64,000 nt of DNA from Streptomyces albus subsp. albus (GTDB lineage Bacteria > Actinomycetota > Actinomycetes > Streptomycetales > Streptomycetaceae), in assembly GCF_000725885.1 (NCBI RefSeq), contig NZ_JODR01000004.1, positions 186,001 through 250,000 on the forward strand, given 5' to 3'. Shown here one piece after another: positions 1 to 64,000 of this stretch. The first letter of the stretch is position 1. Every line of letters begins with the position of its first letter. The notes beneath the pieces were generated by a model that saw only the letters and a program-made list of their open reading frames with translations, made no database searches and was not told the DNA's origin. The position numbers and the translations under genes are program-made.

Positions 1-7
1 GACGGGT

Positions 8-1123
8 GTGACCAGCGGCACGGAACAGACGCCCGTCACCGGTCCGCCGCCGGGAGCGGCGGCGTGGCGTGCCGACGAGTCGCTGGGGCGCACGCTGCCC
101 GACCCCGCAACCGCGAGCCCCGAACGGGTTGCGGCGTTCTTCGCGGGGCTCGGCCAGGAGGAGCGGCGGGCGCTGGTGAGGCGCCATCCGCTGACGGTGG
201 GGAATCTGGACGGCGCCCCCCTACGGGACCGTTACCAGGCGAACCGGTTGGCGCTCAAGAGTGAGCGGCGGGCGGAGCTGGCGCGGGCGCGGGACGTGTC
301 GCTGACCGACGGGGACCACCGGGCGGCGCGCGAGAAGGCCGGACGGTATGCGCGGCTGCTGGCCCCGGGGCGGCAGGTCCTGGCGTTCGATCCGCGCGGC
401 CGGGGTCAGGTCGCCGAGGTGTACGGGGATCTGGCGCAGGCCGCGCGCACGGCGGTGGTGGTGCCGGGTTCCGACGTCGATCTCGGCTCCTTCGACCGGG
501 GCGGCGACGGCCGGTACGGCAAGCCCGCCGGGATGGCCCGCGCGCTGCGTGACCGGATGGCGGAGCGTGCCCCGCGAACCCGGGTCGCGGTCGTCGCCTG
601 GACCGGCTACACGACCCCGGTGGGGCTCGGCCCCGACGCGGCGACCGGGCGGCTCGCGGAGGCGGGCGCGCCCCGTCTGGTGCGGTTCCTGCGGGGACTG
701 GCCGGCGCCCGGGTGGCCCCGCCGACGGTGCTGTGCCACAGCTACGGCTCCGTCGTCTGCGGACTCGCGGCGTCCTCGCTGGGGCGGCGACAGGCCGCCG
801 GGCTGGTCGTCTTCGGGTCGCCGGGCATGCGGGCCGGTTCGGTGGCCGCGCTGCACACCGCTGTCCCGGTGTGGGCGGCGCGTGCCCGGGGGGACTGGAT
901 CGGCCGCGTCCCGCACGTGCGGTTCCTCGGCCTGGGGCACGGTGCCGATCCGGCGGCTCCGGCGTTCGGCGCCCGGGTGGTGACGGCCACCGGTGCTCAG
1001 GGGCACGGCGGCTATCTGCGGCCCGGCACCGACTCCCTCGACAACTTCGCGTCCATCGCCCTGCGCGCCTACGGTTCGGTCCGGTGCGCGCCCGTTTCCC
1101 AGGAGTGCGCCGATGCCCGTTGA
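8..1123 (+). CDS. DUF1023-type alpha/beta hydrolase
   Basis: The protein reads as a 371-residue alpha/beta hydrolase of the DUF1023 family seen in many actinomycetes. The nucleophile elbow is CHSYGS at residues 243-248, with Ser245 the likely nucleophile, and a QGHGGYL segment near residue 330 could supply the catalytic His. The N-terminal part carries the HPLTVGNLDG signature usual in this family. No signal peptide is evident. The GTG at position 8 is the first start inside the window, so the true start may lie upstream. The stop overlaps the start of the next gene by 11 bases, implying co-transcription with the acyltransferase. The substrate is unknown; an esterase or peptidase role is only family inference. 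Confidence 0.85.
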   Translation: MTSGTEQTPVTGPPPGAAAWRADESLGRTLPDPATASPERVAAFFAGLGQEERRALVRRHPLTVGNLDGAPLRDRYQANRLALKSERRAELARARDVSLTDGDHRAAREKAGRYARLLAPGRQVLAFDPRGRGQVAEVYGDLAQAARTAVVVPGSDVDLGSFDRGGDGRYGKPAGMARALRDRMAERAPRTRVAVVAWTGYTTPVGLGPDAATGRLAEAGAPRLVRFLRGLAGARVAPPTVLCHSYGSVVCGLAASSLGRRQAAGLVVFGSPGMRAGSVAALHTAVPVWAARARGDWIGRVPHVRFLGLGHGADPAAPAFGARVVTATGAQGHGGYLRPGTDSLDNFASIALRAYGSVRCAPVSQECADAR

Positions 1124-2675
1124 TTCCCCCGTTTCCGATTCCCCCGCTTCCCGGGCCGTCCCGTCGAAGACCCTCACTCCGCGGTCTGCCGACCTGATGG
1201 CGCCCGCCGTCCCCGGTGCGGAGTGCGCGGGGTCCGTCCCCGGTCCGAGGACCGCCCGGTCCGGCCCGGGCACATCGGCGACGGCCCCAGCCGGCCATCG
1301 AGCCGGCCAAGGGACCGACCGAGGAACCGGCCAAGGGACCGACCGAGGAACCGGCCGAGGAACCGGCCAAGGGACCGGTCACGGGACCGACCGAGGGGCC
1401 GCCCGAGGGGCCGCCCGTGGGACCGGCCACGGGACCTCCCCCCGCCCCGGCCGGTCGCTGCCCAGCAGGCTGCGTGCGGCCGTCCGTGCGATCGAGGAAC
1501 GCACCCCCGCGCACCGCGACCGGGCGGTGGACGGGCTGCGCGCGCTGGCGCTGCTGGCGGTCCCGCTGGGGCACTGGATGCTCGGCGGTTTCACCCTCGG
1601 CGGTGACGGAAGCCTGCACAACGCGAGCCCGCTCGCCACCCTCGGCTTCTTCGCGCCGCTCAGCTGGCTGTTGCAGATGCTGGGCATCTTCTTCCTGGTG
1701 GGGGGCTGTTCGTCGGTGCTCTCGCTGCGCCGGTCGGCCGAACGGGGCGATGCGCTGGGGCAGTGGCTGGGCGGCCGGCTCGCACGGCTGGGCCGCCCGG
1801 TGCTGGGCGTGACGGCCGTGTGGGCGGTGCTGCTGGGTGTCCTGTCGCTGCTGGGTGTGCCCGGCGGGACGCTGCGCACGGCGGCCGTGCTGGTGGTGCA
1901 GCCGCTGTGGTTCGTCGGCATCTACGCGGGCGTCACCGCGCTGACGCCGCTGTGTGCGCGGGCGGCACGGCGGTGGGGGCTGTGGTCGGCCGTGCCGCTG
2001 CTGGGCAGCGTCGCCGTGGTGGATTTCCTGCGGTACGGGCCGCTCGCTTCGCAGATGCCGTCCTGGCTGGGGCTGTTGAACCTGCTGCCGGGCTGGCTGT
2101 TCTCCTATCAGCTGGGGGTGTGCTGGGGGCTCGGCAGGCTGCGCCGTGCCGGCGGGTACGTGCTGCTGACCGGGGGTGCGGTGCTGTTCGCCGTGCTGCT
2201 GCTGGTCTTCGGCTATCCGGCGTCCATGGTGGGGGTGCCGGGTGAGGCGCGTACGAATTCGCATCCGCCGTCGCTGCTGGTGCTGGCGCTGGCCGCGGCG
2301 CAGTGCGGTGCCGCCGTGCTGCTGCGGAACCGTATCGCGCGGCTGCTGCGCCGCCCGGCGCTGTGGGCGCCGGTGGTGGTGGTGAACCTGTCGGCGATGA
2401 CGGTGCTGTGCTGGCACCAGACGGCGATGCTGGCCGCGGCGGTGCCCGCGACGGCTGCGGGGGGCGGGGTGGCCGGGCTGACCACGGCGCCCGACTCCCT
2501 CGGCTGGGTGGTGGCCCGGCTGGCGTGGCTGCCGGTGTTCGCTGTGCTGTTGGTGGCGGTGGGGAGTGTCACCCGCCGGTTCGAGACGCCGTGGGGCGGG
2601 GCCGGGCGTGGTGTGCGGGCGGCGGCCGGTGCGCTGGCCGCCGCCTTCGCCCTCTACGCGGTGGCCGTCGTCTGA
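1113..2675 (+). CDS. acyltransferase 3 family membrane protein
   Basis: A 520-residue integral membrane protein of the acyltransferase-3 (OafA/YrhL-like) family, which transfers acyl groups onto cell-surface or metabolite substrates. After a long low-complexity N-terminus comes RDRAVDGLRALALLAVPLGHW, the usual first helix with a His, followed by roughly ten hydrophobic segments to the C-terminus. The ATG at 1113 is preceded by AGGAG at 1101-1105, a better ribosome site than any upstream start. Residues about 64-108 are encoded by a 12-base minisatellite in which all three frames are open, so the exact reading of the N-terminal 110 residues is uncertain. The 3' end overlaps the convergent MerR gene by 22 bases. 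The substrate cannot be named. Confidence 0.85.
   Translation: MPVDSPVSDSPASRAVPSKTLTPRSADLMAPAVPGAECAGSVPGPRTARSGPGTSATAPAGHRAGQGTDRGTGQGTDRGTGRGTGQGTGHGTDRGAARGAARGTGHGTSPRPGRSLPSRLRAAVRAIEERTPAHRDRAVDGLRALALLAVPLGHWMLGGFTLGGDGSLHNASPLATLGFFAPLSWLLQMLGIFFLVGGCSSVLSLRRSAERGDALGQWLGGRLARLGRPVLGVTAVWAVLLGVLSLLGVPGGTLRTAAVLVVQPLWFVGIYAGVTALTPLCARAARRWGLWSAVPLLGSVAVVDFLRYGPLASQMPSWLGLLNLLPGWLFSYQLGVCWGLGRLRRAGGYVLLTGGAVLFAVLLLVFGYPASMVGVPGEARTNSHPPSLLVLALAAAQCGAAVLLRNRIARLLRRPALWAPVVVVNLSAMTVLCWHQTAMLAAAVPATAAGGGVAGLTTAPDSLGWVVARLAWLPVFAVLLVAVGSVTRRFETPWGGAGRGVRAAAGALAAAFALYAVAVV
1302..1434 (+). repeat. 12-base minisatellite inside the acyltransferase gene
   Basis: Imperfect 12-base units alternating GGAACCGGCCAA-like and GGACCGACCGAG-like copies run for about 130 bases. 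In the gene's frame they encode Gly/Thr/Arg repeats. In another frame they encode a proline-rich EPAKGPTEEP pattern. Repeats of this kind gain and lose units by slippage. Confidence 0.8.
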
Positions 2676-3157
2676 GCGGCGACGGCCGCGGCTGCGGGCA
2701 GGTCGCCGGTCTTGCGCGCGTAGTGGTCGATCTTGTAGTCGAGGACGGCCAGGGTGTCGCGCAGTTCCGCGATGCGGCTGAGGACGTCCTGGCGGGTGGC
2801 CTCCAGCAGGGCTTTGCGCGCGGGGATGGTCGTCTCGCCCTCGCGGACCATCTCGGCGTAGCGCACCATGTCGGCGACGGTCATGCCGGTGAGCCGCAGT
2901 TTGCCGACCAGTTCGAGCCAGTCCAGGTCGCGGTTGCTGAAGCGGCGCTGCCCGGTGTGGGACCGGTCCACGTGCGGCATCAGTCCGATCCGTTCGTACC
3001 AGCGCAGGGTGTGTGCGCTCAGGCCGGTGAAGGCCGCTACCTCGCTGATGGTGTATTTGTCCTGGCCGTCGGGCCGCGGATGGCCGGCCTGCTCGGCACA
3101 CTGGACCGGCCTGGGCGGGGTTCCGGCGTGGGGGGTCTCCGTTTCGGTCACGGTCAT
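2654..3157 (-). CDS. MerR family transcriptional regulator
   Basis: A 167-residue MerR-type regulator. The winged helix begins near residue 35 with YTISEVAAFTGLSAHTLRWYE, followed by the family GLMPHVDR / RRFSNRDLDWLE pattern and a C-terminal coiled coil around residues 110-150. No cysteine cluster typical of metal or redox sensors is present after the DNA-binding domain, so a small organic or other effector is more likely. It is transcribed away from the serine hydrolase gene at 3237. Between them lies a perfect 16-base palindrome that is the probable operator for both directions. Its end overlaps the acyltransferase end, a convergent arrangement. Confidence 0.92.
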   Translation of the reverse strand: MTVTETETPHAGTPPRPVQCAEQAGHPRPDGQDKYTISEVAAFTGLSAHTLRWYERIGLMPHVDRSHTGQRRFSNRDLDWLELVGKLRLTGMTVADMVRYAEMVREGETTIPARKALLEATRQDVLSRIAELRDTLAVLDYKIDHYARKTGDLPAAAAVAAQTTATA

Positions 3158-3174
3158 AAGTGAACGCTACGAAG

Positions 3175-3190
3175 TTGGAGTGCACTCCAA
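3175..3190. promoter_or_regulatory. probable MerR operator palindrome
   Basis: TTGGAGTGCACTCCAA is a perfect 16-base palindrome between the MerR start (3157) and the serine hydrolase start (3237). The GGAGT..ACTCC core resembles operators of several MerR proteins, so autoregulation and control of the divergent gene is a reasonable inference. Confidence 0.7.
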
Positions 3191-3236
3191 GCAAGGGCGA
3201 GAACGGCGACAAATCGCTGCCGTTAGGCTCGTTCTC

Positions 3237-4052
3237 ATGGACAGCCTGCGGATGATCGAGACCTGGCCGGTGGCGACCGCTGCGGCGGCCGTCGTACGCG
3301 CGGACGGCACGGTGGCCGCGACGCACGGTCCCGCCTCGCAGCGTTTCGAGCTGGCGTCCGTCACCAAGCTGCTGAGTGCCTACGCGGTGCTGGTGGCGCT
3401 GGAGGAGGGCGCCGTGGAGCTGGACGAGCCGGCCGGGCCCGAGGGGTCCACGGTGCGGCATCTGCTGGCGCACACCTCCGGGCTGGCCTTCGACGAGGAC
3501 CGGGTGATGGCCGGGCCGGGGACGCGGCGGATCTACTCGAACGCGGGGTTCGAGGTGCTGGCGGACCATGTGACCAAGGCGACGGACATTCCCTTCCCGC
3601 AGTATCTGCGCGAAGCCGTGCTCTCCCCGCTGGGCATGACGGCCACCGAGCTGGAGGGTTCGGCGGCCAAGGACGCGGTCTCCAGCTGTGCGGATCTGGC
3701 CCGGTTCGCGGCCGAGTTGCAGTCCCCCGTGCTGCTGGACGTCTCGACGGTGCGCGAGGCCACTTCCGTGGTGTTCCCGGGCCTGAGCGGGGTGCTGCCC
3801 GGATACGGCCACCAGAAGCCGAACGACTGGGGGCTGGGTTTCGAGATCCGGGGCGGCAAGTCGCCGCACTGGACGGGTGAGACGTCCTCCCCCCGCACGT
3901 TCGGGCATTTCGGGCAGTCCGGAACGTTTCTGTGGGTGGATCCGGAGGCCGGTGCCGCCTGTGTGGCGCTGACCGACCGCGCTTTCGGGCCGTGGGCGAT
4001 CGAGGCGTGGACGCCGTTCACCGACGCCGTCCTGGCCGAACTGCGCGGCTGA
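3237..4052 (+). CDS. beta-lactamase family serine hydrolase
   Basis: A 271-residue cytoplasmic-looking member of the class C beta-lactamase / esterase-like family (Pfam Beta-lactamase). The three family motifs are visible: SVTK at residues 41-44 (Ser41 nucleophile, Lys44), YSN at 100-102, and HFGQSG at 224-229 in place of the usual KTG box. No signal peptide is seen, which points to an esterase, amidase or peptidase acting on small substrates rather than an exported antibiotic-degrading enzyme. The ATG at 3237 gives the family-typical N-terminus. A TAGGCT hexamer lies only a few bases upstream, suggesting a leaderless or near-leaderless message. The divergent MerR gene probably controls it. 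Confidence 0.88.
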   Translation: MDSLRMIETWPVATAAAAVVRADGTVAATHGPASQRFELASVTKLLSAYAVLVALEEGAVELDEPAGPEGSTVRHLLAHTSGLAFDEDRVMAGPGTRRIYSNAGFEVLADHVTKATDIPFPQYLREAVLSPLGMTATELEGSAAKDAVSSCADLARFAAELQSPVLLDVSTVREATSVVFPGLSGVLPGYGHQKPNDWGLGFEIRGGKSPHWTGETSSPRTFGHFGQSGTFLWVDPEAGAACVALTDRAFGPWAIEAWTPFTDAVLAELRG

Positions 4053-4171
4053 CCCGCCCCGCACAGCCCCGCCCCGTCCCGCCCGGACGGCACCGGAGAG
4101 AGCCGGGCCCCATCGGACGGCCCCGGCACAGCCCCGCGCGGAACCGGACGGCACCGCGCCACCGGCCCCGC

Positions 4172-4849
4172 TCAGCCGTAGCGGGGCTCGGCGTGCATCT
4201 CCCACACCAGTGCTTCGGCGCCGCCCTCGGCGCGCAGCACCGTGGTGTCCTCGCTGCCGGTCAGCCGGGCGGCGTCACCGGGGCGCAGCACCGTGCCGCC
4301 GAGCAGTGCCCTCCCGCGCGTCACATGGACGTGGACGAAGGGGGCGCGGGGCAGCGCGGTGCGTTCGCCGTCGGCCAGCCGCCGGATGTGCAGCACCGCT
4401 TCGGTGCGGGGCAGCGCGAAGGGAGTGTTGTCGGCGATGCCGCGTACCACCTCGTACTCGGGTGCGGTGCCGAACGCGCCGGGCACCAGCCACATCTGGA
4501 CGAAGCGCAGCGGGCCCTCGCCCGCGTTGCGTTCGGTGTGCCTCACGCCGCTGCCCGCGCCCAGCCGCTGGATGTCCCCGGGACGGATCACCGTCTCGTT
4601 GCCGGCCGAGTCCCGGTGGGCGAGTTCACCCTCGATCACCCAGGTGACGATCTCGACGTCCCGGTGCGGGTGCTCGGCGAATCCGGCACCGGGCGCCAGC
4701 CGTTCCTCGTTGCAGGCCACCAGCAGCCCGAATGCGACGTTGTCGGGGTCGTAGAAGCCGGAGAAGGAGAACGCGTGCCGGGTCTCGATCCCGGCCTCCT
4801 CGTCGCCGCCCCGGTACCGGTCCTCGGCCCGCCACACCACCTGTGCCAT
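4172..4849 (-). CDS. pirin family protein
   Basis: A 225-residue pirin: a two-domain cupin fold protein, some members of which have quercetin 2,3-dioxygenase activity. The metal-binding cupin motif HPHRDVEIVTWVIEGELAHRD is near residue 60, with the downstream GVRHTE. The second cupin half (residues 130-225) is more divergent, as in other pirins. The ATG at 4849 is chosen because translation upstream becomes arginine/proline-rich and unlike the family. It sits tail to tail with the serine hydrolase and head to head with fasR, so it forms its own transcript. Its physiological role in Streptomyces is not established. Confidence 0.9.
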   Translation of the reverse strand: MAQVVWRAEDRYRGGDEEAGIETRHAFSFSGFYDPDNVAFGLLVACNEERLAPGAGFAEHPHRDVEIVTWVIEGELAHRDSAGNETVIRPGDIQRLGAGSGVRHTERNAGEGPLRFVQMWLVPGAFGTAPEYEVVRGIADNTPFALPRTEAVLHIRRLADGERTALPRAPFVHVHVTRGRALLGGTVLRPGDAARLTGSEDTTVLRAEGGAEALVWEMHAEPRYG

Positions 4850-4966
4850 GGGCCCACCGTAGACGGCACCGCGCCCGGGCCGGCAGGGGCGCCGGTCCGG
4901 ACCCCGGGGGGGGCGGGGGCACGCCCCCGCGCCCGTGCCGCTCGTCCGGTAAGGCAGGCTTGTGCC

Positions 4967-6151
4967 GTGTCCGAAGCCACAGACCAACCCCAGCACCCGC
5001 ATCTGGCCACCCTGCGCCGGCTGGAGCAGTCCTCAGGGAAACTCGCCGCCGCGGCCATCGCGCGGATGGACGAGCAGCTGCCCTGGTACCGCGCGATGCC
5101 GCCGGAGAACCGCTCCTGGATCGGCCTGGTGGCGCAGGCGGGCATCGCGGCCTTCACCGAGTGGTTCCGGCACCCGGAGACCCCGCAGGCGATCAGCACG
5201 GACGTCTTCGGGACGGCCCCGCGTGAGCTGACCCGCGCGATCACGCTGCGGCAGACGGTGGAGATGGTCCGCACCACGATCGAGGTCGTGGAGGCGGCCA
5301 TCGACGAGGTGGCGGCGCCCGGCGACGAGGCTGTGCTGCGCGAGGCGCTGCTGGTGTACGCGCGGGAGATCGCCTTCGCGACCGCGCAGGTGTACGCGCA
5401 GGCGGCGGAGGCGCGCGGCGCCTGGGACGCCAGGCTGGAGTCCCTGGTGGTCAACGCGGTGCTCTCCGGCGAGGCCGACGAGGGCGCCGTCTCGCGGGCC
5501 GCCGCGCTGGGCTGGAACTCGCCCGAGCATGTGGCGGTGGTGCTGGGCACGGCCCCGGACGGGGACAGCGAGCTGACCGTGGAGGCGATCCGGCGGGCCT
5601 CCCGGCACGCGAAGCTGCAGGTGCTCACGGGGGTGCTCGGCAGCCGTCTGGTGGTGATCGCGGGCGGCTCCGACGATCCCCTCAAGGCGGCCAAGTCGCT
5701 GATCGGCCCGTTCGCAGCAGGCCCGGTGGTCGCCGGTCCGGTCGTGGGCGATCTGCTGGCCGCGACCCGCTCCGCGCAGGCCGCGATGGCGGGCCTCAAA
5801 GCGTGTGCTGCCTGGCCGGACGCGCCGCGGCCGGTGCTCGCCGACGACCTGCTGCCGGAGCGCGCGATGGCGGGTGACCCGGTCGCGCGGACGCTCCTGG
5901 TGGAGGAGATCTACAGACCGCTGGAGGAAGCCGGTTCCGCGCTGCTGGAGACACTGAGCGTCTATCTGGAGCAGGCCAGTAGTCTGGAGGGCGCCGCGCG
6001 GATGCTGTTCGTCCACCCCAACACCGTCCGCTACCGGCTCCGACGTGTGACGGACGTCACCGGCTGGTCGCCGTCGGATGTGCGGTCCGCGTTCACGCTG
6101 CGTATCGCGCTGATCCTGGGGCGTCTCGCGGACGCCGGGAGCCAGCCGTAA
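4967..6151 (+). CDS. fasR: FasR, activator of the fatty acid synthase operon
   Basis: A 394-residue PucR/CdaR-like regulator. The C-terminal helix-turn-helix (SLEGAARMLFVHPNTVRYRL, about residues 340-365) is the diagnostic PucR-type DNA-binding motif; the preceding region looks like a GGDEF-like ligand domain. Position directly upstream of fabD, fabH, acpP and fabF matches FasR, which in S. coelicolor activates this operon. The GTG at 4967 begins VSEATDQ and is favoured because upstream sequence is non-coding in character. A 21-base inverted repeat between its stop and fabD (6165-6185) is the likely binding site. Identification rests on both context and sequence. Confidence 0.9.
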   Translation: MSEATDQPQHPHLATLRRLEQSSGKLAAAAIARMDEQLPWYRAMPPENRSWIGLVAQAGIAAFTEWFRHPETPQAISTDVFGTAPRELTRAITLRQTVEMVRTTIEVVEAAIDEVAAPGDEAVLREALLVYAREIAFATAQVYAQAAEARGAWDARLESLVVNAVLSGEADEGAVSRAAALGWNSPEHVAVVLGTAPDGDSELTVEAIRRASRHAKLQVLTGVLGSRLVVIAGGSDDPLKAAKSLIGPFAAGPVVAGPVVGDLLAATRSAQAAMAGLKACAAWPDAPRPVLADDLLPERAMAGDPVARTLLVEEIYRPLEEAGSALLETLSVYLEQASSLEGAARMLFVHPNTVRYRLRRVTDVTGWSPSDVRSAFTLRIALILGRLADAGSQP

Positions 6152-6164
6152 GCTGACGGGCGCC

Positions 6165-6185
6165 AATTGTGGGGAGCCCACAATT
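6165..6185. promoter_or_regulatory. inverted repeat upstream of fabD, probable FasR site
   Basis: AATTGTGGG, three bases, CCCACAATT: a perfect 9-base inverted repeat placed 67 bases ahead of the fabD start. It lies where FasR is known to act in Streptomyces, and its A/T-containing arms stand out from the surrounding G/C-rich sequence. Confidence 0.7.
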
Positions 6186-6251
6186 CCCCTCACCGTTCTT
6201 CGTCTCGGTCCCCACCGGCCGAGACCACTGTCCACAGGAGAGAGTGAAAGA

Positions 6252-7199
6252 GTGCTCGTACTCGTCGCTCCCGGCCAAGGCGCCCAGAAGCCTGGCCTTC
6301 TGACCCCCTGGCTGGAACTCCCCGGCGCCTCCGACCGGCTCGCCCAGTGGTCCGACGCCATCGGTCTGGACCTGGTGCACTACGGCACCGAGGCCGACGC
6401 CGAGGCCATCCGGGACACCGCCGTCGCCCAGCCGCTGCTGGTCGCCACCGCGCTGCTGTCCGCCTACGAACTGCTGGAGGGTGAGCCCACCCACGAGGCC
6501 CCGGGCAGGGCCGCCGCGCTCGGCGCCGTCGCCGGTCACAGCGTCGGTGAGCTGGCCGCCGCCGCCCTGGCGGGGGTGCTCACCCCGCTGGAGGCGCTGC
6601 GTGTGGTGCGGGCCCGCGGTACGGCGATGGCCGAGGCCGCCGCGGTCAGCGAGACGGGGATGTCCGCCGTGCTCGGCGGCGACCCGCAGGACGTCACCGC
6701 CCACCTGGACAAGCTGGGCCTCACCCCGGCGAACATGAACGGCGCCGGGCAGATCGTGGCCGCCGGCACCGCCGAGCAGCTGGCCGCGCTGGCCCAGGAC
6801 AAGCCGGAGAAGGCGCGGGTCGTACCGCTGAAGGTGGCCGGCGCCTTCCACACCGAGCACATGGCCTCCGCCCTGCCCGCCATGGAGGCGGCCGTGCGGG
6901 ACGTGACGGCGGGCACCCCGCTGACCCGCTACGTGTCCAACTACGACGGCGAGGTCGTCGAGGACGGCTCGCAGATCGTGCGCCGTCTGGTCCACCAGAT
7001 CTCCGCGCCGGTGCGCTGGGACCTGTGCATGGACACCTTCCGGGAACTGGGCGTCACGGCGCTCATCGAGCTGTGCCCCGGCGGCACCCTCACCGGCCTG
7101 GCCAAGCGCGCTCTGCCCGACGTGGAGCGGCTGGCGCTCAAGTCGCCCGACGACCTGGCCGCGGCCCGGGAACTGCTGGCCGCGCACACCTCCGCCTGA
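6252..7199 (+). CDS. fabD: malonyl-CoA:ACP transacylase FabD
   Basis: A 315-residue FabD, which loads malonyl groups from malonyl-CoA onto the acyl carrier protein for type II fatty acid synthesis. The N-terminus LVLVAPGQGAQKPG carries the oxyanion-hole GQGAQ. The nucleophile motif GHSVGE gives Ser97, and the catalytic His200 lies in GAFHTEHM. Length matches the family. The GTG at 6252 follows a GGAGAG ribosome site. First gene of the fab operon; fabH follows after 22 bases. In Streptomyces the same enzyme can also feed type II polyketide synthases, a general property rather than something visible here. Confidence 0.97.
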   Translation: MLVLVAPGQGAQKPGLLTPWLELPGASDRLAQWSDAIGLDLVHYGTEADAEAIRDTAVAQPLLVATALLSAYELLEGEPTHEAPGRAAALGAVAGHSVGELAAAALAGVLTPLEALRVVRARGTAMAEAAAVSETGMSAVLGGDPQDVTAHLDKLGLTPANMNGAGQIVAAGTAEQLAALAQDKPEKARVVPLKVAGAFHTEHMASALPAMEAAVRDVTAGTPLTRYVSNYDGEVVEDGSQIVRRLVHQISAPVRWDLCMDTFRELGVTALIELCPGGTLTGLAKRALPDVERLALKSPDDLAAARELLAAHTSA

Positions 7200-7221
7200 C
7201 GCCCAAGGAGTCCCGAGAAGC

Positions 7222-8256
7222 ATGACCGCGAAGATCAAACCCGCGCAGGGTTCCCCGTACGCGCGCATTCTCGGCGTCGGCGGCTACCGTCCGACCCGCG
7301 TGGTTCCGAACGAGGAGATCCTCAAGCACATCGATTCCTCGGACGAGTGGATCCGCTCCCGTTCGGGCATCGCGACCCGTCACTGGGCCGGTCCGGAGGA
7401 GACGGTCGCGGAGATGACCCTGGAGGCGGCGGGCAAGGCCGTCGCGGACGCCGGGATCTCGGCCGACCAGGTGGGCGCGGTCATCATCTCGACCGTCTCG
7501 CACTTCAAGCAGACCCCGGCCATCGCCACCGAGATCGCCGACCGCATGGGCGCCGGCAAGGCCGCCGCCTTCGACATCAACGCCGGCTGCGCGGGCTTCG
7601 GCTACGGTCTGACCCTCGCCAAGGGGCTGATCGTCGAGGGCAGCGCGCAGTACGTGCTGGTCGTCGGCGCCGAGCGGCTGTCGGACCTGACGGACCTGAC
7701 GGACCGTTCCACCGCCTTCCTGTTCGGCGACGGCGCCGGTGCCGTCATCGTGGGCCCCTCCGACGAGCCGGGCATCGGCCCCGCCATCTGGGGTTCGGAG
7801 GGCGACAAGCGGGACGTCATCTCGCAGACGGTGCCCTGGGACGGTTTCCGGGTGGGCGACGTCTCGCAGCTGGAGGTCGCCGAGGACGGTTCGCTGAAGT
7901 TCCCGGCGATCCGCCAGGAGGGCCAGACGGTCTTCCGCTGGGCCGTCTTCGAGATGGCGAAGGTCGCCCAGCAGGCCCTGGACGCGGCGGGGATAACGGC
8001 CGACGAGCTGGACGTTTTCATCCCGCACCAGGCCAACATGAGGATCATCGACTCGATGGTCAAGACCCTCAAGCTGCCCGAGCACGTCACGGTCGCCCGC
8101 GACGTGGAGACCACGGGCAACACCTCGGCCGCCTCCATCCCGCTGGCGATGGAGCGGCTGCTGGCGACGGGGAAGGCGAAGAGCGGCGACACCGCGCTGC
8201 TCATCGGTTTCGGGGCGGGTCTCGTCTACGCCGCGACGGTCGTTACTCTCCCCTAG
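7222..8256 (+). CDS. fabH: beta-ketoacyl-ACP synthase III FabH
   Basis: A 344-residue ketosynthase III that condenses an acyl-CoA starter with malonyl-ACP to begin fatty acid chains. The catalytic triad is visible as Cys123 (NAGCAGF), His269 (PHQANMR) and Asn300 (TGNTSAAS). In Streptomyces this enzyme prefers branched starters, giving iso/anteiso fatty acids. A good AAGGAG site precedes the ATG. It lies 22 bases behind fabD and 72 bases ahead of acpP in the same operon, with no frameshift or missing motif. Confidence 0.97.
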   Translation: MTAKIKPAQGSPYARILGVGGYRPTRVVPNEEILKHIDSSDEWIRSRSGIATRHWAGPEETVAEMTLEAAGKAVADAGISADQVGAVIISTVSHFKQTPAIATEIADRMGAGKAAAFDINAGCAGFGYGLTLAKGLIVEGSAQYVLVVGAERLSDLTDLTDRSTAFLFGDGAGAVIVGPSDEPGIGPAIWGSEGDKRDVISQTVPWDGFRVGDVSQLEVAEDGSLKFPAIRQEGQTVFRWAVFEMAKVAQQALDAAGITADELDVFIPHQANMRIIDSMVKTLKLPEHVTVARDVETTGNTSAASIPLAMERLLATGKAKSGDTALLIGFGAGLVYAATVVTLP

Positions 8257-8328
8257 TCAAGATCCAAGCAGCCCCGTACGACAGGGTCGGGCGCTGCGGA
8301 CTCACCGCACATACGAAGGAGCGCCGCA

Positions 8329-8577
8329 ATGGCCGCCACGCAGGAACAGATCGTCTCGGGCCTCGCCGAGATCGTCAACGAGATCGCCGGTATCCCGGCC
8401 GAGGACGTGCAGCTGGAGAAGTCCTTCACGGACGACCTGGACGTCGACTCGCTGTCCATGGTCGAGGTGGTCGTCGCCGCCGAGGAGAAGTTCGGCGTGA
8501 AGATCCCGGACGACGACGTCAAGAACCTCAAGACGGTCGGTGACGCGACCGATTACATCCTCAAGCACCAGAGCTGA
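8329..8577 (+). CDS. acpP: acyl carrier protein
   Basis: An 82-residue acidic acyl carrier protein. The phosphopantetheine attachment motif DVDSLSM places the modified Ser at residue 41, and helix II (VEVVVAAEEKFGVKIPDDD) follows as in primary-metabolism ACPs. It carries the growing chain between FabD, FabH and FabF. The ATG follows GAAGGAG at usual spacing. A hairpin between its stop and fabF may help set the excess of ACP over the condensing enzymes. Confidence 0.97.
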   Translation: MAATQEQIVSGLAEIVNEIAGIPAEDVQLEKSFTDDLDVDSLSMVEVVVAAEEKFGVKIPDDDVKNLKTVGDATDYILKHQS

Positions 8578-8599
8578 GAAAACCGTTGACGCGTTTGTC

Positions 8600-8620
8600 G
8601 CCACCCCGCGTGCGGGTGGC
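8600..8620 (+). promoter_or_regulatory. intercistronic hairpin between acpP and fabF
   Basis: GCCACCC and GGGTGGC pair over a 7-base loop in the 78-base gap between acpP and fabF. No T-run follows, so it is more likely a processing/stability element or partial attenuator than a full terminator. Confidence 0.5.
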
Positions 8621-8655
8621 TCAAACGAGTCACCCCTACCGTGGAGAGAAATCCA

Positions 8656-9921
8656 GTGAACGCGACCAATGACTCCGTGGTCGTCACCGGTATCGGCGCA
8701 ACCACACCGCTGGGTGGCGACAGCGCATCGACCTGGGAAGGCCTCGTCGCGGGACGCTCCGGTGTCGCGGCCCTCGAGGAGGAGTGGGCCGAGGGCCTGC
8801 CGGTGCGGATCGCGGCCAGGGCTGCCGTCGAGCCCGGGGAGCGCATCCCCCGCCCCCAGGCCCGCAAGCTGGACCGCTCGGCGCAGTTCGCGCTGATCGC
8901 GGCCCGGGAGGCGTGGGCCGACGCGGGCTTCACCGCCCGCGCGGGTGAGGACCCGACGGTGGACCCGGACCGGCTGGGCACCGTGGTGGCGTCCGGCATC
9001 GGCGGGGTCACCACCCTGCTGGACCAGTACGACGTGCTCCGGGAGAAGGGCGTCCGCCGGGTCTCGCCGCACACGGTGCCGATGCTGATGCCCAACGGCC
9101 CCTCCGCCAACGTCGGGCTGGAGGTCAACGCGCGGGCCGGTGTGCACACCCCGGTCAGCGCTTGCGCCTCGGGCTCGGAGGCCGTCGGCTACGCGATCGA
9201 GATGATCCGCACCGGCCGGGCCGACATCGTGGTCGCGGGCGGCACCGAGGCGGCCATACACCCGCTGCCGGTCGCCGCGTTCGCCAACATGATGGCGATG
9301 TCCAAGAGCAACGACGACCCGCAGGGTGCCTCCCGCCCCTTCGACGTGGACCGCAACGGGTTCGTGCTGGGCGAGGGCGCCGGGGTGATCGTCCTGGAAT
9401 CCGCCGAGCACGCCCGCCGCCGCGGCGCCCGCGTCTACGCCGAGGCGGTCGGCCAGGGCATCTCGGCCGACAGCCACGACATCGTGCAGCCGGAGCCCTC
9501 GGGCAACGGCATCGCGCACGCGCTGCAGAACCTCATCGCCCGGACCGATCTGGACCCGGCCGAGATCATGCACATCAACGCGCACGCGACCTCGACGCCG
9601 CAGGGCGACCTGGCCGAGCTGAAGGCGCTGCGCAAGGTGTTCGGCGACGAGATGGACCACATGGGCATCTCGGCGACCAAGTCGATGACCGGTCACCTGC
9701 TGGGCGGCGCGGGTGGTGTCGAGACGGTGGCGACGCTGCTGGCGCTGCACCACCGCACGGCCCCGCCGACCATCAACATCAAGACGCTGGACCCGGAGGC
9801 CGACGGCGACATCGTGCGGGACGCCGCGCGCGCGCTGCCGGCCGAGGGCCGGATCGCCGCGCTGAACAACTCCTTCGGCTTCGGCGGCCACAACGTGGTG
9901 CTGGCCTTCCGCACCGTCTGA
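8656..9921 (+). CDS. fabF: beta-ketoacyl-ACP synthase II FabF
   Basis: A 421-residue elongating ketosynthase. The active-site Cys170 lies in SACASGSEA, His310 in NAHATSTPQGD, and the second catalytic His in KSMTGHLLG near residue 345; the C-terminal NNSFGFGGHN completes the family pattern. It extends acyl-ACP by condensation with malonyl-ACP. The GTG at 8656 is chosen over the GTG at 8641 because GGAGAG (8643-8648) is correctly spaced for the later start. Last gene of the fas operon, followed by a strong hairpin. Confidence 0.97.
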   Translation: MNATNDSVVVTGIGATTPLGGDSASTWEGLVAGRSGVAALEEEWAEGLPVRIAARAAVEPGERIPRPQARKLDRSAQFALIAAREAWADAGFTARAGEDPTVDPDRLGTVVASGIGGVTTLLDQYDVLREKGVRRVSPHTVPMLMPNGPSANVGLEVNARAGVHTPVSACASGSEAVGYAIEMIRTGRADIVVAGGTEAAIHPLPVAAFANMMAMSKSNDDPQGASRPFDVDRNGFVLGEGAGVIVLESAEHARRRGARVYAEAVGQGISADSHDIVQPEPSGNGIAHALQNLIARTDLDPAEIMHINAHATSTPQGDLAELKALRKVFGDEMDHMGISATKSMTGHLLGGAGGVETVATLLALHHRTAPPTINIKTLDPEADGDIVRDAARALPAEGRIAALNNSFGFGGHNVVLAFRTV

Positions 9922-9938
9922 GCCCAGCCACGTCCACC

Positions 9939-9976
9939 GGTGAGGGGCGGTCTCCCATGGGGGGCCGCCCCTCACC
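9939..9976 (+). terminator. hairpin ending the fab operon
   Basis: GGTGAGGGGCGG and CCGCCCCTCACC form perfect 12-base arms around a 14-base loop, starting 18 bases after the fabF stop and ending 11 bases before the convergent gene's stop. Typical T-less Streptomyces terminator, probably working on both strands. Confidence 0.75.
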
Positions 9977-9986
9977 CGTGTGCGGG

Positions 9987-10901
9987 TCAGGCCGAGCCGC
10001 GGGCGTCTCCCCTGCCGTAGTCGGAGGCGGCGAACGCCGCGTAGAAGGAGGCCGCCGCGTCGTCGCCGCCGTGGCCCTGCGCCTCTGCCCGCCGCAGCCG
10101 TTCGGCCACGGCCGGCATGGCGTCCAGCCGCACTCCCGCCGTCCGGGCGGCCCGGCAGATCAGATCGGCGTCCTTGCGGGCCACGGCCAGCGGGACGGCC
10201 GCCTCCCAGGCGCCCTCCAGGACCAGCCGGGCCTTCGTCTGGAGACAGGTCGCGTCCAGCGGCCCGCCGGCGACGGCGCCGAGGAACGTGCCCGGGTCCA
10301 CCCCCAGCCCCTCGGCGAGGGCCAGCGTCTCGGCCGTGCCGTTGAGGAGGGTGAGCATCCAGTGGTCCGCCACCAGCTTCAGCCGGCCCGCGGCGCCCGG
10401 CTCCTCCCCCAGCCAGCGGGTGGCGCCGAGGGCGTCGAGGACGGGGGCGACCCGTTCGCGGACCGCGCCGGGCCCCGCGGCCAGCATCGTCAACTCCCCT
10501 CTTCCGGCGCGGATCCCGGTGGCCAGCACCGGCGTCTCCACCAGCCGCAGCCCGCGCTCCCCGGCGAAGTCCACGAGGGGGACGAGCCCTTCGGGGCCGA
10601 CCGTGCCGGCCTGGAGCCAGCAGGTGCCCTCGGCGAGACCGGGGGCGGCGGCGCGCATGACGTCCAAGGTGGCGGGGCCGTCGGACAGGACGGTCAGTAC
10701 GGTCCCGGCGCCGCGTACCGCCTCGTCGGGGGTGGCGGCGACGGCAACGCCGTGGCCGGCCAGCGGGCGGGCCCGCTGTGCGGTGCGGTTCCAGGCGCGT
10801 ACGGCCAGGCCGGCGGCGGACAGGGCGCGTGCCATCGCGGAGCCCAGGGTGCCGGTGCCGAGCACCGCGACCGGGAGGGCGTGCGGGGTTTCGTCGGGCA
10901 T
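9987..10901 (-). CDS. NAD(P)-dependent beta-hydroxyacid dehydrogenase family protein
   Basis: A 304-residue member of the 6-phosphogluconate / 3-hydroxyisobutyrate dehydrogenase family. The N-terminal Rossmann motif is VAVLGTGTLGSAMARAL, with WNRT after the second strand, where Arg favours NADP. The helical C-terminal domain carries KLVADHWML (catalytic Lys about residue 170) and VARKDADL, the usual KDL-type motif. These enzymes oxidise 3-hydroxy acids or reduce the matching semialdehydes; imine reductases share the fold and cannot be excluded. It is convergent with fabF and has no operon partner, so the substrate is unknown. Confidence 0.85.
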   Translation of the reverse strand: MPDETPHALPVAVLGTGTLGSAMARALSAAGLAVRAWNRTAQRARPLAGHGVAVAATPDEAVRGAGTVLTVLSDGPATLDVMRAAAPGLAEGTCWLQAGTVGPEGLVPLVDFAGERGLRLVETPVLATGIRAGRGELTMLAAGPGAVRERVAPVLDALGATRWLGEEPGAAGRLKLVADHWMLTLLNGTAETLALAEGLGVDPGTFLGAVAGGPLDATCLQTKARLVLEGAWEAAVPLAVARKDADLICRAARTAGVRLDAMPAVAERLRRAEAQGHGGDDAAASFYAAFAASDYGRGDARGSA

Positions 10902-10974
10902 GCGGGAACGGTAGGGGCCGGGGCGCTGTGCGGGACGGGCGGCGCGCTGGGGTCGGGGGGCTCGGCCGCCCCGC

Positions 10975-11469
10975 TCAGACCACTTGGTGGAGCCAGCGGA
11001 CGGGTGCGCCCTCCCCGGCGTAGCGGAACGGCTCCAGTTCGTCGTCCCACGGCTTGCCCAGCAGCTTGGCGATCTCGGCCTCCAGCTCGCTCTCGCCCCG
11101 CCCGGCGCGGGCGACGGCGGCCCGCAGCCGGTCCTCGGGGATGAGGATGTCGCCGTGCATCCCGGTGACCGCGTGGAAGATGCCCAGATCCGGTGTCGAG
11201 CTGTAGCGTTCGCCCTCGGCCGTGGCGCACGGTTCGGCCGTCACCTCGAAGCGGAGCAGGTGCCAGCCGCGCAGTGCGGAGGCGAGCTTGGAGGCCGTGC
11301 CGGGATCGCCCTGCCAGGAGAACTCGGCACGCCAGGTGCCGGGCGAGGCGGGCTGTCTGATCCAGTCGAGATGGACGCGGGCGCCCAGCACGCCCGCGAC
11401 GGCCCATTCGACGTGCGGGCACAGGGCGCGGGGCGCCGAGTGGACGTACAGAACTCCACGTGTCGTCAC
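10975..11469 (-). CDS. DUF3145 domain protein
   Basis: A 164-residue protein matching the actinobacterial DUF3145 family in its whole length, beginning TTRGVLYVHSAPRALCPHVEW and ending with GEGAPVRWLHQVV. No catalytic motif, membrane segment or signal peptide is visible. GGAGG stands five bases ahead of the GTG start. It is monocistronic by spacing: 73 bases from the dehydrogenase start and over 300 bases of non-coding DNA upstream. Its conservation across Streptomyces suggests a housekeeping role, but the function is unknown. Confidence 0.88.
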   Translation of the reverse strand: MTTRGVLYVHSAPRALCPHVEWAVAGVLGARVHLDWIRQPASPGTWRAEFSWQGDPGTASKLASALRGWHLLRFEVTAEPCATAEGERYSSTPDLGIFHAVTGMHGDILIPEDRLRAAVARAGRGESELEAEIAKLLGKPWDDELEPFRYAGEGAPVRWLHQVV

Positions 11470-11774
11470 CGGGACCTCCAGTGCGCTCCGAGGGTCGCCA
11501 CCGGGCGGCCTCGATCACCTATCGGTCACGCGCCGGAAAAGCGCCTGACATTTTGCACCACCGGTCACTTCCCCACCAGCTCCCGAGGTTACGAATAGTA
11601 AACACCACCGCGCCCAATTCTCCCCGAAAGGGACAGGAAGTGACGCGAGGTAATATTTACCCGCCGCTGTGGCCGCGGTCGCTCCGGCTGCACCGGCCAC
11701 GGCACAAGCTACCGCGCGGCGGCGCACGGTGGGTGACGTACCGTCGGTAGGGCATCGGCGAAACAGGGGGTCGG
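11470..11774. other. intergenic region with two GTAA/TTAC dyads
   Basis: No convincing gene. The region holds divergent promoters for the DUF3145 gene and the SGNH hydrolase. Two AT-containing dyads stand out: GGTTAC-5-GTAAAC at about 11587-11603 and GGTAATATTTACC at 11649-11661. They may be sites for the same regulator. Confidence 0.5.
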
Positions 11775-12743
11775 ATGTCGCAGCGCAACGAGCCGGGGAA
11801 CGCGCGTCCCACCCGTCCCCGCTCTTCCCGCCCCGTACGCCCCCGCACCGCTGCCATCTGCGCTTTCGCTCTCGTCCTCGTCGCCGGACTGGTGCTGGCC
11901 GTCGCGTGCGGCGGCGGATCGGGCGGTGGCGACGGCTCGGGCGCGCAGCGCGCCGAATCCTCCGCACGCCCCCACGCCAAGCCCGCTCCCCGCCGGATCT
12001 GGGACCGCAGCCCCTCCTCGCTCGCCGCGGTGGGCGACTCCATCACGCGCGGGTTCGACGCCTGCTCGCTGCTGGCCGACTGCACCAAGGTCTCCTGGGC
12101 CACCGGAACGGCGGACGGCGTCAACAGCCTGGCCCGCCGTCTGCTGAGCGATCCGCGGGGCAGGAGCTGGAACTACGCGGTCAGCGGCGCCGTCATGGCC
12201 GACCTGCCGCAGCAGATGCGCCGGGCCGCCGCGCACAAGCCCGGCATGGTGACGGTCATGAGCGGCGCCAACGACGCCTGCCGGCCCACCGTCGCGACCA
12301 TGACCCCCGTCGCCGACTTCCGCGCCTCGTTCCGCGAGGCACTGCGCGTCCTGCGGGCCGAGGCGCCCAAGACTCAGGTGTACGTCTCCAGCGTGCCCAA
12401 CCTCGAACGGCTGTGGGAGCAGGGCAGGACCAACCCGATAGGACAGCGCGTGTGGGGGCTGGGCATCTGCCAGTCGATGCTCAAGAACCCGCAGTCGACG
12501 GCGCCGGCGGACCAGGAGCGCCGGCAGCGGGTACAGCAACGGGTCATCGCCTACAACACCGTGCTGAAGCAGGAGTGCGCCAAGGACCTGCGCTGCCGCT
12601 ACGACAACGGCGCGGTCTTCGACTACCGCTTCACCCCGCAGGAACTGAGCAACTGGGACTGGTTCCACCCCAGCCAGGCGGGTCAGCGCAGTCTGGCGGA
12701 ACTGGCCTACGAGCAGATCACGCGCAAGCGCCCCGCCGGATAG
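11775..12743 (+). CDS. secreted SGNH/GDSL hydrolase
   Basis: A 322-residue exported SGNH-family esterase. An N-terminal arginine-rich stretch and a hydrophobic segment (AICAFALVLVAGLVLAVACG, residues 26-45) form a signal or anchor; the Cys after LAVA is a weak lipobox candidate. A Gly/Ser-rich linker follows. Catalytic blocks are AVGDSITRG (block I Ser), SGANDAC (block III Gly-Asn) and WFHPSQAGQ (block V His with Asp context). Such enzymes hydrolyse lipids, esters or acetylated polysaccharides outside the cell. AGGGGG precedes the ATG. It is a single gene; the downstream space to ohr is very GC-rich and hairpin-prone. Confidence 0.9.
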   Translation: MSQRNEPGNARPTRPRSSRPVRPRTAAICAFALVLVAGLVLAVACGGGSGGGDGSGAQRAESSARPHAKPAPRRIWDRSPSSLAAVGDSITRGFDACSLLADCTKVSWATGTADGVNSLARRLLSDPRGRSWNYAVSGAVMADLPQQMRRAAAHKPGMVTVMSGANDACRPTVATMTPVADFRASFREALRVLRAEAPKTQVYVSSVPNLERLWEQGRTNPIGQRVWGLGICQSMLKNPQSTAPADQERRQRVQQRVIAYNTVLKQECAKDLRCRYDNGAVFDYRFTPQELSNWDWFHPSQAGQRSLAELAYEQITRKRPAG

Positions 12744-12850
12744 CACCGGCGGGGCGCCCGCTGGCCGTCGGCCGCCCTGCGCCCTGCGGGCCCGGGGCGC
12801 CGCCCACGCTGCGGCGGCCCCAGCCGCCCGGGCCGGGGCCGGGCCGGGCG

Positions 12851-13282
12851 TCAGGCGACGACGTGGAGCGTGACCTCGATGTTGCCGCGGGTGGCGTTGG
12901 AGTACGGGCACACCTGGTGCGCCTTCTCCAGCAGGTCCTTGGCCGTGGCCTCGTCCACGTTCGGGATCCGGGCCTTGAGGGCGACGGTCAGACCGAAACC
13001 GCCCTCGGGGGTGTTGCCGATGCCGACCTCGGCGGTGACGGTCGAGCCGGAGATGTCGGCGCCTTCCTTGCGGGCCACGACACCCAGGGCGCCCTGGAAG
13101 CAGGCGCTGTAGCCCGCCGCGAAGAGCTGCTCCGGGTTGGTGCCCGCGCCGCTGCCGCCCATGGCCTTGGGCGGGTTGACGACGACGTCCAGCTGGCCGT
13201 CGTCGCTGGCGACGCGACCGTCCCGGCCGTTCTCCGCGGTGGCGACGGCGGTGTACTTGACGTCGATCGGCTGGATTGCCAT
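12851..13282 (-). CDS. ohr: organic hydroperoxide resistance protein Ohr
   Basis: A 143-residue OsmC/Ohr peroxidase that reduces organic hydroperoxides using two cysteines. Cys61 (SACFQGAL) and Cys125 (VCPYSNATRGN) are both present in the Ohr-type contexts, separating it from OsmC. AGGAGG lies six bases from the ATG at 13282, fixing the start. In many actinomycetes ohr is controlled by a MarR-family OhrR. A MarR gene lies 1.3 kb away at 14554 but is separated by another gene, so a link is not shown here. Confidence 0.93.
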   Translation of the reverse strand: MAIQPIDVKYTAVATAENGRDGRVASDDGQLDVVVNPPKAMGGSGAGTNPEQLFAAGYSACFQGALGVVARKEGADISGSTVTAEVGIGNTPEGGFGLTVALKARIPNVDEATAKDLLEKAHQVCPYSNATRGNIEVTLHVVA

Positions 13283-13417
13283 GTATGTCCTCCTGTTGAT
13301 GGCACGACCGGGGAACTCGCGCCCGCGTTCCGCCGGTGCGATCACCAGCGTATGCGCTTCACCCGTCCGGCGGACCAGTGCGCCCGCCCGGACCGGGCGG
13401 AAGCGGGGCTCACGTGG

Positions 13418-14461
13418 TCACTCGCCCAGGGTGACGATCATCTTGCCGACGTTCTCACCGCGCAGCATGCCCAAGAAGGCGTCCAGGGTGTTCTCGACGC
13501 CCTCCACGACCGTCTCGCGGTACTTCAGCTCGCCGGAGCGCACCCAGGCGGAGACCTCCTCGACGAACTGCGGCTGGAGGTCCTGGTGGTCGGCCACCAG
13601 CAGGCCCTCCATGCGGAAGCGCTTGGCGATGATCTGCGACAGATTGCGCGGCGCCGGGGTGGGCTCGGTGGCGTTGTACTGCGAGATCATCCCGCACACG
13701 GCGATGCGGCCGTGCAGGTTCATGGCACCGATGGCGGCTTCCAGGTGGTCCCCGCCGACGTTGTCGAAGTAGACGTCGATGCCGTCGGGCGCCGCCTCCT
13801 TGAGCTGCTCGCGGACCGGGCCCTTCTTGTAGTTGAAGGCCGCGTCGAAGCCGTACTCGTCCAGCAGCAGCTGCACCTTCTCGTCCGAGCCGGCCGAACC
13901 GATGACCCGGGAGGCGCCCTTGAGCTTGGCGATCTGGCCGACCTCGCTGCCGACCGCGCCGGCCGCGCCGGAGACGAAGACGGCGTCGCCCGGCTTGAAG
14001 GCGGCCACCCGCACCAGACCCGCGTAGGCGGTCAGCCCCGGCATGCCCAGCACGCCCAGGTAGGTGCTCAGCGGCGCCGCCTGTGCGTCCACCTTGGTGA
14101 CCCGGCCGGCCGGCAGCGTGGCGTACTCGCGCCAGCCGTGGTCGTGGAGCACGTGGTCACCGGGTGCGATGCCGTCCGCGCGGGAGGCGAGGACGACACC
14201 GACGGCACCGCCGTACATCGGCTCGTTCAGCTTGTAGGGCGCGACGTAGGACTTCGCCTCGCTCATCCTGCCGCGCATGTACGGGTCGACGGACAGGTGG
14301 ATGTTCCGCACCAGGATCTGGCCGTCGGCGGGCTCCTCGACGCTCTCCTCGCGCAGCGCGAAGTTGTCGGGCTCCGGCCAGCCCTTGGGGCGGGCCGTCA
14401 GGTGCCAGGCCCGGCTGGTCCGCGGGATCTGGGTCTCACCGGAGTGGGGGGATGCGGTCAC
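13418..14461 (-). CDS. NADP-dependent oxidoreductase (PTGR/CurA-like MDR)
   Basis: A 347-residue medium-chain reductase of the zinc-free leukotriene B4 12-hydroxydehydrogenase / CurA-like group, which reduces alkenal or enone double bonds with NADPH. The N-terminus WHLTARPKGWPEPDNFAL and VDPYMRGRM are group signatures; the dinucleotide motif SGAAGAVGSEVGQIAK is near residue 155, followed by FDNVGGDHLEAA. GGAGG precedes the GTG at 14461. It is divergent from a MarR regulator across 92 bases containing a perfect palindrome, so repression relieved by an electrophile or phenolic signal is plausible. Confidence 0.9.
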   Translation of the reverse strand: MTASPHSGETQIPRTSRAWHLTARPKGWPEPDNFALREESVEEPADGQILVRNIHLSVDPYMRGRMSEAKSYVAPYKLNEPMYGGAVGVVLASRADGIAPGDHVLHDHGWREYATLPAGRVTKVDAQAAPLSTYLGVLGMPGLTAYAGLVRVAAFKPGDAVFVSGAAGAVGSEVGQIAKLKGASRVIGSAGSDEKVQLLLDEYGFDAAFNYKKGPVREQLKEAAPDGIDVYFDNVGGDHLEAAIGAMNLHGRIAVCGMISQYNATEPTPAPRNLSQIIAKRFRMEGLLVADHQDLQPQFVEEVSAWVRSGELKYRETVVEGVENTLDAFLGMLRGENVGKMIVTLGE

Positions 14462-14478
14462 GTGGCGTCCTCCAGAAA

Positions 14479-14499
14479 TTGTTTCATGTGCTGAAACAA
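14479..14499. promoter_or_regulatory. palindromic operator between oxidoreductase and MarR genes
   Basis: TTGTTTCA, five bases, TGAAACAA is a perfect 8-base inverted repeat of MarR-operator size. A smaller dyad TGAA-TAT-TTCA at 14509-14519 repeats the TGAA/TTCA half-sites. Both sit between the divergent starts at 14461 and 14554. Confidence 0.75.
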
Positions 14500-14553
14500 C
14501 CATGCTTCTGAATATTTCACTGTGTCAAGCACTTCCGGGCTAGGCTGGTCCGT

Positions 14554-15024
14554 ATGGCAGCAGACCCGCGTACCCCGGACGCGCTCACCGTCGAGGTGGC
14601 CGAGCTGATCGGCACGGTGGTGGCGCGCTACCACGAGGAGTACGAACTGGCCGCCGCCGAACACGCGCTGACCGGCGCCCAGGCCCGGGTGCTCGCCCTG
14701 CTGGCCCGCGAACCCACCCCCATGCGGCAACTCGCCCGGCAGCTGAAATGTGAGCCGTCGAACATGACCGGCATGGTCGACCGGCTGGAGGCGCGCGGAC
14801 TGGTCGAGCGCAGACCCGACCCCGCCGACCGCCGCGTCAAGGTCGCCGCCGCCACCGACGAGGGAGAGGCCGTCGCCGCCAGACTGCGCCGCGAACTGAA
14901 ATTCGCCGGCGCCCCCCTCCAGGGCCTCACCCCCGCCGAACGCAGACTCCTGCGCGACCTCCTGCGCCGCATGCTGGGCGAGCCCGAGGAGAGCGGGGAA
15001 GAGCCCCGCCCGCCCCGCCCCTGA
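14554..15024 (+). CDS. MarR family transcriptional regulator
   Basis: A 156-residue MarR-type winged-helix protein. The recognition region MRQLARQLKCEPSNMTGMVDRLEARGLVERR lies at about residues 57-90, followed by the wing DPADRRVKVAA. A single Cys in the recognition helix region (LKCEPS) is not in the OhrR sensing position. A TAGGCT hexamer 10 to 15 bases ahead of the ATG suggests a very short leader. It probably represses itself and the divergent NADP-dependent oxidoreductase through the palindrome at 14479-14499. Confidence 0.92.
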   Translation: MAADPRTPDALTVEVAELIGTVVARYHEEYELAAAEHALTGAQARVLALLAREPTPMRQLARQLKCEPSNMTGMVDRLEARGLVERRPDPADRRVKVAAATDEGEAVAARLRRELKFAGAPLQGLTPAERRLLRDLLRRMLGEPEESGEEPRPPRP

Positions 15025-15158
15025 GACGCGGACCCGGCGGCCCCCGGCACATGACGGGCCCGCACGGCCCCTCGCGGCCCGCCCGCGTGCGGTGAGCACC
15101 CCTCGCGGCCCGCCCCGCGCGATGGGCACCCACGGGCCCGGCCGCATCCGTGGCGGCC

Positions 15159-16193
15159 CTACGCCGTCTTGCGGGGACGGGAGGGCTTCTTCGCGGAGGT
15201 CTTCTTGGCAGCCGTCTTCTTGGCGGCCGTCTTCTTGGGTGCCGCGGCCTTGGACGCCGCCTTGCCGCCGGTGGACTTGCCCGCCGTCTTCTTCGCCTCC
15301 GGCTTCTTCGCCGCCTTCTTGGACGCGGCCCGCTTCGCCGGGGCCTTCCCGCCCGCCCGGCGCTCCGCCAGCTCGTGGACGGTGGCCTCCCCCTCCTCGC
15401 CCGCCGCGCGCCCGCTCCTGGCCTCCTGCACGCTGCGCTCCAGCACGGCCATCAGGTCGACCAGCTTGCCGCCGCCCTCCTCGCCCCTGCGGCGCAGCTC
15501 CTCGGGGGCGGGCTCCGCACCCTCGGCCTTCGCCCGGACGAGTGCCTCCAGCGCCTCCCGGTACTCGTCGTGCAGCTCGCTCCAGTCGAGTTCGCCCAGG
15601 GTGTCCATCAGGGTGTCGGCCAGATCCAGCTCCGCGTCCCGGACGGCCACCTCGCCCTCGGGGGCGACCCCGCTGACCGCGCGGATCTCGTCCGGCCACA
15701 GCATGGTGTGCAGTGCCAGCGCGTCCTCGTACACGCGCAGCATGCCCAGGCTCTCCCGCGCCCGCAGGGCCAGCTTGGCGACGGCCACCTTGCCGGACCT
15801 CTTCAGCGCCTCGCGCAGCAGCACGTACGGCTTGTCAGCCCGTTTGCCGTCGGCGGCCAGGTAGTAGGAACGGTCGAGCTGGATCGGGTCGATCTCCTCG
15901 GCCGGTACGAAACCGAGGATCTCCACGGTCTTGGCGGTGGGCAGCGGCAGAGCCGCCATGTCGTCGTCGGTGAGGAGGATCGTGCGGCCCTCCTCCGTCT
16001 CGAAGCCGCGGCCGATCTCCTCGCGCGGGACCTCCTCCTCGTCCAGCTCGCACACCTTGCGGTAGCGAATCCGGCCCCCGTCGGCCGTGTGCACCTGGTG
16101 GAAGGAGACGCTGTGGTTCTCGGTGGCGGCCACCACCTTGATCGGGATCGAGACCAGCCCGAAGGAAATGGTCCCTTTCCAGATTGAACGCAT
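15159..16193 (-). CDS. ku: Ku, DNA end-joining protein
   Basis: A 344-residue bacterial Ku. The core beta-barrel region (residues 1-260) begins IWKGTISFGLVSIPIKVV, the standard start. The C-terminus from about residue 285 is a lysine/alanine-rich tail (KKAAKKPEAKKTAGK and similar repeats) that in other Ku proteins binds DNA and recruits ligase. Ku rings encircle broken ends in non-homologous end joining. It is divergent, only 30 bases apart, from a LigD-type polymerase at 16224, an arrangement that points to joint use and a shared control region. Confidence 0.96.
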   Translation of the reverse strand: MRSIWKGTISFGLVSIPIKVVAATENHSVSFHQVHTADGGRIRYRKVCELDEEEVPREEIGRGFETEEGRTILLTDDDMAALPLPTAKTVEILGFVPAEEIDPIQLDRSYYLAADGKRADKPYVLLREALKRSGKVAVAKLALRARESLGMLRVYEDALALHTMLWPDEIRAVSGVAPEGEVAVRDAELDLADTLMDTLGELDWSELHDEYREALEALVRAKAEGAEPAPEELRRRGEEGGGKLVDLMAVLERSVQEARSGRAAGEEGEATVHELAERRAGGKAPAKRAASKKAAKKPEAKKTAGKSTGGKAASKAAAPKKTAAKKTAAKKTSAKKPSRPRKTA

Positions 16194-16198
16194 ACTTT

Positions 16199-16214
16199 GT
16201 CCCTTCTATGGGAC
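16199..16214. promoter_or_regulatory. dyad in the ku/ligD-polymerase intergenic space
   Basis: GTCCC, six bases, GGGAC. The dyad fills half of the 30-base space between the divergent ku and polymerase start codons, so a bound protein would affect both genes. Confidence 0.45.
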
Positions 16215-16223
16215 TCTCAGGTT

Positions 16224-17210
16224 ATGCCGCACACGGAGATCGGGGGCCACCGTCTGTCCCTCAGCAACCTCGACAAGGTGCTCTATCCGGCGACGGGCTT
16301 CACCAAGGGGGAGGCCATCCACTACTACGCCTCCGTCGCCGACGCCGTCCTGCCCCACCTCGACAGACGCCCCCTCTCCTTCCTGCGCTACCCGGACGGC
16401 GTGGAGGGCGAGAAGTTCTTCACCAAGCACGTGCCGCCGGGCACACCCAGCTGGGTGACGACGCGCAAGATCAGCGTCGTCAGCAAGGAGCCGCTGCACC
16501 AGGTCCTCATCCAGGACGAGGCCACCTTGGTGTGGGCCGCCAATCTGGCCGCGCTGGAACTGCACACCCCGCAGTGGCAGGCCGACCACCAGGCCAAGGC
16601 GGACCGGCTGGTCTTCGACCTCGACCCCGGAGAGGGCGCCGACATCCTGGACTGCCGCACCATCGCCGACTGGCTCCGCGAACGCGCCGCCGAGGACGGC
16701 ATCACGGTGCTCCCGAAGACCTCCGGCTCCAAGGGGCTGCACCTGGTGGCCCCCATCGAGCGCACACCGTCCGACAAGGTGTCCGCGTACGCGAAGAAGC
16801 TCGCGCAGGAGGCGGAGGCCGACATGCCCGACCAGGCCGTCAGCAAGATGGCCAAGGTGCTGCGCGGCGGCAAGGTCTTCGTCGACTGGTCGCAGAACAA
16901 CCAGGCCAAGACGACGGCCGCGCCCTACACCCTGCGCGCCAAGGAACACCCCACGGTCTCCACCCCCGTCACATGGGACGAGCTGGCCGCGGCCAGGAAA
17001 CCGCGCGATCTGGTCTTCCACGCGGCGGACCTGCCGGCACGCCTGGAGGAGCACGGCGACCTGCTCGCGCCGCTCCTCGCGGACGACGGCAAGGGCCGGC
17101 GGACCAGCGGCGGCACGGGAGCGGCCGGCAAACGCGGGAAGAGCGGCGACGGGAAGAGCAAGGGGAAGGGGACCGGGCGAAGCGCGACCAGGGGCCGCAT
17201 CCCGGAGTAG
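16224..17210 (+). CDS. LigD-type primase-polymerase (NHEJ polymerase domain)
   Basis: A 328-residue stand-alone polymerase domain of the LigD family, an archaeo-eukaryotic primase relative that fills gaps at broken ends. The metal site appears as VFDLDPGEG, with the SGSKGLHLVAPI segment and FVDWSQNNQAKTTAAPYTLRA as further family motifs. The C-terminus (from about residue 285) is basic and glycine/lysine-rich. No ligase or phosphoesterase domain is attached, so the ligase must be supplied elsewhere. The ATG at 16224 begins MPHTEIGGH as in relatives; a TTG at 16197 would add nine residues. It is divergent from ku. Confidence 0.92.
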   Translation: MPHTEIGGHRLSLSNLDKVLYPATGFTKGEAIHYYASVADAVLPHLDRRPLSFLRYPDGVEGEKFFTKHVPPGTPSWVTTRKISVVSKEPLHQVLIQDEATLVWAANLAALELHTPQWQADHQAKADRLVFDLDPGEGADILDCRTIADWLRERAAEDGITVLPKTSGSKGLHLVAPIERTPSDKVSAYAKKLAQEAEADMPDQAVSKMAKVLRGGKVFVDWSQNNQAKTTAAPYTLRAKEHPTVSTPVTWDELAAARKPRDLVFHAADLPARLEEHGDLLAPLLADDGKGRRTSGGTGAAGKRGKSGDGKSKGKGTGRSATRGRIPE

Positions 17211-17416
17211 TGGCCGCAGGCCGGGTGCCTGGCGGTACGGCCCGGGCCCCCGCCCTGCTCCGTGACGGCACTCACACCGCCCGTCACTCAGACTGTCCGC
17301 GCCGGTCCCCTGCCGGAAGCCGCAGGCCTCCCGGCCACGGAGGTGCCGGCCGTACCGCCGGCACCGCCCGGCCGCCGGGACGGGCGGGCCGCGCCCCGGC
17401 GGCGCTCGGCGCGGAC

Positions 17417-17704
17417 TCAGTGGGTCTCGGCGCCCCAGTCGCTGCTGGAGCGGGCACGGTGGTCGCGGGCCGTGCGGACACGGTCGCCGAGCGAGGAGGG
17501 AAGCCGGTCCTGCACGGCGTCCGCCGCCTTGGCCGCGGCCTGCCGTCCGCTGAGCGCCGCGGCCTCACCCGCGTTGCGCACCGCCGGGTTCTCCGCGATC
17601 CTCCGCATGCCCTTCCTGAGCTGCTCGTAGCGCTCGCGCCCCGCACGGGCACCGAGTACATAGCCGATGGCCAGACCGGACACGAACGTGAGCCGGTACC
17701 GCAT
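17417..17704 (-). CDS. small YtxH-like membrane protein
   Basis: A 95-residue protein with one N-terminal hydrophobic stretch (RYRLTFVSGLAIGYVLGARAG) followed by a basic, helical tail, a pattern shared with YtxH-like proteins. The glycine-patterned helix suggests a single membrane pass with a cytoplasmic tail. GGGGCAAGCT precedes the ATG. It stands alone between the polymerase gene and tRNA-Asn. Such proteins are common in Streptomyces; the function is unknown. Confidence 0.75.
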   Translation of the reverse strand: MRYRLTFVSGLAIGYVLGARAGRERYEQLRKGMRRIAENPAVRNAGEAAALSGRQAAAKAADAVQDRLPSSLGDRVRTARDHRARSSSDWGAETH

Positions 17705-17890
17705 AGCTTGCCCCTTCTCTCGACGACAGGTCCTTCCTGCGACGCCCCGGCGGCACGGAGCCGACGGGGCGCGTCAAGGGGTACCGCACACGGGCGGCGG
17801 CAATACCGATTTCGGAGCACCCCCTGGCATGCGCTAATGTATTCCCCGTCGCAAGGGAGCGCCCCGGACACCGAGGCGCAACCGGAGCGG

Positions 17891-17963
17891 TCCCGTGTAG
17901 CTCAATCGGCAGAGCAGCCGGCTGTTAACCGGCAGGTTACTGGTTCGAGTCCAGTCGCGGGAG
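17891..17963 (+). tRNA. tRNA-Asn (GTT)
   Basis: Full cloverleaf: acceptor TCCCGTG pairs with CGCGGGA, anticodon loop CTGTTAA with GTT at 17934-17936, T-loop GGTTCGAGTCC, discriminator G. CCA is not encoded. A terminator hairpin follows within ten bases. Confidence 0.97.
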
Positions 17964-17971
17964 CAAGAAGG

Positions 17972-17994
17972 AAAGGGCCCCTTCGGGGCCCTTT
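17972..17994 (+). terminator. terminator of tRNA-Asn
   Basis: AAAGGGCCCC and GGGGCCCTTT pair across a TTC loop, directly followed by a short T-run. Classical intrinsic terminator. Confidence 0.9.
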
Positions 17995-17999
17995 TCGTA

Positions 18000-18293
18000 T
18001 GCCTGGGGCGGTGCCGTACGCCCGGGGCGGTGCGCGGTGGTATGCCGGGGCCGGTGCGCGGTGATGCGGCCGGCGCTGTCCGCGCGGCGAGGGGGCGGCC
18101 GGGGAGGGCGGAGCCGACGGGTGCTTTTCCGCCCTTTTCCGGCGATCTTCGCGGAAGTCGGCGGGAGCGGGAACCGTTCACCCCTTGTCCGGGGTCCTCA
18201 CCTGCGTAGATCTCCCCCGCCGCGGGCGGCAGATCCTATGAACGGTTATGCTGCGGCAGACGGCGCGCACATTCGTGCGCGGCGCGCCGTTAC
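18000..18293. other. spacer between the two tRNA genes
   Basis: No gene is supported in these 294 bases. A TATGCT hexamer at 18247-18252, about 42 bases ahead of the tRNA-Met 5' end, could be its -10 box. Confidence 0.4.
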
Positions 18294-18367
18294 GGGGCGG
18301 TAGCTCAGCCGGTTAGAGCAGCGGACTCATAATCCGTCGGCCGTGGGTTCGAGTCCCACCCGCCCCA
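18294..18367 (+). tRNA. tRNA with CAT anticodon (probably elongator Met)
   Basis: Acceptor GGGGCGG pairs with CCGCCCC, anticodon CAT at 18328-18330 in loop CTCATAA, T-arm GGGTTCGAGTCCC, discriminator A; CCA not encoded. A D-loop with GGTTAGA fits elongator tRNA-Met. A lysidine-modified Ile2 tRNA has the same anticodon and cannot be ruled out by eye. Its 3' half doubles as the left end of the inserted CRISPR-Cas element. Confidence 0.93.
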
Positions 18368-18369
18368 CC
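18334..18369 (+). repeat. left attachment site (tRNA 3' half)
   Basis: These 36 bases, from the anticodon stem to just past the tRNA end, recur at 30016-30051 with 32 matches. Homology continues further: 18370-18388 resembles 30063-30082. Tyrosine integrases commonly use tRNA 3' halves as the core site, and a decayed integrase lies beside the right copy. Confidence 0.75.
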
Positions 18370-18386
18370 CAGCAGAATCGTTCTGG

Positions 18387-18421
18387 CCTGCGGAAACGTT
18401 CCTCCGGAGCGTTTCCGCAGG
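18387..18421. terminator. perfect hairpin between tRNA-Met and CRISPR array 1
   Basis: CCTGCGGAAACG and CGTTTCCGCAGG form 12-base arms; the loop itself contains CTCCGGAG. It lies downstream of the tRNA on one strand and 35 bases beyond the leader-distal repeat of the array on the other, so it can end both transcripts. No T-run follows. Confidence 0.6.
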
Positions 18422-18455
18422 TCTGGACTTGCCCTGCTGGCCCGGCCCGTGGAGG

Positions 18456-18788
18456 GGACCATCCCCGCAGGTGCGGGGAGCACAGGTGTGGCCGGAGTCG
18501 CCGGAGACGCGGATCGGGACCATCCCCGCACGTACGGGGAGCACCCCGTCGCCTTCGACGATCCCCGCACCGCGCTGGGACCATCCCCGCACGTACGGGG
18601 AGCACCCGGTGGTTGCACACCGGGCGGAAGGGGCGCAGGGACCATCCCCGCACGTACGGGGAGCACACCACCGCCAGGAGCACGGGCACACAGCGCGTGG
18701 GGCCATCCCCGCAGGTGCGGGGAGCACGCCCACGTCCATGTCAGGTCATCGACGGCGAGGGGACCATCCCCGCACGTGCGGGGAGCAC
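18456..18788 (-). CRISPR. type I-E CRISPR array, 6 repeats and 5 spacers
   Basis: Six 28-base repeats start at 18456, 18517, 18578, 18639, 18700 and 18761, separated by five spacers of exactly 33 bases. Transcribed from the leader at 18789 towards the tRNA, each repeat starts GTGCTCCCCG and contains a CCCCGC/GCGGGG stem, typical of type I-E in Streptomyces. Variants: the repeats at 18517, 18578 and 18639 share a GTAC centre; those at 18456 and 18700 share another; the one at 18700 has one further change near the 3' end. The spacer at 18545-18577 contains ATCCCCGCAC, a fragment identical to part of the repeat. Confidence 0.97.
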
Positions 18789-18859
18789 ACTCGGTGACCT
18801 GCGGGTTTATCCGTTGCCGGTGGCCGTGGGATTCACTTTCATTGAATGGTGCATACCTC
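18789..18859 (-). promoter_or_regulatory. leader of CRISPR array 1
   Basis: This A/T-richer stretch next to the repeat at 18761 is repeated, in opposite orientation, before array 2 (28225-28294) with roughly 85 percent identity. The last 33 bases, including the start of the repeat, are identical. It should hold the array promoter and the signals for new spacer insertion. Confidence 0.85.
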
Positions 18860-19014
18860 ACCAACAGTTCGAAAGGGACGCGGGGCTGAGTAGTTCCGGT
18901 CCATATTGTCAACTCTCCCCACGACTGCTCCGCGCGTGCGCATACTGCCGGTTGGGGTGGCGTTCGAGCCCGGCGTCATGCGTGTGACGGGGCCGGGAAC
19001 AGCGGAGGTAGGCG

Positions 19015-21912
19015 GTGGGGGAGAAAGTACGGGGGCGGCTCGGTAAGCGGCTGTCCCCGGGGGCGCGCGCGGCGTGGGCCAAGTCGTCCTATGCGGATGA
19101 CGGTTACCTACCCCTCTGGCGGCACATGTCCGACAGCGCTGCCACGGCCGGGCTGCTCTGGGACCGGTGGTTGCCCGAGCAGGTGAAGCGCCTCGTTGCC
19201 CAGGCCCTTCTCGGTGGGTTCGCCGACGCCCGTGCCTTGGCCGTATGGCTCGCCGGGGTGCACGACGTTGGGAAGGCGACGCCGGCGTTCGCCTGTCAGG
19301 TGGAGCCGCTGGCGGAGAAGATGCGCCGGGCGGGTCTGGCGATGCCGACCATGCGTCAGTTCGGGGAGGACCGGCGCATGGCTCCGCACGGGCTTGCCGG
19401 TCAAGAGATCCTGCAGGACTGGCTCGTTCGGGCACATGGCTGGAACCCTCGCCGCGCTGCCCAGTTCGCTGTCGTCGTCGGGGGCCATCACGGCGTTCCG
19501 CCTGATGCCGCGCAGGTGATGGATGTCCGCGCTCATCCCCGTCTGCTGCGCACTCCGGGAGAGAGCGAAGCGCTCTGGGCCGCCGTGCAGACGGAGTTGC
19601 TGGAGGCGTGCGCGGACGACTTCGGCGTACGGGAGCGGCTGGCGGACTGGCGGTCGGTGCGCCTGCCGCAGACGGTCCAGGTCGTGTTGTCCGCGTTGGT
19701 GATCATGGCCGATTGGATCGCGAGCAACCGGGACTTGTTTCCGTACGGCGTGGACGGCACGGACGGCGCGAGTGCGCGTACGGACGAGGAACGGGTGCTG
19801 GCCGCGTGGGAGGGGCTGGGCCTGCCCGGTCCGTGGCAGGCCCAGGAGCCGACCGGCACGCCTGAGGAGTTGTTCGCTTCCCGTTTCGCCTTGCCCGACG
19901 GTGCACGTCCCCATCCCGTGCAGCGGGCCGCCATCGATCTGGCCCGCCGCATGCCGGGCCCCGGCCTCATGATGATCGAGGCCCCGATGGGCCGGGGAAA
20001 GACGGAGGCCGCGCTCGCGGTGGCCGAGATCTTCGCGGCCCGGAGCGGAGCGGGCGGGTGCTTCTTCGCGCTGCCGACGATGGCGACCGGCAATGCGATG
20101 TTCCCCCGGGTCCTGGACTGGTTGGAGCGCTTGCCCGATGCCCAGGGCCAGCGGCTGACCGTGGGCCTGGTGCACTCGAAGGCCGCGTTGAACGAGGAGT
20201 ACCAGGAGCTGCGCAGCCGGGGGCGTCAGCAGATCGCGGCAGTGGATATGGACGGCGACGCGGGCATTCCCCGACCTGGCTCCGAGAAACGGGAGGCTCC
20301 GGCGGGGCTGGTGGCGCACCAGTGGTTGAGCGGCCGGAAGAAGGCCATGCTCTCGTCGTCCGTGGTCGGCACCATCGATCAGCTCCTCTTCGCCGGGCTG
20401 AAGAGCCGGCACCTGGCGCTGCGGCATCTTTCCGTGGCCGGGAAGGTCGTGGTGATCGACGAGGCGCACGCCTTCGACGCGTACATGAATGAGTACCTCG
20501 ACCGGGTGCTGTCCTGGCTCGGCGCGTACCGGGTGCCGGTGGTGGTGCTGTCGGCAACGCTGCCGGCGGAGCGGCGCCGTGCGCTGGCGGAGGCGTATGC
20601 GGGACGGGCACAGAGGGCTGTCGGATTCGCGTCCGTCGCGGAAGCGGAGGACTACCCGCTGCTGACGGCCGTTTCTCCGGGTCACGGTCCGGTGCAGGAC
20701 GCCCCCGGAGATTCGGGCGGCGGTGCGCGCGTCCGTGTGGAGCGCATGGCCGACGACGAGGCAGCCCTCGCGGACCGGCTGGAAGAACTCGACGACGGTT
20801 GTGTGCTGGTCATCCGCAATACCGTTCCGCGCGTGCTGGAGACGGCGCGGGTCCTGCGGGAGCGGTTCGGGGACGACACGGTCACCGTCGCGCACGCGCG
20901 GTTCGTCGATCTGGACCGTGCGGCCAAGGACAAGGCGCTTGTCGACCGGTACGGTCCCAAGTCCACGTCCCGGCCGAAGCGGCACATCGTGGTGGCGAGC
21001 CAAGTCGCGGAGCAGTCGCTCGATGTGGATTTCGACCTGCTGGTGACGGACCTCGCTCCTGTCGACCTGATACTCCAGCGGATGGGACGCCTGCACCGTC
21101 ATGCGCGCACGGGCCGCCCGGCCCGTCTGCGCGCCCCGCGCACCCTGGTCACCGGGGTCGAGTGGGGAGCCGCTGGGGTCCCGGAACCGGTATCCGGCTC
21201 GCAGGCCGTCTACGGGCGGCATGCGCTGCTCCGCTCGCTCGCGGTCCTGACTCCGCATTTGGACGCACCCGAGAGCCGCCCGGTACGCATCCCCGAGGAC
21301 ATCAGCCCTCTCGTCCAGACCGCCTACGGCGACGAGGAAGTCGGCCCCGCCGGCTGGGCTCCCGCTCTGGCGGAGGCGCGGCGCGCGCACGAGACCGAGC
21401 GTGCGAAGAAGAAACGAGGCGCGTCGGTATTCCGGATCGGGGAGGTCAAGAGCCCTGGGAGCCCCCTGATCGGGTGGCTCGCGGCGGGTGTCGGGGACGC
21501 GGACGACACCCGTGCCGGACGGGCCCAGGTGCGGGACAGCGAGGAGAGCCTGGAAGTCCTTGTCGTGCAGGAGCACGAGGGCGGCCGGCTCACGACGCTG
21601 CCCTGGCTCGGCAAGGGGCGTGGGGGCTTGGACCTGCCGCGTGACGCGGTGCCGACCGAGCGCGCCGCGCGTGCTGCGGCAGCATCCGCGCTTCGGCTCC
21701 CGGCCCGGCTCTCGAAGCCATGGGTGATCGATCAAGTGATCAAGGAGCTGGAGCAGTTCTACGTGGACGCGTGGCAGGCCAAAGAGAGCCATTGGCTCGC
21801 CGGTGAGCTCATTCTTCCTGTTCAGGCGGATTGTCAGACCCGCCTGGCAGGCTTGGTTCTCCGCTATTCCCAGGACGACGGGCTTGAGGTACTGCGTGAA
21901 ACCGAAGGATGA
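19015..21912 (+). CDS. cas3: CRISPR-associated helicase/nuclease Cas3 (type I-E)
   Basis: A 965-residue Cas3 that is recruited by Cascade to unwind and cut target DNA. The N-terminal HD nuclease domain shows VHDVGKA (His83, Asp84), a later His in APHGLAG and GGHHGVPP. The superfamily 2 helicase domain shows Walker A PMGRGKTE (Lys329), DEAH at 482-485 (VIDEAHAFD), SATLP at about 513 and a motif VI region QRMGRLHRH. All key residues appear intact and the length is normal. GGAGG precedes the GTG at 19015. It is first in the cas operon; cas8e starts five bases after its stop. It is the first gene beyond the array 1 leader. Confidence 0.97.
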   Translation: MGEKVRGRLGKRLSPGARAAWAKSSYADDGYLPLWRHMSDSAATAGLLWDRWLPEQVKRLVAQALLGGFADARALAVWLAGVHDVGKATPAFACQVEPLAEKMRRAGLAMPTMRQFGEDRRMAPHGLAGQEILQDWLVRAHGWNPRRAAQFAVVVGGHHGVPPDAAQVMDVRAHPRLLRTPGESEALWAAVQTELLEACADDFGVRERLADWRSVRLPQTVQVVLSALVIMADWIASNRDLFPYGVDGTDGASARTDEERVLAAWEGLGLPGPWQAQEPTGTPEELFASRFALPDGARPHPVQRAAIDLARRMPGPGLMMIEAPMGRGKTEAALAVAEIFAARSGAGGCFFALPTMATGNAMFPRVLDWLERLPDAQGQRLTVGLVHSKAALNEEYQELRSRGRQQIAAVDMDGDAGIPRPGSEKREAPAGLVAHQWLSGRKKAMLSSSVVGTIDQLLFAGLKSRHLALRHLSVAGKVVVIDEAHAFDAYMNEYLDRVLSWLGAYRVPVVVLSATLPAERRRALAEAYAGRAQRAVGFASVAEAEDYPLLTAVSPGHGPVQDAPGDSGGGARVRVERMADDEAALADRLEELDDGCVLVIRNTVPRVLETARVLRERFGDDTVTVAHARFVDLDRAAKDKALVDRYGPKSTSRPKRHIVVASQVAEQSLDVDFDLLVTDLAPVDLILQRMGRLHRHARTGRPARLRAPRTLVTGVEWGAAGVPEPVSGSQAVYGRHALLRSLAVLTPHLDAPESRPVRIPEDISPLVQTAYGDEEVGPAGWAPALAEARRAHETERAKKKRGASVFRIGEVKSPGSPLIGWLAAGVGDADDTRAGRAQVRDSEESLEVLVVQEHEGGRLTTLPWLGKGRGGLDLPRDAVPTERAARAAAASALRLPARLSKPWVIDQVIKELEQFYVDAWQAKESHWLAGELILPVQADCQTRLAGLVLRYSQDDGLEVLRETEG

Positions 21913-21916
21913 GCGC

Positions 21917-23563
21917 GTGAGCCACGTAGACGCGGACGCCGCGTCGTTCGACCTGACGTGCCGGCCGTGGGTTCCCGTGCAGATGCTGGACGGGCGCGAG
22001 CACTTGCTGTCGCTGCGCGAGGTGTTCGAGCAGGCGGACGGGATCCGCCGCCTTGCCGGGGACATCGCCACGCAGGACTTCGCCCTGACACGGCTGCTGT
22101 TGGCGATACTGCACGACGCGCTCGAAGGGCCGCGTGATGTCGACGAGTGGGCTGAACTCTGGGAGGCGGAGCAGCCGTTCGGCCCGATCGACGGCTATCT
22201 GGACGAACACCGTCAGCGGTTCGATCTCCTCCATCCGAAGACGCCTTTCTTCCAGACGCCTGGACTGCGCACCGCGAAGGGCGAGGTGTTCTCCCTCGAC
22301 CGGATCACCGCCGATGTCCCGAACGGCGTGCGCTTCTTCACGATGCGCGCCCTGGGGGCTGAGCGGCTCTCCTTCGCCGAGGCGGCGCGCTGGGTAGTGC
22401 ACGCCCAGACGTACGACACCTCGGGCATCAAGACGGGGGTGGAAGGCGACCCGAGAGCGAAGAACGGAAAGGTGTACCCGCAGGGCGTCGCCTGGAGCGG
22501 CAGCCTCGGCGGCGTGCTCGCCGAAGGCGGCACACTGCGCAGGACGCTGCTGCTGAACCTGGTGGCAGCCGAAGCCGATGTCGTCACCGTCTCGGACGAG
22601 GACAAGCCCGCGTGGTGCCGTCCGGTCCCCGAGCCCGGCCCCGCGAAGGACGTGGCGGAGCGTCCGTACGGCCCCTGTGACTTGTACACGTGGCAGTCGC
22701 GCCGCCTGCTGCTGCACCACGACGAGGACTGCGTACACGCCGTCGTCCTCACCTACGGTGACCCGCTCACGCCCCAGAACCGGCACAAGGCCGAGCCGAT
22801 GACCGGTTGGCGGCGCAGCAAACCGCAGGAGAAGAAGCTCGGTCAGCCGCTGGTGTACATGCCCCGCGAGCACGACCCGGCGCGGTCTGCCTGGCGCGGT
22901 CTGGCCTCGCTCCTCGCTCCTCGCGCTCTGAGCACCGCCTCCGCGAGAGATGCGGCGAACGAGCTGCGCCCCGGTGTCGTCCATTGGCTCGCCCAGCTCA
23001 TGGTCGACGGAGTCCTGCCGCAGGAGACCCTGATCCGGCTGCGTACGTACGGCGTCAAGTACGGAACGCAGCAATCGGTGATCGACGAAGTCACGGACGA
23101 TTCCGTCGCCATGGCCGTCGTGCTCCTCCACGAGGACGACTCGGCTCTGGGCCGGACCGCCCTCGACGCCGTCGGGGACGCCGATGCGAGTGTCCGTGCG
23201 CTCGGCGACCTCGCCCGCGACCTGGCGCTGGCAGCGGGCAGCGACCCCGGCACGCGCCAGGACTCGGCCCGTGAAGCGGGCTATGACGCCCTGGACACGG
23301 CCTTCCGCGACTGGCTGAGCCGGATCCGTCCGGGCGACGAACCCGAGCGGATCCGTACCGAGTGGCAGCGGACGGTGCGCCGGATCGTCAAGGACTCGGC
23401 CGGGGTTCTGATCTCTGCCGCAGGCGAAGCCGCCTGGGCGGGCCGGACCGTCGCCACCAAGCACGGCGAACGGCACTACGACGCCGCTCTCGCCGACCGC
23501 CTCTTCCGGATCCGACTGCGCAAGGCCCTCCCCCTCGCTCACGACTCCGAGGACCCCTCATGA
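21917..23563 (+). CDS. casA: Cascade large subunit Cas8e (Cse1/CasA)
   Basis: A 548-residue Cas8e, the Cascade subunit that recognises the PAM and helps recruit Cas3. The start SFDLTCRPWVPVQMLDG and the segment FDLLHPKTPFFQTPGL are typical of Cse1. The C-terminal third is predicted helical (four-helix bundle). The GTG at 21917 is used rather than upstream starts because AAGGA lies just ahead and upstream sequence belongs to cas3. Its stop overlaps the cse2 start as ATGA, the coupling pattern expected in this operon. Confidence 0.95.
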   Translation: MSHVDADAASFDLTCRPWVPVQMLDGREHLLSLREVFEQADGIRRLAGDIATQDFALTRLLLAILHDALEGPRDVDEWAELWEAEQPFGPIDGYLDEHRQRFDLLHPKTPFFQTPGLRTAKGEVFSLDRITADVPNGVRFFTMRALGAERLSFAEAARWVVHAQTYDTSGIKTGVEGDPRAKNGKVYPQGVAWSGSLGGVLAEGGTLRRTLLLNLVAAEADVVTVSDEDKPAWCRPVPEPGPAKDVAERPYGPCDLYTWQSRRLLLHHDEDCVHAVVLTYGDPLTPQNRHKAEPMTGWRRSKPQEKKLGQPLVYMPREHDPARSAWRGLASLLAPRALSTASARDAANELRPGVVHWLAQLMVDGVLPQETLIRLRTYGVKYGTQQSVIDEVTDDSVAMAVVLLHEDDSALGRTALDAVGDADASVRALGDLARDLALAAGSDPGTRQDSAREAGYDALDTAFRDWLSRIRPGDEPERIRTEWQRTVRRIVKDSAGVLISAAGEAAWAGRTVATKHGERHYDAALADRLFRIRLRKALPLAHDSEDPS

Positions 23564-24225
23564 CAGCTTCCGCAGCCTCGACAACCCCTTCGCGCCGTGG
23601 CCTGGAGGTGATCGGCGAACTCGTGCTGGCGGAAGTGTCCCGGTTGCAGGAGGGTTACCGTCGCGACCGCTCTGCGGCCGTCAGCAGCCTCGCGCGACTG
23701 CGCCGGGGCGCGGGCCGCGCGCCCATGAGCACTCCCGATCTGTGGGGCCTGATCGACCTCGCCCCGCTCCACGACGCCGACTGCATGCGCGGCGAGGAGG
23801 CCATGGAGCACGCCCAGAACGCGGTGTTCGCGACCCTGGCTCTCTACGCCCTGCATCAGCAGTCCCGCAGCGACGGCATGCACACCAACAGTCGCGCCGG
23901 TGAACTAGGCCGCGCTGTACGGCGGTTGATGCCCGCCGGGCAGCTTGACGAACCGATCCGTAAACGCTTCGTACGGACCGGCGCAGCCACCGACTTCGTC
24001 ACCCTCACGGTGCGCCTACGCGAACTGGTCAGCCTGCTGCGCCGCGACGGCATCCCGCTCGACTACGCGCTGCTGGCCGAGCAGTTGTACCGCTGGCAGC
24101 GCCCCGGAGGCCGCCAGGCCGTACGCCGGTCATGGGGCCTCTCGTTCCACGCCGCCCAGCCTCGTCCGGGTGACGGCGACAGCACCGACTCTTCGCAGAA
24201 CCCCCCGGAGGACAACGCCCAGTGA
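23560..24225 (+). CDS. casB: Cascade small subunit Cse2 (Cas11, CasB)
   Basis: A 221-residue Cse2/Cas11, the helical small subunit present in two copies along the Cascade belly, where it stabilises the R-loop. The central LARLRRGAGRAPMSTPDLWGLI and the HQQSRSDGMH segment fit the family. An acidic disordered tail (GDGDSTDSSQNPPEDN) ends the protein. Start and stop overlap the neighbouring genes: ATGA with cas8e and four bases (GTGA) with cas7e, indicating tight translational coupling. Confidence 0.93.
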   Translation: MTASAASTTPSRRGLEVIGELVLAEVSRLQEGYRRDRSAAVSSLARLRRGAGRAPMSTPDLWGLIDLAPLHDADCMRGEEAMEHAQNAVFATLALYALHQQSRSDGMHTNSRAGELGRAVRRLMPAGQLDEPIRKRFVRTGAATDFVTLTVRLRELVSLLRRDGIPLDYALLAEQLYRWQRPGGRQAVRRSWGLSFHAAQPRPGDGDSTDSSQNPPEDNAQ

Positions 24226-25547
24226 ACAGCCGCCGCCTCATCCTCGACGTGCACGCCTTGCAGAACGTCCCTCCGAGCAACCTCAACCGGGACGACACCG
24301 GCGCGCCCAAAACCGCCGTCTACGGCGGAGCCGTGCGCGCCCGCGTCTCCAGCCAGGCGTGGAAGCGGGCTACCCGCACCTACTTCGGGAACGTGCTGGA
24401 CCCGAGCGAGCTGGGAGTGCGCACCAAGCGCGTGGCCGAGCTCCTCGCCGGCCGGATCACCCGGCTCGATTCGTCCATCGACGAGCGGGCGGCCTGGAAG
24501 CTCGCGGTGGCCGCACTGAAGGCCGCGGGGATCAAGGAGATCAAGCCGCCGCAGCGCAAGGCGGACGAGGCCAAGAAGAACGGTGGTCCGGAACCCGCGC
24601 CGGAGTCCGAGTACCTGCTGTTCCTCAGTTCGCACCAGGTCGGCGCGCTGGCGGAACTCGCGGTCGAGGGCGCAACGGACATCGATGCCTTCCTCAAGGT
24701 CAAGGAGAACAAGGCGCGGGCCAAGAAGGCGGCAGACAGCCGGCACTCCATCGACGTCGCCCTGTTCGGGCGAATGATCGCGGACTCCGCCGACCTCAAC
24801 GTGGACGCCGCCACACAGGTCGCGCACGCCCTCAGCGTCCACCAGGTCGCGAACGAGTCCGACTACTACACAGCCGTCGACGACGAAAACCGGGAGGAGG
24901 AGACCGGCGCCGGCATGATCGGCACCGTCGACTTCAACTCCGCCACCCTCTACCGCTACGCAGCAGTCGACATCAATCTGCTGGAGAAGAACCTCGGGCA
25001 GTCCCTCGACGAGAGCGACTCCCCCGCCACGCCGGTCCGCCGCGCCGTCGAAGCCTTCCTCGACGGCTTCGTCTCCTCCCTGCCCAGCGGAAAGATCAAC
25101 ACCTTCGGCAATCACACCCTCCCGGACGCGGTCATCGTGAAGCTGCGCACCACCCGGCCGATCAGCTTCGTCTCCGCCTTCGAGGAACCGGTCACCGCCG
25201 ACCGCGAGTCAGCGGGGGGCCACATGCGCGGCGCCGCCGAGCGGCTCGCCGCGTACATCCCCCGGATCGAAGCAGCTTACGGCGACGAGGATTCCACCCG
25301 GACCTGGGTGCTGCACGTCGCACCGGCGGTGGAGAAGCTGGCCGGTCTCGGCACCGAGGCCCCCAGCTTGAAGAAGCTTGTGGCCGCCGTCGGCGCGGCC
25401 GTCGCCGAGAAGCTGGACGAGCTGCCGGAGCGGCGCGGATCATCAGCGTGCTCACCCTGCTGCTCGCCGGACCGCTCCAGTCCTGGGGCTCCTCCGCCCG
25501 CTTCGCCCGCCGCACCACCGAGAACGCCCCCACCAAAAGCGGCGTGA
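24222..25547 (+). CDS. casC: Cascade backbone subunit Cas7e with read-through tail
   Basis: Cas7e forms the six-copy backbone that holds the crRNA. The start NSRRLILDVHALQNVPPSNLNRDDTGAPK and the GRMIADSADLNVDAATQVAHALSVH segment are strongly family-like. The reading frame is 441 codons, but only the first 407 look like Cas7e; the last 34 (from SSACSPCCSP) are Pro/Ser/Cys-rich and overlap the start of cas5e by 100 bases. At 25442-25445 the sequence reads ATCA where an ATGA stop-start overlap is expected. One G-to-C change at 25444 would explain loss of the stop. The backbone domain itself is complete; whether the tail disturbs assembly is unknown. Confidence 0.92.
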   Translation: MNSRRLILDVHALQNVPPSNLNRDDTGAPKTAVYGGAVRARVSSQAWKRATRTYFGNVLDPSELGVRTKRVAELLAGRITRLDSSIDERAAWKLAVAALKAAGIKEIKPPQRKADEAKKNGGPEPAPESEYLLFLSSHQVGALAELAVEGATDIDAFLKVKENKARAKKAADSRHSIDVALFGRMIADSADLNVDAATQVAHALSVHQVANESDYYTAVDDENREEETGAGMIGTVDFNSATLYRYAAVDINLLEKNLGQSLDESDSPATPVRRAVEAFLDGFVSSLPSGKINTFGNHTLPDAVIVKLRTTRPISFVSAFEEPVTADRESAGGHMRGAAERLAAYIPRIEAAYGDEDSTRTWVLHVAPAVEKLAGLGTEAPSLKKLVAAVGAAVAEKLDELPERRGSSACSPCCSPDRSSPGAPPPASPAAPPRTPPPKAA

Positions 25548-26170
25548 TCGGTCTCCTCGCAGCGGCCCAGGGCATACACCGGGATGACGAGGAGGGGCTC
25601 GCTCGTCTGGCGAGCCTCCGGTTCGGCGTGCGCATCGACCAACCCGGCACCCGGCTGCGTGACTTCCAGACCGCGCACCATGCCGACACGGACGAGCCCG
25701 CGCCGGTGTCCGAACGCTTCTACCTCTGCGACGCGGTGTTCCTCGCCGCTGTGGAAGGCCCGCACGAGCAGCTCACCGAACTGCACACGGCCCTGTGCCG
25801 CCCCGAGTTCCTGCCGTATCTCGGCCGCCGTTCGTGCCCGCCGGCCGAGCGGATCCCGCGCGAGGTGCACGCCGACACACGCCTGGAGGATGTCCTGCGC
25901 TCCACCCCCTGGCTCGCCTCCTCATGGCACCGGGAGCGCACGTGGTCCAGGCAGGAGTCCGTGGACCTGGCCATCCTTGTCGAGAGTGCCGGCAAGGAGC
26001 AGGCGGCCAAGGGCGACACCGTGCGCGACCAGCCGCTCAGCTACGACCCCCGGCATCGGCGCTACGCCCTGCGCACCGTGCACGCCACGTCGACCACCAT
26101 CCCCCATCCGCAGGCGAAGACCGACCACGATCCGGTCAGCCATCTCGGGGAAGCCCTCGGAGAAGCCTGA
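25448..26170 (+). CDS. casD: Cascade subunit Cas5e (start codon altered)
   Basis: A 240-residue Cas5e, which caps the 5' handle end of the crRNA in Cascade. LTLLLAGPLQSWGSSARFARRTTENAPTKSG contains the family hallmark GPLQSWG followed by the RRTT and PTKSG motifs. The expected start is ATG-AGC-GTG, but ATG is replaced by ATC at 25442; the first usable start is the GTG at 25448, two codons later. The ribosome site GGAG (25427-25430) is well spaced for the lost ATG and 17 bases from the GTG, so expression may be reduced. The stop overlaps cas6e (TGATG). Confidence 0.92.
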   Translation: MLTLLLAGPLQSWGSSARFARRTTENAPTKSGVIGLLAAAQGIHRDDEEGLARLASLRFGVRIDQPGTRLRDFQTAHHADTDEPAPVSERFYLCDAVFLAAVEGPHEQLTELHTALCRPEFLPYLGRRSCPPAERIPREVHADTRLEDVLRSTPWLASSWHRERTWSRQESVDLAILVESAGKEQAAKGDTVRDQPLSYDPRHRRYALRTVHATSTTIPHPQAKTDHDPVSHLGEALGEA

Positions 26171-26910
26171 TGAGCCTGGCGCCCATGTACCTGACCCAGT
26201 TCCGGCTGAACACGGCCCGCGCCGGAGCCCGCAAACTGCTCTCCTCTCCGCAGGCCATGCACGCCGCCGTGATGTCCTCCTTTTCGGAGCCACCCGCCAC
26301 CGAGGGCGAAGCCTCCTCGCCGCGGGTGCTGTGGCGCCTCGACCGCAACGCACGGTCGGAGGTACGCCTCTTCCTCTCCAGCCCCGCCCGCCCCGACCTG
26401 ACGCACCTGGTCGAGCAGGCCGGCTGGCCCGCCGTAGCAACTCCCGGAGCCCCCGGTTGGAAAACGTACGACTACGGCACGTTCCTCGCCCGGCTCGACA
26501 AGGGCAGCACCTGGGATTTCCGTCTGACAGCGAACCCTGTGCACTACGCGCGCACCAAAAAGGGCCAGAAGAGCACCAAGCGCACCGCCCACCTGGTGCC
26601 CGAATACCAGCTCCAATGGCTGCTCGACCGCCAGGACAGGGGTGGGTTCCGCGTCCTCGAAAAGCCGCCGGAGAGGCGCCATGTGCAGCACGGCGACGAG
26701 TACCAGTGCGTCGTACGCGAGCAGCGCAACCTGTCCTTCCACAAGCGCGGAAACGACGACCGCGTCCAGCTCTTGGCCGTCACCTACGACGGGCGCCTGG
26801 AGGTCACCGACCCCGACGCGCTCCGTGCGCTCCTCACCCGTGGCCTCGGCAAGGCGAAGGCGTACGGCTGCGGGCTGATGACCCTCGCCCCGACACCCCA
26901 GGGGAGCTGA
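26170..26910 (+). CDS. casE: crRNA endonuclease Cas6e
   Basis: A 246-residue Cas6e that cuts the repeat hairpin to release crRNAs and remains bound to the 3' handle. The catalytic His candidate is His31 in QAMHAAVMSSF. The RNA-binding glycine-rich loop GLGKAKAYGCGLMTLAP is near the C-terminus, and VLWRLDRN is typical of the first ferredoxin fold. The ATG overlaps the cas5e stop by one base. Six bases separate its stop from cas1. Confidence 0.95.
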   Translation: MSLAPMYLTQFRLNTARAGARKLLSSPQAMHAAVMSSFSEPPATEGEASSPRVLWRLDRNARSEVRLFLSSPARPDLTHLVEQAGWPAVATPGAPGWKTYDYGTFLARLDKGSTWDFRLTANPVHYARTKKGQKSTKRTAHLVPEYQLQWLLDRQDRGGFRVLEKPPERRHVQHGDEYQCVVREQRNLSFHKRGNDDRVQLLAVTYDGRLEVTDPDALRALLTRGLGKAKAYGCGLMTLAPTPQGS

Positions 26911-26916
26911 ACGCAC

Positions 26917-28224
26917 ATGGGCACCATCAAAACCCGTACCCGCTCCTCCCCCAGAGAACTCCCCCAGATCTCGGACCGGATCTCTTTCGTCTATCTGGAG
27001 CGCTGCACCGTCCACCGGGACGCCGGCGCCATCACGGCCGAGGATGCCGAAGGAACCACACACATCCCTTCAGCCACCATCGGCACCCTGCTCCTCGGCC
27101 CCGGCACCCGCGTCACGCACCAGGCCATGAGTGTCCTCGGCGAGTGCGGGGCCAGCGTGGTCTGGGTCGGCGAACACGGGGTCCGCTACTACGCACAGGG
27201 CCACGGACTCACCCGCTCCGCCGCCCTCGCCGAAGCCCATGCCGACCGCTGGGCGAACCGCCGCACCCGCCTGGACACCGCCCGCGCCATGTACCGACTG
27301 CGGTTCCCCCGCGAGGATCCCGCCGGACTCACCCGCCGGCAACTCCTCGGCCGCGAAGGCGACCGCCTCAAGGAGTGCTACCGGAACGAGGCCAAGCGCA
27401 CCGGCGTCCCCTGGCACGGACGCCACTACACTCCCGGCGACTTCGCCTCGGGCGACCCCATCAACCAGGCCATCACCGCCGCCGCCCAGTGCATGTACGG
27501 CGTCGCCCACGCCGTATCAGCCGCTGTCGGATGCATCCCGGCACTCGGCTTCGTCCACTCCGGGCACGCCCACTCTTTCATCCCCGACATCGCCGACCTC
27601 TACAAGACAGAGGTCGCCATCCCAGCCGCCTTCGACACTGTCGCGGAAGACGACATCGACGTCGGATCCCGCACACGCCGCGCCCTGCGCAACCGCATCC
27701 ACCAAGACCGCCTCCTCGACCGGTGCGTCCGCGACATCTTCGGCCTCCTCCTGCCGGACACCGCCGCCGCGGGGGCCGAAACGGCAACAAGCCTCTCGAC
27801 CGACTCCGTCAAGCTCCGCACACGACGGAGAAGTACCCGGCGGCCTCAACCACGGCGAGGACCCCATCTGGTGACCGTCATCGTCCTCACGAACTGCCCC
27901 GCCGCGCTACGAGGCTTCCTCACCCGCTGGCTCCTCGAAATCTCCCCAGGCGTCTTCATCGGCCGCCCCTCCGCCCGCATCCGCGACCTCCTCTGGGACG
28001 AAGTCACCCAATACTCCGGCAAGGGCCGCGCCCTCCTCGCCCACACAGCCGACACCGAGCAGGGCTTCACCTTCCGCACCCACGACCACGCCTGGCACCC
28101 CACCGACCACGAAGGCCTCATCCTCATCAACCGCCCCAAGCCCCGCCTCTCCCCGAAGCCACCACCGACGACGGGTTGGAGCAAAGCGGCGAAGCGACGC
28201 CGGTTCGGCGGGGGACCGAAATGA
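26917..28224 (+). CDS. cas1: Cas1-Cas2 fusion (adaptation integrase)
   Basis: A single 435-codon frame joins Cas1e (residues 1 to about 301) to Cas2e (319-435). Cas1e catalytic residues Glu147, His214, Asp224 and Asp227 are present with the same spacing as E. coli Glu141, His208, Asp218 and Asp221. The joining segment, 302-318, is TRRRSTRRPQPRRGPHL and is out-of-frame translation of the normal Cas1 end: one frame over, the same DNA reads HDGEVPGGLNHGEDPIW and a stop at 27872-27874. That stop would overlap the cas2 GTG. An extra base near 27820 explains the fusion. The product may work as a tethered integrase, or Cas1 may be damaged; sequence alone cannot decide. Confidence 0.93.
   Translation: MGTIKTRTRSSPRELPQISDRISFVYLERCTVHRDAGAITAEDAEGTTHIPSATIGTLLLGPGTRVTHQAMSVLGECGASVVWVGEHGVRYYAQGHGLTRSAALAEAHADRWANRRTRLDTARAMYRLRFPREDPAGLTRRQLLGREGDRLKECYRNEAKRTGVPWHGRHYTPGDFASGDPINQAITAAAQCMYGVAHAVSAAVGCIPALGFVHSGHAHSFIPDIADLYKTEVAIPAAFDTVAEDDIDVGSRTRRALRNRIHQDRLLDRCVRDIFGLLLPDTAAAGAETATSLSTDSVKLRTRRRSTRRPQPRRGPHLVTVIVLTNCPAALRGFLTRWLLEISPGVFIGRPSARIRDLLWDEVTQYSGKGRALLAHTADTEQGFTFRTHDHAWHPTDHEGLILINRPKPRLSPKPPPTTGWSKAAKRRRFGGGPK
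27871..28224 (+). CDS. cas2: Cas2e (in-frame C-terminal part of the fusion, own start)
   Basis: A 117-residue Cas2e, the dimeric structural partner that bridges two Cas1 dimers during spacer integration. VTVIVLTNCPAALRGFLTRWLLEISPGVFIG is the classic E-type start, followed by FTFRTHDHAWHPTDHEGL. An internal GTG with GAGGA nine bases upstream could still start Cas2 independently of the fusion. A basic C-terminal extension (about residues 90-117) is longer than in E. coli Cas2. The stop is immediately followed by the array 2 leader. Confidence 0.88.
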   Translation: MTVIVLTNCPAALRGFLTRWLLEISPGVFIGRPSARIRDLLWDEVTQYSGKGRALLAHTADTEQGFTFRTHDHAWHPTDHEGLILINRPKPRLSPKPPPTTGWSKAAKRRRFGGGPK

Positions 28225-28294
28225 GAGGTACGCACGATTCAACGAAAGTGAACCCCACGGCGGCCCCGCCGGATAAACCCGCAGGTCACCGAGT
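28225..28294 (+). promoter_or_regulatory. leader of CRISPR array 2
   Basis: It begins directly after the cas2 stop and matches the reverse complement of 18789-18859 with about 85 percent identity, identical over the last part next to the repeat. The two leaders are therefore inverted copies bracketing the cas operon. Confidence 0.85.
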
Positions 28295-28373
28295 GTGCTC
28301 CCCGCGCATGCGGGGATGGCCCCGCGGTCGGCCACGTAAAGGCGTACGCGAAGGGGGTGCTCCCCGCGCCTGC
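28295..28373 (+). CRISPR. CRISPR array 2 remnant: one repeat, one spacer, broken repeat
   Basis: A full 28-base repeat at 28295-28322 (stem CCCCGC-GCAT-GCGGGG, a variant not found in array 1), a spacer of about 34 bases, then GTGCTCCCCGCGCCTGC at 28357-28373. After this the sequence departs from the repeat. The array appears cut short by deletion or decay. Confidence 0.85.
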
Positions 28374-28485
28374 CACCGAACGGTTCCTCGCGCGGGCGAG
28401 GCTCGGCACCGGGACCACTTCAACGCATCAGTCCGCCGCGCAGGCTCCTCACCCGTCGCCGCTCGGCAGTCGATCAAACACGACG

Positions 28486-29006
28486 TCAGTGGGATGGTGC
28501 TGTGGATGCGGGTCGTTGCCCCAGCGTTGCTCCGACCCTCATCGTGCAGGAGAGCCCATGTACCTGCCCTCTTCCGTGCTCGAACAGTTGTCGGACTCCC
28601 CTGGAAAGCACTTCGTCGGCGACGGTCACGAGCGTCCCCGCAGCGTCGAGGAAGGCATTCGGCGCCGCACCCAGGAGCCGGCCAACCGCGAGTCCGGACG
28701 GAGCGAGGACGCAGCCGGCCGCCGTCGGCGGGTTCATCGGGCGTTTGTGCCAGCCCAGCGACTCGTCCTGCATCTCGGGGTTCCACGCCGCGACGGCGGA
28801 TTCGACCGCCTCGGGGTCGCGCGGGAAGCACCATGCGTAGTCGTACCCGTAGGCATGCTTCCGAACGGCGAGGAGCCGGACGCCGAAATCGCATCCACAG
28901 CCACAGGTACATGTGGTGCGGTCGGTGCCGAGGACGTAGTCCTCCCATGTCTCGTCGCGTACGCGAGCCGACCGCCCGGCAGCTTGGTGACCTTCACGTG
29001 TCTCAT
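28486..29006 (-). pseudogene. frameshifted hypothetical gene with CTCGCGCDFG motif
   Basis: From an ATG at 29006 one frame reads MRHVKVTKLPGGRLAYA. A second frame, entered near 28960, reads DETWEDYVLGTDRTTCTCGC and continues CDFGVRLLAVRKHAYGYDYAW up to LGWHKRP. Both parts look like real protein and would join by a one-base shift. The cysteine cluster and compact length suggest a small cytoplasmic protein, but I do not recognise a function. The left end is uncertain: the second frame stays open to a stop at 28486, although coding character fades after about 28700. Confidence 0.5.
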
Positions 29007-29220
29007 CGGGATCGGTGCCGTGCGGCTCGGCGAGCCGCACGGGGGTCGGGGGCCGGTCGCGGGTGACCAGAGCGCGGGCCACGGCCCTGGCACCGTAGCG
29101 GGCGGTCGCGGCGTCGTGTCCCGCTTCCTGGATGAGGCCGAGTCCTCCCGACTCTGTGCCCCTATCGCCTGATCGCGTTCCGCGGCCTCCGCCGTGGGGA
29201 GGCCGCGGGGGCACAACCGG

Positions 29221-29794
29221 GTGAACACCGACCTGGACCGCGGGCTCATCACCACCGCAGGAGAGTTCGTCGTCGACTCCTGGGAGGTTCGAGCGTGCCC
29301 CGAAAACGGACTGGTCGGCGGCGACGATCGCGCCGGACTCCCGCACCGTGGCCGTGCTCCGCGCGCACCGGGAGCGGCAGGCGGCGGAGCGGGAGGAGTG
29401 GAACCGGCACGCGGCCGAGGAACGGGCCAAGGGGAAGGACACCGCCGACCGGGTGGACACCAGGAAGGAATTCACCGACGCCGACGGCCCTGGCTGCACC
29501 CGGAGAAGGTCAGCGAAGAGCTCCGGTGCGTCTACCCGGCGGGCCGGCCTGCCGCCCATCCACCTGCGGGATCTGCGGCACTGCGCGGCGACGCTCATCC
29601 ACGCCGGCGGCGGAGACCTGCGCGCGATCAAGGAAGCGCTGCGGCACGGCACGGTCCAGCTCGCGTCGGACACGTACACCTCGCTCCTGGAGGAGGTCGA
29701 CCGGGAGATCGCCGAGCGGGCCGCGGCCGTCGTTCCGCGCGCCCGTCGGAGTGAAGAGAACGGGGTGCGTGAGCGCGGCCGGTCCGGCGGGTGA
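29221..29794 (+). pseudogene. tyrosine integrase remnant
   Basis: C-terminal catalytic half of a phage/AICE-type tyrosine recombinase, broken by several frameshifts. Segments in order: VNTDLDRGLITTAGEFVVDSW; then, after a shift near 29293, APKTDWSAATIAPDSRTVAV; then WLHPEKVSEELR in another frame (from 29491); then, after about 29527, AGLPPIHLRDLRHCAATLIH, the box II motif with its HxxR, and TYTSLLEEV with the nucleophilic Tyr. The N-terminal and core-binding parts are absent. It lies about 220 bases from the right attachment copy, where an element integrase is expected. It cannot make an active enzyme. Confidence 0.85.
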
Positions 29795-29893
29795 GCGTCA
29801 TGGCGGGGGCCTCGTCACCGCAGGTGGCGGGCCCCTCTGCTCGCTCACTGCTCACTCGGACGACGCTTAATCGGCCGTCGGAGTGCGACATAA

Positions 29894-29986
29894 GGCGTCA
29901 TGGGACAGGCCCCACCCGGGTCCCGGCAGGCTTGTGACCTGCACAAATCGGCAGTCCCCGTCATGGGGCGTCATCAGGCGTCACGA
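29894..29986. repeat. GGCGTCAT direct repeats beside the right attachment site
   Basis: GGCGTCATGG (29894), CGTCATGG (29959), GGCGTCATCA (29967) and GGCGTCACGA (29977) lie between the integrase remnant and the attachment copy. Clustered short direct repeats in this position resemble arm-type integrase or excisionase binding sites. Confidence 0.5.
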
Positions 29987-30015
29987 AGCGGGGCGCGGCG
30001 TCTACGGTCTCCTCA

Positions 30016-30051
30016 CCGTCGGCCGTGGGTCCGGGCGCCACCCGCCCCACC
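30016..30051 (+). repeat. right attachment site, degenerate tRNA 3' half copy
   Basis: Matches 18334-18369 at 32 of 36 positions; the four differences fall in the T-arm region and would disrupt a tRNA. No 5' tRNA half is present. With the left copy it delimits about 11.7 kb holding CRISPR-Cas and the integrase remnant. Confidence 0.72.
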
Positions 30052-30492
30052 GCAGCAGGGCCCAGCAGAAACGTTCCGGGCCGGGACGCACGAAGGGCGT
30101 CCCGGTGACGGGGCGCCCGTTTTCGGGCGCGGCGGTCGTCGCCGCTGTACGCAGGTCCTCACCCGTCCGAGGTATCCGTCGGTCCCCGGCGGAGCGCGAG
30201 GCGCCGTGCGCGCCGCACCTCGTATGGTGCGCACCCCCTCCGCGCGCCCCCGGCGCCGGGCACCGCCGCCGCCCGAGACGGCAGCCTGAGGCAACCATCC
30301 GGGGCTACGGAGGCGGGCGGGACAGGGGCGGTCCGTGTGGCTGACGTGGCGTCAATTCCCTGCGTATCGACGGGCGGAGACGTACAACCCCCTGGCGGGC
30401 CAAGGTGTCTTACTGGGTATCCGACGCATCAAGCCCATGCCACCAATGCCTCGGATTCGACCGTTATTCGGCAAAGAGGGGGACAAATCACC
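30052..30492. other. non-coding stretch with hairpins
   Basis: No convincing gene. CCGGGACGC/GCGTCCCGG (30081-30105) and GCGCCCG-TTTT-CGGGCGC (30113-30130) are two hairpins just beyond the attachment copy, probably former tRNA terminators. The right part should hold the promoter of the secreted protein gene at 30493. Confidence 0.5.
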
Positions 30493-31029
30493 ATGCGTTC
30501 GACTCGTTTCTCCAAGGGGACACTGGCTGCCGCGACCGCGGCGCTGGTGCTGCTGCCCGCCGGTGCGGCGTACGCGGGCAGCGGGCCCGCCACCCCGCCC
30601 TCCCAGTCCCAGAAGCTGACCCGCTCCACGGCTCCCTCCCCCGAGGGGAACCCGGCGAGCAGGCTGGCGCAGGCCGCGGGTGTCTGTGACGACGCGGTGC
30701 CGATCGGCGAGCGCGGCCTGATCAAGCGGGGCTCGGAGACGATCGCCTCCGTCAAGCAGTTCTACTCGAAGAAGTGCCAGCTCAACTACGGCTACGTGTG
30801 GGTGTGGGAGAGCTTCCGCAAGACGGCGGCGCCCTACGACGTGACGGCCGGGGTCTACAGCTACTCGAAGGACACCGTCTACGCGCCGAAGGCGTGGAAG
30901 GCCACCAAGCAGCAGGAGTTCTGGACCGAGGGCGCCGCGACGGTGACGCACTGCACGTCCGGCATCGGCTCGCTGCGCCCGGCGGGCAGCCCGCAGGCCT
31001 ACCAGGCGTTCTCGCAGAAGCGCTGCTGA
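30493..31029 (+). CDS. secreted four-cysteine protein, copy 1
   Basis: A 178-residue exported protein. Residues 1-28 form a signal peptide (RSTRFSKGTLAAATAALVLL ending AYA-GS). After a Ser/Pro-rich linker, the mature domain has VCDDAVPIGERG, VKQFYSKKCQLNYGYVWVW, a THC and a C-terminal ...QKRC. GAGGGG precedes the ATG. The gene at 31276 encodes a paralogue with the same cysteine positions, and a terminator lies between them. The GSVKQFYS-C pattern recalls secreted DUF2690-like proteins, a weak resemblance. The four conserved cysteines suggest two disulphides; the function is unknown. Confidence 0.82.
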   Translation: MRSTRFSKGTLAAATAALVLLPAGAAYAGSGPATPPSQSQKLTRSTAPSPEGNPASRLAQAAGVCDDAVPIGERGLIKRGSETIASVKQFYSKKCQLNYGYVWVWESFRKTAAPYDVTAGVYSYSKDTVYAPKAWKATKQQEFWTEGAATVTHCTSGIGSLRPAGSPQAYQAFSQKRC

Positions 31030-31118
31030 TCCGCAGGCCGGCGGCGCCGGGCGGCAGCGGTGGCGGCCTGTGCCGTTCCGGGTGCCGGCCGGTGGTGCCG
31101 TCCCGGGTGCCAAGGGAG

Positions 31119-31152
31119 CGGGCCCGGCGTCACGTTGGTGGCGCCGGGCCCG
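31119..31152 (+). terminator. terminator between the two secreted-protein genes
   Basis: CGGGCCCGGCG and CGCCGGGCCCG form perfect 11-base arms over a 12-base loop and are followed by TTTCG. The two paralogues are therefore likely separate transcripts. Confidence 0.8.
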
Positions 31153-31275
31153 TTTCGAACGACCCGCCGTAGCCCGGCAATACCCGCCGTGGGCGCGCAG
31201 GGACTTTACCGTGATGCCCGGTCCGGGCGATATGTCCGGAAAAGTCCCACTCTCCCTCAAGGAGGAGACAGACTC

Positions 31276-31809
31276 ATGCGCACCCTCTCGCCCGTCAAGG
31301 GCGCCCTTGTGGCGGCAGCCTGCGCGATGGCGCTGCTGCCCGCCGGCGCGGCCCAGGCCGGTGACAGCACCGCCGGTCCGGCAGCGGACAGCGGCGCGTC
31401 GCCCATGAACGTGCAGGACTCGGACGACAACCCGTACGGCGAGGCCGCCGAGCGGGCCCGCGTGTGCAACGACGCCTACCAGATCGGCAAGACCGGCTAC
31501 ATCGTCCGCAAGGGCCAGCGGATCGGCTCGGTGAAGCAGTTCTACTCGCCGCGCTGCAACCGCAACTACGGCTACCTCTACGTGTGGAAGAGCTTCCGCC
31601 AGAAGCACCGGTACTACTCGACCAACATCGCCGTCTACGACTTCAACACCAAGAAGCTGGTCGGGCTCCGCGTGTGGAACCGCACCTCGCAGGCGTCGTT
31701 CTGGTCGTACCCGGCCAACACCGTCCGCCACTGCACCGCGGCCCGCGGCGTCATCCGCGCCCCGGGCGACGTCAAGCAGAACTTCGCGTACTCCTCGAAG
31801 CGCTGCTGA
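31276..31809 (+). CDS. secreted four-cysteine protein, copy 2
   Basis: A 177-residue paralogue of the protein at 30493. The signal peptide is RTLSPVKGALVAAACAMALL ending AQA-GD. The mature domain repeats the pattern: VCNDAYQIGKTGY, GSVKQFYSPRCNRNYGYLYVW, RHC and a final SKRC. The extreme C-terminal Cys is conserved in both copies. It has a strong AAGGAGG ribosome site (31259-31265). The domain is rich in Tyr, Arg and Lys, giving a basic extracellular protein. A long perfect hairpin follows the stop. Confidence 0.82.
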   Translation: MRTLSPVKGALVAAACAMALLPAGAAQAGDSTAGPAADSGASPMNVQDSDDNPYGEAAERARVCNDAYQIGKTGYIVRKGQRIGSVKQFYSPRCNRNYGYLYVWKSFRQKHRYYSTNIAVYDFNTKKLVGLRVWNRTSQASFWSYPANTVRHCTAARGVIRAPGDVKQNFAYSSKRC

Positions 31810-31832
31810 CGCCGGACACCGTCGTCCCCACT

Positions 31833-31877
31833 GCGCGAGGACCCGTGACCAGGAGGACCGGTCACGGGTCCTCGCGC
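31833..31877. terminator. long bidirectional hairpin terminator
   Basis: GCGCGAGGACCCGTGACC and its exact complement form 18-base arms around a 9-base loop. It lies between convergent genes and covers the stop codon of the aminotransferase. Confidence 0.9.
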
Positions 31878-33085
31878 GTGCGGCGGCCCGTATCCGGTAC
31901 GGCCGACGCCATCCGGCGCACGGCCTCCTGGAGGATCTCGGGGGACGTCGCCAGGTTCAGCCGTACGTGCCCCGCTCCCCCGGTGCCGAAGGGCAGCCCG
32001 GAATTGAGGGCGACCCGGCCGCGGTCGAGGAAGGCGGCGGCCGGGTCGTCGCCCAGCCCCAGGGCGCGGCAGTCCAGCCAGGCCAGGAAGGTGCCCTCGC
32101 CCGGGCGGTGGCGGACGCCGGGCAGCAGCCGGGTGAGCAGCTCGCCCAGCAGGCGACGGTTGCGGTCCAGCCCGGCCAGCAGGCTGTCGAGCCAGCCGGT
32201 GGCGTGCCGCAGGGCCGCCGTGTGCGCGATGACCCCCAGATGGCTGGGGCCGTGGCCGACCTCTTCCGGCATGGCGGCCAGTTCCCGGGCCGCGGCGCTG
32301 CCGGCGACCGCCAGCGCCGCCTTCAGCCCGGCGAGGTTCCACGCCTTGGACGCGGACAGCAGGGCGAAGCCGGTCTCGCTGCCGGGCACCGTCAGGTACG
32401 GCACATGGCGGGCGCCCGGCAGGACGAGGGGTGCGTGGATCTCGTCGGCGACCACGCGTACGCCCCGGGCCGCGGCGCGGGCGGCCACGTCGGCCAGTTC
32501 GTCCTCGGTGTGCACCGTCCCGGTGGGGTTGTGCGGGCTGCACAGCAGGTAGGCGGCGCGGCGTCCGCCCTCGGTCGCGCGGGCGAAGGCGCTCTCCAGT
32601 GCGGCCGGGTCCAGTCGGCCGGCCGCGTCCAGCGGTGCCTCGATCACGCGTCGGCCCAGGTGCCGGACGAACTGGTAGAAGGGCGGGTAGACGGGGCAAT
32701 TGACGACCACGGCGTCGCCGGGCCCGGTGACCAGTTTCAGCACCTCGACGATGCCGAGCATCACGTCCGGGACGAGCGCGGTGCGCGAAGCGGGGAAGTC
32801 CCAGTCCCAGCGGTGCCGGGCGAAGTCGCGCAGCGCGTCGGCGTACACGGTGCCGGCCGGGTAGCCGGTGTCGCCCAGTCGCACCGCTTCGGTGAGCGCC
32901 TCGGCGACCGGCTCGGCGAGGGGCACGTCCATCTCGGCCACCCACAGGGGCAGCACGTCCGGCTCGTAGGTGCGCCACTTCATGCTGGTGCGGCGGCGCA
33001 GGTCGGCGAGGGTGAGGCGGCGCAGCGGATCCGGCGTGCCGCCGGCGTCGGCGGCGGGCATCCGGTGCGGGTCGGAGGCGGGCAA
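31862..33085 (-). CDS. MalY/PatB-type aminotransferase (C-S beta-lyase)
   Basis: A 407-residue fold-type I PLP enzyme of the MalY/PatB group, which cleaves cystathionine-like C-S bonds rather than transaminating. The PLP Lys lies in [12 protein letters not shown], preceded by SPHNPTG (cofactor phosphate region) and [26 protein letters not shown] near the N-terminus is the substrate-side signature. A TTG start at 33085 with GGAAGGGAG upstream gives this length; an ATG eight codons later is possible. No adjacent sulfur-metabolism gene is present. The divergent neighbour is a sugar kinase. Confidence 0.9.
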
Positions 33086-33276
33086 CGGGACTCCCTTCCG
33101 GTCGTCGTGCCGTGCGGGCCGGGCCCCGGCGGGCCGGGCCGCCTCTCACGCTAGAGGGCGCCCGGCCGGGGCGCGACGGTGCGGACGGGACGGGAGGGGC
33201 GGCAGCGGGTGAGGCGTCGGTCACGCGAGCGGGGTGCCGAATCCGGTACGGGAGGCCATGAGGCATCATTCCGGCC

Positions 33277-34683
33277 ATGGGGATAGTCGCCGGACTGGAC
33301 AGCTCAGCCGAGTACACAAGCATCGTCGTCTGCGACGCGGAGACCGGCGCCGTGGTGCGGCACGGACACGCGGCGCACCCCGGGGAACGCGACGACCCGC
33401 AGTCCTGGCTGCTCTCCCTCGGCGAGGCCGCGAGCGGCGGGCAGCTCGCCGACGTGCAGGCCATCGGCGTCTCCGCGCAGCAGCAGGGGCTGATCGCGCT
33501 GGACGCTTCCGGCGCCACGGTGGGGCCCGCGCTGCTGGGCAACGATCCGCGCATGCAGACGGCAGCCGCCGATCTGGTGGACGCGCTGGGCGGGCGCGAA
33601 GCGTGGGCGCAGGCCGTCGGCACCGTCCCGCAGGGCGGGCACCCGGTGGCGAAGCTGCGCTGGCTGGCCCGTGAACACCCCGAGTCCGCCCGGCGGGTGG
33701 CCGAGGTGATGCAGCCGCACGACTGGCTGGTGTGGCAGCTGCTGGGCCGGCCCGAGCAGCGGGTGACGGACCGGGGCGACGCCTCGGGGACCGGCTACTG
33801 GTCGGCGGCGACCGAGTCCTACCGGACCGATCTGGTGGAGCTGGCGCTCGGCCACCCGGTGCGGCTGCCGCAGGTGGCCGGCCCGGCGCAGCCTGCGGGC
33901 TACACGCCCGAGGGGCTGCTGATCTCCGCCGGTACGGGCCAGACGATGGCCGCCGCGTTCGGGCTGGGGGTGGGCCCGGGGGACGCCGTCATCTCCCTGG
34001 GGGCGACCGGCTCGGTGTGCGCCGTCCACCACACGGCCCTGACCGACCCCACCGGCACCATCACCTCCTTCGCCGACGCGACGGGCATGCACCTGCCCGT
34101 GGTGCGCACCCTCAACGCGACCCGCGTGCTGCGCGGCACCGCGGACATGCTGGGCACCGATCTGGAGGGCCTCTCCGAGCTGGCGCTGACCTCGACGCCG
34201 GGCTCCTCCGGACTGGTGCTGCTGCCGTATCTGGAGGGCGAGCAGACGCCGCAGCTCCCGCACACCGCCGGGTCCCTGCACGGGCTGCGGCGCGAGAGCA
34301 TGAAGCCGGAGTTCCTGGCGCGGGCCGCCGTCGAGGGCATGCTGTGCGGGCTGGCCGACGCGCTGGAGGTGCTGCGCGTCCGCGGGGTGCCGGTGCGCCG
34401 GGTCTTCCTGCTGGGCAGGGCCGCGGAGTTGCAGATCGTCCGGGCGGCGGCGCCGGCGCTGCTGGACGCGCAGGTCGTGGTGCCCGAGCCGGCCGACTAC
34501 GCGGCGATCGGCGCCGCCCGGCAGGCCGCCTGGGCGCTGTCCGGCTCCGGGTATCCGCCGCAGTGGCCGGCCGCGGCCTGCCAGGTGTTCGAGGCCGGCG
34601 AGGAGCGCGCCGTCGGCCAGGCCGTGCGGCAGCAGTACGCGACGGTGCGCGAGGAGATGTACCCCGGGGCGCTGCCGGTCTAG
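33277..34683 (+). CDS. FGGY family carbohydrate kinase (xylulokinase-like)
   Basis: A 468-residue sugar kinase. The N-terminal phosphate-binding loop GIVAGLDSSAEYTSIVV, the GVSAQQQGLIALD segment and the C-terminal ATP-binding part (RRVFLLGRAAELQIVRA, then DYAAIGAARQAAWAL) are in the order of xylulokinases. QPHDWLVWQLLG is a xylulokinase-type motif. The usual GGGAKS in the adenosine site reads LGRAAE here, a deviation that could affect activity or specificity. It is not beside a xylose isomerase or transporter gene, so the substrate is inferred from family only. Confidence 0.85.
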   Translation: MGIVAGLDSSAEYTSIVVCDAETGAVVRHGHAAHPGERDDPQSWLLSLGEAASGGQLADVQAIGVSAQQQGLIALDASGATVGPALLGNDPRMQTAAADLVDALGGREAWAQAVGTVPQGGHPVAKLRWLAREHPESARRVAEVMQPHDWLVWQLLGRPEQRVTDRGDASGTGYWSAATESYRTDLVELALGHPVRLPQVAGPAQPAGYTPEGLLISAGTGQTMAAAFGLGVGPGDAVISLGATGSVCAVHHTALTDPTGTITSFADATGMHLPVVRTLNATRVLRGTADMLGTDLEGLSELALTSTPGSSGLVLLPYLEGEQTPQLPHTAGSLHGLRRESMKPEFLARAAVEGMLCGLADALEVLRVRGVPVRRVFLLGRAAELQIVRAAAPALLDAQVVVPEPADYAAIGAARQAAWALSGSGYPPQWPAAACQVFEAGEERAVGQAVRQQYATVREEMYPGALPV

Positions 34684-34897
34684 GACGCGCCCCGGGCGCC
34701 GCCGTACCGGGGTCGTGCGCCCCGGAGGGCGCCGTCGTGCCACGGTCGCGCACCACCGCCCGGGGAGCGTGCGCCGCGGCTCGTACGTGACGGCGGGCCG
34801 CACCGGAAAGCCTGGAAAAGACGGGCGGCCCCGCGTCGCCGGAATGTACGATTTCCCACTTGTCTGCCCCCACCCTCCTGAGCCCGAGGACTTCCGT

Positions 34898-36631
34898 GTG
34901 CTGATCCGCCTCCTGAGCGCCCGGCTGCGTCACTACAAGCGGCCGATCGCGCTGCTCGTCCTGTTCCAGCTCATACAGACGAGCGCCACCCTCTATCTGC
35001 CCACGCTGAACGCCGACATCATCGACAACGGTGTCGTGCTGGGCGACACCGGCTACATCCTGCGGTACGGCGGTCTGATGCTGGCCGTCTCGGTGGTGCA
35101 GGTCGTCTGCAACATCGGTGCCGTCTTCCTCGGCGCGCGCACCGCCGCCGCCGTCGGCCGCGACATCAGGGCGGCCGTCTTCGACCGTGTCCAGTCCTTC
35201 TCGGCCCGCGAGGTCGGCCAGTTCGGGGCGCCGTCCCTGATCACCCGCACCACCAACGACGTGCTCCAGGTGCAGATGGTGACGCTGATGGCCTTCACGC
35301 TGATGGTCACCGCGCCGATCATGTGCTTCGGCGGCATCTTCATGGCGCTGGGCCAGGACGTCCCGCTGTCCGCGGTGCTGCTGGGCGTGGTACCGGTGCT
35401 CGGCATCACCGTCGGACTGATCGTGCGCCGTATGCGTCCGCTGTTCCGCAGCATGCAGGAGCGTCTGGACACGGTGAACCGCATCCTGCGGGAGCAGATA
35501 TCCGGGGTGCGGGTCATCCGCGCGTTCGTGAAGGACGACTACGAACGGCGCCGCTTCCAGGGGGCCAACACGGATCTGACCGGTGTCCAGCTGCGCACCG
35601 GACAGCTGATGGCGCTGATGGGCCCGGTCGTGATGACGGTGGTCAACCTCTCCAGCGTCGTCGTGGTCTGGTTCGGCGCCCACCGCATCAGCAGCGGCGA
35701 CATGGAGGTCGGGGCGCTGACCGCGTTCCTCTCCTATCTGATGCAGATCGTCATGTCCGTCATGATGGCCACCTTCATGTTCATGATGGTGCCCCGTGCC
35801 GAGGTGTGTGCCGAGCGCATCCAGGAGGTGCTGGGGACCTCCTCCAGCGTCGTACCGCCCGCCTCCCCCGTGCGGGAGCTGCGCCGCCACGGCCACCTGG
35901 AGCTGCGGGGTGCCGGGTTCGGCTACCCCGGTGCGGAGGCGCCGGTGCTGCGCGGCGTCGATCTGGTGGCCCGGCCCGGGGAGACCACCGCCGTGATCGG
36001 CTCCACCGGCAGCGGCAAGTCGACGCTGCTGGGGCTGGTGCCCCGGCTGTTCGACGCCACGGAGGGCCAGGTCCTGGTGGACGGCGAGGACGTGCGCACC
36101 CTCGACCCGGCGCTGCTGGCGAGCGTGGTGGGGCTGGTGCCGCAGCGGCCGTACCTGTTCTCCGGCACGATCGCCTCCAACCTGCGCTACGGCAGGCCGG
36201 ACGCCACCGACGAGGAGCTGTGGCACGCCCTGGAGGTGGCGCAGGCCAGGGACTTCGTGGAGCGCATGGACGGCGGTCTGGACGCGCCCGTCACCCAGGG
36301 CGGCAGCAACGTCTCCGGCGGGCAGCGGCAGCGGCTGGCCATCGCCCGGGTGCTGGTGCACCGGCCGGAGATCTATCTGTTCGACGACTCGTTCTCCGCG
36401 CTGGACTACGCGACCGACGCGGCGCTGCGGGCCGCACTGGCGAAGGAGACCGCGGGGGCGACGGTCGTGATCGTGGCGCAGCGGGTGGCGACCATCCGGG
36501 ACGCCGACCGGATCCTGGTCCTGGACGAGGGCCGTGTGGTGGGCGCCGGGCGCCATGAGGAGCTGATGGCGGACAACGAGACCTACCGGGAGATCGTGCT
36601 CTCCCAGCTGACCGAAAGCGAGGCCGCCTGA
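34898..36631 (+). CDS. ABC transporter, fused permease/ATPase (first half-transporter)
   Basis: A 577-residue half-ABC exporter: six membrane helices in residues 1-310, then an ATPase domain with Walker A STGSGKST, Q-loop LVPQRPYLF, signature NVSGGQRQRL and Walker B IYLFDDSFSALD. Walker B ends in Asp (DD) instead of the catalytic Glu, so this subunit carries the degenerate site of a heterodimer. GTG at 34898 has GAGGA upstream. Stop overlaps the start of the partner gene (TGATG), confirming a coupled heterodimeric exporter. Its substrate (drug, lipid or peptide) is not evident. Confidence 0.93.
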   Translation: MLIRLLSARLRHYKRPIALLVLFQLIQTSATLYLPTLNADIIDNGVVLGDTGYILRYGGLMLAVSVVQVVCNIGAVFLGARTAAAVGRDIRAAVFDRVQSFSAREVGQFGAPSLITRTTNDVLQVQMVTLMAFTLMVTAPIMCFGGIFMALGQDVPLSAVLLGVVPVLGITVGLIVRRMRPLFRSMQERLDTVNRILREQISGVRVIRAFVKDDYERRRFQGANTDLTGVQLRTGQLMALMGPVVMTVVNLSSVVVVWFGAHRISSGDMEVGALTAFLSYLMQIVMSVMMATFMFMMVPRAEVCAERIQEVLGTSSSVVPPASPVRELRRHGHLELRGAGFGYPGAEAPVLRGVDLVARPGETTAVIGSTGSGKSTLLGLVPRLFDATEGQVLVDGEDVRTLDPALLASVVGLVPQRPYLFSGTIASNLRYGRPDATDEELWHALEVAQARDFVERMDGGLDAPVTQGGSNVSGGQRQRLAIARVLVHRPEIYLFDDSFSALDYATDAALRAALAKETAGATVVIVAQRVATIRDADRILVLDEGRVVGAGRHEELMADNETYREIVLSQLTESEAA

Positions 36632-38543
36632 TGAGTGGGCCGGGCATGGGCGCGCCGCCGCGGCGGTCGATGGACTTCAAGGGGTCGGGCAAACGGCTGC
36701 TGGGCCAGTTCCGGCCGGAGCGGGCGCGGCTGGTGCTGATGCTGGCGGTGCTCGTGGTCAGCGTCGGCCTCAACGTGATCGGCCCGAAGATCCTCGGGCA
36801 TGCGACCGACCTGGTCTTCGGCGGCTTCATCGGGCAGAAGCTGCCCGACGGGCTGACCAAGGAGCAGGCGCTGGAGGGGCTGCGCCGCAAGGGCGAGGAC
36901 GGCGCGGCGGACATGCTCTCCGGCATGGACTTCACCCCCGGTCACGGCATCGACTTCGGTGCCGTGGGCATGGTGCTGCTGGTGGTCGCCGTGGTGTACG
37001 CTGCGGCGGGGCTGCTGATGCTGTGGGCGGGGCGGATCTCCACCAAGGTCATCACCCGGACGGTCTTCCGGCTGCGGGAGCGGGTCGAGGAGAAGCTGGC
37101 CCGGCTGCCGCTGTCGTACCTGGACAAGCAGTCGCGCGGCGAGGTGCTCTCGCGGGTCACCAACGACATCGACAACCTCGGCCAGACGCTCCAGCAGACG
37201 CTGGGCCAGATCGTCAACTCGCTGCTGATGATCGTGGGCGTGCTCGGTGTGATGTTCTGGATCTCGCCGCTGCTGGCGCTGGTCGCCCTGGTGACGGTGC
37301 CGCTGTCGGCGCTGGTGGCCACGCGGGTGGGCAAGCGGGCGCAGCCGCAGTTCGTGGCGCAGTGGAAGTCGACGGGCACGCTGAACGGGCATGTCGAGGA
37401 GATGTACACCGGCCATGCGCTGGTGAAGGTCTTCGGGCGGCAGCGCGAGTCGGCGCAGGTGTTCGCCGAGCAGAACGAGGCGCTGTTCAGGGCCGGGTTC
37501 AAGGCGCAGTTCATCAGCGGGATCATGCAGCCGGCGATGATGTTCGTCGGCAACCTCAACTATGTGCTGGTGGCGGTGGTCGGCGGGCTGCGGGTGGCGT
37601 CGGGCTCGCTGTCGATCGGTGACGTGCAGGCGTTCGTGCAGTATTCGCGGCAGTTCAGCCAGCCGCTGACCCAGGTCGCCTCGATGGCCAACCTCATCCA
37701 GTCGGGGGTGGCCTCGGCCGAGCGAGTCTTCGAACTCCTCGACGCCGAGGAGCAGTCGCCCGAGCCGGCCGGCTCGGGGGCGGCGCTGCCCGGAAAGCCG
37801 CGCGGCCGGGTGGAGCTGGAGAACGTCTCGTTCCGCTACAGCGAGGACAGGCCGCTGATCGAGGATCTGTCGCTGGCGGTGGAGCCGGGTCAGACGGTCG
37901 CGATCGTGGGCCCCACCGGGGCGGGCAAGACGACGCTGGTCAATCTGCTGCTGCGGTTCTACGAGGTGCGCTCGGGCCGCATCCTGCTGGACGGCACGGA
38001 CATCGCGACGCTGTCCCGCGAGGAGCTGCGGTCCGGGATCGGCGTGGTGCTCCAGGACACCTGGCTGTTCGGCGGCACGATCGCCGAGAACATCGCCTAC
38101 GGGGCGCAGGGCGCCACCCGGGAACAGGTGGAGGAGGCGGCGCGGGCCGCGCACGCGGACCGTTTCATCCGTACGCTGCCCGACGGCTACGACACGGTGC
38201 TGGACGACGAGGGGGACACGGTCAGCGCGGGCGAGAAGCAGCTGATCACCATTGCCCGGGCCTTCCTGTCGGATCCGGTGATCCTGGTGCTGGACGAGGC
38301 GACCAGTTCGGTGGACACCCGCACGGAGGTGCTGATCCAGCGGGCGATGGAGCGGCTGGCCTCGGAGCGCACCAGCTTCGTGATCGCCCACCGGCTGTCC
38401 ACGATCCGGGACGCGGACGTCATCCTGGTGATGGAGAACGGCGCGATCGTCGAGCAGGGCGACCACCGGAGTCTGCTGGCCGCCGACGGCGCCTACGCCC
38501 GCCTGTACAAGTCGCAGTTCGCGCAGGCGGTGGCGGAGGTGGA

Positions 38544-38547
<4 letters not shown>
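36631..38547 (+). CDS. ABC transporter, fused permease/ATPase (second half-transporter)
   Basis: A 638-residue partner half-transporter. Its membrane domain has a longer first extracellular loop (residues 55-110, with GLTKEQALEGLRRKGEDGAA). The ATPase domain has Walker A PTGAGKTT, Q-loop VLQDTWLFGG, a signature reading TVSAGEKQL and Walker B LVLDEAT with catalytic Glu present. Together with the preceding gene it forms one competent and one degenerate ATP site, the usual heterodimeric exporter arrangement. It ends at a hairpin shared with the convergent protease gene. Confidence 0.93.
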
Positions 38548-39474
<927 letters not shown>

Positions 39475-39509
39475 TTATGGAGATGACCCGAACGGGTGAC
39501 AAGAGCGCC

Positions 39510-40685
39510 TCAGTCCAGGTAGCCCCGCAACTGGTCGGCGAAAGCGTGCTCCCGCAGCTTGGTGAGGGTCTTGGACTCGATCTGGCGGATGCGTTCCCGC
39601 GTGACGCCGAAGAGGTGGCCGATCTCCTCCAGCGTGCGGGGACGCCCGTCCAGCAGCCCGTACCGGAGCTGGACGACCTTCCGTTCGCGCTCCCCGAGAG
39701 TGGAGAGCACCGCCTCCAGGTGCTCCCGCAGCAGCAGGAAGGCCGCGGACTCCACCGGTGAGGGCGCGTCACCGTCCTCGATGAGGTCACCGAGGTTGAC
39801 GTCGTCCTCCTCGCCGACCGGCGCGTGCAGGGACACCGGTTCCTGGGCGAGCCGCAGCACCTCCGTCACCCGCTCCGGGGACAGTTCGAGCTGGGCGGCC
39901 ACCTCTTCGGCGCTCGGCTCGTAGCCGCGCTCCTGGAGCATCCTGCGCTGCACCCGCACCACCCGGTTGATCAGCTCGACCACGTGGACGGGGACGCGGA
40001 TGGTGCGGGCCTGGTCGGCCAGGGCGCGGGACATGGCCTGACGGATCCACCAGGTGGCGTAGGTCGAGAACTTGTAGCCGCGCGCGTAGTCGAACTTCTC
40101 CACGGCGCGGATCAGCCCCAGGTTGCCCTCCTGGACGAGGTCCAGCATGGTCAGCCCGCGGCCCACATAGCGTTTGGCGACGGAGACGACGAGCCGCAGA
40201 TTGGCCTCTATCAGCCGGCGCTTGGCCACTCTGCCCATCACCACGAGCCGGTCCAGGTCGAGAGCCAGCCGGGTCTCCAGACCGGGGGTGGTGCTGAGCT
40301 TCTCCTCGGCGAACAGCCCCGCCTCCACCCGGCGGGCCAGCTCCACCTCCTCCTCGGCGGTCAGCAGCGGGATGCGGCCGATCTCGCGCAGATACTGGCG
40401 GAACAGGTCCGCCGAGGGGCCGGTCGCCGCGGGCTCCCACCGCGCGGCGGGCGGCTCCGACTCCGCCTCGGGAGCGCCGCCTTGGGGCGGTACGGCGTCC
40501 AGGGGGACCACCTCGGCCGGTGGCGGCTCGGGCACCGGCGAGGGCGGAACGACCAGCGGCACGGGGGCGGCGAGGGGCGCCGCTTTCAGGGTCCGGGTCT
40601 GCACGGGGGCGACCTCCAGGGTGATCGCTGCCGGTTCGGGGGCGGCGTGCGAGACGGGGACGGCTGCGGCCTCACCGCTTTCCAT
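39510..40685 (-). CDS. hrdA: RNA polymerase sigma factor, HrdA-like
   Basis: A group 1/2 sigma-70 factor of about 391 residues. After a Pro/Ala/Glu-rich N-terminus come region 1.2 ([27 protein letters not shown]), region 2 ([17 protein letters not shown] then [20 protein letters not shown]), region 3 and region 4 with the -35 helix [11 protein letters not shown]. Lacking the long acidic insertion of HrdB, it fits an alternative principal-like sigma. Proximity to dnaG supports HrdA. The start is uncertain: ATG at 40685 is used, but the frame is open to 40799. It is transcribed alone. Confidence 0.85.
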
Positions 40686-40949
40686 CCCGTACGAAGTGTG
40701 CGGATCCGCGGGGGACTGTGATCCGTCCTGATCACCACCGCCCCGCTCCGAGGACTCAGGCACCGTCCACCAGTGTGGGGCAGGACACACGCCCGCCACG
40801 AGAGGCGTGCGAGCAGTTTTTCAGCTGAATGTGACCCTCAGCGCACGATCCGCTACGCACCCGCGAGATCCCTGGGGCGGACGCGTCCCCTGTGACGCGG
40901 CTCGCCCCTCACCGTGCGGCTCCTCCCCGGCTCCCCTCCGGGTCGCGGC

Positions 40950-41924
40950 TCAGTCCTTCAGCGCGCCGAGCCACTCGGTCAGCAGCCGGTTGATCTCCTC
41001 GGGGCGCTCCTGCTGGATCCAGTGGCCGCAGCCCTCCAGCAGATGCGAGCCGTGCAGAGCGGGCAGCGTGGTGGGGTACGCGTCGATCGCGTCGGACAGC
41101 CAGGTGGTGGAGGCGTCCCGGGTGCCGCCGGCGAAGAAGGACGGCACGGTGAGCGGCTCCCCCGCGAAACGGGCGAGGTCTTCCCAGTCCCGGTCCATGT
41201 TGCGGTAACGGTTGAGCGCCCCGGTCAGCCCCGTCCGCTCGAACTCCCCCGCGTACACGTCGAGATCCGCCTCCGCAAGCCACGCGGGCCGGCCTGCGGG
41301 GAACCGCTCCCGCAGAGTGCCGCCCCGGGTCACGAAGTGCGGGTCGGGCTCGTCCGCCCCGGGCATGGTGTCCGCGGACAGCGCGGCGTAGAAACCGGCC
41401 AGCCAGCCGCGGACGTCCGGCTCGATCTCGACCTCCGCCCGGCCGGGCTGCTGGAAGTAGGAGACGTAGAACTCCTCCTCGCCGCCCATCTTCGCGAACA
41501 TCTCGCCCGGCCGCGGTCCGCCGTGCGGGGCGTAGGGCACGCTCAGCATGCCCACGGCACGGAAGACGTCCGGCCTGACCAGCCCGGAGTCCGCGGCGAT
41601 GGTCGCACCCCAGTCGTGGCCGACGATCACCGCGCTCTCCTCGCCGAGGGCCCGCACCACCGCGACGTTGTCCTCGACCAGATCGAGCATCCGGTACGCG
41701 GCCGGATCGGCCGGCTTCGAGGACCGCCCGTAGCCCCGGACATCGAGGGCGACCGCCCGGTACCCGGCGCTCGCCAGGGCCGGCAGCTGGTGCCGCCAGG
41801 AGTACCAGGACTCGGGGAACCCGTGCACCAGCAGGACGAGCGGCCCGCTGCCCTGCTCGACCAGATGGATCCGGCCGGCGGGCGAGGGGACCAGGCGGTG
41901 GGTGCCGTGGGTGTGCTGCGACAT
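40950..41924 (-). CDS. epoxide hydrolase-like alpha/beta hydrolase
   Basis: A 324-residue alpha/beta hydrolase of the soluble epoxide hydrolase type. The oxyanion motif is HGFPESWYSW. The nucleophile is Asp in GHDWGAT, the acid-base His is in GCGHWIQQE, and lid tyrosines are plausible in SYFQQPG and AGFYAAL. Asp as nucleophile favours epoxide hydrolase or dehalogenase over esterase. GGGAGGAAGA directly precedes the ATG at 41924, fixing the start. It follows dnaG on the same strand but a hairpin intervenes, so it is probably separate. Confidence 0.92.
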   Translation of the reverse strand: MSQHTHGTHRLVPSPAGRIHLVEQGSGPLVLLVHGFPESWYSWRHQLPALASAGYRAVALDVRGYGRSSKPADPAAYRMLDLVEDNVAVVRALGEESAVIVGHDWGATIAADSGLVRPDVFRAVGMLSVPYAPHGGPRPGEMFAKMGGEEEFYVSYFQQPGRAEVEIEPDVRGWLAGFYAALSADTMPGADEPDPHFVTRGGTLRERFPAGRPAWLAEADLDVYAGEFERTGLTGALNRYRNMDRDWEDLARFAGEPLTVPSFFAGGTRDASTTWLSDAIDAYPTTLPALHGSHLLEGCGHWIQQERPEEINRLLTEWLGALKD

Positions 41925-42041
41925 TCTTCCTCCCGGGGAGGGCAGGGGCAGGGCGTGCGGCCCGGCGCGGCGGAGCCCGTCACGGCCCGCCGCCGGCGCC
42001 GCACACGAATCATCCTGGGCGGCGCCCGCAAGCCTGCCCGA

Positions 42042-42068
42042 CTCTTTTTGCCGTTCTCGCAAAAAGAG
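42042..42068. terminator. hairpin terminator downstream of dnaG
   Basis: CTCTTTTTGC and GCAAAAAGAG form perfect 10-base arms around a 7-base loop, 13 bases after the dnaG stop. The arms carry A/T runs unusual for this genome. Confidence 0.75.
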
Positions 42069-42080
42069 GGTCCGCCCAGC

Positions 42081-43994
42081 TCAGAGGGCCGCCGCGCCCC
42101 GTTCGCGCAGCGCGGTGCCGTACTGCTGGAGGGTCCAGATCTGCTGACGCACGGCCGCCGACCGCTCGTACTCCTGGCGGGCCTCCATCCGGCGTGCGGC
42201 GCCCTCCAGTTCGGCGATGCGCGCCAGTACGGCGGCACGCCGCACCGCCACCAGCTGCTCCCCCGCGTACGCCTCGTCCACCTCGCGGTTCCGTGCGCTG
42301 CGCAGCGGCTCGACGGCCAGCTCGGTGATCAGCGACCGTACGGTGTCGTCGGGCGCGGCGTCCCGCACCCGGCCCAGATAACCGCTGTCACCGATCCCGG
42401 CCTCCGCCCCGCCGGCCGCCTCCAGCGCCTGCCGCACCACGGCGTACGGCGGCGCGGTGAACTCGTCGGCGCCGTACGCGTCGAACGCCGGCGAGACCAG
42501 CTCCGGGCGCTGGAGCGCCAGCTTCAGCAGCTCCCGCTCGACGCGGTGGGCCGGACTGCGCAGATTGAGGTCCGGCCCGCGCGGCACGAACGGCGCCCGC
42601 ACCGCCGGCCCCTCCTCGGCACCGGGCCGGCGGACGGTGCGCTGCGGCGCCGGCCCGCGCTCACGCGCCCACCGGGCGAGCTGGGCGACACGGCGGACGA
42701 CGAACTCCTCGTCCACGATGCCCAGCAGCCCCGCCAGCCGCACCGCGTAGCCGCGCCGGATGGAGGGGTCCTTGATCTGGACGACGATCGGCGCGGCCTC
42801 CTCCAGCGCCGCGGAGCGCCCCTCAGCAGTGTCCAGATTGTGCCGGTCCACGATGGAACGCATCGCGAAGTCGAACAGCGGGGTGCGGCCCTCCACGACC
42901 TTGGCGACCGCCTCGTCACCCTCGGCCAGCCGCAGGTCGCACGGATCCATCCCGCCGGGAGTGATCGCGATCCAGGTGCGGGCCGCGAACTTCTGGTCGT
43001 CCTCGAAGGCGCGCAGCGCGGCCTTCTGACCGGCCGCGTCACCGTCGAAGGTGAAGACGACCTCCGACTGCGAGTTGTCCATCAGCACCCGGCGGAGGAT
43101 CTTGACATGCTCCCCGCCGAAGGCGGTACCGCACGTGGCGATGGCCGTGGTGACCCCGGCCAGATGGCAGGCCATCACGTCGGTGTAGCCCTCGACGACC
43201 ACCGCCCGGTTGGCCTTGGCGATCTCCCGCTTGGCCAGGTCGATGCCGTACAGCACCTGGGACTTGCGGTAGATCGGCGTCTCGGGGGTGTTGAGGTACT
43301 TGGGACCCTGGTCGTCCTCGCGCAGCTTGCGGGCGCCGAAACCGACGACATCGCCGGTGATGTCGCGGATCGGCCACATCAGCCGGCCGCGGAACCGGTC
43401 GATGGGCCGCCCGTTGCGGGCCTCCTGGGCGAGCCCCGAGCTGATCAGCTCCTTGTCGGTGAACCCCTGACCGCGCAGATAGCGCACCAGGTGGTCCCAG
43501 CCCGCCGGGGAGTAGCCGATGCCGAAATGGCGGGCAGCCTCCTGGTCGAAGCCGCGCTCGGCCAGGAACCGACGGCCGACCTCCGCCTCTGGCCCATCGA
43601 GCTGCTCGGCGTAGAACCTGGCGGCGATCTTGTGGGCTTCCACCAGCCGGGTGCGCTCACCCTGCTGCGAGGTGCGACCGTACCCGCCCTGCTCGTAACG
43701 GAGCGTGATACCGGCACGGGCGGCGAGCCGCTCGACGGCCTCGGAGAAGGACAGGTGGTCGACCTTCATCACGAAGTCGAGGGTGTCCCCGCCCTCCTGG
43801 CAGCCGAAGCAGTGATAGAGCCCCTTGCTGGGGCTGACGTGGAAGGACGGGGACTTCTCGTCATGGAACGGGCACAGCCCCTTGAGGTTGCCGCCGCCCG
43901 CGTTGCGCAGCTGCAGGTACTCCGAGACGACGGAGTCGATCGGGACCGCGTCCCTGACCGCCTTCACGTCCTCGTCGTTGATCCTCCCAGCCAC
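42081..43994 (-). CDS. dnaG: DNA primase DnaG
   Basis: A 637-residue primase that makes RNA primers at replication forks. The N-terminal CHC2 zinc motif is LCPFHDEKSPSFHVSP then YHCFGCQEGGD (residues 40-68). The RNA polymerase core includes RLMWPIRDITGDVVGFGAR, and the TOPRIM domain has VVEGYTDVMAC and FDGDAAGQKAA (metal-binding acids). The C-terminal helicase-binding domain follows from about residue 450. All motifs are intact. The ATG gives the standard start AGRINDEDV. About 300 non-coding bases upstream hold the promoter. Confidence 0.97.
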   Translation of the reverse strand: MAGRINDEDVKAVRDAVPIDSVVSEYLQLRNAGGGNLKGLCPFHDEKSPSFHVSPSKGLYHCFGCQEGGDTLDFVMKVDHLSFSEAVERLAARAGITLRYEQGGYGRTSQQGERTRLVEAHKIAARFYAEQLDGPEAEVGRRFLAERGFDQEAARHFGIGYSPAGWDHLVRYLRGQGFTDKELISSGLAQEARNGRPIDRFRGRLMWPIRDITGDVVGFGARKLREDDQGPKYLNTPETPIYRKSQVLYGIDLAKREIAKANRAVVVEGYTDVMACHLAGVTTAIATCGTAFGGEHVKILRRVLMDNSQSEVVFTFDGDAAGQKAALRAFEDDQKFAARTWIAITPGGMDPCDLRLAEGDEAVAKVVEGRTPLFDFAMRSIVDRHNLDTAEGRSAALEEAAPIVVQIKDPSIRRGYAVRLAGLLGIVDEEFVVRRVAQLARWARERGPAPQRTVRRPGAEEGPAVRAPFVPRGPDLNLRSPAHRVERELLKLALQRPELVSPAFDAYGADEFTAPPYAVVRQALEAAGGAEAGIGDSGYLGRVRDAAPDDTVRSLITELAVEPLRSARNREVDEAYAGEQLVAVRRAAVLARIAELEGAARRMEARQEYERSAAVRQQIWTLQQYGTALRERGAAAL

Positions 43995-44295
43995 GCGGAA
44001 AGTCTACGGCGCCACGACGACAACGCCGGACGGGGAGGTGGGGCCGGCCCCCGGTGCGGGCACGGGCACCGGCCACGACGTGAGGGCGCGGAACCGAGTG
44101 CGTCCCGGACACCCGCCGGGCCATGACAGCCGGCCCCGCCAAATCTCCGACCCGCACCGAGGTGAGCCGCGCCATGCACGGCCCCCGGTGCGGTGTCGGG
44201 TGGCGGATGGGGCGTCGAGGTTCGGTCTCCAGGCCCTGCGCGTCGCGTCCGAGACGGAAGGGCATCGCCTGCCCCCGATGGGCAGGCGCCGTGGC
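43995..44295. other. non-coding region upstream of dnaG with terminator hairpin
   Basis: No gene supported. CGCCTGCCC and GGGCAGGCG (44266-44288, 5-base loop) form a terminator just after the stop of the small repeat protein gene. The remainder should hold the dnaG promoter. Confidence 0.6.
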
Positions 44296-44667
44296 TCAGC
44301 CTGCCGGGATGACGGCTTCGATGGCCTCGAAGATGTCGGAGTCGGTCTCCTTCTGCCAGTCCGGCAGGTCGGCCCAGTCGGCGACATAGCCGGGCTTGGG
44401 GTCGCCGAAGTGCTTGTACATCTGGGCGGTCCAGCAGGTGGCGACGAAACGGCCCTTCTGCTCGCGGGTGAGGCGCCTGGCGTGGCCGGCGCTCAGGCCG
44501 ATGAAGTGGCGCACCTGCTCGTAGACCGCTCCGGCCGCTTGGCGTTCCCAGTCGGGGGTGTCCTCCCAAGGGGTGACGTAGCTTGCCTTCGGCTCCCCCG
44601 GGTAGTGCTTGCCGACTCCCGCGATCCAGGTCTCCCGGAACAGCCGGGCGCCCTCGGTGTCCGTCAT
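44296..44667 (-). CDS. small Trp-rich protein with internal duplication
   Basis: A 123-residue soluble protein made of two similar units of about 33 residues: GEPKASYVTPWEDTPDWERQ continuing to YEQVRHFI, and GDPKPGYVADWADLPDWQKE continuing to FEAIEAVI. The WxDxPDW core of each unit is the obvious shared feature and recalls RyR-like repeats, a weak similarity. AGGAGAGG precedes the ATG at 44667. It starts 14 bases after the XRE regulator's stop, so the two are one operon. Function unknown. Confidence 0.8.
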   Translation of the reverse strand: MTDTEGARLFRETWIAGVGKHYPGEPKASYVTPWEDTPDWERQAAGAVYEQVRHFIGLSAGHARRLTREQKGRFVATCWTAQMYKHFGDPKPGYVADWADLPDWQKETDSDIFEAIEAVIPAG

Positions 44668-44681
44668 GCCTGCCCCTCTCC

Positions 44682-45941
44682 TCACGTCGCCTGAAGGTTG
44701 CCGATGTCGGCGGCCAGCTCGGACACCCGGCGATCGTGACCGTATGCCCCGAGACCGTCCCGCAGCGTCCGGAGTCTACGGGCGACGTAGCCCGAGCCCG
44801 ACTGCCGTGCGAGCCGGAGCGCCTCGCGGCCGTGGATCACCACTTGCTCCGCGTCGTGCCGTTCGGCACCGATCAGCGCGAGGTCGACCAGGACGGAGCC
44901 CCGGCGACGGTAGGAAGATCCTTCGGCCAGAGCCGTGGAACCGAGCGCGCTTCTCAGCACCTCCTCCGCGAGATCGAACCGTCCGAGCTGGACGAAGCGT
45001 GCTCCCCGTTCCTCGGCGAGGCGGGAGCCGTCGAAGCGGAGCCACCCGCCGTTGTGGACAGGCCCGGACAGATCGGCGACCTTCTCGGCTTCATCAAGGG
45101 CGCGTCGGCACGCGTCGAGATCGCCCAAACTCGCGTGGGCCTCGGCCTGGACGGAGGCGACCCAGTAGCGGGTGGAGAGGCCGGGATCGCCGCGCGAGGC
45201 GATGGTGCGGGCGACGTCCAGGGTCTCGGCGGCTTCCGCGAAGTGCTGCTCGGACATGTCCACGTACGCGTGCCGTACGAGCGCGCAGGCCCACAGGTCG
45301 AAGGCGTCCGCGCTGTCGCTGGCGGACGCGGCCACGGTGTAGGCCGCGGCGGCGTCCGTGTACCGGTTGCTGTCGAAGGCCAGCTCGCCGGAGAGCTGGA
45401 AGAGGTCTCCGGCTGCTTCACACATCTCACCGGCGTGCCGGCCGGCCGAGCGGGACTTCAGGGCGTCGGCGAGCGCGTCGAGCTGGCCTTGGACCACTTC
45501 ATGGACGGAACGCTTGGAGCGGGCCAGTTGGTAGACCTGCCAAAGGTGTGCGTTCATACGCCGGTAGTCGTCGGCCGAACCACGCTCGACTGCTTCCGCG
45601 AGGTCGTCGGCCGCCTCGGTTCCCAGCGCGGTCAGGGCTCCGGACACCGTGAGCAGGCGCAGGAACTTGCGTCGGATCATGTCGTCGGATTCACCTGAAC
45701 CGTGAACGGGACGGGACGGGGGCTTCGTCGGCTGTGCGTCGTGCGCCGGCCGTCGGGCCAGCATCGTGCCGAGTTCGGTGATGTCCAAGCGCAGGAGTTC
45801 GGCCATCTTCGGCCGGTGAACACATTCGGGCGTTGTCTCACCGCGTTCCCAACGGCTGACCGTTGTGCGGTCGACACCGAGCGCATGGGCGAATTTCTCC
45901 TGACTGTAGCCCATGGCCTTTCGCCGTTCGGACAACCGCAT
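44682..45941 (-). CDS. XRE family regulator with TPR-like C-terminal domain
   Basis: A 419-residue regulator. The helix-turn-helix is residues 10-55 (MGYSQEKFAHALGVDRTTVSRWERG). The rest, about 100-410, is alanine-rich helical repeat sequence of TPR type, as in Streptomyces regulators that sense a small protein or peptide partner. GGAGAG stands ahead of the ATG. It is co-transcribed with the small Trp-rich protein and divergent, across 207 bases, from the ATPase-CYTH-radical SAM genes, which it may control. Confidence 0.88.
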   Translation of the reverse strand: MRLSERRKAMGYSQEKFAHALGVDRTTVSRWERGETTPECVHRPKMAELLRLDITELGTMLARRPAHDAQPTKPPSRPVHGSGESDDMIRRKFLRLLTVSGALTALGTEAADDLAEAVERGSADDYRRMNAHLWQVYQLARSKRSVHEVVQGQLDALADALKSRSAGRHAGEMCEAAGDLFQLSGELAFDSNRYTDAAAAYTVAASASDSADAFDLWACALVRHAYVDMSEQHFAEAAETLDVARTIASRGDPGLSTRYWVASVQAEAHASLGDLDACRRALDEAEKVADLSGPVHNGGWLRFDGSRLAEERGARFVQLGRFDLAEEVLRSALGSTALAEGSSYRRRGSVLVDLALIGAERHDAEQVVIHGREALRLARQSGSGYVARRLRTLRDGLGAYGHDRRVSELAADIGNLQAT

Positions 45942-46148
45942 GGCGCTCTCCTTCCCCCGTGACCGGGGCCTTACCCGCTGTGCCGCCTCATGCGTCGAAG
46001 GTGCCTCAAGGCTGCCGCATGGATGCCGTGGTCCGCAGCGATCTGTGGCGGTTGGCTGGAGTTCTCAAGCATGACCGGCTCCTGCGACCGCCCCCGAACG
46101 CTGGGAAGAGGCCGCTCCGGCGAGCGTCTGTCCCGGAGGGAAGACCCC

Positions 46149-46580
46149 ATGACCATCACTGCCGCTGACACGATGTCGATCGGCCTGCCGGAGCACAGCC
46201 GGACGTTTCCGCGCGTTCCGGAGTCCGCCGGTCTCGCCCGAGACCTGGCCGTCACGGCTTTGCGCGCATGGCGCCTGGAACCTCTGTTGCACGACACCAC
46301 GCTGGTCGCATCCGAACTGGTCGCGAACGCTGTGCAGCATGGCTCGGGCCGCTTCCTCGTCTTCGGCGTCGAGCGGTCCTCGCGGTTCCGCGTGCGTGTC
46401 CACGTGACGGATCAGTCCCGCGTCCGGCCTGTGCTGCGGTGCCCGAACGACGAGGAGACGAGGGGCAGGGGGCTGCGCCTGGTGTCCGCCTTCGCGGTTG
46501 TCTGGGGCATCGATGTACACACGCGCGGCAAGACCGTGTGGGCGGACCTGGCCGGGACCGGAGACATGAACCGTCCCTGA
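46149..46580 (+). CDS. anti-sigma-like ATP-binding protein (HATPase_c)
   Basis: A 143-residue GHKL ATPase of the RsbW/SpoIIAB-like class that is very common in Streptomyces. The N-box ELVANAVQHGSG is at about residue 58, the G1 box is degenerate (DEETRGRGLRLV), and the C-terminal VVWGIDVHTRGKTVWADL is typical. GGAGGGAAG precedes the ATG at 46149. Such proteins phosphorylate anti-anti-sigma factors or bind sigma factors directly; no partner is adjacent. It heads the rightward group with the CYTH and radical SAM genes. Confidence 0.85.
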   Translation: MTITAADTMSIGLPEHSRTFPRVPESAGLARDLAVTALRAWRLEPLLHDTTLVASELVANAVQHGSGRFLVFGVERSSRFRVRVHVTDQSRVRPVLRCPNDEETRGRGLRLVSAFAVVWGIDVHTRGKTVWADLAGTGDMNRP

Positions 46581-46666
46581 GAAAACCCCTTTGAGCGAAT
46601 GGCTGCTCAGTCCCGCACACCTGCGAGGCTTCCCATTCGCGCCCGTCAGAAAGGAAGTCAGCACCT

Positions 46667-47200
46667 ATGCACGTCGTCGAATACGAGGCCAAGGTCCTGG
46701 GGATCGACCCGGAGGCGATGGCCGAACGCATCACGTCCACGGGCGGCGTCTTCCTCGGCGAGCGGCTGATGCGCCGCTACGTCTACGACCCGGTCCCTCC
46801 GAGGAAAGGCCGCTGGGTCAGGCTGCGGGACTCGGGCGGTGCGGTGACGCTGTGCGTCAAGACGATCAGCTCGGACGCGATCGACGGCACCCAGGAGACC
46901 GAGACGACCGTCGGCTCCTTCGAGGACACCCATGCCCTCCTCGGCCTCATGGGACTCACACACCGCTCCTACCAGGAGAACCGCCGAAGCTCCTGGTCCC
47001 TGGACGGCGTACGCCTGGAGATCGACACCTGGCCGCGCATCCCTCCCTATCTGGAGATCGAGGGCGACGACGAGGCACAGGTCCGGCACACCGCCGAACG
47101 TCTCGGCATCCCCGAGTCCGAGCTGACCAGCGAGAACACCCAGAAGATCTACGCCCGCCACGGCATCGACCTCGACACGATCGCCGAGCTGCGCTTCTGA
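46667..47200 (+). CDS. CYTH domain protein (CyaB-like)
   Basis: A 177-residue CYTH/TTM-fold protein. The signature EYEAK (Glu5, Glu7, Lys9) is present and further charged strands follow (RWVRLRDSGGAVTLCVK, ETETTVG, LEIDTWP, YLEIEGD), consistent with a triphosphate tunnel. Family members act as adenylate cyclases class IV, thiamine triphosphatases or inorganic triphosphatases; which applies here is not visible. AAGGAAG precedes the ATG. It is followed after 61 bases by the radical SAM gene, suggesting joint function. Confidence 0.88.
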   Translation: MHVVEYEAKVLGIDPEAMAERITSTGGVFLGERLMRRYVYDPVPPRKGRWVRLRDSGGAVTLCVKTISSDAIDGTQETETTVGSFEDTHALLGLMGLTHRSYQENRRSSWSLDGVRLEIDTWPRIPPYLEIEGDDEAQVRHTAERLGIPESELTSENTQKIYARHGIDLDTIAELRF

Positions 47201-47261
47201 CCAGATCCCACACCGCCGGCCGGGACCCCCTCCGTCCCGGCCGGACACGGAAGGCGGAACG

Positions 47262-48374
47262 ATGCACGACCCCCACGAGGTGCCCGTCACGGTCGTTCCC
47301 GACCGGACCCTGCGAGTAAAGATCATCGACGCGTGCGGGATGGCCTGTACCTTCTGCCACAACGAAGGCACCCCCGTCACCGCCGACAACGCGGACCGCC
47401 CATCCGATGCCTTCACCGGCACGCCCGGCCGCTCCGGCAGGGTCTCGATCTACCTGGCCACCAACAGGGCCGGCTTCCTGTCCCAGCGCATCCCCGCCGA
47501 TGCGGACTTCGCCCTCGCCCTGGCCGCTGTCCGCGGCAGCCTCCCGATCAACGAGGTCCACTTCACCGGCGGTGAACCCACCCTCCACCCCGACCTGCCC
47601 GGCCTGGTCCGAATCGCCCGCCGACTCGACCTGGCCGTCGGGCTCACCTCCAACGGCGAGAACGGGGCCTCCGTACTCCCCGCGTGTGCCGAGGCCGGGC
47701 TGGACCGCATCAACCTGTCCGTCTTCGGCACCACCCCCGAAGAACTCGCCGCCGTCCAAGCACCCCGCCTCGCCTCACCCCGCCTGGCCGCCCGCAAGCT
47801 CGACGCCCTCGCACGCACCATCGAGACCGCCTGCCGGCACGGAGTGAAGGTATCGGCCAACATCGTCGTCCCCGACCACGGACACGTCGAGCGGGTGCTG
47901 CGAATCGTCGAGGAGTACGGCCACGACGTCGTCGTCCGGATACTGGTGAACCTGGAGGACGACGGCGCCTCCCTCGCAGCCATGCACGAGGTCCTCGCCC
48001 GCCTGGGTGCCGTACCCGAGCTGCGCATCATCACTGCCGGAGCCTCCGACCAGCGCACCCGCTACCGCCTCCCGGACGGACGCACCCTCTACGCCAAGAG
48101 CATCCGGCCCGTCCGCCTCCCCCACACCTGCACCGGCTGCCGCTTCAACAACGACCGCGACTGCCAGGAGGGCTACTACGGAGTGCGCATGTACCGCGCC
48201 AAGGACGGCCCCTTCATGATCGGCGTCTGCATCCAGCGCATGGATCTGTGCCTGCCCCTGGGCGAGTTCGTCATGAGCCAGCGCTGCAACGAAGTCCGGA
48301 ACTTCCGCGACGACGAAGCCGCACGCCTCACCGCCCTCCACCGTGCCCCCGGCCGGGAGCCGGGGCGGAGGTGA
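47262..48374 (+). CDS. radical SAM enzyme, MoaA-like, with C-terminal cysteine cluster
   Basis: A 370-residue radical SAM protein. The iron-sulfur motif CGMACTFC gives Cys25, Cys29 and Cys32 (CxxxCxxC). The SAM-binding HFTGGEPTLHP is near residue 105, followed by LTSNGENG. The C-terminus has additional cysteines, CTGCRFNNDRDC (from about residue 290) then GVCIQRMDLC, likely ligands of an auxiliary cluster. MoaA, SPASM and related enzymes show such an arrangement, but the context with CYTH and an ATPase is not a known pathway. The substrate is unknown. It ends 32 bases from the convergent poxB. Confidence 0.88.
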   Translation: MHDPHEVPVTVVPDRTLRVKIIDACGMACTFCHNEGTPVTADNADRPSDAFTGTPGRSGRVSIYLATNRAGFLSQRIPADADFALALAAVRGSLPINEVHFTGGEPTLHPDLPGLVRIARRLDLAVGLTSNGENGASVLPACAEAGLDRINLSVFGTTPEELAAVQAPRLASPRLAARKLDALARTIETACRHGVKVSANIVVPDHGHVERVLRIVEEYGHDVVVRILVNLEDDGASLAAMHEVLARLGAVPELRIITAGASDQRTRYRLPDGRTLYAKSIRPVRLPHTCTGCRFNNDRDCQEGYYGVRMYRAKDGPFMIGVCIQRMDLCLPLGEFVMSQRCNEVRNFRDDEAARLTALHRAPGREPGRR

Positions 48375-48406
48375 GCGGTGGCGGACGCTGCTGCGGCGGG
48401 TGTTGC

Positions 48407-50149
48407 CTACGGCCGGGGGATGTTGCGGAGGTTGGAGCGGGCCATCTGGACCATGCGGCCGACGCCGCCGTCCAGGACCGTCTTGCCCGCCGAGAGGGCG
48501 AAGCCGCTCACCTGCTCGCGGGTGATCTTCGGGGGGAGGGAGAGGGCGTGCGGGTCGGTCACCACGTCGATCAGTGCGGGTCCCTTGTGCTTGAGCACGT
48601 CCCGCAGGGCGCCCCGCAGGTGCTTGGGCTTCTCGACGCGGACGGCGTGGGCGCCGGCCGCCTCGGCGAGGGCCGCGAAGTCGGGGTTGCGGTTGTGCGT
48701 GCCGTGCGCCGGCATGCCGTCCACCATCATCTCCAGTTCGACCATGCCGAGCGAGGAGTTGTTGAACAGGACGACCTTCACCGGCAGGTCGTACTGGACG
48801 AGGGTGAGGAAGTCGCCCATCAGCATGGCGAAGCCGCCGTCGCCGGACAGGGAGACGACCTGCCGGCTCCGGTCGAGGAACTGGGCGCCGATGGCCTGCG
48901 GCAGCGCGTTGGCCATCGAGCCGTGGCTGAACGAGCCGATCACCCGGCGGCGCCCGTTGGGGGTCAGATAGCGGGCCGCCCACACGTTGCACATGCCCGT
49001 GTCCACGGTGAAGACCGCGTCGTCGGCGGCCTCCTCGTCCAGGATCGAGGCCACGTACTCGGGGTGGATGGGCACGTGCTTGTCGACCTTGCGGGTGTAG
49101 GCGCTGACCACGCCCTCCAGCGCGTCGGCGTGCTTCTTGAGCATCCGGTCGAGGAAGCGGCGGCTGGTCTTGGCCCGCACCCTGGGCGTCAGGCAGCGCA
49201 GCGTCTCGCGTACGTCGCCCCACACGGCCAGGTCGAGCTGGGTGCGGCGGCCCAGGTGTTCGGGGCGCACGTCCACCTGGACGATCTTGCAGTTCTTGGG
49301 CAGGAACGCGTTGTAGGGGAAGTCGGTGCCCAGCAGGATCAGCAGGTCGCACTCGTGGGTGGCCTCGTAGGCGGCGCCGTAGCCGAGCAGTCCGCTCATG
49401 CCCACGTCGTAGGGGTTGTCGTACTGGATCCACTCCTTGCCGCGCAGCGCGTGCCCGACCGGTGACTTGATCCGCTCGGCGAACTCCATGACCTCCGCGT
49501 GGGCGCCGGCCGTGCCCGCTCCGCAGAAGAGGGTGATCTTCTCGGCGTCGTCGATCATGCGCACCAGTGCGTCGATCTCCGCGTCACCCGGACGGACCGT
49601 GGGCCGTGAGGTGACCAGTGCGTGCTCGACCGGGGTCTCGGGTGCGGGCTCCGACGCCAGATCGCCCGGGAGGGCGACGACGCTGACGCCCTGCTGGCCG
49701 ACGGCGTGCTGGATGGCCGTCTGGAGCACCCGGGGCATCTGCTGCTCGCTGGAGATCAGCTCGCTGTAGTGGCTGCACTCCACGAACAGCCGCTCGGGGT
49801 GGGTCTCCTGGAAGAAGCTGGTGCCGATCTCGCTGCTGGGGATGTGCGAGGCCAGCGCGAGCACGGGCGCCATCGAGCGGTGTGCGTCGAAGAGCCCGTT
49901 GATCAGGTGCAGGTTGCCCGGCCCGCAGGAGCCGGCGCACGCGGCGAGCTTCCCGGTGAGCTGTGCCTCGGCTCCGGCGGCGAAGGCCGCCGCCTCCTCG
50001 TGGCGGACCTGGATCCAGTCGATGCCCTCGGTGCGCCGTACGGCGTCCACGATCGGGTTGAGGCTGTCCCCCACCACTCCGTACAGGCGCTCGACACCCG
50101 AACGCACCAGGGTGTCGACGAACTGCTCGGCCACCGTCTGCTTCGCCAT
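48407..50149 (-). CDS. poxB: thiamine diphosphate-dependent pyruvate dehydrogenase/oxidase
   Basis: A 580-residue TPP enzyme of the PoxB type, which decarboxylates pyruvate to acetate with FAD and a quinone acceptor. The N-terminal PYR domain has RHEEAAAFAAGAEAQLTG (catalytic Glu). The central domain follows, and the C-terminal PP domain has GDGGFAMLMGDF with NNSSLG, the Mg-TPP motif. Acetolactate synthase is the main alternative, but the PoxB-like SFFQETHPERLF and the absence of a small subunit favour the oxidase. It is transcribed towards the radical SAM gene. Confidence 0.9.
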   Translation of the reverse strand: MAKQTVAEQFVDTLVRSGVERLYGVVGDSLNPIVDAVRRTEGIDWIQVRHEEAAAFAAGAEAQLTGKLAACAGSCGPGNLHLINGLFDAHRSMAPVLALASHIPSSEIGTSFFQETHPERLFVECSHYSELISSEQQMPRVLQTAIQHAVGQQGVSVVALPGDLASEPAPETPVEHALVTSRPTVRPGDAEIDALVRMIDDAEKITLFCGAGTAGAHAEVMEFAERIKSPVGHALRGKEWIQYDNPYDVGMSGLLGYGAAYEATHECDLLILLGTDFPYNAFLPKNCKIVQVDVRPEHLGRRTQLDLAVWGDVRETLRCLTPRVRAKTSRRFLDRMLKKHADALEGVVSAYTRKVDKHVPIHPEYVASILDEEAADDAVFTVDTGMCNVWAARYLTPNGRRRVIGSFSHGSMANALPQAIGAQFLDRSRQVVSLSGDGGFAMLMGDFLTLVQYDLPVKVVLFNNSSLGMVELEMMVDGMPAHGTHNRNPDFAALAEAAGAHAVRVEKPKHLRGALRDVLKHKGPALIDVVTDPHALSLPPKITREQVSGFALSAGKTVLDGGVGRMVQMARSNLRNIPRP

Positions 50150-50235
50150 CGCTCACTCGTCCTTCGCTCGCCGCGCGCGGGCGGCGTCGGGGGCAGGGCT
50201 ACTCGCCCACATATGCCCCGAACGCCGCCGTAACA

Positions 50236-51555
50236 TCACACGGGACCGGCCGCCCCCGGGGTCGCACCCGTCGCGCCGGCCGCTCCCGCCCCGCTGCGGG
50301 TGCCCAGGGACTCCAGCGGCACACCCGGATCGGCCAGCGCCTGCGGATCCACCGGCTCACCGGAGCGGATCAGGTCCTGCACCGGCCCGGTGACGTCCCA
50401 CACGTTGACGTTCATCCCCGCCAGCACCCGGCCCCCGCGCAGCCAGAACGCGATGAACTCGCGCTTGCCCACATCACCCCTGCACACCACCTGGTCGTAC
50501 GAACCGGGCGGGGCGTAACCCGAGTACTCCATGCCCAGGTCGTACTGGTCGGAGAAGAAGTACGGCACCCGGTCGAAGGAGACGTCCTGGCCCAGCATGG
50601 CGCGGGCGGCGGCCGGGCCGCCGTTGAGGGCGTTGGCCCAGTGCTCGACCCGCAGCCGGGTGCCCAGCAGGGGGTGGTCCACGGCGGCGGCGTCCCCGGC
50701 CACGAAGATGTCCGGGTCGCTGGTGCGCAGCGAGGCGTCCACCGCGATGCCGCCGACGGGTCCCTGGGCCAGCTCCAGGCCGGCCGCCTCGGCCAGCGCG
50801 GTCCGCGGCGCGGCGCCGATGGCGGCGACCACGTCGTGCGCCGGATGCTCGTCGCCGTCGTCGGTGCGCACGCTCTGCACCATGCCGTCGGTGCCGGTGA
50901 TCTCCGTCAGCCGGGCGCCGAAGTGGAAGCGGACGCCCTTCTCGCGGTGCAGGTCGGCGAAGAGCTCGCCCAGTTCGGGGCCCAGCACGGTGTGCAGCGG
51001 CGTCGGCTCCGGCTCGATCACGGTGACCTCCGCGCCGTAGGTGCGCGCGGCGGCGGCCACCTCCAGCCCGATCCAGCCCGCGCCGGCGATCACCAGGTGC
51101 CCGTTCTCCTGGCCGAGCGCCGTGAGCACCCCGCGCAGCCGCTCGGCGTGCGCCAGCCGGCGCAGGTGATGGACGCCCGCCAGGTCGGTGCCGGGGATCT
51201 CCAGCCGGCGCGGTTCGGCGCCGGTGGCCAGCAGCAGCTTGTCGTAGTGCACCCGGGTGCCGTCCCCCAGCCGCACCGACCGGTCCGCGCGGTCGAGGTG
51301 GACGGCGGGCTGCCCCAGGTGCAGTTCGATGTCGGCTCCCGCGTACCAGGCCGGCTCGTGCACGAAGACGCTGCCGCGGTCGTCCTTGCCGGCGAGGTAG
51401 CCCTTGGAGAGCGGAGGACGCTCGTAGGGATGGTCGCGCTCGTCGCCGATCAGGATGACGCGGCCGGTGAACCCTTCCGCGCGCAGGGTCTCGGCGGCTT
51501 TCGCCCCCGCCAGTCCCCCGCCGACGATGACGAACGTACGGTGTGCGTCGACCAC
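50236..51555 (-). CDS. FAD-dependent ferredoxin reductase-like oxidoreductase
   Basis: A 439-residue flavoprotein of the oxygenase-coupled NAD(H)-ferredoxin reductase family. FAD is bound by FVIVGGGLAGAKAAETLR at the N-terminus and DIFVAGDAAAVDHP near residue 300. NAD is bound by VIAGAGWIGLEVAAAARTYG near residue 155. AGGAGG precedes the GTG at 51555. A Gly/Ala-rich tail ends the protein. It lies upstream of poxB on the same strand, 86 bases apart, so the two may share a transcript, though no ferredoxin gene is near. Confidence 0.92.
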   Translation of the reverse strand: MVDAHRTFVIVGGGLAGAKAAETLRAEGFTGRVILIGDERDHPYERPPLSKGYLAGKDDRGSVFVHEPAWYAGADIELHLGQPAVHLDRADRSVRLGDGTRVHYDKLLLATGAEPRRLEIPGTDLAGVHHLRRLAHAERLRGVLTALGQENGHLVIAGAGWIGLEVAAAARTYGAEVTVIEPEPTPLHTVLGPELGELFADLHREKGVRFHFGARLTEITGTDGMVQSVRTDDGDEHPAHDVVAAIGAAPRTALAEAAGLELAQGPVGGIAVDASLRTSDPDIFVAGDAAAVDHPLLGTRLRVEHWANALNGGPAAARAMLGQDVSFDRVPYFFSDQYDLGMEYSGYAPPGSYDQVVCRGDVGKREFIAFWLRGGRVLAGMNVNVWDVTGPVQDLIRSGEPVDPQALADPGVPLESLGTRSGAGAAGATGATPGAAGPV

Positions 51556-51763
51556 TTGATGCCTCCTCCTAGAAGACGCTGCCCCCTGCGGGCCCAGCTC
51601 TCGTCCCCCGTCGTGCACCCGTGAGCGTCCCGCATCCCACCATGCGCCGGAAGAGGCACAGGGCCGCGGGGGACGCCCGGGTGACGTGTGTGCGCCACGA
51701 CGGGTTCCGTCGCGCGGTGCCGCGCCGCGGGGCCCGCCGCCCCCGCCGCCGGCCGCACCCGGG

Positions 51764-53182
51764 TCATTGCGGATGCTCCTCCGGCCGGCCGGTGCGAGTC
51801 AGCCGGCGGTGGAGGGAGCGGGCCGCGGCGTCGGTGAGGGTGGAGATCCGGTCCACCACCACCCGCAGCCGTGCCGCGTCCCCCGACGCCTGCGCGTACA
51901 GGTCGGCGTACTGCGGATCCAGCCCCTCGGGGGCGCGCCGCAGCAGTGCCTCGGCCAGCTCCCGTACGACCACCCGCTGCTCGCCGCGGAGCCGCTCCAG
52001 GTCGGGGCGCTGCATCACGTAGCGGTCCACGACGGCCTTGAGGACGGCGCACTCCAGCCGGGCGGGGCGGGGCACGATGAGTTCGGCGGCGTAGCGGGTC
52101 AGCGGGCCCGCACCGTAGGCGGCCCGGGTCGCCGCCTCGGCGGTCAGGCAGAAGCGCCCGATGAGCTGGCTGGTGGCGTCCTTGAGCCGGGCCTGGGCCA
52201 GCGCGCTGCCGTCGTGGCCGTGCGGCCACCACTCCTGCGCCAGCAGCCGGTCCAGCGCGGCGGCCAGCTCGCCCTCGTCGGCGCCCGGCGCGTAACGGGC
52301 GGCGGCACACGCGAAGACCTCCCGGCGCTCCGGTTCGGACAGCAGCAGCCGGGGGTCCAGGTGGCCTGCCCTGATGCCGTCCTCCAGGTCGTGCACCGAG
52401 TAGGCCACGTCGTCCGACCAGTCCATGACCTGCGCCTCGAAGCAGGCGCGGCCCTCGGGTGCGCCCCGGCGCAGCCAGTGGAAGACCGGCAGGTCGTCCT
52501 CGTAGACGCCGAACTTCCGCGAGGCGGGGCCGTCCGGGTGCGCGCCGCGCCGCCACGGGTACTTGGTGGCCGCGTCCAGCGCGGCCCGGGTGAGGTTGAG
52601 GCCGACGTGGGCCTGGCCGCCGGGCTCGTCGGAGAACCGTTTGGGCTCCAGCCGGGTCAGCAGCCGCAGCGACTGCGCGTTGCCCTCGAAACCGCCCGCC
52701 GGTGCGGCGATCTCGTCCAGGACGGCCTCACCGTTGTGCCCGAACGGCGGATGCCCCAGGTCGTGCGCGAGACACGCGGTCTCGACCAGATCCGGGTCGC
52801 AGCCCAGCGCGGCCCCCAGCTCCCGGCCGACCTGTGCGCACTCCAGGGAGTGCGTCAGCCGGGTGCGCGGCGTCGCGTCCCACCCCGGGGCCTCGGTGTC
52901 CGGGGCGACGAGCTGGGTCTTGCCCGCGAGCCTGCGCAGCGCCGCCGAGTGCAGGACGCGGGCCCGGTCCCGCTGGAAGGCGGTACGGCCCGGCCGCTTG
53001 TCCGGCTCCGGCACCCAGCGCTCGATGTCGGACGGCGCGTAGGGCGGTCCCTGCGGGCCGTCCGAGCCGTCCGGGCAGCCCGGCCCGTGCGGGTCTCCGC
53101 CGTGCGGGGCTCCGCCCTGTGGGATGTCGGTGCCGTTGGTGGCGTGCATACGCCCGACGGTAACCAACCGCCCTGTGGTCAC
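51764..53182 (-). CDS. dgt: deoxyguanosinetriphosphate triphosphohydrolase
   Basis: A 472-residue HD-domain dNTP triphosphohydrolase, which hydrolyses dNTP to nucleoside and triphosphate. Metal ligands lie in [17 protein letters not shown] and [16 protein letters not shown] (the HD motif), with a further Asp in [14 protein letters not shown]. The GTG at 53182 overlaps the cutA stop as GTGA; an ATG 11 codons later is an alternative. Residues 12-45 are Gly/Pro-rich and likely disordered. Second gene of the cutA-dgt pair. Confidence 0.93.
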
Positions 53183-53511
53183 GACGGCTGGGCGGGCCGC
53201 GTCTCCTCGGCCACCCAGCGCAGATAGTCGGCGCTGCCGCGCACCACCTCGGTCGCGACGATCTCCGGCACGTCATAGGAGTGGGCCTCGCGCAGGTAGG
53301 TCTCCAGCGCCTCGTAGCGCTGCCCGCTCGTCTTGAACAGCACCTGCCACTCGGCGTCCGTCTGCACGGTGCCCTCCCAGCGGTACACGGAGGTGACGGG
53401 CCCGCTGATCTGCGCACACGCCGCGACGCGCCGCTCGATCGCCCCGGCGGCGAGCGTCTGGGCTTCTTCCTGGGAACCGGTGGTCGTCAACACGGTGAGG
53501 ATCTCGGCCAT
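53179..53511 (-). CDS. cutA: divalent cation tolerance protein CutA
   Basis: A 110-residue CutA1, a very stable trimeric ferredoxin-like protein linked to copper and divalent-metal tolerance, with an uncertain exact role. [36 protein letters not shown] and [25 protein letters not shown] are the family blocks. Starts with ATG at 53511. It overlaps dgt by four bases. The DNA immediately upstream is the long irregular repeat at 53581-53930. Confidence 0.95.
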
Positions 53512-53580
53512 CCGCCCACCGTAGCGGCGGCCGGGCGGGCACGGGAGGCGCGGGCCGCCCGCCGCGCGCGGTCCGCGGCG

Positions 53581-53930
53581 GTGCAGTTCGTGATCGCGGC
53601 CAACGCGGTACGCGAGAGCCGAGCGGTGCGGTACGCGGGTCCCGGGCGTCCGCTGAGCGGGCACATCCCGCCCGGTGGGGTACGTGATCGCACCCGGCAC
53701 CGCGCACGGGACCGGGCGATGCGGCGCGCGGCCGACGCGGTACGCGGGCCGGGCGGTGCAGGGCGTGATCGCGGCCGACGCGGTATGCGAGAGCCGGGCG
53801 ATGCGGTACGCGGGGCCGGGCAGTGCGCTGAGCGGTGGCGCCCGACGCTGTGCGTGATCGCACCTCCACAGTGCGCGGGCCCGCCGGGCGGTAAGCGATC
53901 GCCGCCGACGCGGCGAAGGCCGGCGGTGCG
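53581..53930. repeat. two tandem copies of a ~175-base non-coding repeat
   Basis: The block from GTGCAGTTCGTGATCGCGGC (53581) recurs at 53756. The first ~80 bases of each copy agree closely, including GATCGCGGCC, GACGCGGTA, GCGAGAGCC and GCTGAGCGG, and the second halves match more loosely around CGTGATCGCAC. GTGATCGC recurs about every 90 bases. No gene is supported here; the 463 bases between cutA and the VOC gene consist mostly of this array. Confidence 0.8.
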
Positions 53931-53986
53931 CCGCGTGGCCGAAACGTTCAAGACCGGGCCGGGCCGCGACTTCTAGCGTGCTCGGC

Positions 53987-54379
53987 ATGACACCTCGACT
54001 CGACCTCATCGGCATCGTCACGGCGGACATGGCGGCCTCGCTGGCCTTCTACCGGCGGCTGGGGCTGGACATCCCCGCCACCGCGGACGGCGAACCGCAC
54101 GTGGAGTTCGCCGGGCCCCAGGGTGTGCGTCTCGCGTGGGACACCGAGGAGACGATCCGGTCGTTCGACGCGGACTGGACCGCCCCGACGCACGGCACCG
54201 GACGGGTCGCACTGGCGTTCCTGTGCGACTCCCCGGCGGAAGTGGACAAGCTCTACGGCGAGCTGACGGACGCCGGGTACCCGGGCCGCCGCGCACCGTG
54301 GGACGCGCCCTGGGGCCAGCGCTACGCCGTCGTCCACGACCCGGACGGCAACACGGTGGATCTGTTCGCCGCGAACTAA
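53987..54379 (+). CDS. VOC family protein (glyoxalase-like)
   Basis: A 130-residue vicinal oxygen chelate fold protein. MAASLAFYRRLGLDIPA is the usual first beta-alpha-beta unit, and HDPDGNTVDLFA the second, with metal-ligand candidates His and Glu. A TAGCGT hexamer lies nine bases ahead of the ATG at 53987, typical of a leaderless Streptomyces message. Members include glyoxalases, dioxygenases and antibiotic-binding proteins; nothing here chooses between them. The stop overlaps that of the convergent AraC gene by three bases. Confidence 0.85.
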   Translation: MTPRLDLIGIVTADMAASLAFYRRLGLDIPATADGEPHVEFAGPQGVRLAWDTEETIRSFDADWTAPTHGTGRVALAFLCDSPAEVDKLYGELTDAGYPGRRAPWDAPWGQRYAVVHDPDGNTVDLFAAN

Positions 54380-55101
54380 CCCCACCCTCGCACCAGTTCG
54401 GCCGGTGGTACCCCCGCCAGGGCACGGACCTCGCGGGACAGATGTGCCTGGTCCGCGTAACCGGTGCGCAGCGCCGTCTCGGCCAGCGGCACCCCGGAGG
54501 CGGCCATCCGCAGAGCCCGCTGCATCCGCAGCACGCGCGCCAGCGTCTTGGGGCCGTAGCCGAACGCGTCACGGCAGCGGCGGTACAGCTGCCGTTCACT
54601 CAGATTGACGTACCGGGCCGTCGGGGCGACGCCCGCGCCGCCCCGCAACCGGGCCACGACCGTCTCCAGCAGCGCAGCGTCCCGCCGGCCGCCGGCCGTT
54701 CCGTACCGGCCGGCCAGCCGGACCGCGGCGGCACTCTCCAGCTCCGCGAGCGGGTCCGCGGCCCGGTCGATCCGCTCGCCCATCCGCTCGCCCAGGGTGC
54801 GGACGGCCGCCGCCGGCCACAGGGCGTCCAGCGGCACCCGCTGGTCGCGCAGCTGCCATGCCGGGACGCCGAAGACCTCGGGGCCCGCACCGGGCGGCAG
54901 CCGCAGCCCGTACACCGGCAGCCCCCGCCGCTCGACGGCCAGATGGGCGCGGGTGTCGGGCCCCGCGACGACCAGTTCGCCGTTCCACAGCAGCAGGTCC
55001 ATGCAGCCGTCGGGCAGCACCCGCCCGGTGGTGCCCGGCGGCGCGGCGGCACGGGTCCATGCCACGGCGCCGCGCACCCGCGAGGCCCGTTCCTCGTACA
55101 T
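54376..55101 (-). CDS. AraC family transcriptional regulator
   Basis: A 241-residue AraC-type regulator with its double helix-turn-helix at the C-terminus (SERQLYRRCRDAFGYGPKTL, then GVPLAETALRTGYADQAHLSREV). The N-terminal half (VLPDGCMDLLLWNGELVVAG) matches the small beta-rich domain of AraC proteins that sense unknown ligands. ATG at 55101 is favoured; two upstream Met codons are possible. Convergent with the VOC gene, which could be its target only through a separate promoter. Confidence 0.88.
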   Translation of the reverse strand: MYEERASRVRGAVAWTRAAAPPGTTGRVLPDGCMDLLLWNGELVVAGPDTRAHLAVERRGLPVYGLRLPPGAGPEVFGVPAWQLRDQRVPLDALWPAAAVRTLGERMGERIDRAADPLAELESAAAVRLAGRYGTAGGRRDAALLETVVARLRGGAGVAPTARYVNLSERQLYRRCRDAFGYGPKTLARVLRMQRALRMAASGVPLAETALRTGYADQAHLSREVRALAGVPPAELVRGWG

Positions 55102-55132
55102 GGGCCCCAGCATGCACCGGGGCACCGACAAC

Positions 55133-55168
55133 CGGACGCCGGCCGGTCATCGGACGCCGGCCGGTCAT
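55133..55168. repeat. perfect 18-base tandem duplication
   Basis: CGGACGCCGGCCGGTCAT occurs twice head to tail, with a partial third copy (CGGACTCGCCGGGCGGTCAG) just after. It lies between the two AraC genes, upstream of the one at 54376. Confidence 0.85.
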
Positions 55169-55184
55169 CGGACTCGCCGGGCGG

Positions 55185-56165
55185 TCAGCGGGCGCCGTGC
55201 TCTGCCCGGTAGGCGGCGGGGCTCATACCGCGCAGCCGTTTGAACGCGGTGCTCAGCGCGAAACCGTCCGCATAGCCGACGCGCCGGGCGACGGACGCCA
55301 ACGTCGCGTCCGGCTCGCGCAGCAGACGGGCGGCCAGGTCGATGCGCCGGCGGGCGAGGTAGGTCATGGGCGGCTCGCCGACCAGTCCGGTGAACCGGCG
55401 GGCCAGGCCCGCGCGGGAGACCCCCGCCTCGGCGGCGAGCGAGGCCACCGTCCAGCCGTGGCCGGGATGCTCGTGCAGCAGCCGCAGCGCGACGCCCACC
55501 ACAGGGTCGCTCTGCGCCCGGTACCACGCGGGCGGCTGTGCCTGCGGGCGGGCGAACCAGGCGCGCAGCACCGAGACCAGCAGCAGGTCGAGCAGCCGGT
55601 CGAGCACCAACTGCTGGCCGGGCGCGTCCTTGACGACCTCGGTGGCCACCAGGGGCAGCACGGCGGCGTCCCACTCGCCCTCCCGCAGCACCAGTACGGG
55701 CGGCAGCGTGTCCAGCAGCCGTGTGCTCAGGTCACCGTAAAGCTGGTAGTTGCCGCTCAGCAGCACGGTGGGGTCGTCCGCGTCGCGGCCCCAGGTGCGC
55801 ACCCCCAGGGCGAGCTTCTCGCACATGTCCGTGCCGTCCGGGGTGGTGCAGCAGTCCCCCGGCTGGATCAGCAGTCCGGGCTCGGTCGCCGGGTCGTCGG
55901 CGAGCACGTAGGGGGTGGGTCCGCACAGCACCACCACGTCCCCGGGTGCGATCCGCACCGGCTGCGGTGCGGCGGGGTGGAGCACCCAGCCGTCGCCGCG
56001 CAGCATGCACGCCAGCGACAGGGGTGCGCCGTCCTGCACCCGTACCGCCCAGGGCGGGGCGAGCACCGCCCGGTGGAAGAGCCCGCCCCTGGCCCGCGCC
56101 CCGCTCAGCACCTCGGTGAGGGCCTCGGTCAGCGTGTCACCCGTTTCCGCCTCGGCAGTCGTCAC
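55185..56165 (-). CDS. AraC family regulator with cupin sensor domain
   Basis: A 326-residue regulator of the AraC_binding_2/cupin_6 class. The N-terminal cupin domain spans about residues 25-190 (PGDVVVLCGPTPYVLADDP). The C-terminal helix-turn-helix pair is at 225-315 (WTVASLAAEAGVSRAGLARR; ATLASVARRVGYADGFALSTAF). GTG start at 56165. It is divergent from the cupin protein gene at 56325, a likely target. This group often regulates redox or drug-response genes. Confidence 0.9.
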   Translation of the reverse strand: MTTAEAETGDTLTEALTEVLSGARARGGLFHRAVLAPPWAVRVQDGAPLSLACMLRGDGWVLHPAAPQPVRIAPGDVVVLCGPTPYVLADDPATEPGLLIQPGDCCTTPDGTDMCEKLALGVRTWGRDADDPTVLLSGNYQLYGDLSTRLLDTLPPVLVLREGEWDAAVLPLVATEVVKDAPGQQLVLDRLLDLLLVSVLRAWFARPQAQPPAWYRAQSDPVVGVALRLLHEHPGHGWTVASLAAEAGVSRAGLARRFTGLVGEPPMTYLARRRIDLAARLLREPDATLASVARRVGYADGFALSTAFKRLRGMSPAAYRAEHGAR

Positions 56166-56324
56166 AACGGCAGCCTAGACGCGCGGACATGGGCACAGGC
56201 CGCGGACGCAGCAGGGGCCGGTTGCGCCGGGTGCCCGCCCGGCCGGCCCGCGCGGGGTGAATCCGCGCTCCCGCGCGCGGGTCGCCCGGTTTCGTGCGGC
56301 GCCGTGCGAGGCACGATGGGACGC

Positions 56325-56648
56325 ATGGATGATGTGACCGCACTGGCAGCCGAGCACCTGGCCCTCGCGAGGAAAGACCCGCACGGCCGCAGCGCGTATC
56401 TCTTCCTGCACGACGGACCGCTGAGGCAGTCCGTCATCGCGCTGACGCAGGGGTCGTCCCTGGAGGAGCACAACACGCCTCCGGCGGCGAGCATCCACGT
56501 CCTCCAGGGCAGTGTCCGGCTCACCGAGGGCACCGCCGACCAGGACATCCCGGCCGGATGCGTCCAGCGCGTCCCGCCGCTGCGGCACGGGGTCCTCGCG
56601 CTGGAGGACGCCGTTTTCATCCTCACGGCGGTGACGGGCACCGACTGA
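56325..56648 (+). CDS. small cupin protein
   Basis: A 107-residue single-domain cupin. SLEEHNTPPAASIHVLQGSVRL is the first cupin motif, with a His replaced in part, and IPAGCVQRVPPLRHGVLALED the second. With only some metal ligands conserved, an enzymatic role is doubtful and ligand binding is possible. The ATG at 56325 is used; an in-frame ATG nine bases upstream is an alternative. Divergent from the AraC-cupin regulator. Confidence 0.82.
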   Translation: MDDVTALAAEHLALARKDPHGRSAYLFLHDGPLRQSVIALTQGSSLEEHNTPPAASIHVLQGSVRLTEGTADQDIPAGCVQRVPPLRHGVLALEDAVFILTAVTGTD

Positions 56649-56718
56649 CGGCACGGACACCGACCGCACCACGACGGCCGGCGGGCGCCTCCGGGTGGGC
56701 GCGCCCGCCGGCCGTCCG

Positions 56719-57231
56719 TCACCGTGCCGCGCGCGCCTCGCGCCACTCGGCGATCCGGTGCAGCACCGAGCGCAGCGCCAGTTCGTAGCCGAAGATGCCG
56801 TGTCCGGAGACCATGCCCTGGCACACCGGCGCCGTCACCGAGGTGTGCCGGAAGGCCTCCCGGGCGTGCACGTTGGAGATGTGCACCTCCACGCACGGGA
56901 TGCCCAGCCCGGTGACGGCCTCCAGGGCGTCGCGCAGCGCGTAGCTGTAGTGCGCGTAGGCGCCCGGGTTGAAGACGATGCCGTCGTCGCTGCCGCGGGT
57001 GGCGTGGATCAGGTCGATGAGCGCGCCCTCGCTGTTGCTCTGGGCGCAGTGCACCTCGGCGCCGAGTTCCCGGCCGAGGGCGGCGGTGCGCTCCTCCACG
57101 TCCTTGAGGGTGGTGCTGCCGTAGGTGTCGCGGTCGCGCTCGCCCAGCAGATTGAGGTTGGGCCCGTGCAGCAGCAGCACGCGCGGCGGCGCGGCGGCCG
57201 GACCGGCCGCCGAGGGGGAATTCGTGTTCAT
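56719..57231 (-). CDS. aroQ: type II 3-dehydroquinate dehydratase
   Basis: A 170-residue type II dehydroquinase for the shikimate pathway (or quinate catabolism). VLLLHGPNLNLLGERDRDTYG is the N-terminal signature with the flexible-loop Arg and Tyr. NPGAYAHYSYALRDAL and PCVEVHISNVHAREAFRH contain the catalytic and substrate-binding residues, including the His. ATG at 57231; a disordered NSPSAAGPAAA leader precedes the core. No other aro gene is adjacent. Confidence 0.95.
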   Translation of the reverse strand: MNTNSPSAAGPAAAPPRVLLLHGPNLNLLGERDRDTYGSTTLKDVEERTAALGRELGAEVHCAQSNSEGALIDLIHATRGSDDGIVFNPGAYAHYSYALRDALEAVTGLGIPCVEVHISNVHAREAFRHTSVTAPVCQGMVSGHGIFGYELALRSVLHRIAEWREARAAR

Positions 57232-57436
57232 GGGGGCAGCCTAGGGCCCCGCCGGGCCCGGCTTCCGACGACCACGGCTCCCGGTCGCCGGCGGGTGGGC
57301 GCGGCTCTCGACCGGTCGGGCGGGGGCCGCTAGCCTCCGCACGAGAGGCAGCGGCCCGTGGACGAGGTGCCGCCGGGTCCGCGGTGTGCGAGCTGCCGCC
57401 GGTGGCGGCCCGACGAGGCGAGGAGCAGGGCGAGCG

Positions 57437-58357
57437 ATGGGCTGGACAGCGCGGAACATCCCCGACCAGGCCGGCCGCACGGCGGTGGTGACCGGCGCCA
57501 ACAGCGGCATCGGCTTCGTGACGGCCCTGGAGCTGGCCCGGCGGGGTGCCCGTGTCGTGCTGGCCTGCCGCGACAAGGAGCGGGGGCGTGCGGCGCGGGA
57601 CCGGCTGGTGCGGCAGCTTCCCGAGGCCGGGCCGCGGTGCGAGCTGCGGCTGCTGGACCTGGGCGATCTGTCGTCGGTGCGCGCGTTCGCCGGGGAGCTG
57701 CCCGACGAGCGGGTGGATGTGCTGGTCAACAACGCCGGGGTGATGGCGCTGCCGTACGGCCGGACCGCGGACGGTTTCGAGACGCAGTTCGGCATCAACC
57801 ATCTGGGGCACTTCGCCCTCACCGGGCTGCTGCTGGACCGGCTGCTGGCCGCCCCCGCGCCCCGGGTGGTGACCGTCTCCAGCGGTCTGCACGCGCTGGC
57901 CAACATCGACATGAACGACCTCAACAGCGAACGGTCCTACCGCCGCTGGCTGGCCTACGGCCGTTCCAAGACGGCGAATCTGCTCTTCACGCACGAGCTG
58001 GCGCGCAGACTGGCCGACACTCCGCTGGTGGCCGCCGCCGCGCACCCCGGCTACGCGTCCACCAACCTGCTGACGGCGGGGGCCCGGATGGAGGGGAGGC
58101 GGGGCGTGGAGCGCGTCATGCGGCTGGGCTCCCGGCTCGTGGCCCAGTCCGCCGAGGCGGGTGCGCTGCCGACGCTGTACGCGGCGACCGCGCCGAGGGT
58201 GGCGGCGGACTCGTTCACGGGGCCGCGGTTCCTGGGCTGGCGGGGTGCCCCCGCACCGTCCTGGCGGGCTCCCTGGACGCTCGACGACAGGGCGTCGGCA
58301 CGGCTGTGGGCGGCTTCCGAGCGGCTGACGGGGGTCGCGTACGGGATTCCGGCGTGA
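57437..58357 (+). CDS. SDR family NAD(P)-dependent oxidoreductase
   Basis: A 306-residue short-chain dehydrogenase of the retinol dehydrogenase/WW-domain oxidoreductase-like group. TGANSGIG binds the cofactor, followed by NNAGVM and the active-site Ser and YGRSKTANLLF with Tyr and Lys. GAGGAG upstream of the ATG at 57437 supports the start. Its stop overlaps the response regulator start as GTGA, so the two are translated together. The substrate is unknown. Confidence 0.92.
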   Translation: MGWTARNIPDQAGRTAVVTGANSGIGFVTALELARRGARVVLACRDKERGRAARDRLVRQLPEAGPRCELRLLDLGDLSSVRAFAGELPDERVDVLVNNAGVMALPYGRTADGFETQFGINHLGHFALTGLLLDRLLAAPAPRVVTVSSGLHALANIDMNDLNSERSYRRWLAYGRSKTANLLFTHELARRLADTPLVAAAAHPGYASTNLLTAGARMEGRRGVERVMRLGSRLVAQSAEAGALPTLYAATAPRVAADSFTGPRFLGWRGAPAPSWRAPWTLDDRASARLWAASERLTGVAYGIPA

Positions 58358-59082
58358 TCCGGGTCCTGGTCGTCGACGACGACTTCATGGTGGCCAGGCT
58401 GCACAGCACGCTGGTGGGCCGGGTGCCCGGTTTCGAGGTGGCGGGGGTCGCGCACAGCGGCGCCGAGGCGCTGTCGCTGGTCCGCGCACTGGCGCCCGAT
58501 CTGGTGCTGCTGGATCTGTACCTGCCGGACGTGAGCGGGCTGGAGGTGCTGCGCCGGCTGCGGGGCGACGGTGTGCCGGGCGGCGGCCCGGACGTGCTGG
58601 TGGTCACGGCGGCGCGGGACGCGGCGAGCGTCAGGGCGGCGCGGCACGGCGGCGCGGTGCAGTACGTCGTCAAACCGTTCAAGGGACGGCTGCTGACCGA
58701 ACGGCTGGAGCGGTACGCGCAGGAGCGGCGCGAGTTCGAGGCGCTGACGGCGCCCGGCCAGGAGGAGCTGGACCGAGTCTTCTCGGGCGGCGGCACGGGC
58801 ACCCCGCAGGGCGGAGGGGCGGCACCGGACGGTCCTGTCACCACCCGGTCCCGGCCGCTGCCCAAGGGGCTGACCGAGCAGACGGCCGCCCTGGTGCGGG
58901 CCACGCTCGACGCCGTCCCGCCGGAGCTGGGGCTGTCCGCCTCCGAGTGCGCCGGACGCAGCGGCCTGTCCCGGGTGAGTGCCCGCCGCTATCTGGAGCA
59001 TTTCGTGGCCACGGGCACGGCGCGGGTGACGTTGCGGTACGGCACGACGGGCCGGCCGGAGCGCCGCTACCACCCGCTGTGA
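58354..59082 (+). CDS. orphan response regulator (CitB/DctR type)
   Basis: A 242-residue response regulator. The receiver domain has the acidic pocket VVDDDF, phosphoacceptor Asp in LVLLDLYLPD (about residue 52), a Thr/Ser site in VVTAARD and Lys in YVVKPFKG. A Gly/Pro-rich linker follows. The C-terminal winged helix (GLSASECAGRSGLSRVSARRYLEHFVATG) matches the CitB/DcuR regulators of C4-dicarboxylate or citrate uptake. No sensor kinase gene lies beside it; instead it is coupled to an SDR gene, which is unusual. Confidence 0.9.
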   Translation: MIRVLVVDDDFMVARLHSTLVGRVPGFEVAGVAHSGAEALSLVRALAPDLVLLDLYLPDVSGLEVLRRLRGDGVPGGGPDVLVVTAARDAASVRAARHGGAVQYVVKPFKGRLLTERLERYAQERREFEALTAPGQEELDRVFSGGGTGTPQGGGAAPDGPVTTRSRPLPKGLTEQTAALVRATLDAVPPELGLSASECAGRSGLSRVSARRYLEHFVATGTARVTLRYGTTGRPERRYHPL

Positions 59083-59128
59083 TCCGGCACCGGGCATGCG
59101 GCGCATGGTGCCCGGAACACCGTTGCCT

Positions 59129-59142
59129 TGACGTCCACGTCA
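59129..59142. promoter_or_regulatory. probable MerR operator before merR-thioredoxin operon
   Basis: TGACGT-CC-ACGTCA is a perfect dyad 62 bases ahead of the MerR start. TAGCGT at 59148-59153 is a good -10 candidate just downstream, so the site overlaps the promoter. Confidence 0.6.
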
Positions 59143-59204
59143 GGCCCTAGCGTGCGACGCACCGTCGGGGCACTCCGGTGGCACAGTGACCGGAGGGAGC
59201 CGCG

Positions 59205-59678
59205 GTGCTGGACGTTCGGGAAGGGGTGGGCCTGGTGCGGATCGGTGAGCTGGCCGAGCGGGCGGGTACGACCACGCGGACCTTGCGCTACTACGAGGCG
59301 CGGGGCCTGCTGACGGCGGCGCGGGACGCACAGGGGCACCGGGTCTTCACCGAGGACGACCTGCGGGTGCTGCGGCAGATCAGGACGCTGCGGGAGCACG
59401 GGTTCGACCTGGAGGAGACCCGCCCGTTCGTGGAGTGTCTGCGGGCGGGCCATCCGGCGGGCGACGCGTGCCCCGACTCGCTGGAGGTCTACCGCCGCAA
59501 ACTCGCCGAACTGGACGCCTGCATCGCGGATCTGCGCTCCGTACGGGACGAGGTCGGCGCACGGCTGGCCCGCGCGGAGGCCGAGGCCGGCGCGGGCCGG
59601 GGGGCGGAGCCCCGCTGTGCGCTGACGTGGCCGGCGGCCGTACCGCCGCACGCGACCGAAGAGGAGACACCCGCATGA
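59205..59678 (+). CDS. MerR family regulator
   Basis: A 157-residue MerR protein. The winged helix reads VRIGELAERAGTTTRTLRYYEARGLLTAARD, followed by the dimer coiled coil. Cysteines occur in FVECLRAGHPAGDACPDSLE, a pattern common in this subgroup but not a proven sensor. GTG at 59205 follows GGAGGGAGCC; a second GTG nine codons later is possible. It is coupled to thioredoxin by an ATGA overlap, so a link to thiol redox state is a fair inference. Confidence 0.92.
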   Translation: MLDVREGVGLVRIGELAERAGTTTRTLRYYEARGLLTAARDAQGHRVFTEDDLRVLRQIRTLREHGFDLEETRPFVECLRAGHPAGDACPDSLEVYRRKLAELDACIADLRSVRDEVGARLARAEAEAGAGRGAEPRCALTWPAAVPPHATEEETPA

Positions 59679-60025
59679 CGATGACCGCACAGTCCACCGC
59701 CCCGCTGCCCGAGGTGACCGATGCGACGTTCGCCGAGGAGGTGCTGCGTTCGCCGGTGCCGGTGCTGGTGGACTTCACCGCCGCCTGGTGCCCGCCGTGC
59801 CGGATGGTCGCCCCGGTGCTGGCCCGGATCGCCGAGGAGCGTCGGGGCGCGCTCAAGGTGGTCTCGCTGGACGTGGACCGCAACCCCGCCACGCAGGCCG
59901 CCTACGCGGTGCTGTCGATGCCGACGCTGATGCTCTTCCGGGCCGGGGAGCCGGCCCGGGTGGTGGTGGGCGCCCGCCCCAAGCGCCGTCTGGAGGAGGA
60001 GCTGGGCCTGGACCAACCACGCTGA
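59675..60025 (+). CDS. thioredoxin-like protein with WCPPC motif
   Basis: A 116-residue thioredoxin. The active site AAWCPPCRM replaces the usual WCGPC with WCPPC, which shifts the redox potential in other proteins and occurs in several actinobacterial thioredoxins. MPTLMLFRAGEP holds the cis-Pro. No signal peptide, so it is cytoplasmic. Co-translated with the MerR regulator. It is probably induced by thiol stress, an inference from the operon. Confidence 0.93.
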   Translation: MTMTAQSTAPLPEVTDATFAEEVLRSPVPVLVDFTAAWCPPCRMVAPVLARIAEERRGALKVVSLDVDRNPATQAAYAVLSMPTLMLFRAGEPARVVVGARPKRRLEEELGLDQPR

Positions 60026-60106
60026 CCCGTACGGGCACCGCGGACCGCTGCGGGCACCACTGACCGCGCGGGCACCGAGGCTTCCCCGCGCGGGCTCCGA
60101 AAGGGT

Positions 60107-60138
60107 GGAGGCGGCACCCCCGCACGGGTGCCGCCTCC
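60107..60138. terminator. bidirectional terminator between thioredoxin and ppdK
   Basis: GGAGGCGGCACCC and GGGTGCCGCCTCC form perfect 13-base arms with a 6-base loop, between convergent genes. Confidence 0.85.
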
Positions 60139-60212
60139 TGGTGGCCGGGCGCCGTCCGCGGGTGAGGGTGGAAGGGCGGACGGTGCCCGGCGGGGTGGTG
60201 AGGGCCGGTGGG

Positions 60213-62954
<2,742 letters not shown>

Positions 62955-63356
62955 CGGACTCGGCTCCTCGTGGTCGGCTGCCCTGACGGCGGGGAGCGTA
63001 CCCAGATCGAAGGCTTGCGAGTACGTCCATCAGCACGTCACGCGGCCGTAACCACCCATCTGCCGAGAGATCGAAAGTGAACCGCGCTTACGGCTGATTG
63101 GGGGTGCCATTCAGAGACCGAACGGAGGATGACGCACAGCCACGCCGCGCGGCTACTTGTTCACGTACGGCGATGCATGCGTACAAGACGGGAACCAAGG
63201 CTCGGTAAAACCGGAGGGCGCTCCTTGGAGAACTGCAACTCTCATTTGAGCGCTCACATGAGCGCACCCCTTATCAAGGTGGCGCGAATCACGCGGCCAT
63301 TCGAGTGAACGTCTCACGATGCGGACAGCGGTCGGGGCGGCAGTACATTGCCCCGC
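62955..63356. other. long divergent intergenic region
   Basis: No gene supported in these 402 bases. It should contain the ppdK promoter on the left and the promoter of the cyclotransferase gene on the right, with TACATT (about 63343) a candidate -10 box for the latter. Confidence 0.5.
63241..63262. promoter_or_regulatory. paired CTCANNTGAG dyads
   Basis: CTCATTTGAG and CTCACATGAG are two dyads separated by CG, giving CTCA/TGAG half-sites at regular 6-base steps. Such a tight double palindrome suggests an operator for two dimers. It is about 95 bases ahead of the cyclotransferase gene and 290 bases from ppdK. Confidence 0.55.
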
Positions 63357-63833
63357 GTGACCGCGCCCCACAGCACCCCCGCCGACCGCCTCGCCCCCGT
63401 CGACACCGCCGTCGACGCCCTCTTCGTCTACGGCACCCTGCGCTTCCGCCGCATCCTGACGGCACTTCTCGGCCATGTCCCGCCCGGCACCCCCGCCACC
63501 GCCGACGGCTGGCGCACCGCCGCCCTGCGCGGCAGGCCCTACCCCGGCCTGGTCGCCGCCCCGGGCGCCACCGCACACGGGCTGGTGCTGACCGGACTCG
63601 GGCCGCGCACCTGGCAGATCCTGGACGCCTTCGAGGACGACGCGTACGTCCTGCGGCCCCTCACCGTCGAACCCGCACCCGCCCACCGCGGCCGGACATG
63701 GGCGTACCTGTGGGACGACCCGGCGCAGGTGTGCCCCGGCGACTGGGAGGCCGACGTCTTCGCCGGTGAACTGCTCGACGCGTACGCCACCCGCCTGGAG
63801 ACGGCCGCACGCATACGGCGCGGCCGGCGGTGA
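63357..63833 (+). CDS. gamma-glutamylcyclotransferase family protein
   Basis: A 158-residue AIG2/GGCT-fold protein. LFVYGTLRFRRIL is the substrate-binding YGTL motif, and LDAFEDDAYVLRPLTVEP contains the catalytic Glu candidate. The GTG at 63357 follows a TACATT hexamer by a few bases, suggesting a leaderless message. Real enzymes of this fold cleave gamma-glutamyl bonds to release 5-oxoproline; the substrate here is not known. The stop lies inside a long terminator hairpin. Confidence 0.9.
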   Translation: MTAPHSTPADRLAPVDTAVDALFVYGTLRFRRILTALLGHVPPGTPATADGWRTAALRGRPYPGLVAAPGATAHGLVLTGLGPRTWQILDAFEDDAYVLRPLTVEPAPAHRGRTWAYLWDDPAQVCPGDWEADVFAGELLDAYATRLETAARIRRGRR

Positions 63834-63852
63834 CCCCACCGCCGGCCGCGCC
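63817..63852. terminator. hairpin ending the cyclotransferase gene
   Basis: GGCGCGGCCGGCGGTG and CACCGCCGGCCGCGCC form perfect 16-base arms with a 4-base loop; the stop codon is within the hairpin. It also serves the convergent gene at the window end. Confidence 0.85.
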
Positions 63853-63875
63853 GGAAAACACGGAAGAAGCGGGCC

Positions 63876-64000
63876 TCAGCCGCCCGAGGTGTCCGCCTCG
63901 GCGTCCGCGCCGAGCGCCGTACCGCACTCGTACGGGTCAGCCAGCCAGCCGTCGGGCAGCACCACCTTGTTGCGCGAGTGGGTACGCCCACGCGGGCCGT
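63876..64000 (-). CDS. C-terminal end of an unidentified gene
   Basis: Only the last 41 codons are in the window. They read GPRGRTHSRNKVVLPDGWLA, continuing DPYECGTALGADAEADTSGG and a stop. The acidic tail and codon use are consistent with a real gene continuing to the right. The family cannot be recognised from this fragment. Confidence 0.55.
   Translation of the reverse strand, partial: GPRGRTHSRNKVVLPDGWLADPYECGTALGADAEADTSGG

Follow-up and report, generated by a model that had tools for sequence, protein, structure and literature searches.

The window analysed here is a 64,000-nucleotide stretch of Streptomyces albus subsp. albus DNA carrying a type I-E CRISPR-Cas operon in which cas1 and cas2 are read as one open frame. 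The question raised by this locus is whether the frame encodes a Cas1-Cas2 fusion that still inserts spacers, or whether it is the trace of a lesion that happened to leave the frame open.

The fused frame and its occurrence

The single open frame at 26917-28224 on the forward strand has 435 codons and joins a type I-E Cas1 to a Cas2. The Cas1 portion, residues 1-300 in the original frame, lies at 26917..27816 (+) and matches TIGR03638 (Cas1e) over residues 13-278 with an E value of 3e-98 and 328.4 bits, above the curated cut-off of 215.6 bits over the domain. The Cas2 portion begins at the former cas2 GTG and lies at 27871..28224 (+); it matches TIGR01873 (Cas2e) over residues 321-403 (E 5e-18, 65.0 bits, cut-off 33.15) and PF09707 (E 1.8e-30, 105.3 bits, cut-off 24.7). 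Both families are thus recognized above their curated cut-offs despite the fusion, and the description given in an earlier, sequence-only reading, of one frame coding for Cas1e and then Cas2e, is correct. Translated in full, the frame would yield one polypeptide of about 48 kDa. Structure prediction for this polypeptide gave a mean pLDDT of 56, with moderate values in the Cas1 core and values below 50 for residues 282-333 and 339-433, from an alignment of 31 rows that were all Cas1 proteins except the fused protein P0001; this result speaks neither for nor against a fusion that folds.

Four residues of the Cas1 part, which we take to be those of the E. coli Cas1 active site, are intact, as had been claimed. 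Glu147 (27355..27357, +) and His214 (27556..27558, +) are both conserved in 80 of 80 relatives, and the stretch Asp224-Ile-Ala-Asp227 (27586..27597, +) contains the other two, conserved in 79 and 80 of the 80, respectively.

The same 435-residue fusion is found in P0001, which differs at four of 435 positions (T8P, I22M, P223L and I402T, with the window residue first) and has an identical linker between the two parts. P0001 is the representative of a cluster of 28 sequences; the fusion is counted here as two sequences, the window and P0001, and the frame is open in both. The contig of the window is 288,811 bp long, and the longest contig of P0001 is 2785 bp. Because the genome is a draft of 7.63 Mb in 104 contigs, a faulty read or assembly might be suspected in the window, but the identical fusion and linker in a non-identical sequence speak against such an error, as does the frame change itself, for which a miscount of one base is an improbable cause. 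An error is therefore hardly credible as the source of the fusion.

Besides P0001, no other Cas1-Cas2e fusion was found among 201 long candidate proteins of 239-761 residues, scored with the Cas2 part in a search that needs shared words and thus has distant subtypes outside its reach. Three of the 201 matched: P0001, a DnaQ-Cas2 protein (P0121) and one protein covering 29% of the query. In a survey of the cas1/cas2 junction, the 103 distinct loci besides the window likewise gave no fused cas1-cas2. Comparison with homologues thus gives P0001 as the only other case, which makes the fusion unusual for type I-E; a natural fusion would be expected to be kept across relatives, and this one was seen only in the window and P0001. 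The sequence of the shift site has 0 exact matches in the viral contigs searched. In the open-licence PMC literature neither a frameshift in a Streptomyces type I-E cas1 nor a type I-E Cas1-Cas2 fusion was found, an absence that says little; the accessible parts of PMC9595627 and PMC7694759 do not deal with Cas1-Cas2. As far as these protein, locus and literature searches reach, a type I-E Cas1-Cas2 fusion is new.

The frame change and the displaced Cas1 tail

The former C-terminal tail of Cas1, HDGEVPGGLNHGEDPIW followed by a stop, is now in the +1 frame at 27821..27874 (+). Its TGA (27872-27874) overlaps the cas2 GTG (27871-27873), exactly as the sequence-only reading had it. The interval that holds the frame change, 27817..27832 (+), is 16 nt long; in relatives it is 21 nt, or 18 nt in two of them.

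The junction survey gave 121 rows, which were reduced to 104 distinct loci. One locus with no cas2 match (L053) had been left out beforehand, and two broken relatives, L023 with a shifted tail and L042 with an early stop, were kept among the 104. The tail pattern was matched in 99 loci and missing in the window (L001), L002, L042, L115 and L119. The conserved Leu-to-Val spacing of the tail is 7 codons (21 nt) in 96 of the 99 matched loci and 6 codons in two; in the remaining one, L019, the pattern overshot and the spacing is 7 codons by eye, as it also is in L002, L115 and L119. A spacing of 5 codons, which an ancestor would need for a one-base insertion to give the present interval, was found in none of the 104 distinct loci. 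Since such an ancestor was not found, the interval is more simply accounted for if 5 nt (or 2) were lost on balance, which fits better than the insertion. The single extra base near 27820 that had been proposed earlier is thus unlikely, and the origin of the fusion by a shift of frame is confirmed.

Cas1 ends in Trp in 101 of the 104 distinct loci, and the same short overlap between cas1 and cas2 is found in 97. In the window this tail with a Trp end at the cas2 overlap, a feature of actinobacterial type I-E, is out of frame. A frame change has displaced a conserved part of the protein, as is characteristic of a pseudogene.

The linker between the two parts, residues 301-318 at 27817..27870 (+), consists of what used to be the Cas1 tail, now translated in another frame. 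It is arginine-rich, as had been stated, with Arg at 8 of 18 positions. The same stretch read in the cas2 frame of 75 relatives contains 35% Arg, near the value in the window, and the third-position GC of the linker drops to 0.44, compared with 0.86 on both sides. For these two reasons the linker is best described, on sequence grounds, as an out-of-frame reading and not as a designed linker. Third-position GC alone does not single out the old frame, as it is 0.78 in the old frame and 0.76 in the third.

The +1 frame still holds the whole tail with its stop, so that ribosomal frameshifting, whether programmed or tolerated, could in principle give a separate, tailed Cas1 in addition to the fusion. 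Inspection of 27817-27832 by eye, however, showed no slippery sequence, and the arrangement is found in 0 of the 103 other loci, where the interval is longer by 5 nt (by 2 nt in two). Frameshifting of this kind is extremely unlikely.

A fused frame is easily formed at this junction. Upstream of cas2, the reading frame of this gene has no stop for 55 nt or more in 71 of 96 relatives, and in 17 of the 96 it stays open for 850 nt or more, so that a shift of suitable phase will mostly fuse the two genes. Where stop and start codons overlap in a GC-rich operon, such a shift thus often leads to a long joint frame, as it would at this site in 71 of the 96, and finding one does not by itself show that the fusion protein is functional. 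Broken cas1 genes in which the frame is changed, as in the window, were seen in four relatives, chosen for an odd match pattern from the 114 genomes, out of 392, that had a match at all; they are examples and do not give a rate. G359 (L123) lacks part of the Cas1 core and has a shifted frame, and its cas1 start opens a frame of 395 codons that takes in the whole of cas2; this is the only relative shown to have a broken cas1 reading into cas2. In G250 (L125) the shift is in the middle of the gene, inside the core, and in G060 (L023) it is the tail that is shifted. The cas1 of G138 (L124) is broken near residue 211, with the core hit. The break thus lies inside the Cas1 core in G138, G250 and G359, whereas the core is spared in the window. 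G138 was considered as a second run-on from cas1 into cas2 and was rejected, as the DNA shows a stop after 217 codons.

Condition of the operon and the second cas6-cas1-cas2 set

The genes cas3, cse1, cse2, cas7, cas5 and cas6 precede the fused frame in the usual order, all on the forward strand. Profile matches identify cas3 with its HD and helicase domains (19015..21912), the open frame of cse1/casA (21803..23563) and cse2/casB (23560..24225, start approximate). They are followed by cas7/casC (24222..25547), the coding region of cas5/casD (25439..26170) and cas6/casE (26170..26910, start approximate). The frames of cas3, cse1, cse2, cas5 and cas6 appear whole.

The cas7 frame, with 441 codons, continues past its expected end into cas5. 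At the junction (25439..25450, +) the overlap of cas7 stop and cas5 start seen in relatives is absent; it has been lost at about 25442-25445, a second damaged junction that was not part of the sequence-only reading. All 75 relatives compared have a stop in the cas7 frame at this junction, and the window has none there. The cas7 genes of the relatives end at their own stops from 30 nt before to 6 nt after the junction in 74 of 75, and about 1 kb early in the other one; none runs on. In the window cas7 runs 108 nt, about 34 codons, beyond the junction, to 25547. The window cas5 is left without its usual start, and would have to use the nearest in-frame one, the GTG at 25448-25450.

Two CRISPR arrays flank the operon. 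The one upstream of cas3 (18455..18797, reverse strand) has 6 repeats with a spacing of 61 nt, not all of them identical. Downstream of cas2 there is only a remnant at 28296..28375 (+), with one whole repeat, one spacer and one broken repeat. The number of repeats on the cas2 side in 69 relatives ranges from 0 to 72, and five of the 69 have one or none, counted with one core pattern that may undercount other repeats. The reduction of this array had likewise gone unremarked. The fragment at 29348-29794, about 1 kb past the broken array, looks like the end piece of a tyrosine recombinase, with a match to PF00589 that stays below the cut-off (E 0.002). Two adjacent small proteins at 30337-31029 and 31060-31809 seem to be related to each other and have apparent signal peptides by eye; neither has a Pfam match.

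Departures from conserved sites, defined as columns conserved at 95% or more, were counted for each protein in a dereplicated set, with distance matching by nearest neighbour; cas3 was left out because there were too few whole homologs. Cas1 departs at 9 of 129 conserved sites, a number reached by 0 of 27 relatives, with one relative as the distance-matched control. Cas7 departs at 7 of 142, a number reached by 0 of 49 relatives, with six distance-matched controls; both control groups are small. Cas2 (1 of 54), Cas5 (1 of 72) and Cse2 (0 of 35) are ordinary in the same set, and Cse1 (5 of 147, with 4 of 58 relatives as high) and Cas6 (3 of 84, with 12 of 63 as high) are within range. In the full set the window Cas1 has 11 unusual residues, of which 10 are common to P0001; these shared departures may reflect divergence of the lineage rather than decay. 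The eleventh, Pro223 (27583..27585, +), is unique to the window and adjoins the catalytic Asp224, a change not mentioned in the sequence-only reading. The residue at this position is Leu in 76 and Met in 4 of 80 relatives, and Leu in P0001. The fused Cas1 allele bearing Pro223 would be expected to be impaired.

The genome contains one cas7e and two cas1 genes. The second cas1 belongs to a cas6-cas1-cas2 set on contig C24 (L127/L128, G000:C24:17926-20162), to which the earlier reading made no reference. It is unfused and full length, with 317 residues and an intact tail. The array at this locus has three repeats, two of them degraded, and no effector genes were found near the set in the 34 kb examined. 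Two further CRISPR arrays in the genome, G000:C40:36087-36354 with 5 repeats and G000:C56:5422-5567 with 3 repeats, have a repeat core that ends in GGGGTTGG, unlike that of the window. In all, 14 Cas1 entries, found on 41 contigs, share 98-100% identity with the Cas1 of the second locus. Two Cas1e variants, P0132 and P0136, are nearly identical to the Cas1 of the second locus; the longest contig is 8,009,885 bases for both, and they are perhaps two copies in one genome.

The presence of the second set allows for a division of labour, in which the fusion provides Cas2, either as a domain or by a fresh start at the old GTG, and the integrase is formed with Cas1 from the second locus. The full-length Cas1, Cas2 and Cas6 of that locus are in line with this, as are the GAGGA 9 nt before the GTG at 27871 and the better conservation of Cas2 than of Cas1 in the window. 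The second locus has its own Cas2, however, so that nothing needs to be supplied, and its repeats are few and partly degraded. Such a division of labour is very doubtful.

The best explanation of the fused frame is gene decay, a frame-shift lesion in a worn type I-E locus that happened to leave the frame open, and we put its probability at roughly 0.7. The worn appearance of the locus, with its damaged cas7/cas5 junction, a Pro beside a catalytic Asp and a nearly empty array, leads to this reading. On this account a few nucleotides were deleted among the last codons of cas1e in a Streptomyces type I-E operon, which moved the reading frame into that of cas2e; because the cas2e GTG overlaps the cas1 stop, the two genes would then have become one open frame. 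The resulting protein would be without the conserved C-terminal tail of Cas1. In E. coli, according to the available excerpt of PMC10011333, the incoming DNA has its PAM-side end covered by this tail up to the moment of integration. If the tail of the Streptomyces protein acts in the same way, its loss would upset PAM retention or orientation even with a working core, and adaptation from the window locus would probably be impaired or dead. The intact second set may have eased selection on the Cas1 of the window.

Some observations count against decay. Both parts of the protein still match their families, the active-site residues of Cas1 have been kept, the fused frame is open in the window as well as in P0001, the frames of cas3, cse1, cse2, cas5 and cas6 appear whole, five of 69 relatives also have one repeat or none after cas2, and the broken cas1 of G138 stops at 217 codons, short of cas2. 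The intact type I-E system of S. avermitilis, as far as the available text of PMC4762764 describes it, has strong interference and weak spacer acquisition; a short or quiet array is therefore no proof of a lesion. As a lesion the fused frame would be ordinary, yet it would provide a natural experiment in which the Cas1 core is intact but for the tail and is joined to Cas2.

Possible activity of the fused protein

The alternative to decay is an active tethered integrase, which would form the usual complex of four Cas1 and two Cas2, carry the surplus Cas2 on flexible linkers and still insert spacers. The family matches and the intact active site of Cas1 are compatible with this, the conserved sites of Cas2 are ordinary, and the fusion is common to P0001, which keeps Leu223. 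Against it stand the loss of a tail that still ends in Trp in 101 of 104 loci, Pro223 in the window allele, the second damaged junction at cas7/cas5 and the almost empty array on the cas2 side. The fusion also fixes Cas1 and Cas2 at 1:1, whereas their ratio in the adaptation complex is 2:1. An active tethered integrase is thus unlikely. Quite unlikely, too, is its more specific form, a tethered type I-E integrase that would be expressed and insert spacers without the PAM-guarding tail, perhaps with altered PAM choice or orientation. If active, the fusion would imply that the tail and a separate supply of subunits are dispensable in type I-E, and it could serve as a one-gene spacer recorder. 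The earlier suggestions of an active fusion, or of frameshifting to make both forms, found no positive support: the tail is lost, the changes in Cas1 are unusual, cas7/cas5 is damaged and the broken cas1 of G359 also runs on into cas2.

A further point in favour of a tethered integrase is a natural Cas1-Cas2 fusion protein in the type I-A system of Thermoproteus tenax, which interacts with other Cas proteins, as stated in the available parts of PMC3497052 and PMC3513311. It resembles the protein of the window in having Cas1 and Cas2 in one polypeptide. In contrast to the window, where the system is of type I-E and the fusion has arisen by a frame shift, the T. tenax system is archaeal and of type I-A; the two are likened here by description. 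The idea of a Cas1-Cas2 fusion is, going by these descriptions, already known, and the view that a tethered fusion would be unusual stands for type I-E, with a precedent in type I-A.

The S. avermitilis system is similar to that of the window in that its eight type I-E cas genes are flanked by an array on either side (PMC4762764, in the portion available), and the window Cas1 is 71% identical to P0097, a protein named as being from S. avermitilis. In that system, as described there, cas1 and cas2 are separate, whereas the window has them in a single frame, with loss of the Cas1 tail. Fusions of a type I-E Cas2 to another domain are also represented by the Cas2-DnaQ (DEDDh) proteins (P0121; PDB 8fy9). 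In these the exonuclease lies behind Cas2, whereas in the window Cas1 lies before it; the Cas2 match in 8fy9 covers chain residues 3-112 of 289.
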